A stretch of DNA of 23,394 nucleotides. Source: a virus. The stretch is from positions 1 to 23,394 of the IMG/VR virus record IMGVR_UViG_3300035181_002226. One strand, written 5' to 3'. The position numbers and the translations under genes were made by a program. Positions 1 through 23,394 of this stretch are shown in pieces. The notes beneath the pieces were generated by a model. That model had not been told where the DNA came from, made no database searches, and worked only from the letters and a program-made list of their open reading frames with translations. Position 1 is the first letter of the stretch. The number at the start of each line of letters is the position of its first letter.

Positions 1-1640
1 AAATCGAATAGTTGTTCTGAGTGAACATCAGGTACAGAAAGGTCTATGTCGCCGACTAGAGGTTTATATTTTTTGAATTCTTCATCACTGATCGATTTAT
101 CAAAGAACGCATTTGAAGAGCCGTTGAAAACCATATGTGAATTTAGGTATTCTCTATTTTTCCAAATAGGAGTGCCGAATTTCTTTTCATAGTTGTCATT
201 GATAGTGTTAAGCATTTCTGCTATTTTAGCTGTAATTTCACCTCTAGATAATTTATTCAAATCTATCTTATCTGCTGTGTGTATTTCGTCGCCTAGCCTT
301 ACTGAAACATTTCCACCTTCGTTTATTGTAGATTCTTTACATTGACTCATTTTTGTGCGTTCTGAACCAGATAAGACTTCCCAACAGAAGCTTGTAAAAC
401 CTTTTGGTTTCTGAATTCTTATTGTCGGAGAAGCAACGAAAACGCCATTGGCATATCTCAAATAAAAGGTAAAAGAAGCTTTTGGAGTTCCATCAGAATA
501 TATTACTACATTGTATTGTATACCAGTATTATCTTCTGCCTTATTTGAACAAATTTTTACAGAAATATTTTCACCAAAATCTGCTTGTTTTTTCACAAGG
601 AAAATCTTTTTGTCTGTGAGGTAATAATATGATTTTTTAGAAATATTTAAGAATCTAAAGACGTTTTCTTTAGTTTCGAGAAGTTTTTCAAATTGTGGTT
701 TTAGAGAGTCTTTTATTTTATTAAAGAAGGCGTCTCTTTCGTTTTTAAATTTTGAAGCATTTTGAACAAAATAATTTCCAAAAGGTCTAAAATATTTTGA
801 TTTTATATTATAGGAATAAAAATTTTCTTCCTTTGTTGGATTTTCATCTATATTAAATCCAACAACGACATAATATTGATTGTCTCTTTTAAATATTCCG
901 TATTTTATAATTTTGCTTTTCTTTTGACCTTCTTCTATTTTTTCTTGTTTAAATGAATCTTTCTTTTCCCCATCACCCCTAGAAAAACCGTAAATTACAT
1001 TATCTTCTTTTATTTCTTGGAGATAATCAGCAACAATACTATTCCATAAAATTTTGAATTCTGAAGGAGCAGTCTTAATAAAAATATCACTATTTTCTTT
1101 TGAAAATTCTTTTGGTAAATTGTCTTCCAATGCGTCTATTATTTCTTCGGAATTTTCATCATCTGAAGAAGCACCGCCGTCTTCTATATTTTTATCTACT
1201 TCTTTTGCTGTAAGATTAGTTAATGTTGAAGAAGCAGAGGCTTTTATAGAAACACCAGAATATTCAGAACCACTAGTAAATGAAACATCAGAAGGATCCG
1301 AATCTGCTGATTTGTTTTGTCCACCGGCCCAAGAAAATTCTGTTGGATTGTCTCCATCTTTCATTACATTTGAAAGCTCTGCTCCTCTTCTTCTGAAAAC
1401 ATTGAAAAGAGAAACATCTATCTCAGGTTTTCCATCTTTTGTTATTAGATCTAATCTTTTTTTAAGAGTATCCCAACCACCAGAAAATTTTGATGTGTCT
1501 CCCCAAAAATTTTCATCAAGAATATCTTCAGGAGATTTAATATCAATACCTCCGAGAAAATGAGACAAAACTCCCAATTCGGTAGAGTATCGAGTTTTTC
1601 CTGAAGCACCTTCACACAAAAACTCACTAATTTTTTTCAT
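1..1640 (-). CDS. Large phage protein with nucleotidyltransferase-like motif (3' end outside window)
   Basis: The minus-strand frame starts at ATG 1638-1640 and is open to the window edge, giving 546 residues with the C-terminus missing. The N-terminus reads MKKISEFLCEGASGKTRYST. The region around residues 90-185 is rich in Ser, Asp and Glu and looks flexible. Near the visible end, FNGSS is followed about 18 residues later by VGDIDLSVPD. This spacing of a GS pair followed by an acidic DxD-like motif is typical of the pol-beta nucleotidyltransferase fold, so a nucleotidyltransferase-like role is possible. The ribosome binding site is weak (GAGTGAG). No close family is recognised, and a structural or virion role is not excluded. 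The coding call is firm; the function is tentative. Confidence 0.75.
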   Translation of the reverse strand, partial: MKKISEFLCEGASGKTRYSTELGVLSHFLGGIDIKSPEDILDENFWGDTSKFSGGWDTLKKRLDLITKDGKPEIDVSLFNVFRRRGAELSNVMKDGDNPTEFSWAGGQNKSADSDPSDVSFTSGSEYSGVSIKASASSTLTNLTAKEVDKNIEDGGASSDDENSEEIIDALEDNLPKEFSKENSDIFIKTAPSEFKILWNSIVADYLQEIKEDNVIYGFSRGDGEKKDSFKQEKIEEGQKKSKIIKYGIFKRDNQYYVVVGFNIDENPTKEENFYSYNIKSKYFRPFGNYFVQNASKFKNERDAFFNKIKDSLKPQFEKLLETKENVFRFLNISKKSYYYLTDKKIFLVKKQADFGENISVKICSNKAEDNTGIQYNVVIYSDGTPKASFTFYLRYANGVFVASPTIRIQKPKGFTSFCWEVLSGSERTKMSQCKESTINEGGNVSVRLGDEIHTADKIDLNKLSRGEITAKIAEMLNTINDNYEKKFGTPIWKNREYLNSHMVFNGSSNAFFDKSISDEEFKKYKPLVGDIDLSVPDVHSEQLFD

Positions 1641-1674
1641 ATATTTCTCACTCAAATATTTTTAAGTATTTATT

Positions 1675-1851
1675 TTACAAACACTCAACTAATTCAAGCT
1701 CAAAAATATCTGTTTCACTCTTGCAAATAAGAGAGTATTTCAAGCCATCTTTACCTCTATAAATGAAATCTTCAACTTCTTCAAAATCATTCATAAATTC
1801 GTCATATCCGACAAATATTTTACCTTCTTCTTCCTTAATCATTTCTTTCAT
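1675..1851 (-). CDS. Small acidic hypothetical protein, 58 aa
   Basis: ATG at 1849-1851 opens a 58-residue frame (starts MKEMIKEEEGKIFVGYDEF, ends FELELVECL). It is strongly acidic in its N-terminal half (runs of Glu, Asp-Phe-Glu-Glu) with a predicted beta-strand-like C-terminus. The ribosome binding site AAAGGAGAT overlaps the last codons of the upstream glycosyltransferase gene, so translational coupling is likely, although the spacing of about 12 nt to ATG is long. It sits between the glycosyltransferase and the large partial protein. No family is recognised. Confidence 0.65.
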   Translation of the reverse strand: MKEMIKEEEGKIFVGYDEFMNDFEEVEDFIYRGKDGLKYSLICKSETDIFELELVECL

Positions 1852-1858
1852 TTTAAAA

Positions 1859-2953
1859 TCAATCTCCTTTTAAGATATTTTGTAGATCTTTCTTAAAGGT
1901 TTTTGAACCTATGTCAAGTATATGGAAGTTGCTATAATTTTTATAGTAACCTGTTTTCCATTTTCTATCAATAAACTTCTTAGCATCTACTAGACAAATA
2001 GTTTTTAGTCCCATCAAAACACCAAGATGTAATATTCCACTATCAGCGCATATCAAAGCAGACATATCTTTAAGAAGATCGTAAGTATCTTTCCAGTTTG
2101 TAATAGTAGGATTATTAACTCCTGCGTAATCCTTTCTAGGAACATTAAAGCAAGTCAATTCATATTTGCTCTTTAAGAACAGAATATTTTCAACATCTAT
2201 GTCTCTATGTACTTCTACAGATCTTTCAGTAGTATTTAGTTGAAAGCCTATCTTATTATTTTTTGGAAATTTTAAATCTAGTTGATAAAAAGGAAACTCT
2301 CTTTTAACAACTAAGGAATAGTTAAACAAATCCATTATAAGTGAAAAGTTTTCAACTTTGTTATTATGAAGATACCTGTTAATTTCAGTCGCATTTTTAG
2401 CTTGTTCATATTTAAATTGTGGAAACAAATATTTCAATAATGAAATTATAGGCGCGTGTTGAGCTGGATGAAGTATTGTAATATTTTTATCTTTTATTAT
2501 TTCAACATTTTGAAATGCCATAAAGATATCACCAAAACCTTGTTCCAACACTATTACATATTCTTTTGTATTCGGAGCATCAACAAAACCAAATCTATTA
2601 TATTTAGGCGAAGATATAAGTCTTATCACTTCTTCATTACCGTTTGACAATTTAATTTGATATCCTCTTAGTATATCGTACTCTGCTTGAAGGAATGGGT
2701 CATTTATTCTTGTTGATATCAAAAACTTAAATCTGAAATATTCATCAAAGTCCGGACCAGAATATTCATTAATCATCTTCCAAGCAGAATCTAGCGAGCT
2801 TTGTTTTCCAGTCCTTTCGTAATCATAAAAATAAGCTACTGCAGTTTCAAATCTAGCCAGTTCAAACTCAAGTAGTGCCTCGTCTAATGGTCTTATTACA
2901 ACATTAGTTCTATGTCCTGGATCTATAAGTGTATGATGTAATTGTTGAGACAA
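1859..2953 (-). CDS. Putative glycosyltransferase, GT9 (heptosyltransferase-like) fold
   Basis: 364 residues from a TTG start at 2951-2953, preceded by AAAAGGAT at good spacing; no ATG fits better. The middle contains an EQGFGD motif (about residues 137-142), like the GxGD substrate loop of GT-B ADP-heptose-type transferases. The C-terminal domain has ADSGILHLGVLMGLKTICL, matching the family pattern for the sugar-nucleotide-binding site (DSG..H.......G...). The N-terminal 110 residues look helical and may be a TPR-like extension, as seen in some GT9-related phage and bacterial proteins. Phage glycosyltransferases commonly modify DNA bases, virion proteins or host surface sugars; the sequence does not say which. 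A promoter lies just upstream at 2990. Confidence 0.7.
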   Translation of the reverse strand: MSQQLHHTLIDPGHRTNVVIRPLDEALLEFELARFETAVAYFYDYERTGKQSSLDSAWKMINEYSGPDFDEYFRFKFLISTRINDPFLQAEYDILRGYQIKLSNGNEEVIRLISSPKYNRFGFVDAPNTKEYVIVLEQGFGDIFMAFQNVEIIKDKNITILHPAQHAPIISLLKYLFPQFKYEQAKNATEINRYLHNNKVENFSLIMDLFNYSLVVKREFPFYQLDLKFPKNNKIGFQLNTTERSVEVHRDIDVENILFLKSKYELTCFNVPRKDYAGVNNPTITNWKDTYDLLKDMSALICADSGILHLGVLMGLKTICLVDAKKFIDRKWKTGYYKNYSNFHILDIGSKTFKKDLQNILKGD

Positions 2954-2989
2954 TAGTTATCCTTTTATATTTGGGCTCAAAATATTTTT

Positions 2990-3011
2990 ATTATACCTTA
3001 TTTAGGTTTAA
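2990..3011 (-). promoter_or_regulatory. Promoter for the glycosyltransferase gene
   Basis: On the minus strand, GGTATAAT (-10 at 2990-2995) is preceded by a TTTAAAC element whose complement begins about 16-17 nt away (3006-3011). This fits the recurrent promoter of this window: a -10 box, T-rich upstream repeats and no -35 box. It overlaps the end of the upstream 124-aa gene and lies about 37 nt before the TTG start. Confidence 0.6.
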
Positions 3012-3382
3012 AATATCGGTCTTTGAAGATGTTTCTCTGAAAAGTCTTTCAAAATCTTGTAAATAGCGTTTTCTATATCTCTTTCAGAGAAGCCTATACT
3101 GAATTCGTTTATCATTGTAAGTAAATTTTCTGAGATAATGAAATTAGTCCGAGCAAACTGATTGGTTTCTTCATTCTGACTAGAAAAATTGAATATAGTA
3201 ACAACAAGTTCTTGGAAGTGTAGAACATAAGGGATTTTCCTTGTATATAGTTTACAGTCTTTTAAAAGAGCGCCAATATTACCACCACAGATTGTTAAAA
3301 GTAATTCAACCAAACTTTTTTCGAAAGTAATTTCTCTTAAAACAAGGTTATCCCAAGTTAATAAGTCTTTTGTTACTATCAC
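3008..3382 (-). CDS. Hypothetical protein downstream of vapD, 124 aa
   Basis: 124 residues from a GTG start at 3380-3382, preceded by CAAAGG at suitable spacing. It begins 19 nt after the vapD-like gene ends, so the two are probably co-transcribed. The protein is soluble, predicted mixed helix, with hydrophobic stretches LVELLLTICGGNIGALL and YVLHFQELVVTIF and a C-terminal helical segment (SERDIENAIYKILKDFSEK). No motif or family is recognised. Its position directly after a VapD homologue makes it worth testing as a partner or antitoxin, but nothing in the sequence shows that. Confidence 0.7.
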   Translation of the reverse strand: MIVTKDLLTWDNLVLREITFEKSLVELLLTICGGNIGALLKDCKLYTRKIPYVLHFQELVVTIFNFSSQNEETNQFARTNFIISENLLTMINEFSIGFSERDIENAIYKILKDFSEKHLQRPIF

Positions 3383-3401
3383 GATCTTAATACCTTTGAT
3401 T

Positions 3402-3671
3402 TTATATTATAGCCGGTAACAAATCATTTACTTCTTCAATCCTGAGCATTCTAATATCCTTAACATAGGTTCTAAACCAAGGAAATGTTGCCGCTAATCT
3501 TTGGACTGTCGTAACGCAAGTTACAGCATTAATTGCCGGTCCACCAAAATAAACACTACCTTGTTGCCAAGTAAAGCCGTTAGACTCCATAAATTTTCTT
3601 ATATCAGCATAAGCGGTTTTACTATACTCTTCAGGTAAAGAATCACTTATTTGAAAAATTATTGCGTACAT
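3402..3671 (-). CDS. vapD: VapD-family protein (Cas2-like endoribonuclease fold)
   Basis: 89 residues, the usual VapD length of about 90-95. The start MYAIIFQISD, central WQQGSVYFGG, PWFRTYVKDIRMLRIEEVND and C-terminal LLPAI follow the VapD pattern (FAI.FD...; ..QGSVY; LPWF...V.DIRAFRIE...DFT). VapD proteins adopt a ferredoxin-like fold related to Cas2, and the Helicobacter and Haemophilus members are purine-preferring ribonucleases linked to persistence. The conserved acidic residue in strand 1 is less clear here (ISDS), so catalytic activity is not certain. The start has a strong AGAGAGG site. Flanking genes are unknown small phage proteins; no VapX-type antitoxin is recognised. Confidence 0.88.
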   Translation of the reverse strand: MYAIIFQISDSLPEEYSKTAYADIRKFMESNGFTWQQGSVYFGGPAINAVTCVTTVQRLAATFPWFRTYVKDIRMLRIEEVNDLLPAII

Positions 3672-3725
3672 TTAAACCTCTCTTAAGTGTTTTGTTATAT
3701 ATCAATTCCATTTAAATCACTAGTC

Positions 3726-3731
3726 ATTATA
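3726..3731 (-). promoter_or_regulatory. Possible -10 box upstream of vapD
   Basis: TATAAT on the minus strand, 55 nt before the vapD ATG, in the short gap after the 115-aa gene. The upstream TTAAG elements seen at stronger promoters are not evident, so this is only a candidate separate promoter for vapD. Confidence 0.35.
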
Positions 3732-3738
3732 TTCTATA

Positions 3739-4086
3739 TTATGTTTTTCGTAAAATTTTAATAATAGTATATAATGTTTCAATTTCTCTTTTCATCATAT
3801 TTGGCTCAGTTTCACAAAAAGTGATTAACTGTCTCTCCAGGTAGCTCCTGTACATATTAAGAAGATCTACTTTTGTAGATGAGCAATAGAAATTGTCTTC
3901 GAAGTCCTCACTACTTTCATCGAAGTATTGCTCCGTAAAAGTATCTAACCGTATAAATTTAAGAGAGCCGTCTCTAAAGTCTCTTCCAATTGGAACAACA
4001 TCTATATCAAAATCTAATTCTTCTCCAGTATTTTCATTCAAGAATTCTTTCTTTACTTTGTATACTTCAAAGTTTTTTAATCTCAT
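3739..4086 (-). CDS. Hypothetical acidic protein, 115 aa
   Basis: 115 residues from ATG 4084-4086 with an AAGGAT site 6-7 nt upstream. The N-terminal half has alternating strand-like segments (FEVYKVKKEFL, FDIDVVPIG, LKFIRLDTF), then an acidic patch ESSEDFEDNFY. The C-terminal half is helical (LLNMYRSYLERQL, REIETLYTIIKILRK). The layout suggests a small soluble phage accessory protein. No family is recognised. Confidence 0.7.
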   Translation of the reverse strand: MRLKNFEVYKVKKEFLNENTGEELDFDIDVVPIGRDFRDGSLKFIRLDTFTEQYFDESSEDFEDNFYCSSTKVDLLNMYRSYLERQLITFCETEPNMMKREIETLYTIIKILRKT

Positions 4087-4118
4087 TTTTAATCCTTAAT
4101 TGGCTATAATATCAATAT

Positions 4119-4187
4119 TTAACCTTTCATAACTGCTAACAGATACAACCAAAGAACATATAATACAGAAAAGAAAATGAGCTCCAT
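4119..4187 (-). CDS. Tiny hydrophobic peptide ORF, 22 aa
   Basis: ATG at 4185-4187 begins 4 nt after the stop of the preceding gene and encodes MELIFFSVLYVLWLYLLAVM plus Lys-Gly. Residues 3-20 form one apolar segment long enough to span a membrane. There is no close Shine-Dalgarno sequence (GGAG lies about 18 nt upstream), so translation would rely on coupling. It fills an otherwise empty 100-nt gap between co-oriented genes. A second ORF of the same kind occurs at 6189-6266. Real expression is uncertain. Confidence 0.35.
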   Translation of the reverse strand: MELIFFSVLYVLWLYLLAVMKG

Positions 4188-4191
4188 TATA

Positions 4192-4404
4192 TTAAATTAC
4201 TTCATACTCCATTTTATCTTCATCATCGTCGTCCTCTTTATCATCTATAAGACTGACAACACTACAGTCTACAATTTCGACATTATCTCCATAGATAAAG
4301 TAAACTATATCATAAGCTTCATCTTCATATTCAGCGTCTACTACAACAGGAAGAACACCCGTTTCACCGTTAACATTAGCTAATAGAAACCTAAAGCTTA
4401 ACAT
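4192..4404 (-). CDS. Hypothetical protein, tandem paralog B, 70 aa
   Basis: The chosen start is ATG 4402-4404, which overlaps the upstream stop as TGATG and implies translational coupling; a TTG one codon upstream is possible but less likely. The protein is a clear paralog of its upstream neighbour: both share SFRFLL..NV.G..GVL, then V.A..E.EAYDI, then YG..VE...C. This copy has an added acidic C-terminal tail (DDKEDDDDEDKMEYEVI). The conserved half looks like a small alpha/beta domain. Function unknown. Confidence 0.75.
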   Translation of the reverse strand: MLSFRFLLANVNGETGVLPVVVDAEYEDEAYDIVYFIYGDNVEIVDCSVVSLIDDKEDDDDEDKMEYEVI

Positions 4405-4598
4405 CAAAAATCACCATATCTCATAGCATCTTCATCGAACGCTGGACCAGTGCAAGTACATTCAAGAACTTCAACATCTTCTCCGTATTCATCGAAAATA
4501 ATATCATAAGCTTCTTCTTCACAACAAGCGTTTACACTAGTTGAAAGAACACCTTTTACACCATCAACGTTATTTAGTAAAAATCTGAAGCTGTACAT
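4404..4598 (-). CDS. Hypothetical protein, tandem paralog A, 64 aa
   Basis: 64 residues from ATG 4596-4598 with TTAAAGGAT upstream and a promoter at 4631-4663. It is paralogous to the next gene (MYSFRFLLNNVDGVKGVLST aligns with MLSFRFLLANVNGETGVLPV). It has five cysteines in the second half (ACCEEE, LECTCTGP) that are mostly absent from the sister copy, so a metal-binding or redox role has been gained or lost between the two. No known family. Confidence 0.78.
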   Translation of the reverse strand: MYSFRFLLNNVDGVKGVLSTSVNACCEEEAYDIIFDEYGEDVEVLECTCTGPAFDEDAMRYGDF

Positions 4599-4630
4599 TT
4601 AAAAATCCTTTAAACTTTTTATATGTTGTA

Positions 4631-4663
4631 ATTATAACTAAATAAAGCTTAAAAGTATCTTAA
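4631..4663 (-). promoter_or_regulatory. Campylobacterota-type phage promoter
   Basis: Minus-strand TATAAT (4631-4636) in the context TTTAGTTATAATTA. TTAAG elements (complement CTTAA) start exactly 17 nt (4648) and 28 nt (4659) upstream of the -10. It drives the tandem paralog pair starting at 4598. Confidence 0.8.
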
Positions 4664-4702
4664 TTGAAAAGTTTTCAAAACCCATAGAAATATTTTTAGA
4701 AT

Positions 4703-5044
4703 TCACCCTGCTAAAAACTGGACATTTAACTTATTAAAAACTAAAGTCAATATATCATTAAAAATAGCCTGTTCTTGAGATAAGAAACGAATTTTAAACT
4801 CGCCTTGTTTAACTTTATACGAAAATCCGTAAGAATCTGTACCGCTTACCTTTTCTTTTTCTGCTAGAAAAATTCCATCAGAAGCAGAGTAATTAACAAA
4901 CATTCTTCCGTAATCGAAAAGAAGCTCTTCAACAAAAATTTCATTTATAGCCTCGTGTTTAAAGATATACTCATTAAAATTTGTCGGTTTATTTTTAACT
5001 GGTATTATCTTTATGGTAAGAGATTCGTTTTTCTGTTTTTTCAA
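4703..5044 (-). CDS. Hypothetical protein, 113 aa
   Basis: 113 residues from a TTG at 5042-5044 that overlaps the upstream stop codon (TTGA). GGGG lies 8 nt before it, and no Met codon occurs in frame until residue 48, so the TTG start is preferred. The sequence begins with a basic stretch (MKKQKNESLTIKIIPVKNK) and is otherwise mixed strand and helix. It is probably translationally coupled to the two-helix membrane protein upstream. No family recognised. Confidence 0.65.
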   Translation of the reverse strand: MKKQKNESLTIKIIPVKNKPTNFNEYIFKHEAINEIFVEELLFDYGRMFVNYSASDGIFLAEKEKVSGTDSYGFSYKVKQGEFKIRFLSQEQAIFNDILTLVFNKLNVQFLAG

Positions 5045-5280
5045 AATTTACCCCTTCTATTAAATAAAACAAAGAAATAACCGAAAATAGCCAAAAACAT
5101 AGTATTTACGAATGGCATCCAAGTCATCATTTTGAAATATGAAATAACACTTAACCATTCATTGTATTTTATTCTGTCAGTTTTTCCATACCAGAGCTTA
5201 TAAAGCATAGGCTCAAAGAAAGCTTTAAAAACGGCTTGACAACCTATTACAGAAAAAATATATATCGCCAACAAATTCAT
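5041..5280 (-). CDS. Small membrane protein with two transmembrane helices, 79 aa
   Basis: 79 residues with a hydrophobic N-terminal segment (LLAIYIFSVIGCQAVFKAFF), a short basic loop (WYGKTDRIKYNEW), and a C-terminal apolar segment (TMFLAIFGYFFVLF) ending in NRRGKF. The topology is a hairpin with a positively charged C-terminus, likely cytoplasmic. ATG 5278-5280 is preceded by a strong GGAGGAGAT. Candidate roles for small phage membrane hairpins include holin or superinfection control, but no specific family is seen. It overlaps the following gene by 4 nt. Confidence 0.72.
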   Translation of the reverse strand: MNLLAIYIFSVIGCQAVFKAFFEPMLYKLWYGKTDRIKYNEWLSVISYFKMMTWMPFVNTMFLAIFGYFFVLFNRRGKF

Positions 5281-5281
5281 T

Positions 5282-5602
5282 TTAATCTCCTCCGTGTATC
5301 GGACAATTTTTATTGATAATCATACCGTGTCCTATTCTCTCATTATTATCCATTTTAGGACAAATACAGTGAGGCAAGTACCAACTTCTATGGTATCTTT
5401 CGTCTTCTTTAAACTTCCAAGTTCTTTGTAGTTCGAACTCATTATCTGTCCATTCTTCAAAAAGTTTTCTAAGAGTAGAAACATCTTTTGATTTTGACAT
5501 TTTAGACTCTATTTCTTTTCTTTTTGAATGTAGTTGTTCGATTTCTTCGACATCTTTAGGCGTAAGACCTTGTTTTTCTACTAGTTCTGGATTTGCTGCC
5601 AT
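5282..5602 (-). CDS. Conserved phage protein with C-terminal Cys/His zinc-like motif, 106 aa
   Basis: 106 residues. The N-terminal half is a charged helical or coiled-coil segment (PKDVEEIEQLHSKRKEIESK). The C-terminus contains RSWYLPHCICPKMDNNERI followed by NKNCPIHGGD. The C-x-C-P-x-M-D-N ... C-P-I-H-G arrangement recurs in many small uncharacterised phage proteins and would suit one zinc ion bound by three Cys and one His. Binding is inferred from the pattern only. The gene lies one base from the downstream membrane protein gene, probably in the same transcript. Confidence 0.75.
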   Translation of the reverse strand: MAANPELVEKQGLTPKDVEEIEQLHSKRKEIESKMSKSKDVSTLRKLFEEWTDNEFELQRTWKFKEDERYHRSWYLPHCICPKMDNNERIGHGMIINKNCPIHGGD

Positions 5603-5634
5603 ATTTGATTCCTTTAAAATTATTTTCGTTCCGC

Positions 5635-5928
5635 TTAAAGATATTTTTCTTCCTCATAAAAATCGATTGCTTCTTCTGAAGTTGAAAATTTCAAAATACT
5701 CCAATTATAAACACAAGGCTTTCGATTAATTCTTCTAAGAACCTTTATCATATAAATTCTTGTATCAAGAATTTGTTCTGATGTTAAAAAAATTATTTCT
5801 TCATTAGTAGATTTAAGCACTCTATCAATTTTTATTTTTAGTCTTGTCATAAAATCATCATCAAAGAAACCGTCATAACATCTAGCTGTAAGTTTAGAAC
5901 GACCTAAATATTTTTCTGCTTTCGTCAT
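5635..5928 (-). CDS. Hypothetical basic protein, 97 aa
   Basis: 97 residues from ATG 5926-5928 with AAAAGGAT upstream and a full promoter at 5952-5984, so it is the first gene of its transcript. The composition is mixed, with basic segments (RLKIKIDRVLK, IKVLRRINRKP) and an acidic end (EEAIDFYEEEKYL). Predicted as a small soluble alpha/beta protein. No motif recognised. Confidence 0.72.
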   Translation of the reverse strand: MTKAEKYLGRSKLTARCYDGFFDDDFMTRLKIKIDRVLKSTNEEIIFLTSEQILDTRIYMIKVLRRINRKPCVYNWSILKFSTSEEAIDFYEEEKYL

Positions 5929-5951
5929 TTTAATCCTTTTCGGTTTAGGAA

Positions 5952-5984
5952 ATTATAACTAAACTAAACTTAAAATAAGCTTAA
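5952..5984 (-). promoter_or_regulatory. Campylobacterota-type phage promoter
   Basis: TATAAT (minus strand, 5952-5957) with CTTAA complements starting at 5969 (+17) and 5980 (+28), the same geometry as the other strong promoters here. It lies 23 nt upstream of the 97-aa gene start and almost abuts the stop codon of the preceding 68-aa gene. Confidence 0.82.
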
Positions 5985-5985
5985 A

Positions 5986-6192
5986 TCATAAGTAAAAATC
6001 TAAATTAACTCCAAGTTCTTTTTGAAAAGTTATTGTATGAGATTTTTTGTTTTCTTTTTCATCGAAGGTTTTTAATTTCGTTTCGTTAGGAGTTTTTATC
6101 GCAACATCTATTCTTGATGTATAGTCTGAAAGTTTAGTGTGGTAAAGAGCACCATAAAGGTTATTTGAAGAGTTATAAGAAGTTAAAATCAC
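5986..6192 (-). CDS. Hypothetical protein, 68 aa
   Basis: 68 residues from a GTG at 6190-6192 with AAAGGAT at good spacing. The start overlaps the stop of the tiny hydrophobic ORF upstream (GTGA), suggesting coupling. It is rich in Asn, Ser, Thr and Lys with strand-like segments (ALYHTKLSDYTSRIDVAIKT, HTITFQKELGVNLDFYL). Function unknown. Confidence 0.62.
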   Translation of the reverse strand: MILTSYNSSNNLYGALYHTKLSDYTSRIDVAIKTPNETKLKTFDEKENKKSHTITFQKELGVNLDFYL

Positions 6193-6266
6193 AGTAATCC
6201 TTTCGCTATTTCTTGATAATAGATCACTATAGATAACACAGAAATAAAAATAATACTTAAAATCAT
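6189..6266 (-). CDS. Tiny membrane peptide ORF, 25 aa
   Basis: ATG 6264-6266 with CGAGG 7 nt upstream encodes MILSIIFISVLSIVIYYQEI followed by a short basic end, one membrane-spanning segment. Its last codons contain the AAAGGA site of the next gene, and its TGA overlaps that gene's GTG, so the pair appears deliberately coupled. Short single-pass peptides of this type are easily missed; this one has better translation signals than the similar ORF at 4119-4187. Confidence 0.5.
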   Translation of the reverse strand: MILSIIFISVLSIVIYYQEIAKGLL

Positions 6267-6276
6267 AGTAAACCTC

Positions 6277-6310
6277 GTAGAATTTGTGTGATTTAAATCA
6301 CAAATTCTAC
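6277..6310. terminator. 12-bp perfect hairpin after the DNA ligase gene
   Basis: GTAGAATTTGTG (6277-6288) and CACAAATTCTAC (6299-6310) pair perfectly around a 10-nt loop whose edges add further self-complementarity (GTGATTTAAATCAC). It lies 28 nt beyond the ligase stop. No U-tract follows on the minus strand, so it may be an mRNA 3'-end or processing structure rather than a standard intrinsic terminator, or an operator-like palindrome. Confidence 0.55.
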
Positions 6311-6338
6311 AATATTTATATCTTTCATCAAAGACGAT

Positions 6339-7640
6339 TCACTTCACCTTTTTCTCTTTTACTATGTGTTCAAACTTATCGGCTGTTGAGCGGTCTTCTC
6401 TTATAGATTTAAATCTAGGAAGGAACAAACTCCAAGATCCGGTTTTTGTGGAGATAGCTTCGTTATACACTACTTCTACAATTTTCCCTTTGAAGTCTTC
6501 AATTTTGAATTCATTTCTAAACTCATCGGTAAAGCCTGAAAGGTGAGTTTTTATTTTTCCATCTTCTGACTCGCAAACAAGAGAACCAAGAACTTTTTCA
6601 TACTTACTTCCAGGAGTACCGTATTCAAAATCTACTATTCTTAGAGAGCACTCTAGTTCTGCTTTTAATTTTACTTGTCCTTTGACACGCTTATTTTCAT
6701 AGATTTGGTCTTCATTTTTTAGGACTGTGCCTTCAAAGCCTTGATTATAAACTTCATTGAAGTGTTCTTTAGCTTCTTCAAAAGAGTTTACTCTTCTTGT
6801 CGGTATAATAGAAAGGAACTTATTATCTTTTATCATTTCATTCAAACGATTAAATCTTGAGACATATTTTTCTTTATCATAACCTTCTTTAAATGATTTA
6901 ATGCCAATTAGATCCCAAGCTTGAAATCTGATTTTTGTTTTTTCTTCCTCAGAAGCAGTACCCTTAAGAGCCTTTTGAACAAGACCATTTCCAGCTTGTC
7001 TTTTTAGAAGCTCACCATTTTCTTCGGCAACAAACTCACCATCAATAACATAACCAACGAAGTCTTGTACATAAGGGATAGTCCATTCAAGGTTTTCTAT
7101 CTCTCTTCCATTTCTTGTAAAGTATCTCACATTAGTAGATGACTCAACTACACAGACAATTCTTGTTCCGTCTGCTTTTAATTGTGAAAGTGCTGGATAT
7201 TTTATAGCCTTTATAGTCTTTTCATTGAAAGGTTGACAAAGCATTAAATCGAATGTAGGAACAAGACCAGGAAAAATTTTGTTGATTGTAGAAGTCGACA
7301 CGCCGCATTTTAGATCTTTTCCTATTATTCTTTCAACTACTTGAGCGTCTCTTTCTGATACTGATTCAAGAATATTTTTAAGATGTGCTATACCTTCGTT
7401 TCCTGTGTATTTTCTATTGACTAAATCGTCAAGCTCATTCATTGCTTGTTCTAGACCAATTAGACCAGCAGATCTTTTTTTGTACTCAGGAATTTTTCGA
7501 ATGTTGTAGACCTTGTACGGTGAATATGCATAATTCAACACTTTCTTAAGTGTTTCATTATGTAAATGTTCTTCAAGTACTCTCTCTTTAAAGAGACGTG
7601 AATTGTCGGAATTCAAAAGCTCAAGTATTTTCAGAATCAT
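6339..7640 (-). CDS. lig: ATP-dependent DNA ligase (T4 gp30-like)
   Basis: 433 residues (T4 ligase is 487). It seals 3'-OH/5'-phosphate nicks during phage replication and recombination, using ATP through an enzyme-AMP intermediate. Motif I KADGTR gives the AMP-lysine at about residue 155. Motif III is IDGEF (199-203), motif IIIa FQAWD (239-243), motif IV EGTVLK (303-308) and motif V VKLKAE (323-328). The C-terminal OB-fold region follows (LPRFKSIREDRS). The N-terminal 140 residues form the helical DNA-binding domain. ATG 7638-7640 lies about 31 nt downstream of a strong promoter, so the gene heads its transcript; a hairpin follows its stop. Confidence 0.95.
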   Translation of the reverse strand: MILKILELLNSDNSRLFKERVLEEHLHNETLKKVLNYAYSPYKVYNIRKIPEYKKRSAGLIGLEQAMNELDDLVNRKYTGNEGIAHLKNILESVSERDAQVVERIIGKDLKCGVSTSTINKIFPGLVPTFDLMLCQPFNEKTIKAIKYPALSQLKADGTRIVCVVESSTNVRYFTRNGREIENLEWTIPYVQDFVGYVIDGEFVAEENGELLKRQAGNGLVQKALKGTASEEEKTKIRFQAWDLIGIKSFKEGYDKEKYVSRFNRLNEMIKDNKFLSIIPTRRVNSFEEAKEHFNEVYNQGFEGTVLKNEDQIYENKRVKGQVKLKAELECSLRIVDFEYGTPGSKYEKVLGSLVCESEDGKIKTHLSGFTDEFRNEFKIEDFKGKIVEVVYNEAISTKTGSWSLFLPRFKSIREDRSTADKFEHIVKEKKVK

Positions 7641-7670
7641 TTCATCTCTTTCATTTTTTTGTTTAAAGGT

Positions 7671-7703
7671 ATTATAACTAAACTTTTCTTAAAACAAACT
7701 TAA
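7671..7703 (-). promoter_or_regulatory. Campylobacterota-type phage promoter
   Basis: Minus-strand TATAAT (7671-7676) with CTTAA complements starting at 7688 (+17) and 7699 (+28). It drives the ligase gene. The identical spacing at six sites in the window is the main evidence that these are true promoters. Confidence 0.83.
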
Positions 7704-7718
7704 GATACTATTTACAAA

Positions 7719-8174
7719 TCAAAAGTTTCCGCCGTTCGCTATCATTTCTTTATAGAATTTGAAAGCACAAGTTTCAAAATCTTCTTCTAATTTTGAAGAG
7801 AAATTTACAAATCGATCTTTGAAAGTACAAGCGTGTTCAACGTTTTTTGCTATTACATCCATTTTTACGATACCATAAGGCTTTTTATCTTGGATACCCT
7901 TAAACTCTAAAGAAGGGAAAAAGAGATTGTCAATACTTGCTTTTTCTATTTCTTCTATGCTCTTTATGTTTTCAGTGTGTGAATCATAGCTTATTTCAAA
8001 AAATTGCCATCCTGAATTTCTCAATCGATATATCTTTTTAATTGTGAAATTTAATCCTCCATCTACTTTCACCTTCTCAAAACTATGTTCAAGACCTGCT
8101 CTTTCGGCACTAGATAAAACCTGATGGTCAATCTCGAAAATTTCTTCTGGAAAATCTTTAGAATGAAATAACAT
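7719..8174 (-). CDS. Hypothetical protein, 151 aa
   Basis: 151 residues from ATG 8172-8174 with ACGGAG 7-8 nt upstream. No transmembrane segment. Mixed alpha/beta composition with aromatic patches (GWQFFEISYD, DNLFFPSLEF) and a final helix (EEDFETCAFKFYKEMIAN). It is separated from its upstream neighbour by about 90 nt containing an inverted repeat, so it may be separately controlled. No family recognised. Confidence 0.72.
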   Translation of the reverse strand: MLFHSKDFPEEIFEIDHQVLSSAERAGLEHSFEKVKVDGGLNFTIKKIYRLRNSGWQFFEISYDSHTENIKSIEEIEKASIDNLFFPSLEFKGIQDKKPYGIVKMDVIAKNVEHACTFKDRFVNFSSKLEEDFETCAFKFYKEMIANGGNF

Positions 8175-8200
8175 TTTATTTCTCCGTTTTGTATTTTGAA

Positions 8201-8248
8201 ATATGGAGATTTAACTAAAAATTTCGCCATTCAAAGATCTCTCCATAT
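8201..8248. repeat. 9-bp inverted repeat in the leader of the 151-aa gene
   Basis: ATATGGAGA (8201-8209) and TCTCCATAT (8240-8248) are perfect inverted copies separated by 30 nt in an AT-rich intergenic gap. The GGAG inside the proximal arm is not the Shine-Dalgarno site used by the gene (that is at about 8182). It could be a regulator-binding palindrome or a large leader hairpin. No clear -10 box is visible. Confidence 0.4.
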
Positions 8249-8267
8249 ACTTATTTCTATATATTAG

Positions 8268-8612
8268 TCATAGTTCTACCATAGAGTAGTTTCTTTTAGA
8301 TTTTTCTTCTACATCATTAAAATCTAGAACTACAAGCTCTGGAAAGCCACAAAGCATATCAATATAAGCTCTAATAGGAGTGTCAAATTTTAATTCTACA
8401 ACTTCTACAAGATAAGATCGACCCGATTCAGTTTTTCTAAGAAGAAGTGATACAAGATTACCTCTTACAATAAGATCTAGCTCTATATCCTTATCTTTCA
8501 GAGAAATAGGAAATAGAAGAGAAGTAGAACTTTCATAAGAAACGTGAACAGAACCAATTAAAGAATCGGCTTCTGAATTTGTTTTTTGATTTTCTACTTT
8601 TAAAAGTTTCAT
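8268..8612 (-). CDS. Hypothetical protein, 114 aa
   Basis: 114 residues from ATG 8610-8612, which overlaps the stop of the 35-aa gene upstream (ATGA). The sequence is strand-rich (IGSVHVSYESSTSLLFPISL, DIELDLIVRGNLVSLLLRK, SYLVEVVELKF) and looks like a small all-beta domain. No transmembrane segment and no recognised family. It belongs to the transcript from the promoter at 8745. Confidence 0.7.
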   Translation of the reverse strand: MKLLKVENQKTNSEADSLIGSVHVSYESSTSLLFPISLKDKDIELDLIVRGNLVSLLLRKTESGRSYLVEVVELKFDTPIRAYIDMLCGFPELVVLDFNDVEEKSKRNYSMVEL

Positions 8613-8716
8613 TTTTTATAGCTTTTTAGGATTTTTGCTGCTTCAGCAATAGTAGCTATATTTTGAGATATCATTATCTCGAAAAGTCTTTTTATTTCTG
8701 ATGGTTTACCGAACAT
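8609..8716 (-). CDS. Small hypothetical protein, 35 aa
   Basis: ATG 8714-8716 with a strong AGAGGAGA site encodes MFGKPSEIKRLFEIMISQNI followed by ATIAEAAKILKSYKK. The second half resembles a short helix-turn-helix-like or tetratricopeptide-like helical pair, but it is too short to assign. Its TGA overlaps the next start (ATGA). The promoter at 8745 makes it the first gene of the transcript. A good ribosome site, coupling and promoter make it a credible small gene. Confidence 0.68.
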   Translation of the reverse strand: MFGKPSEIKRLFEIMISQNIATIAEAAKILKSYKK

Positions 8717-8744
8717 TTTAATCTCCTCTTTTTTAATTTAGAAA

Positions 8745-8777
8745 ATTATAACTAAACTATTCTTAAAGAAAGCTTAA
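8745..8777 (-). promoter_or_regulatory. Campylobacterota-type phage promoter
   Basis: Minus-strand TATAAT (8745-8750) with CTTAA complements at 8762 (+17) and 8773 (+28). Located 29 nt before the 35-aa gene. Confidence 0.82.
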
Positions 8778-8822
8778 ATTTAATCTTCAAAACTAAATTT
8801 TTTATCTCTTATTTTATAGTAT

Positions 8823-8842
8823 GAGAAGCAATTCGGCTTCTC
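8823..8842. terminator. Hairpin between the Gly-rich gene and the next promoter
   Basis: GAGAAGC (8823-8829) and GCTTCTC (8836-8842) flank a 6-nt loop. It lies about 105 nt past the end of the Gly-rich gene at 8948, in a 170-nt stretch with no gene on either strand. The T-run after it is short (TTTT on the plus side), so it is a possible but not classic terminator of the translation-rescue transcript. Confidence 0.45.
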
Positions 8843-8947
8843 AAGTTTTAAACTGACTCTATTATTAGTGAACAACTAAACTCTTTATCTCTGTATCATA
8901 CTTTTTTATTTTCCAACAAATCACCCATTGCCGAAACTATATAAAAA

Positions 8948-9241
8948 TCAACCTTCTCCACCACCATAACCACCAGATCCGTTACCGTCTCCGTAACCAT
9001 ATCCAGCGCCATAACCATCTCCATTGCCATAACCGTCTCCGATACCGTAACCAACACCATCGCCATCATTAAATATAGAACCTTGACCGTTTGCAGAACC
9101 GCAACCTAGTCCACAGCCGTATCCAGATCCGTTACCATCTCCAGATCCGTTACCATCTCCAAATCCAAACTGTGAACCAAATCCATCACCAGTACCATTA
9201 CCGAATCCGGAACTTTTATTAATGTGTCTATCTAACCACAT
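8948..9241 (-). CDS. Gly-rich low-complexity repeat protein B, 97 aa
   Basis: After a short N-terminus (MWLDRHINKSSGFG) the protein is almost entirely GxGxGx repeats with x mostly Asp, Asn, Ser or Tyr, plus two Cys (YGCGLGCGS). One short non-repeat spacer occurs (SIFNDGDGV). It starts 14 nt inside the end of the DUF6948-like gene. The composition suggests an unfolded, hydrophilic, possibly phase-separating or cation-binding chain, without a true RTX nonapeptide. A paralogous protein lies on the other side of the DUF6948-like gene. Function unknown. Confidence 0.75.
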   Translation of the reverse strand: MWLDRHINKSSGFGNGTGDGFGSQFGFGDGNGSGDGNGSGYGCGLGCGSANGQGSIFNDGDGVGYGIGDGYGNGDGYGAGYGYGDGNGSGGYGGGEG

Positions 9242-9605
9242 AACTTTTTTGACTTTTTATGTTTTCTATCGCAACATCAGTACAAGGAATTATCTCTATT
9301 GGTTGAAGCCATACTTTTTCTACAGCTTCGCATACTTTACTACTATTATCTAGACCGGCAATAGATACTTCACTTAGACTAATACCTTTATTAGCTGTTT
9401 TCCAGTAATAAAGTCTTCTAGCTTCTCCTAGAATAATTTCATTACCTTCTTTTTGTAGTACCTTGCCAAACCATACTCCAGCAGAGTAAGTTCTTATGAT
9501 AGAATATGTTCCTACCATTTCATTACAGCCTTTAATTGTCATATTCTCAAACAAGCACTTAAGTTCAGTTATTTGTTCTAGAGTTAAATCTTTTATATTA
9601 ATCAT
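9228..9605 (-). CDS. DUF6948-like conserved phage protein
   Basis: 125 residues. The core GTYSIIRTYSAGVWFGKV ... EARRLYYWKTANKGISLSEV ... IEIIPCTDVAIENIKS matches the pattern I recall for DUF6948 (IRTYSAGVHFG ... ARRIWYWKGA.SLSQLA ... IEI.P.T..A..SI). That family occurs in many phages and prophages with no established function. The N-terminus adds a helix (LEQITELKCLFENM). Its ATG 9603-9605 follows AAAGGATAAG. It is sandwiched between two Gly-rich repeat genes and overlaps the downstream one by 14 nt, implying that the three products are made together. Confidence 0.75.
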   Translation of the reverse strand: MINIKDLTLEQITELKCLFENMTIKGCNEMVGTYSIIRTYSAGVWFGKVLQKEGNEIILGEARRLYYWKTANKGISLSEVSIAGLDNSSKVCEAVEKVWLQPIEIIPCTDVAIENIKSQKSYVVR

Positions 9606-9608
9606 TTC

Positions 9609-9938
9609 TTATCCTTTATTTAAAATTTCATCTTGGTCTGAATCATCTTCCCAGTCTCCATTACCACAGCCAAAACCACTACCACAACCATAGTTACGAC
9701 CATAACCAGAGCCGCCGCCACAGCCATAGTCGTTACCAGAACCAGAGCCACTACCAGATCCATCACCGTCTCCATCTCCATAACTAGTGCCTTCGCCCGA
9801 ACCATAACCAAATCCATATCCATCACCATATCCATCTCCCATTCCAGAACCACTACCTGAACCTGCACCATAACCGCTACCAGATCCGTCGCCGAATCCA
9901 AAACCGAAGTCTATACCTATATTTTCATCAAGTAGCAT
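9609..9938 (-). CDS. Gly-rich low-complexity repeat protein A, 109 aa
   Basis: 109 residues: a short start (MLLDENIGIDFGFGFG), then about 75 residues of GxG repeats (x = Ser, Asp, Tyr, occasionally Cys), then an acidic tail (DWEDDSDQDEILNKG). ATG 9936-9938 has AAAGGAT upstream and begins 19 nt after smpB. The ordered alternation of Gly with Asp, Ser and Tyr is stronger than chance composition and is shared with the gene at 8948. Likely intrinsically disordered. The repeat also keeps a second reading frame open, which is not a separate gene. Confidence 0.75.
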   Translation of the reverse strand: MLLDENIGIDFGFGFGDGSGSGYGAGSGSGSGMGDGYGDGYGFGYGSGEGTSYGDGDGDGSGSGSGSGNDYGCGGGSGYGRNYGCGSGFGCGNGDWEDDSDQDEILNKG

Positions 9939-9956
9939 AATTCTTATCCTTTAAAC

Positions 9957-10367
9957 TTAATTGCCATCGCCTCTTCTTATTAAATCTCTTTCTTTTATTG
10001 TTTCTCTCTTTTCGTATTGTTTTTTACCTCTACAAAATCCAACTTTTAGCCTAATAACTGTTTTTTCGTCTTGATATAACTCGAGAGGTATAATAGTAGT
10101 TCCCTTTTCAGAAAGAAATTTCATCATTTTCTCTCTTTCTTTCTTAGTACAGAGAACTGTCTTTAACCTTGTAGGATCGTCAACCTTTCCTATATGAAAT
10201 TTCGTATAGACACCTTTAGAGTCAATCATACAATATTCACCTTTTAAGTTCGCTCGGTGTTCTCTGATGGCCTTTACCTCTTGTCCAAAAAGTATCAAGG
10301 AACACTCAAGCTCCTTTTCGATTGTATAATCGAATTTCGCTTTTGTGTTCTTAGCGAATGATATCAT
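9957..10367 (-). CDS. smpB: SmpB, tmRNA-binding protein (phage-encoded)
   Basis: 136 residues (bacterial SmpB is about 145-160). SmpB is an OB-fold protein that binds the tRNA-like domain of tmRNA and carries it to stalled ribosomes. Hallmarks are present in order: AKFDYTIEKELECSLILFGQ (strand 1 and RNA-binding Glu), EVKAIREHRANLKGEYCMI (family EVK.LR...A.L...Y), IPLELY (family V.L.LY), LKVGFCRGKKQYEKR and ETIKERD, the conserved basic segment leading to the C-terminal tail that enters the decoding centre. The tail after that is short (LIRRGDGN). The start overlaps the yqeY-like stop (ATGA). With a tmRNA gene 1 kb upstream, it probably serves the phage's own tmRNA. Confidence 0.95.
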   Translation of the reverse strand: MISFAKNTKAKFDYTIEKELECSLILFGQEVKAIREHRANLKGEYCMIDSKGVYTKFHIGKVDDPTRLKTVLCTKKEREKMMKFLSEKGTTIIPLELYQDEKTVIRLKVGFCRGKKQYEKRETIKERDLIRRGDGN

Positions 10368-10765
10368 ATACCTAACACCTGTTTAGATAGTTCTGATAGA
10401 CTTTTAGGATTATACAGACCATCAAAATTTTGTTTAAAATGAGCGTTTATTTCTCCTAGCGATTTTGGAACAGCAGGAAGAGATTTTTCAGAAACTAGCT
10501 TTTTAATTCCATTTACTACTTCATCGTCATTCATTTGTTTTGGAAGATAAGATTCATAAAGCGCCCTTTCCGAGTCTTTCAAATATTCGTTCTTCAACAA
10601 GTTTCTAATTACTTGAACACATTCACCGTCAGTACTCTCCCTGTTACCTTTATTCTTTCCTGGAGCCATCACTTCTCCAAGAAGGAACGATAGATCTTCT
10701 TTTGTTGGTAAGTTGTTTTTTCTAGCTATATACAAGTCTCCATATATTTTTGCTTGAATACCCAT
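10364..10765 (-). CDS. YqeY-like (GatB/YqeY tail domain) protein
   Basis: 133 residues; YqeY proteins are about 148. The C-terminal two-thirds follow the family: ALYESYLPKQMNDDEVVNGI corresponds to E...L..YLPKQ.S..E....I, and SLGEINAHFKQNFDGLYNPK corresponds to .MGKVM..LK....G..D. YqeY resembles the helical tail of the amidotransferase subunit GatB, which contacts tRNA; its own function is not established. The gene is translationally coupled to smpB by a 4-nt overlap. That association suggests a role in translation or tRNA-like RNA handling, but this is inference. Phage homologues annotated as GatB/YqeY-domain proteins are known. Confidence 0.75.
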   Translation of the reverse strand: MGIQAKIYGDLYIARKNNLPTKEDLSFLLGEVMAPGKNKGNRESTDGECVQVIRNLLKNEYLKDSERALYESYLPKQMNDDEVVNGIKKLVSEKSLPAVPKSLGEINAHFKQNFDGLYNPKSLSELSKQVLGI

Positions 10766-10766
10766 A

Positions 10767-10964
10767 TTAAAATCCTTCCTCTACTTCTTTAATTTTAATA
10801 TTTTGTATTTTTATTATTTTGTCCGGCTTTATCGTCTCAAAAAGGTCAGTATTATTCCATTCCGCCAACGAATTGTTGATTTTGTTCACTACGCCTTGCT
10901 CTGTTTCTTCATCTACATAAAAGGTTTTTGTTACTAGACAAGTCATTACTACTCTTTTTCTCAT
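10767..10964 (-). CDS. Hypothetical protein, 65 aa
   Basis: 65 residues with ATG overlapping the upstream stop as TAATG, and AAAGGAT 5-6 nt before it. It begins MRKRVVMTCLVTKTFYVDEE and has two strand-like segments flanking a helix, ending IKIQNIKIKEVEEGF. The first gene product of this transcript overlaps it, and the yqeY-like gene follows within 2 nt. No known family. Confidence 0.7.
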   Translation of the reverse strand: MRKRVVMTCLVTKTFYVDEETEQGVVNKINNSLAEWNNTDLFETIKPDKIIKIQNIKIKEVEEGF

Positions 10965-11242
10965 TAAAATCCTTTACAATAAGTTTCAGTTTTTATTTCA
11001 CAGTTTCTACCATTAAATGGTACTATTATTTCTACACAGCCAAGTTCTAATAGTTTTTCAGCCAGAATTTTATTTTTTCTACCCGCAGCTCTATATTGAG
11101 CACCGTCATCAATATAATTATAGTAATAATCGATTTGGTTAGCAAGTTCAATAGCTTTAGCTATATTTTCTTCTGAAACGCCTTCTTCGAAAATAATTTT
11201 AGAAGTTTGGAAAGTTTTGATATCGTTTTCGATAGTTTTCAT
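10964..11242 (-). CDS. Hypothetical protein, 92 aa
   Basis: The start is ATG 11240-11242, 7 nt after AAAAGG; a TTG two codons upstream is too close to that site. It is the first gene after the promoter at 11271. The sequence has a helix (SEENIAKAIELANQIDYYYN), a basic patch (AAGRKNKILAEKLLELG) and a strand-rich end (VEIIVPFNGRNCEIK). No family recognised. It heads the transcript that carries yqeY-like and smpB. Confidence 0.7.
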   Translation of the reverse strand: MKTIENDIKTFQTSKIIFEEGVSEENIAKAIELANQIDYYYNYIDDGAQYRAAGRKNKILAEKLLELGCVEIIVPFNGRNCEIKTETYCKGF

Positions 11243-11270
11243 TTTCAAGCCTTTTTACTTAATTTGAGAA

Positions 11271-11303
11271 ATTATAACTAAAAATTTCTTAAACTAATCT
11301 TAA
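11271..11303 (-). promoter_or_regulatory. Campylobacterota-type promoter for the smpB transcript
   Basis: Minus-strand TATAAT (11271-11276) with CTTAA complements at 11288 (+17) and 11299 (+28). It sits between the tmRNA 3' end (11342) and the 92-aa gene, so smpB has its own promoter and is not obliged to be read from the tmRNA transcript. Confidence 0.83.
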
Positions 11304-11341
11304 ATTTCAGCAAAATTAAAAATTAAGGTTAATTTAAGAAA

Positions 11342-11629
11342 TGGTGGACGATACGGCATCGAAGCCGTGTTATCCTGATATCTTCGTTAAGAAATAGTTA
11401 AAACAAAATCGCACTTGAAACGATTTTGAGTTCAAATAGGAGTTTTACAATGTTTTTAGAGAAAAGTGAAAAGAAAGGAAAAGAAAAAATTCAACTTCGT
11501 AGCAAAAGGAGTTGTTTCTTGTTAAGCTGCCAACTCCGCTGCAGGTTTAAAGTTTGTATTGTTTGCACTTATTTGTTTTCAAGTGTATTTCTTACCTACA
11601 CAATAACAGGATCTTACCCTTAACCGCCC
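11342..11629 (-). ncRNA. ssrA: tmRNA (ssrA), phage-encoded
   Basis: A 288-nt tmRNA, shorter than the E. coli 363 nt. The 5' end GGGCGGT (11623-11629) pairs with ATCGTCC (11346-11352), giving a 7-bp acceptor stem with two G-U pairs, followed by A and an encoded CCA (11342-11344). The T-arm is ACGGC/GCCGT with a TTCGAT loop (11353-11368). A P2 helix pairs 11602-11612 with 11372-11382 (10 of 11 pairs). The tag reads GCA ... TAA at 11522-11566, 63 nt from the 5' end. A P5-like helix GGAGTTG/CAACTCC (11531-11537 with 11508-11514) encloses the stop codon. A hairpin CAAAATCG/CGATTTTG (11404-11411, 11421-11428), whose loop can pair upstream, looks like a late pseudoknot. The usual GGNTTCGAC segment after the acceptor is not visible, and the T-loop has six rather than seven bases. 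Identity is firm; exact ends are inferred. Confidence 0.9.
11522..11566 (-). other. tmRNA tag reading frame: ANNTNFKPAAELAA
   Basis: Resume codon GCA at 11564-11566, then AAC AAT ACA AAC TTT AAA CCT GCA GCG GAG TTG GCA GCT and TAA at 11522-11524. The upstream context CAAATAAGT before GCA resembles the conserved A-rich resume region. The first half resembles epsilonproteobacterial tags as I recall them (Campylobacter jejuni ANNVKFAPAYAKAA). The end is ELAA; Leu-Ala-Ala is the classic ClpX-recognised C-terminus, whereas those host tags end AKAA. A ClpP gene occurs in the same window. Confidence 0.92.
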
Positions 11630-11797
11630 GTGTTTAAATGGAAGCTGGTTTCATTGTTTAAGCAATGTTCCCAGCTGAGACAACAACTATACGCACACCC
11701 TTAAAACTATGCGATCCTTTGCTGCCGAAGGATTTCTCGAGACATTGAAGTAGAGGTGCACTTACTTCTGAATACTCAATGAGAAATTATTCGAATG

Positions 11798-11839
11798 ACT
11801 TTCTTCGATGGCTATTCTCGAATAGCCATCGAAGAAAGT
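11798..11839. repeat. Perfect 20-bp inverted repeat with 2-nt spacer
   Basis: ACTTTCTTCGATGGCTATTC (11798-11817) is followed by TC and its exact complement GAATAGCCATCGAAGAAAGT (11820-11839). A G-T and A-T pairs extend it outwards. The spacer is too short for a stable RNA loop without opening the top base pairs. It has no T-tract on either side. It is the strongest palindrome in the window. Confidence 0.85.
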
Positions 11840-11864
11840 TATTAAGTGCTTCATTAAACAATCA

Positions 11865-11937
11865 ACGGGTAGTTACTCCCGTGTATCCATCTAGCCTCTT
11901 CCTATCATTGAAAGAGGTTACTGATAACTAAATGGAC
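11865..11937. repeat. Structured tandem unit 1
   Basis: Plus-strand order: hairpin ACGGG/CCCGT (11865-11869, 11878-11882), then TATCCATCTAG, hairpin CCTCTT/AAGAGG (11895-11900, 11912-11917), then TTACTGATAACTAAATGGAC. The outer arms CCATCTAG (11887-11894) and CTAAATGG (11928-11935) pair to form a branched structure. One position is a C-A mismatch as plus-strand RNA but a U-G wobble as minus-strand RNA. Confidence 0.7.
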
Positions 11938-11958
11938 TTTTTATTAAGCACACAGTCA

Positions 11959-12029
11959 GCGGCGCTATTTGACGCCGCATATCCGTCTAGCCTCTTTCGA
12001 CAAAAGAGGTTACTGGCAACTAGATGGAC
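11959..12029. repeat. Structured tandem unit 2
   Basis: It has the same architecture as unit 1, offset by 92-96 nt: hairpin GCGGCG/CGCCGC (11959-11964, 11973-11978), TATCCGTCTAG, hairpin CCTCTTT/AAAGAGG (11991-11997, 12003-12009), TTACTGGCAACTAGATGGAC. The leading hairpin has different bases from unit 1 but keeps pairing, which is evidence that structure is selected. Both units are bordered by TATTAAG followed by GTGC or GCAC. Confidence 0.7.
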
Positions 12030-12034
12030 TTATT

Positions 12035-12073
12035 TCTAAAGCCTAGCACAAAGGTGTATTATTCGGCTTTAGA
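12035..12073. terminator. 9-bp hairpin just past the 67-aa gene
   Basis: TCTAAAGCC (12035-12043) and GGCTTTAGA (12065-12073) pair, with a short inner CAC/GTG stem. It begins 6 nt after the stop of the 67-aa gene. As minus-strand RNA it lacks a U-tract (AAATAAG follows), so it may be the 5' boundary element of the structured RNA region rather than a terminator. On the plus side it is followed by T-rich sequence. Confidence 0.45.
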
Positions 12074-12078
12074 TCGTT

Positions 12079-12282
12079 TTATTTTGTAGCGTTTGCTTCA
12101 GCTTTTTTAGCTTCAGCTGCTTTTTTTGCTTCAGCTTTTTTAGCTTTTCTTTCTTCAGCTTTTTTAGCTTTTTTTGATTCGACTTTTTCAGTTTTGTTTT
12201 CATCAGCTTTTTTAGCTTCAGCTGCAAAACCTACAGAAGCAAGACCAGCTATAACAAGAAGGCTTACAAGAACTTTTTTCAT
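12079..12282 (-). CDS. Exported small Lys/Ala/Glu-rich protein
   Basis: 67 residues. Residues 1-21 form a signal peptide: basic MKK, apolar VLVSLLVIAGLASVG, then FAAEA with a likely signal peptidase I site after FAA or nearby. The mature part is a run of Lys, Ala and Glu with an imperfect KKAEAKKA-type repeat, expected to be a highly basic single helix in the periplasm. ATG 12280-12282 has a strong AAAGGAGAT. A promoter (12334) and a 10-bp 5' leader hairpin precede it, implying high or stabilised expression. Similar small Lys/Ala-rich exported proteins occur in bacteria; the role in a phage is unknown. The nucleotide repeats are low-complexity. Confidence 0.75.
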   Translation of the reverse strand: MKKVLVSLLVIAGLASVGFAAEAKKADENKTEKVESKKAKKAEERKAKKAEAKKAAEAKKAEANATK

Positions 12283-12300
12283 TTTTATCTCCTTTTATAT

Positions 12301-12325
12301 AGAAAGCGATTATTTATCACTTTCT
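12301..12325 (-). promoter_or_regulatory. 5' leader hairpin of the 67-aa gene transcript
   Basis: As minus-strand RNA, AGAAAGUGAU (12316-12325) pairs with AUCGCUUUCU (12301-12310) over 10 bp, including one G-U, around the loop AAAUA. On the plus strand the same position is a C-A mismatch. With -10 at 12334-12339, transcription should start within a few bases of the hairpin, so it would cap the mRNA 5' end, a known way to slow RNA decay. Confidence 0.65.
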
Positions 12326-12333
12326 AAAGTCAA

Positions 12334-12356
12334 ATTATATTCTAAAAAAGTTTAAA
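12334..12356 (-). promoter_or_regulatory. Promoter for the 67-aa gene and possibly the structured RNA and tmRNA
   Basis: Minus-strand TATAAT (12334-12339) with a TTTAAAC element at +16 to +17 (12350-12355) and T-rich DNA beyond. It is less perfect than the six canonical copies but has the same layout. No other clear promoter is found between here and the tmRNA. Confidence 0.68.
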
Positions 12357-12408
12357 ATAAAAAGTTTTTTAGAAATTATTTTGAAGTCAACTTCTATTTC
12401 GGATGATA

Positions 12409-13758
12409 TCAAAAACTTTGACTTGTGAACGCTTCAAATAATTCATTGTCTTTCATTAGCGTGCTTTCGGCTGGAGAAGTTTCTTCTATTGTCCCAGCGG
12501 CGTCGAAGAATTGCATTCGTTTAAAGTTTACGCCAATCAATATTTTAGATAGGTCGCCTGTATTCCTATTTTTTCTAATTGATAGAATTATCTGTCCATT
12601 CTTTCTCATTTCATCGTTAGATATCATAAGAGTAAGAGTGTCAGCTGTCATAACAAAACCGAGAGAATCTGAAACGGTGTCCTCGGTTGCATCTATATTG
12701 CCGTAAGAACTTCTATTCAACTGAACGGCTGTCACAACTGGTAAATTTTGTTTCTTAGCAAATCCGTGACACTCTTCGGCAACAGATTTCATAAGGCTAT
12801 AAGTGTTACCGAATGTTCCTAAACTTCCTCTTGAAGACTTCATCAAGCCTATATAGTCTATAATAACTAAATCAGGTACAAAGTCCTTTTTGTTCTTAAG
12901 GTCAGTTATAAGACCATTAAGAGTCACAATATCCATAGATCCAGCAGGATACTCTTTAATTACAAGTTTTCCTAGTTGTGGTCTAACTTCTTCAAATTTC
13001 GATTTCAAGACTGTTTTGTCTATTTTCGATAACTCAAAAAGATCTATATTAAGAATATTAGCATCTATTCTTTTCGATATTTCTAGTTCTGACATTTCTA
13101 GTGTAATATACAGAACATTCTTTTTCTTTAATAAGTTAGAAGCTGCTGTATGGACCAAAAGAGCAGATTTACCTCCGTGTGATGGTGAAGCAAAAATGTT
13201 TAAAGTCTTTGGTCGGAAGCCGCCTAGTTTCTTATCGAACTCTCCAATACCGGAAGTATATCCGAAATTCTTTTTATTATAGTACTCGATCCTTTCAGAT
13301 ATTTCAGAATTATAATCGTGTCCTATATCAGAATCAAAGTGTATCTTAAGGGCTTCTTCTATCATAACAGGTATTTGAGTAAGCTCACCCTGTTTTTGCA
13401 TTATTTTAGCCGAAGAAAGAATAGCGTCTTGTAGTTCTTTTAGCTTGACAAACTTTTCAGTTTCTTCAACCATATACTGCAAATTATGTATAGGAGTTGA
13501 GTCAACGAATATTTCTTTGAAATGACTCAGAATGCCTTTTTGAAAATCTCTAGACTCAGAGTATTTTGGATCATTTTTTATAAACAGACCTATTTCTTTT
13601 GGTCTAGGGTATTCTTCTGTCCTTTCAAAATAAGACTTTATAGCCGAAAAAATTTCAGCGTTTTCGACTTTAGAAAAATGTGTTCGCTTTAAATGAGTGA
13701 ATACCTTACTGAAATATTCCGGGGAATAAAGTAAGGAGTGTAGAATTTGTTCTTCCAT
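12409..13758 (-). CDS. Replicative DNA helicase, DnaB/T4 gp41-like
   Basis: 449 residues from ATG 13756-13758. This start lies 6 nt after AAAGG; the in-frame ATG two codons earlier abuts the site and is less likely. The enzyme unwinds DNA 5' to 3' at the phage fork as a RecA-fold hexamer. The N-terminal about 150 residues form the helical hexamerisation domain. The RecA core starts near GIGEFDKKLGGFRPKTLNIF. Walker A is ASPSHGGKSAL (about 190-200), with Ala-Ser in place of the usual Gly. The catalytic Glu lies in YITLEMSE and Walker B is LVIIDYIGLM (about 297-306). Sensor VVTAVQLNRS and an arginine-finger-type region LSIRKNRNTG follow. No primase gene is visible here. Confidence 0.93.
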   Translation of the reverse strand: MEEQILHSLLYSPEYFSKVFTHLKRTHFSKVENAEIFSAIKSYFERTEEYPRPKEIGLFIKNDPKYSESRDFQKGILSHFKEIFVDSTPIHNLQYMVEETEKFVKLKELQDAILSSAKIMQKQGELTQIPVMIEEALKIHFDSDIGHDYNSEISERIEYYNKKNFGYTSGIGEFDKKLGGFRPKTLNIFASPSHGGKSALLVHTAASNLLKKKNVLYITLEMSELEISKRIDANILNIDLFELSKIDKTVLKSKFEEVRPQLGKLVIKEYPAGSMDIVTLNGLITDLKNKKDFVPDLVIIDYIGLMKSSRGSLGTFGNTYSLMKSVAEECHGFAKKQNLPVVTAVQLNRSSYGNIDATEDTVSDSLGFVMTADTLTLMISNDEMRKNGQIILSIRKNRNTGDLSKILIGVNFKRMQFFDAAGTIEETSPAESTLMKDNELFEAFTSQSF

Positions 13759-13789
13759 GTACATCCTTTATGGAATATTTTATAAAAAT

Positions 13790-14755
13790 CTATTTTAAAT
13801 ATTTGAAAAACTCTTGGACTATGGATACAATGTCTTTCTTATAGCTCTCGTGATTTTTATCAAAAAGAATACCAAAAGCTTTTTCGTGACCATCTAATTC
13901 TTTAAAGGATTCTTTTCTTTTACAAATATCTTCTAGTATACTCTTAACATCAAACTCTTTAGTATTTAAACTATCAGATAATCTTACAGAGCCTCTTCCA
14001 AAAAGAGTCATATTAATGAATATATCATAGTCTTTTTCATATTCTTCTCTTATTAGATCTATAATATATTCATTTGTTGAAAATGCTGCTACACAGTTCT
14101 TTTCGAAAATTATACCTCCAGAATTCTTATATTTCTCGAGAGTTCTTTTATTTTCTTCGATTTTATTTTTTATCATTTCTTCGTGTTCTTCAGAAAATAG
14201 TAAATAATCTGAAGCTATCATATCATCAATGAGTTTAACTATGTTTTGAAACCTATACTTTTCACAAGTTGTAAGTCTGAAAAGTTTAAATCCTTTTTCA
14301 AAGAAAATACTATCTCTATCGAAGATATCATAAGCACTTATATGTTCTATAAATCTTTCAAGCTTTGAATTTTCTAGATTCCATTTTTTCTTACAAGCTA
14401 GGAAAGTAATTTTACTAGCTGACATTTTATTTGTATGTAAAATTATAAGGTTTTTAGTTTGATATTTCTTAATATTAAAATCATAATTATGATGGTCGAA
14501 AAAATAAAATTCTACATTAGGATATTTGTTAGATATTTCCTGTAGAGTAATTAAATATTTTTCGTTTTTAAACATTAAGTCAGTAATAAAAACCTTAGAA
14601 TACTTTCCTGCTATTGAAGAAAGAATATTAAGTGTTGGTTCTATATGAATATATGAAATATTTCTAAGAGATACCTCTTCATCTGGAAATGTTTCTATTA
14701 CACAAGTTTGACATCCTATACCATCAAGATCTGTATGACTTATATGTAAAATCAT
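13790..14755 (-). CDS. DHH/DHHA1-family phosphoesterase
   Basis: 321 residues. DHH enzymes are manganese-dependent phosphodiesterases (RecJ exonuclease, nanoRNases, cyclic dinucleotide hydrolases). Motif I is HTDLDGIG (7-14), motif II contains ITDLMF (57-62), motif III is FDHHNYD (86-92). The C-terminal DHHA1 substrate-binding domain shows GRGSVRLS (253-260) and DGHEKAFGI (288-296), equivalent to the family GGH..A.G. The size and single-domain pair fit nano-RNase or oligonucleotide-degrading members rather than full RecJ. The start overlaps the gp62-like stop (ATGA), so it is co-translated with replication genes. Salvage of short RNA or DNA is a plausible role. Confidence 0.9.
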   Translation of the reverse strand: MILHISHTDLDGIGCQTCVIETFPDEEVSLRNISYIHIEPTLNILSSIAGKYSKVFITDLMFKNEKYLITLQEISNKYPNVEFYFFDHHNYDFNIKKYQTKNLIILHTNKMSASKITFLACKKKWNLENSKLERFIEHISAYDIFDRDSIFFEKGFKLFRLTTCEKYRFQNIVKLIDDMIASDYLLFSEEHEEMIKNKIEENKRTLEKYKNSGGIIFEKNCVAAFSTNEYIIDLIREEYEKDYDIFINMTLFGRGSVRLSDSLNTKEFDVKSILEDICKRKESFKELDGHEKAFGILFDKNHESYKKDIVSIVQEFFKYLK

Positions 14756-15159
14756 TTCTTTCTATTCTTTCTTTTTTCTATTCTGTGATGCTCGAATTTT
14801 TTCATAATCCTTTCCTTTTCTTCATCACTCATTAACTCTAAATATTCTAGTGCTGTTTTTTCTGAACAGTTAAAATAATCCATTATATTTTCTAACTCTT
14901 CTGTCTTAGATATTTTTTTAATTGATGGATACTTTAAATACTGAATTTTCGGCATAGAATATCTAACAAGTTGATATTGATTTTCAATCGGCACTTCTGG
15001 GTAAACATTAATAAAGTTTACTATAAGAGCACCAAAAGGATGGTTTGATAAAAATCTACAAAAGACAAAAGAAGAAATGTCTTTTATTTCTTCTTCTGTC
15101 GGATAGAAGTCTTTTTTAAATGCACTAGACATTACATTCCACGAATTTCTTTTTTCCAT
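14752..15159 (-). CDS. Probable sliding-clamp loader small subunit (T4 gp62-like)
   Basis: 135 residues. The pattern WNVMSSAFKKD...EEIKDISSFVFCRFLSNHP, then NFINVYPEVPIENQYQLVRY, then MPKIQYLKYPSIKK, then FNCSEKTALEYLELMSDEEK, follows the phage clamp-loader A family as I recall it (N..S......F...R.LS.HP.; N..N......Q...LR...PK..R; Y.CS...A.EYL.LL). In T4, gp62 and gp44 form the loader that places the gp45 clamp. It lies next to helicase and DHH genes, which fits. The ribosome binding site is weak (TAGGAT about 13 nt away). Assignment is by remote pattern, not a strong identity. Confidence 0.65.
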   Translation of the reverse strand: MEKRNSWNVMSSAFKKDFYPTEEEIKDISSFVFCRFLSNHPFGALIVNFINVYPEVPIENQYQLVRYSMPKIQYLKYPSIKKISKTEELENIMDYFNCSEKTALEYLELMSDEEKERIMKKFEHHRIEKRKNRKK

Positions 15160-15179
15160 AACTTGTATTTTATCCTATT

Positions 15180-15734
15180 TTAGTTTAAAATTGTAGACAA
15201 ATCGAGCGGAGTATAGTTCGTATTTTCTACAGAAACGCAGATACCCTGAGTCGACTTAAAATGTGTGTTATGGACGTGTCCAAATATGTTTATTGGATTT
15301 TGTTTACCTATTTTCCATTCTTCCCATTCTTTTTTATACTGTTGGAAGGCTTCTTTTTCATCGAACGCTTTGTATTCGTCTACAACAGGAATATGTGAAA
15401 AGAATACTCTTTCGGTTTTAATATACTTTACAAAAGCCTTAAAACCACATTCGTTTATATAAAATGAAGAGTCGAAATGGTCGTGATTTCCTTTTATAAG
15501 AATTATATTACCGTTAAGGCTTCGACAAAGTTCGCTTAAAGAATCCTTTCTGCCTTGTAACCCACAAGAAAGGTCGCCAAGATGGATTACCGTGTCTTCA
15601 GGAGAGACTACAGAATTCCAATTTTTAGCGATAGTCTCGTTCATCTCATACTCATCAGAGAATGGACGAGAGTTGTATCTGATACAGTTGAAGTGAAAGA
15701 AGTGTGTATCAGATATAACAAATGTTTTTGGCAT
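15180..15734 (-). CDS. Calcineurin-like metallophosphoesterase
   Basis: 184 residues with all five metallophosphoesterase motifs: ISDTHF (7-12), HLGDLS (51-56), KGNHDH (81-86), FSHIP (112-116) and FGHVHN (151-156). The family hydrolyses phosphomono- or diesters with two metal ions, and phage members include phosphatases and nucleases. The start MPKTFVISDTHFFHFNCI resembles the common phage/bacterial YfcE-like single-domain group. Substrate is unknown. It begins 3 nt after the preceding membrane-protein gene and has only a weak ribosome site, so it may be coupled to it. Confidence 0.9.
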   Translation of the reverse strand: MPKTFVISDTHFFHFNCIRYNSRPFSDEYEMNETIAKNWNSVVSPEDTVIHLGDLSCGLQGRKDSLSELCRSLNGNIILIKGNHDHFDSSFYINECGFKAFVKYIKTERVFFSHIPVVDEYKAFDEKEAFQQYKKEWEEWKIGKQNPINIFGHVHNTHFKSTQGICVSVENTNYTPLDLSTILN

Positions 15735-15737
15735 TAT

Positions 15738-16121
15738 TTAAGCTTTCATTTTCAAAACAGTTTTTACCCATTCAAGCAATGTGATGACAGCGTGCGCAAC
15801 AGCAGCAACAAGAGTTGTACCTGTCATACCTGTAATAGCAACATTTGACATTACATACCAAAGAAGAGCAATTTTCAAAATTCCAAAAACCATAATAAAT
15901 GGAAGTAACACCGTTCCGCCTAAAGCACCGAGAACTGTTGACAAACCTTTATTATTCCCGACAGAAGAGCCTATTGCAGCTCCACTAAATACAAGAATCA
16001 AAAAAGCAATAAAGCTAACAATACTGAAGCCAACTAACGAGACCCAAAACATAGCTGTATAAGCAGAAACAAATCCGCTACCGAAAATATAGAAAATCAC
16101 ACCGATTAGATAAATAAACAT
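15738..16121 (-). CDS. Integral membrane protein, about 3-4 helices
   Basis: 127 residues, almost entirely hydrophobic: segments FIYLIGVIFYIFGSGFVSAY, WVSLVGFSIVSFIAFLILVF, a Gly/Ser-rich turn (SGAAIGSSVGNNKGLS), then VLGALGGTVLLPFIMVFGIL and VAITGMTGTTLVAAVAHAVI, ending with a basic tail (EWVKTVLKMKA). It has its own promoter (16143) and AAAGGAAA site. It is not a recognised holin, though holin or pore roles are possible from topology. Its position just after nrdB does not indicate function. Confidence 0.75.
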   Translation of the reverse strand: MFIYLIGVIFYIFGSGFVSAYTAMFWVSLVGFSIVSFIAFLILVFSGAAIGSSVGNNKGLSTVLGALGGTVLLPFIMVFGILKIALLWYVMSNVAITGMTGTTLVAAVAHAVITLLEWVKTVLKMKA

Positions 16122-16142
16122 TTTGTTTCCTTTTTAATTTTT

Positions 16143-16164
16143 ATTATAGCGGATTTTATTTTAA
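16143..16164 (-). promoter_or_regulatory. Promoter for the membrane-protein gene
   Basis: Minus-strand GCTATAAT (-10 at 16143-16148), preceded by a T-rich TTTTAAAATAAAA tract centred 14-20 nt upstream. It matches the local -10 and T-tract layout, but the TTAAG elements are imperfect. Confidence 0.6.
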
Positions 16165-16173
16165 AAAAAACTT

Positions 16174-17634
16174 TCACGAGAAAAGTTCTTTCATTTTTTC
16201 TTTAGCCTCGTCCCAACTTCCAGTCATAGTACCAAAAGAATATTCTGAGACAGTACTTTCAAAGAAATTAGTGTAAGTAGTCAGACTCAACTGATTTTCC
16301 ATCCAAGGAAGAGGATTTTCTTTGATACCGTAGTTCGGTTTGAGTCCGAATTGTTTTAATCTTTGATCAGCAATATATCTTACATAAAGTTTCATTTCAT
16401 CTTTAGTAAGATTATTCAAGTCTCCTAGTTTGAATACATAATCAATATAATCTTCTTCTTTAGCTACAATCTGTCTGGCAGCTTCGTAAATATCTCTTTT
16501 AAAATCATCATTCCAGATTTGTCTATTCTCTTTTATTATAGTTTTGAATAACCAAGCGTTGCCGTCGATGTGACAGTTTCCAGTAACAGAAACTTTGCCA
16601 TTACTTCTAATAACAAAAGCTTTTCCTGGAACAGTTGGACAATAGAAATTTTTTTTATCTGTATTTTCAAGCTTTGTTTTTTCTATTTTACTACTACCGC
16701 CTTTTATAAATTCATCACCTTCCACAAATTCATATTTTTCTGCTATTTCTTCTTGTGCTTTTCCATCTCTTTTAAATACCATTCTATGACCAGGAGTAAC
16801 TATTTGTTCGACATCATCTGACTCAAATTTATAATAGTAATCTGGACAAGATTTAGTAAAGTGTGTTGGTTCTACAAAAGAATATTCTTCTGTTTCCATA
16901 TCGAATTGGAGTATTTTTTCTCCTGGCTGAAGATCTTCTATCTTTTTCCAAGAACCATCTTCTAATTGAACTTCCGTACCTTCTATTATACAATTTTCAT
17001 CAAGGATACTCCACGACAAAACCTTGTTCATACCAGGAAATTTACCATCTCTAGAGAAAGAAGCTAGTATAGCAAACTGAGCAAATAAAGATATACCTTC
17101 TACTAAACCAGAATAAACAGCTATCATTCTAGCAACATCTTTTCTGAATTCTATATCAGCTTTTTCTATACCATATTCAGAAACATAGTAATGGAATTGT
17201 CTAACTCTTGCTTTATGTATATAATCATATTTTAGAGAAAGACTAGGAATATACTCGTATTCTTTATAGAACTCTTCTGGAAAGCCTAGAGTATCAAGAA
17301 GCAAACTATAAGCGTCTTGATGTAGAGATTCTCTGTTTCCGAAGCTTCTCAACATCATTTTAACTTCATTGGGTTTAAATGCTCTAATAAGAATATCATA
17401 TCCCATACCTACTTCTGTGTCATTTTGAACAAAACCTTGAAATATACTTGTTATTATGTGCTTTTCTTCTATAGAAATAGTAGTCCAGTCTTTCATATCG
17501 CCTGAAAGGTCTATCTCTTCGGTAGTCCAGTGAAGGGCTACCTCGTGAGTTTTATATCTATCATAAGCGCTTGGATAATGAAATGGTTTATATGATTTTG
17601 AATCAGTATGAAATAAATTATATTTTTTTGACAT
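16174..17634 (-). CDS. nrdB: Ribonucleotide reductase beta subunit (class Ia, NrdB) with mini-intein
   Basis: 486 residues as translated; 347 after removal of the intein (T4 NrdB is 388). NrdB houses the diiron-tyrosyl radical used by NrdA to reduce ribonucleotides to deoxyribonucleotides. Ligand motif ESLH (102-105) and the radical Tyr at 109 (H...Y spacing as in E. coli H118/Y122) are visible, as is the ligand Glu in LVEGISLFAQFA (about 179). The last ligand pair, Glu213 and the following His (E. coli E238/H241), is split by the intein: LDEN | intein | CHIDGN. The C-terminal part YADQRLKQFGL and NFFESTVSEYSFGT matches NrdB. It follows nrdA by 15 nt. Confidence 0.96.
   Translation of the reverse strand: MSKKYNLFHTDSKSYKPFHYPSAYDRYKTHEVALHWTTEEIDLSGDMKDWTTISIEEKHIITSIFQGFVQNDTEVGMGYDILIRAFKPNEVKMMLRSFGNRESLHQDAYSLLLDTLGFPEEFYKEYEYIPSLSLKYDYIHKARVRQFHYYVSEYGIEKADIEFRKDVARMIAVYSGLVEGISLFAQFAILASFSRDGKFPGMNKVLSWSILDENCIIEGTEVQLEDGSWKKIEDLQPGEKILQFDMETEEYSFVEPTHFTKSCPDYYYKFESDDVEQIVTPGHRMVFKRDGKAQEEIAEKYEFVEGDEFIKGGSSKIEKTKLENTDKKNFYCPTVPGKAFVIRSNGKVSVTGNCHIDGNAWLFKTIIKENRQIWNDDFKRDIYEAARQIVAKEEDYIDYVFKLGDLNNLTKDEMKLYVRYIADQRLKQFGLKPNYGIKENPLPWMENQLSLTTYTNFFESTVSEYSFGTMTGSWDEAKEKMKELFS
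16576..16992 (-). other. NrdB mini-intein, 139 aa, no endonuclease
   Basis: Residues 215-353 of the precursor. Block A is CIIEGTEVQLEDGSWKKIED with Cys1. Block B contains VTPGHR (Thr-x-x-His). Block F is FYCPTVPGKAFVIRSNG. The C-terminus is VSVTGN followed by Cys+1. The penultimate residue is Gly instead of the usual His, a known but uncommon variant. At 139 residues it is close to the minimum for a cis-splicing Hint domain and has no room for a homing endonuclease. Confidence 0.93.
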
Positions 17635-17649
17635 TTTACACCATCCTTT

Positions 17650-18726
17650 TTATTGACAAGACAAACAAGTTTCATATTTGTCCATTTCTTGAATTATTTC
17701 TCTTTCGTAATTTGAGCTAGCTTTAGTAGCAGATTGACTTCTACAGTAGTAAAGACCTTTTAATCCAGCTTTCCAAGCTTGTAAATGTACATAAGCAAGA
17801 TAACTTCTATCAACATCGTGATTAAAGAATAGATTTACGGATTGACCTTGGTCAATTTTTTCTTGTCTTACTTTAGCGTGAGAAATAATCCATCTTTGGT
17901 CTATTTCGTAAGCTGTTTTGAATACAAGTTTAGCGTCGTCACTCATCCACTCAAGACCTTGAACAGAACCTCTGTCTTTGATTATTCTTTTCCACTGTTT
18001 TTCAATCCACTTATCATCTTCGCCGTTCTCTTCAGCATATTTCTTGATATACTTTTCAAGATTGACATTTCTTATTTCGTGTTTTCCTGTTTTATTTTCG
18101 TGAATATAAGCGTTAGCTATAATAGGATCTATTCCAGGAGACACATTGTCACAAAGAATAGAAATACTTCCAGTAGGAGCAATAGCCATCTTACAGACGA
18201 ATCTATCAGTTCCATCTCCATATTCGATAGACATAGGACAAGCGCCTTTTTCTTTAGCTATTTCTTTTGACGCTCTATCAGTAGCATCTTTCAAGAAAGT
18301 ACAAACCTTTCTTTGGAAACCTTCAGCAAGAGCTGACTCGAAAGGTATCATTTTAGATTGGAGATATGTGTGAAGACCCATTTGACCTAGACCAACAGAT
18401 CTTTCATATAGAGCGGATTTAAGAGAGTTTTGGAAACCTCTCGGTTCACCGAATTTTCCAGATTTAGCTTTTCTTTCAAAATCGTCAATTACATTATCAA
18501 GAAGTCTCATAATATCTTCTATAAATTGGTAGTTGTCTTTCCACTCATCGTATTTTGCTAGGTTGACTGAAGCCAAACAACATACAGCAGTGTAATCTTC
18601 TGCTACTCTCAACATTATTTCATTGCAGTTTGAAACTAGTATTTCATTAGCGAAAAAATTGTGGTTATCCTCCACAGTTATATCATAAACAGGAATTTCT
18701 TCCTCTAAAAATTCTATTTTGAGCAT
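17650..18726 (-). CDS. nrdA: IntC::NrdA C-terminal half (split-intein gene)
   Basis: 358 residues: a 33-residue C-intein, then 325 residues of NrdA. The extein begins CNEIML, equivalent to E. coli LCLEIAL, whose Cys439 is the thiyl-radical residue. Next comes AVCCLASVNLA (C462 equivalent), PTGSISILCDNVSPGIDPII, the radical-transfer tyrosine pair in GLKGLYYCRS, and a C-terminal CLSCQ thiol pair for re-reduction. ATG 18724-18726 has AAGGGAAG 8 nt upstream and starts 15 nt after the N-half gene ends. By itself it lacks the first catalytic Cys, so activity needs trans-splicing with the product of 18742-19809. Confidence 0.94.
   Translation of the reverse strand: MLKIEFLEEEIPVYDITVEDNHNFFANEILVSNCNEIMLRVAEDYTAVCCLASVNLAKYDEWKDNYQFIEDIMRLLDNVIDDFERKAKSGKFGEPRGFQNSLKSALYERSVGLGQMGLHTYLQSKMIPFESALAEGFQRKVCTFLKDATDRASKEIAKEKGACPMSIEYGDGTDRFVCKMAIAPTGSISILCDNVSPGIDPIIANAYIHENKTGKHEIRNVNLEKYIKKYAEENGEDDKWIEKQWKRIIKDRGSVQGLEWMSDDAKLVFKTAYEIDQRWIISHAKVRQEKIDQGQSVNLFFNHDVDRSYLAYVHLQAWKAGLKGLYYCRSQSATKASSNYEREIIQEMDKYETCLSCQ
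18628..18726 (-). other. Split intein C-part (IntC), 33 aa
   Basis: MLKIEFLEEEIPVYDITVED followed by NHNFFANEILVSN and Cys+1. The block F signature (VYDITVEDNHNFF) and block G (ILVSN|C) are standard for split inteins; penultimate Ser replaces His. Its partner is at 18745-19029. Confidence 0.94.
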
Positions 18727-18741
18727 ATATTTCTTCCCTTA

Positions 18742-19809
18742 TTAAGATATTTTAAGAACATCAGTTTCATTCAAATCTTTGGCCATAACATAACCTCTGT
18801 TTTCTGTCCAAATTTTATGGTCAGGAGTACAAACGATTTGTTTGCCAGATTCAGTATCTGTTATTCTCATTACTTTAGCTTTAGGCGAAGTCATAGCAAA
18901 ATCAGTAACTTCTTTGAATGAAATTTCTTTTGTTTCAGTATTCATAGACTTTACTTTATCGCCTATTTTTATATCTTTTAGTTTTTTATAGCCTTCTTCT
19001 GTTTCTAATATAGAATCGCCAGATAAGCATAACTGTGAAGTTGTTATTTTCCATCCAGCTTTCACATACAATTCATTCAAATTCTTATTAGCGTTTTCCG
19101 AAAAGAATAGATAAGGTTCGCCGTGTTGATGTCTCTTAGTAAGAATTTTTGTAAATATGTCAAAAGCATCTAGAGTTTTTACTACACTTCCGTCTTTTCT
19201 AGAGTATAGGTTATATGACTCGCCGTTTATGACAGCATTTAAAAACTCATCAGTAAGTTTTACTGCGTGATGTAGTTTAGGCATCCTTCTTTCTATAGAA
19301 GCACCTTTTGTAGTTCTCATTTCTATAAATTCTTCTATTTCAGGATGATGTACATCTAGATAAATTGCTTGAGAGGCTCTTCTCAAACCTCCTTGAGAAA
19401 TACCTTGAGCAATAGACTCGCTTATTTTTAGGAAAGGCATTATACCTGATGTTTTACCGTTCTTAGTTTTAGCGCCTACCTCTCTTACTTCTGAGAAGTC
19501 ATTTCCTATACCACCTCCAGCAGCACCAAGAACCATAGCCTCATAATATTTGTTAAAGATATCATTAAGAGAATCTGAAGTTTGCTGTACGAAACAAGAA
19601 ATAGGTAAACCTCTTTCATTTCCTAGATTCGCTGTTATTGGTGTTGATGTTCTAAACCAATTTCGCTCAAAATAGCTATAAAGTCTTTTTTCGTGTTCGG
19701 GATTGTCGGCTCCAGCGCGACAAACTCTTTTGTAAACGTCTTCGGGTTTTTCTCCTGCTGCAGGATTCACATACGACTCTTGAAGCATAATTCTTTCAAA
19801 TTCGTTCAT
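18742..19809 (-). CDS. nrdA: NrdA N-terminal half::IntN (split-intein gene)
   Basis: 355 residues: 260 of NrdA, then a 95-residue N-intein. NrdA motifs include ISCFVQQTSDSLNDIF (Cys72, E. coli C225 equivalent), LGAAGGGIG, and QGGLRRASQAIYLDVHHPEI. The extein starts MNEFERIMLQESYVNPAAGE, directly at the catalytic ten-helix region, so the N-terminal ATP-cone of longer class Ia enzymes is absent and dATP feedback at that site is not expected. The joined NrdA would be about 585 residues, versus 754 in T4. The last extein residues are TTSQL, with splicing joining Leu260 to the radical Cys. ATG 19807-19809 follows AAAGGAAAAAG. Confidence 0.94.
   Translation of the reverse strand: MNEFERIMLQESYVNPAAGEKPEDVYKRVCRAGADNPEHEKRLYSYFERNWFRTSTPITANLGNERGLPISCFVQQTSDSLNDIFNKYYEAMVLGAAGGGIGNDFSEVREVGAKTKNGKTSGIMPFLKISESIAQGISQGGLRRASQAIYLDVHHPEIEEFIEMRTTKGASIERRMPKLHHAVKLTDEFLNAVINGESYNLYSRKDGSVVKTLDAFDIFTKILTKRHQHGEPYLFFSENANKNLNELYVKAGWKITTSQLCLSGDSILETEEGYKKLKDIKIGDKVKSMNTETKEISFKEVTDFAMTSPKAKVMRITDTESGKQIVCTPDHKIWTENRGYVMAKDLNETDVLKIS
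18745..19029 (-). other. Split intein N-part (IntN), 95 aa
   Basis: It begins CLSGDSILETEEGYKKLKDI (block A, Cys1) and contains IVCTPDHKIWTENRGYVMAK (block B, Thr-x-x-His). It ends DLNETDVLKIS and a stop. Its length is typical of phage-type split inteins such as gp41-1. There is no endonuclease between the two halves, only 15 nt. Confidence 0.94.
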
Positions 19810-19834
19810 TCTTTTTCCTTTCGTGAGATAAAAT

Positions 19835-19866
19835 GGGGAGGCTATTTATTTTTAAATAACCATCCC
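19835..19866 (-). terminator. Hairpin between clpP and nrdA
   Basis: As minus-strand RNA, GGGA-U-GGUUAUUUA pairs with UAAAUAGCC-UCCC (one bulged U, one G-U) around an AAAA loop, followed by CATTTTATC. It lies about 30 nt after the clpP stop and 25 nt before the nrdA start. It could be a weak terminator or a leader structure limiting nrdA readthrough. Confidence 0.55.
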
Positions 19867-19896
19867 TTTGAGTATATTCTGTAAATTATTTTAATA

Positions 19897-20484
19897 TCAG
19901 TTCGTCGGTTTCTCTTTAATGTGATCAATAGCTCCAAATTCTAAAGCTTCTTTTGGAGACATCCAACAGTCTCTTTCTAATTTGTCATAAATTACTTCTT
20001 TTTTTTGTCCTGTATTTTCACTTAGAATTTCATACAGTCTTTCTTTAAGGAACATAACTTCTTTGTAGTGAATTCCTATATCAGTTACCTGTCCTTGTAC
20101 TCCCGATAAAGGTTGATGGAAGAGTATACGAGAATTAGGTAAAGTGTATCTTTGACCTTTAGTACCGCAAGAAAGAATGAAAGCTCCCATTGAAGCTGCT
20201 TGACCAATACAAACAGTTCTAACAGGAGAAGAAATAGTTCTCATAATATCAACTAGAGAAAAGCCGTCTGTAATTACTCCTCCTGGAGAGTTTATAAGCA
20301 TAGTTATTTGCTCGTCCGAAACAGAATCAAGATAAAGCAGCTGAGATATCACTGAAGTAACAAGTTCTTCTTCTATTTCTCCTACAAGAAATACTGTTCT
20401 ATTTTTATTAAATAGTCGGCTATAACAGTCATACTGTTTTTCGCCTCTAGTATTTGATTCAATTGCTATTGGATTTACTATCAT
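19897..20484 (-). CDS. clpP: ClpP-family ATP-dependent protease subunit
   Basis: 195 residues (E. coli ClpP 207). ClpP forms a double-heptamer chamber that degrades proteins fed by ClpX or ClpA. The catalytic triad is Ser98 (GQAASMGAF), His123 (ILFHQPL) and Asp172 (ERDCWMS). YDCYSRLFNKNRTVFLVGEI, INSPGGVITDG and the His-proximal LPNSRI are all standard. The N-terminus (NPIAIESNTRGEKQYD) retains the axial-loop start and has little or no propeptide. No Clp ATPase is encoded in the window, so the phage enzyme would need a host or distant unfoldase. ATG 20482-20484 follows AAAAGGAAC. Degrading tmRNA-tagged proteins (tag ending ELAA) is an attractive role. Confidence 0.95.
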   Translation of the reverse strand: MIVNPIAIESNTRGEKQYDCYSRLFNKNRTVFLVGEIEEELVTSVISQLLYLDSVSDEQITMLINSPGGVITDGFSLVDIMRTISSPVRTVCIGQAASMGAFILSCGTKGQRYTLPNSRILFHQPLSGVQGQVTDIGIHYKEVMFLKERLYEILSENTGQKKEVIYDKLERDCWMSPKEALEFGAIDHIKEKPTN

Positions 20485-20500
20485 AAAGTTCCTTTTGATT

Positions 20501-21016
20501 TTACTTCTGTGGATATATTACTTTTATGCCGCATTTTTCTAGTAATTCAATACCAGAAAGATCTCTATATGGCTCTTTAAATACTACAGTTTTTATTCCT
20601 GATTGTATTATCAACTTAGCACAATCAACACAAGGTGAAAGAGTAACATAAAGAGTAGCTCCTTCAGCAGAATTATTTGATTTAGCTAGTTTAGAAAGAG
20701 CGTTCAATTCTGCGTGAAGACACTCTGTTTTAGTAACAAGAAAATGTCCTGTTCCATCACAACGATCACAATCAACCATACCGTGAACAATATCGACTGA
20801 ACCGCTTCCATTACAATAAGAACAAGTAATTAAGTCTTCACATCTATTATCCATTCCTGAAGGCATACCATTCCAACCCATAGCGATTATGTTACCATCT
20901 TTAACAATAACACAACCTACTTTCTTTCTTTCAGCAAAAGACATTAGTGAACATCTTTCTGCTATGTCCATATAGAAATTATGATATTTCTTTTCTTTGT
21001 CTGTTAAAGTGTTCAT
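20501..21016 (-). CDS. dCMP deaminase with an embedded DnaJ-like zinc motif
   Basis: 171 residues. It deaminates dCMP to dUMP, the precursor for dTMP, using a catalytic zinc. Active-site motifs are CLHAELNAL (His101, Glu103 as proton shuttle) and LSPCVDCAK (Cys129, Cys132). The N-terminal part RKKVGCVIVKDGNIIAMGWN and SGMDNRCED is family-typical. Between these, residues 65-90 contain CSYCNGSG and CDRCDGTG, two CxxCxGxG knuckles as in the DnaJ zinc-finger domain. They occupy the place where phage dCMP deaminases carry a different structural zinc site and insert. Its promoter is at 21039, and AAAAGGAAT precedes ATG 21014-21016. Confidence 0.92.
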   Translation of the reverse strand: MNTLTDKEKKYHNFYMDIAERCSLMSFAERKKVGCVIVKDGNIIAMGWNGMPSGMDNRCEDLITCSYCNGSGSVDIVHGMVDCDRCDGTGHFLVTKTECLHAELNALSKLAKSNNSAEGATLYVTLSPCVDCAKLIIQSGIKTVVFKEPYRDLSGIELLEKCGIKVIYPQK

Positions 21017-21038
21017 AATATTCCTTTTAAAGGAAGAA

Positions 21039-21060
21039 ATTATAGCTCTGGAAAGTTTAA
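21039..21060 (-). promoter_or_regulatory. Promoter for the dCMP deaminase gene
   Basis: Minus-strand GCTATAAT (-10 at 21039-21044) with a TTTAAAC-like element at 21055-21060. The upstream second element falls in the end of the GroES-like gene. It is weaker than the canonical copies. Confidence 0.6.
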
Positions 21061-21063
21061 ATT

Positions 21064-21363
21064 TTAATTGTGTCTCAAAAAGACTTTATGTAACTTAAAT
21101 TGTATAAATCTTTCTTGGGTTTTTACATAGTTTTTACCACAAATAGAATAAGACAAGCAATATGCTTTTTCAAATATTACTCTATCACCTTCTTTGATAT
21201 TTTTTACTTTTTTACCAACAGCAATTACAGTACCTTTAGCTTGTCTTTCTGAATCAATTCTTTCACCTTCTTCATCAGAAGTATCAAGTTCATCAGAATC
21301 AAGCTCTATTACTATATCTCTTTTGTTTAACCATAAAAGAATTGATTGTGTTTCTTCTGACAT
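21064..21363 (-). CDS. GroES-like co-chaperonin paralog, degenerate mobile loop
   Basis: 99 residues. The core KGTVIAVGKKVKNIKEGDRVIFEKAY and the C-terminal strand aligning with the sister gene identify a Cpn10 beta-barrel (GroES pattern G.V.AVG......VGD.V.F). The segment where GroES carries the flexible GroEL-binding loop reads LDTSDEEGERIDSERQ, acidic and without the hydrophobic Ile-Val-Leu-type tripeptide. It also has an extended C-terminus (FKLHKVFLRHN). It may form mixed rings with the other copy or have lost GroEL binding. ATG 21361-21363 with AAAGGAAG; own promoter at 21412. Confidence 0.78.
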   Translation of the reverse strand: MSEETQSILLWLNKRDIVIELDSDELDTSDEEGERIDSERQAKGTVIAVGKKVKNIKEGDRVIFEKAYCLSYSICGKNYVKTQERFIQFKLHKVFLRHN

Positions 21364-21411
21364 ATTCTTCCTTTATTGAATCTTTGGTTATTAGATTTCT
21401 TTTCAAGAAGA

Positions 21412-21444
21412 ATTATAGCTAAAATTTTCTTAAATTTAACTTTA
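21412..21444 (-). promoter_or_regulatory. Campylobacterota-type phage promoter
   Basis: Minus-strand GCTATAAT (21412-21417), CTTAA complement at 21429 (+17) and a degenerate CTTTAA at 21440 (+28). It separates the two GroES-like genes into different transcription starts. Confidence 0.78.
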
Positions 21445-21474
21445 ATCTTTTAAGAAATTTTTAGCTTAAAAAGT

Positions 21475-21762
21475 TTAATCCATTTTGAGTTGAATATGTT
21501 TCTCCAGAATCTGTGTATACTTCTTATCACCAACAGTGTAATCGATACCGAACTCTTTTCCAAAAACTACTTTATCACCGACTTCGACCTCTTTTACTTT
21601 ACTACCAACAACAACTACAGTACCTTGAGTTTGTCTATCTAAAACAGATCTATTTCCTACTCCAGTAATAATACCAGACTCAGTTATTTGTTCGTACGGA
21701 TCAAGTTCTATTACTACATCTTTTTTATTAACCCATCTAGGAACTGAAGGAAATTCAAACAT
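21475..21762 (-). CDS. GroES-like co-chaperonin (Cpn10 fold, gp31-like role)
   Basis: 95 residues, the GroES length. DVVIELDPYEQITESGIITG contains the mobile loop with the hydrophobic GIIT tripeptide (GroES GGIVLTG). The barrel follows: QGTVVVVGSKVKEVEVGDKV, then VFGKEFGIDYTV and a closing strand HIQLKM. GroES caps the host GroEL chamber; T4 gp31 does the same to fold the large capsid protein, so a role in virion folding is likely. The first strand differs (PRWVNKKDVVIEL). AGAAAGGAG precedes ATG 21760-21762. It lies directly upstream of a second, loop-less paralog. Confidence 0.87.
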   Translation of the reverse strand: MFEFPSVPRWVNKKDVVIELDPYEQITESGIITGVGNRSVLDRQTQGTVVVVGSKVKEVEVGDKVVFGKEFGIDYTVGDKKYTQILEKHIQLKMD

Positions 21763-21774
21763 ATTTTCTCCTTT

Positions 21775-22260
21775 CTAAAGTAAATCTTCACCTATTTTCA
21801 AAAACTCTTCAAATTGATAAATGAAATAGTCTTTATATAGAGAAACTATCTCTAGTTCATAGTAAATTTTCGAGAAGACTATTATAGGACAGTTATTGTA
21901 TTTTACAATTAGAAGCGGCTGTTTTTTAGCATTTTCGGCGTCAGTTTCAGCTTGTTCTAGCCAAGTATCCCATTGTGTGACTTTGCCTTCTATAATAGAC
22001 TTAAATGATGGAGGAGTTTTATACGCTTTACACTCAATAGTAAATCTAAAGTCTTTAGGAGTGATTATATCTCCAAAGTCTTGGTGTTCTTCTAAATGTG
22101 TTTCAGTTCTAAATTGATTTTTTCCGCCGAAGAACGCACCAGAATTAGCGTTTCTATAAAAAGATTGTTTCTTCCCGTAATAGTCTTCGAAAACTTCTGA
22201 TAGTCTATTTGCTACTATTCTTTCGAAGCTATTACCTTTTTGTTTGCTGTTTATTCCCAC
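21775..22260 (-). CDS. PD-(D/E)xK nuclease, RecU/Holliday-resolvase-like
   Basis: 161 residues from GTG 22258-22260 with AAAGGAT upstream. Motifs: KGNSFERIVANRL with Glu13, then FYRNANSGAFFGGKNQFR, then DFGDI with Asp64, and FTIECKAY with Glu76 and Lys78. The order E...GD(I)...ECK is the PD-(D/E)xK catalytic core, and the N-terminal G.KGN.FER pattern resembles Holliday junction resolvases and phage RecB-like nucleases. A role in recombination, branch resolution or replication intermediates is likely; the exact substrate cannot be told. A -10 box lies at 22303. Confidence 0.85.
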   Translation of the reverse strand: MGINSKQKGNSFERIVANRLSEVFEDYYGKKQSFYRNANSGAFFGGKNQFRTETHLEEHQDFGDIITPKDFRFTIECKAYKTPPSFKSIIEGKVTQWDTWLEQAETDAENAKKQPLLIVKYNNCPIIVFSKIYYELEIVSLYKDYFIYQFEEFLKIGEDLL

Positions 22261-22302
22261 AAAAATCCTTTCATATTTTTATTTTAACTTATTTTAGTTT
22301 AA

Positions 22303-22308
22303 AATTAT
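22303..22308 (-). promoter_or_regulatory. Possible -10 box for the nuclease gene
   Basis: Minus-strand TATAAT inside the last codons of the Gly-rich gene, about 43 nt before the nuclease GTG. The upstream TTAAG repeats are not clear because that DNA is coding, so this is a candidate only. Confidence 0.4.
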
Positions 22309-22802
22309 AACCAAAACAGATAACCATTAAAGGAAAGATCTAATGGAATTCCGCTAACAATTCTTACAGCGCCTACTCCGTAATTACTAGAAGAGTCTGT
22401 AGACGGAGATCCATAACCGCTTGAACCATTCCAAGTTCTTACATAAATGCCGTCTCCGCCACCATCTCCGACACCGCCGTAACCAGTTTGGTATGTACCT
22501 CCTCCATTTCCAGCAACAAAATATGGAGAAATAAAAAATGAAGTCTCTCCAGGAGTATTTGAGTTATTTGCTGTAGTACCGCCTTTTCCTACTTTAACAA
22601 GGTATTGTGTTCCTGGAACAACAGGAATATTTGTTTTCCATCCTATTCCTCCACCAACACCAGAACTTGTGCTAGAACTATAGCCTCCGCCGCCTATACA
22701 TAGTGTTGTAACTTTTGAAACTCCGACAGGACAAGTCCAATAATAAGTACCAGGAACAGTAAACCTATCATTAACTTTTACTGTTGTATCATTATAAAAC
22801 AT
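22305..22802 (-). CDS. Gly-rich tail-fibre/adhesin-like protein, 165 aa
   Basis: 165 residues. Pattern: FTVPGTYYWTCPVGVSKVTT, then CIGGGGYSSS, then GGGIGWKTNIPVVPGTQYLV, further Gly-rich loops, and NYGVGAVRIVSG near the end. This is the common phage Gly-rich module (W..P.GV..V....GGGG...GGGLGWKN.I.V.PG..Y.V.VG.GG ... GAVRI) seen in tail fibres, receptor-binding proteins and adhesins. It is probably displayed on the virion. Its ATG overlaps the protease stop (TAATG), so the two are made together. The sequence here is the whole protein, shorter than many fibres that carry the module. Confidence 0.8.
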   Translation of the reverse strand: MFYNDTTVKVNDRFTVPGTYYWTCPVGVSKVTTLCIGGGGYSSSTSSGVGGGIGWKTNIPVVPGTQYLVKVGKGGTTANNSNTPGETSFFISPYFVAGNGGGTYQTGYGGVGDGGGDGIYVRTWNGSSGYGSPSTDSSSNYGVGAVRIVSGIPLDLSFNGYLFWL

Positions 22803-23394
22803 TATTTTCTCCTAAAAAGGTTTTTAAAAAAGATTTTGATTTTATCTAAAAGAGTTATTTGTTTCACATCATTCTGTAAATTTGTGTCAATCTCAGACAT
22901 TACCCACAAATCTAATATATCTCCTGATATATCTTCATAAGGTAAACAAATAAAACCATTATTTCCCCACTGAGAACTCCAAGAGTTTTCTATAATTAGA
23001 TTATCCCCATCATATCCTACTATTACCATAGTATGACCGCCTTTATCTTCGCCTCTAGGTGTAGATTTAAATGCTTTTACTTGTTCTTCAAATACACTTT
23101 GAACACCAGCAGAGAAAAATCTATCGTCAATATTCATTCCTATTATTATAGGTTTCTTTTCACAAATTGCTTGTTTGATTGATTTTAAAGTATTGTCTTT
23201 TTGTTCAATAATTCTTTCATATTTCAATACTCTGTTCTTTTTTGCTTCATCAATAACAGATTGAGGCGGTTGAGTTTCAATATTATTGAGATCGAATTTC
23301 CAGCGTTCTTCTGCGCATATTCCGTAGTTATAAAGACATTTACATACATCTCTAGTGTATGCACCGTTATCTTTACCTTCTAATTTTGAATTTC
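22802..23394 (-). CDS. Papain-like (C1A) cysteine protease, N-terminus outside window
   Basis: The frame runs from the window edge to a stop at 22802-22804, 196 visible residues; a TTG at 23227 is internal and not the true start. The visible part begins LEGKDNGAYTRDVCKCLYNY GI. It includes the substrate-binding region and the catalytic His in KGGHTMVIVGYDGDNLIIEN and the Asn in NSWSSQWGNNGFICLPYEDI, the C1A H...NSWG.WG pattern. The catalytic Cys should be upstream, outside the window. A C-terminal extension of about 30 residues ends basic and hydrophobic (LLDKIKIFFKNLFRRK), possibly a membrane or virion anchor. Phage members are thought to act in virion maturation or host envelope processing. 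It is coupled to the Gly-rich protein. Confidence 0.9.
   Translation of the reverse strand, partial: NSKLEGKDNGAYTRDVCKCLYNYGICAEERWKFDLNNIETQPPQSVIDEAKKNRVLKYERIIEQKDNTLKSIKQAICEKKPIIIGMNIDDRFFSAGVQSVFEEQVKAFKSTPRGEDKGGHTMVIVGYDGDNLIIENSWSSQWGNNGFICLPYEDISGDILDLWVMSEIDTNLQNDVKQITLLDKIKIFFKNLFRRK

Follow-up and report, generated by a model that had tools for sequence, protein, structure and literature searches.

A candidate structured RNA encoded directly upstream of the tmRNA of a phage

We describe a candidate RNA of no known family, found in one phage lineage and encoded on the minus strand at 11630-12078, directly upstream of a phage tmRNA. The stretch has a strong fold, holds no gene and carries two tandem modules with paired helices; a copy of the phage promoter motif lies ahead of it, the tmRNA adjoins it, and a terminator-like hairpin follows the tmRNA. 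We tentatively prefer the explanation that a structured phage RNA is made together with the tmRNA and cut from it, most likely acting as an RNA of its own.

Results

The window (the whole stretch of DNA analysed here) is a virus record of 23,394 nt, and the same phage is also represented by two longer contigs, G001 (138,481 nt) and G002 (93,728 nt); base 1 of the window corresponds to position 4270 of G001. Over the 12,408 nt compared, G001 and G002 each differ from the window at 23 positions, and across 1081 nt around the structured stretch the three sequences show zero differences. The phage genes include those for a DnaB-type helicase, a DNA ligase, a ribonucleotide reductase with intein parts, SmpB and ClpP. 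The best named-phage matches of DnaB are to Campylobacter phages and cyanophages (35-37% identity), and its nearest viral contig, L007, reaches 45%. From these matches and from the ANN- start of the tmRNA tag, which is also known from Campylobacter, our guess is that the host belongs to the Campylobacterota. On the L007 contig, which is a fragment, we found no exact promoter motif of the kind described below and no match to the structured stretch; the tmRNA query gave short weak matches there (E 0.19 or worse), and RF00023 gave nothing.

Several other features of the phage were recorded. The ribonucleotide reductase genes at 16174-19809 of the window encode both subunits with intein (Hint) parts, two ORFs (8948-9241 and 9609-9938) consist largely of Gly-rich repeats such as GYG, GDG and GSG, and two GroES-like (Cpn10) genes follow one another at 21064-21363 and 21475-21762. 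Outside the window, G001 carries a group I intron (RF00028, 85 bits, L257:6884-7160, equal to G001 86884-87160) and a TnpB-type element (Pfam Cas12f1-like_TNB, 4.5e-19, L258:184-1593), whose dispersed copies and repeated ends lie at G001 1-946, 97774-97889, 100151-101934 and 115539-116981.

Fold statistics were computed for 11640-12075, a region that the sequence-only reading had called densely structured. The results showed an MFE of -154.9 kcal/mol on the minus strand (z -9.6) and of -146.4 kcal/mol on the plus strand (z -8.5), and on either strand 0 of 100 shuffles was as good. Among 54 minus-strand stretches of 436 nt (53 tiles and the structured stretch itself, 12 shuffles each), it ranked first by both energy and z, which bears out the dense structure. 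The second-ranked tile (11773-12208, z -9.4) overlaps the larger part of it, and the best non-overlapping 436-nt tile reached z -3.8. The signal is uneven, the tile at 11337-11772, with the 3' end of the structured stretch and the tmRNA, having a z of only -1.3. When 776 segments of 120 nt were scanned (mean z -0.5, sd 1.3), minus-strand peaks appeared at 11761-11880 (z -6.3; by z the plus strand folds better here, at -8.4) and at 11881-12000 (z -4.6), and the other five segments within 11641-12120 gave minus-strand values from -0.9 to -2.2. After removal of the long 24-bp hairpin described below, z was -5.5 on the minus strand and -4.0 on the plus strand (60 shuffles each), indicating that the strong fold is not due to this hairpin alone.

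The predicted minus-strand fold contains nine hairpins, in agreement with the at least eight counted in the earlier reading. From the 5' end, it begins with a hairpin at 12035-12073 (arms CUAAAGCC and GGCUUUAG) that no U run follows, and continues with the tandem modules A (11949-12030) and B (11856-11938). Next, at 11794-11843, is a hairpin whose 24-nt arms are separated by 2 nt, and after it come three more: a long imperfect one at 11727-11792, one at 11679-11726 and the last ahead of the tmRNA at 11643-11676. The hairpin at 11794-11843 is the sole inverted repeat in G001 with arms of at least 18 nt, no more than one mismatch and a spacer of 2-12 nt. The higher G+C content noticed before also holds, at 0.41 for the stretch compared with 0.32 for the phage contig, and so does the lack of a gene: the minus strand has no ORF of 50 aa within the stretch and one that overlaps its first 10 nt. 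On the plus strand, there is one 50-aa ORF inside the stretch, at 11779-11931. The earlier placement beside the tmRNA stands, with its limits corrected to run on the minus strand from 12078, just past an ORF stop codon, to 11630, at the tmRNA 5' end.

Modules A and B, of about 85 nt, share one structure, in which a helix P1 of 10 bp is followed by a 10-nt bulge confined to the 5' side, a helix P2 of 7 bp and a hairpin P3. In the bulge, 8 of 10 positions are the same in both (UU..CAGUAA). The modules differ by 19 substitutions, eight of them in stem columns, and six of these eight are transitions. Counting both modules, 44 of 45 pair cells are standard and two P3 pairs are changed on both sides; the one broken pair is an A.C mismatch in P1 of module A, and in B a gap stands opposite the innermost P3 pair of A. 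Of the pairs intact in A, 21 have no gap in B, and none of these is broken there. The minus strand is favoured by the pair count, as 44 of the 45 cells pair there and 41 when the modules are read on the plus strand.

Several controls were applied to this comparison. When the partners were slid by 1-3 columns, 39-48% of cells were paired and no two-sided change remained. Eight random stem substitutions left all 21 pairs intact in 0.004% of 50,000 trials (0.2% if 70% were transitions), and random substitution gave at least two compatible double changes in 1.9% (2.9% with 70% transitions). The shuffle control is weak, with 127 of 500 shuffles reaching the observed counts in an alignment of two sequences only. 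Taken together, the differences between the modules appear mostly to keep the pairing. By eye, the 10-nt bulge could form a pseudoknot with the P2 loop in module B only, and we make no claim for it.

Downstream of the stretch, a phage tmRNA was located at 11342-11629 on the minus strand by acceptor pairing, RF00023, relaxed ARAGORN and the fold. Its 5' GGGCGGU pairs with the 3' AUCGUCC, with a G3.U70 pair, and ACCA follows; G3.U70 is the pair that gives tRNA-Ala and tmRNA their alanine identity. The T-arm has a 6-nt loop rather than one of 7 nt. The resume consensus is present, and the tag reading frame at 11522-11566, called by relaxed ARAGORN, encodes ANNTNFKPAAELAA followed by a stop codon, so that it ends in AA-stop. 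Neither ARAGORN at default settings nor Rfam at the gathering threshold reported this tmRNA in the window. A single-family search of the window with RF00023 gave E 2.3e-5 and 13.5 bits, against a cut-off of 47 bits, and in all-family scans the same model gave E 0.0046 over 1121 nt and 0.0014 over 331 nt. Taken alone, relaxed ARAGORN is weak evidence: a tmRNA was also called in 75 of 300 shuffled copies, and for this tag the program proposes further 5' ends besides 11629; the Rfam alignment begins at 11619. The sequence at 11342-11629 looks reduced, as what follows the tag is mostly U/C-rich with few predicted helices.

We considered whether the structured stretch could be a part of the tmRNA. 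Every 7-bp match to the acceptor 3' strand fits the pattern GGRYGRT, and the minus strand of the surrounding 3.4-kb locus (L001) has a single copy of this pattern, at 11629-11623. This single match places the structured stretch upstream of, and outside, the mature tmRNA, and the idea was rejected. The neighbour at 11629-11342 is a tmRNA (RF00023), and the stretch itself is, by acceptor pairing, not in the mature RNA.

The window also contains other genes of ribosome rescue and protein turnover on the minus strand. The SmpB gene (9957-10367; Pfam PF01668, 1.5e-31) lies 1 kb downstream of the tmRNA, and the ClpP protease gene is at 19897-20484 (Pfam PF00574, 2.4e-64). Next to SmpB, 10364-10765 encodes a YqeY/tRNA-amidotransferase-like protein (phrog_1460, 3.1e-14), for which the Pfam YqeY match (1.6e-5, 25.5 bits) is under the cut-off of 27. 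The presence of SmpB and ClpP in the same window fits the tmRNA call, and the tmRNA, SmpB and ClpP are parts of a phage-owned set for ribosome rescue and degradation of tagged proteins. According to an excerpt of PMC7162821, tmRNA and SmpB occur in huge phages, and in an excerpt of PMC8040213 a likely tmRNA was called by ARAGORN in 1 of 36 occurrences. A search with the tag pattern returned 22 stretches, two of them from this phage and 20 whose frame lacks a tag-like end; by eye, 15 of the 20 belong to one coding family.

A promoter motif, TTAARC-N9-13-TAWAAT, was derived from G001 copies, and it came from repeats between noncoding stretches of that contig. One of the copies from which it was derived, TTAAAC-N10-TATAAT at 12334-12355 on the minus strand, would start a transcript at about 12327. 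In G001 the motif occurs 27 times on the minus strand and twice on the plus strand, with 2.1 expected in all and at most 4 in 20 draws; 27 of these 29 copies are on the strand with most ORFs. In the window there are 8 copies, all on the minus strand, compared with 0.5 expected, and 0 of 100 shuffles reached 8. The copy at 12355-12334 is 51 nt ahead of the ATG of a 67-aa ORF (12079-12282, minus strand), whose product has by eye a signal-peptide-like start and is then rich in Ala, Lys and Glu; it has no match in Pfam, PHROG or the named phages. Between this ORF and the tmRNA we found no copy of the motif. At the other end, an AT-rich terminator-like hairpin at 11284-11342 on the minus strand (24-nt arms, 88% complementary, followed by TTTTAG) begins at the CCA end of the tmRNA. 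The promoter copy, the lack of another before the tmRNA and the terminator-like hairpin suggest that the 67-aa ORF, the structured RNA and the tmRNA probably share one transcript.

Consensus scans were also run. The sigma-70-like pattern had one match inside the stretch (11814-11786, minus strand), which is at chance level (2 found, 2.9 expected). The terminator-like pattern gave two sites (0.7 expected), one at P3 of module B and one at 11428-11404 within the tmRNA, and the hairpin at 11284-11342 is absent from its list.

The stretch begins right after the stop codon of the 67-aa ORF and its first hairpin lacks a U run, so we considered a role as the 3' UTR of that ORF, protecting or regulating its mRNA. 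Its 450 nt and two tandem modules, however, exceed the need of a protective stem, and the transcript probably continues into a stable RNA; we regard this reading as highly improbable.

A further possibility is a cis-acting leader of the tmRNA precursor that controls the synthesis, folding or processing of the tmRNA, for example through tandem aptamers, and has no function after cleavage. The end of the stretch at the tmRNA 5' end, with no phage promoter copy between them, is consistent with it, and the tandem modules resemble tandem aptamers, although in layout only. There is also a precedent in the Melnitz phage, in which, according to an excerpt of PMC9004378, a structured element, a glutamine riboswitch, is coupled to a phage tmRNA. 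The Melnitz element, however, belongs to a known riboswitch family and goes with a two-piece permuted tmRNA, whereas here no riboswitch family was matched and the tmRNA has the one-piece order. Nor does the stretch have a convincing expression platform, as the sole listed terminator-like site inside it is the 5-bp P3 of module B with a poor U run, and 20 other phage tmRNAs are without such a leader. We consider a leader function possible, with a lower probability than the explanation stated at the outset.

These 20 tmRNAs were found by ARAGORN among 86 phage loci and include five near copies (one pair and one triple). In the 436 nt upstream of them, z ranged from -3.9 to 1.4 and ORFs of at least 60 aa on either strand covered 0.54-1.0 of the sequence, compared with z -8.9 and a cover of 0.02 here (20 shuffles each). 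Hence, phage tmRNAs do not usually have such a stretch beside them.

A second noncoding stretch, of 1.2 kb and with two copies of the phage promoter, lies to the left of the window in locus L253, at G001 2903-2189 and 3241-2931. In the 420 nt scanned after each promoter copy, there is no ATG ORF of 40 codons; a 46-aa GTG ORF is at G001 2247-2387. The 715 nt at G001 2903-2189 have z -7.4 on the minus strand and -7.5 on the plus strand. Rfam gave sub-threshold matches only, the best other than microRNAs being T-box at E 0.21. We regard G001 2903-2189 as a candidate for a second, larger structured RNA.

Rfam families were then compared with the phage sequence. At the gathering threshold there is no family in the window, and the whole of G001 has only the group I intron. 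The structured stretch matched no family even at lax E-values, riboswitch families, GOLLD and ROOL included; the 24-bp hairpin drew weak matches from microRNA families (best E 0.022), which fall well short of their cut-offs and were set aside as the matches any long hairpin would give. The GOLLD model (RF02032) had no match at E 10 in the window or G001, in a search in which 5 of 14 control genomes gave matches, none over the cut-off and so with no true positive control. The ROOL model (RF03087) likewise had no match at E 10, and nothing in the control genomes either, so that it too had no positive control. The earlier statement that the motifs are not recognised is therefore upheld, with GOLLD and ROOL included, and the Rfam/Infernal check that it had proposed was run and matched no already described RNA family.

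According to an excerpt of PMC12286853, GOLLD and ROOL are both large structured RNAs that phages and prophages encode, in many cases close to tRNA islands; GOLLD is of unknown function, and for ROOL no partner has been identified. By the same excerpt many GOLLD members exceed 800 nt, whereas our stretch has about 450 nt; unlike GOLLD, it adjoins a tmRNA in a contig where no tRNA was found. An excerpt of PMC2864571 does not contain the word GOLLD. As the 138-kb contig G001, which is possibly incomplete, has no detected tRNA gene, the earlier likening to RNAs near tRNA genes does not apply.

We searched for relatives of the structured stretch by several methods. With blastn, no homologue was found among named phages and plasmids; at E 10 there were 18 records, with E 0.5 or worse and at most 11% of the query. 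Three module patterns run over viral contigs returned 2 stretches (both from this phage), 18 (two from this phage) and 8 (two from this phage), and one module pattern run over genome contigs returned 21, about chance by our own estimate. A covariance model, R1, was built from the two modules and finds module A at 101.6 bits by construction; built from two sequences only, it could miss distant relatives. Over 88 sources R1 matched only the window, over 16 none, over 21 one at E 4.4, and over 7 only this phage. Among whole records, it matched none of 50 (with no positive control) and only the control G001 among 38. Of the 78 new SmpB loci, 46 were covered by these whole records and the remainder at locus length within the 88 sources; of the 80 DnaB loci, 37 were covered by whole records and 43 were left out. 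The SmpB loci were 80 of 390 matches, and the DnaB loci at least 80 among the matches listed.

The nucleotide search for homologues proposed in the sequence-only reading thus yielded two near-identical contigs of the same phage and no homologue outside it, and these contigs are the only relatives found by any of the methods. The evolutionary support therefore rests on the two internal copies. In the open-licence literature, among the matches listed (titles and starts of abstracts), we found no description of a phage tmRNA preceded by a structured RNA that belongs to no known family.

The lack of homologues and the internal duplication would also fit a decayed or selfish sequence left over from tRNA genes or a mobile element, folded and with no function, and the phage does carry a TnpB element with dispersed copies. 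Descent from tRNAs was rejected on the finding of no tRNA in G001, and descent from a mobile-element end on the lack of similarity, at E 0.05, to the ends of the TnpB element or to other parts of G001. Moreover, the module differences keep pairing, and the 1081 identical nucleotides stand against 23 differences per 12.4 kb in each contig, a result that chance gives about 1 time in 8 by our own estimate. We judge decay unlikely.

Discussion

The explanation that we put first, with less than firm confidence, is a structured phage RNA made with the tmRNA, cut from it and most likely acting as an RNA of its own. The transcript would start at the promoter copy at 12355-12334 and run through the 67-aa ORF, the structured RNA and the tmRNA to the hairpin after the CCA end. 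RNase P, cutting at the 5' end of the tmRNA (11630/11629), would create the 3' end of the structured RNA, and RNase III could plausibly enter at the 24-bp hairpin (11794-11843). The tandem modules would offer, on a stiff stem, a repeated unpaired strand of 10 nt, as a binding site for protein or RNA would. The RNA may then act in trans in the phage's takeover of ribosome rescue, together with the tmRNA, SmpB and ClpP. We rank action in trans over the cis-acting leader because no expression platform is visible and because the phage's own promoters appear to give at least one more large structured RNA.

In a bolder form of this proposal, the stretch would represent a new class of phage RNA that is processed out of the tmRNA precursor and influences ribosome rescue in trans, and at least one more large structured RNA would come from the same kind of promoter; we consider this combination rather doubtful. 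With regard to the sequence-only reading, what we find is a stretch beside a phage tmRNA that is noncoding, densely structured and probably transcribed and that matches no Rfam family, and its status as a class, seen in a single lineage, is neither proven nor refuted. The link to the ribosome or tmRNA suggested there is retained by position only, through the same presumed transcript and through SmpB and ClpP in the window.

We know of no function for GOLLD, ROOL and similar large structured RNAs of phages. If the RNA indeed lies on the tmRNA transcript of a phage with SmpB and ClpP, this would tie such an RNA to ribosome rescue and to the decay of tagged proteins, and a test of function would become simple. 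Even as nothing more than a leader, it would represent an unusual form of control over a phage tmRNA.
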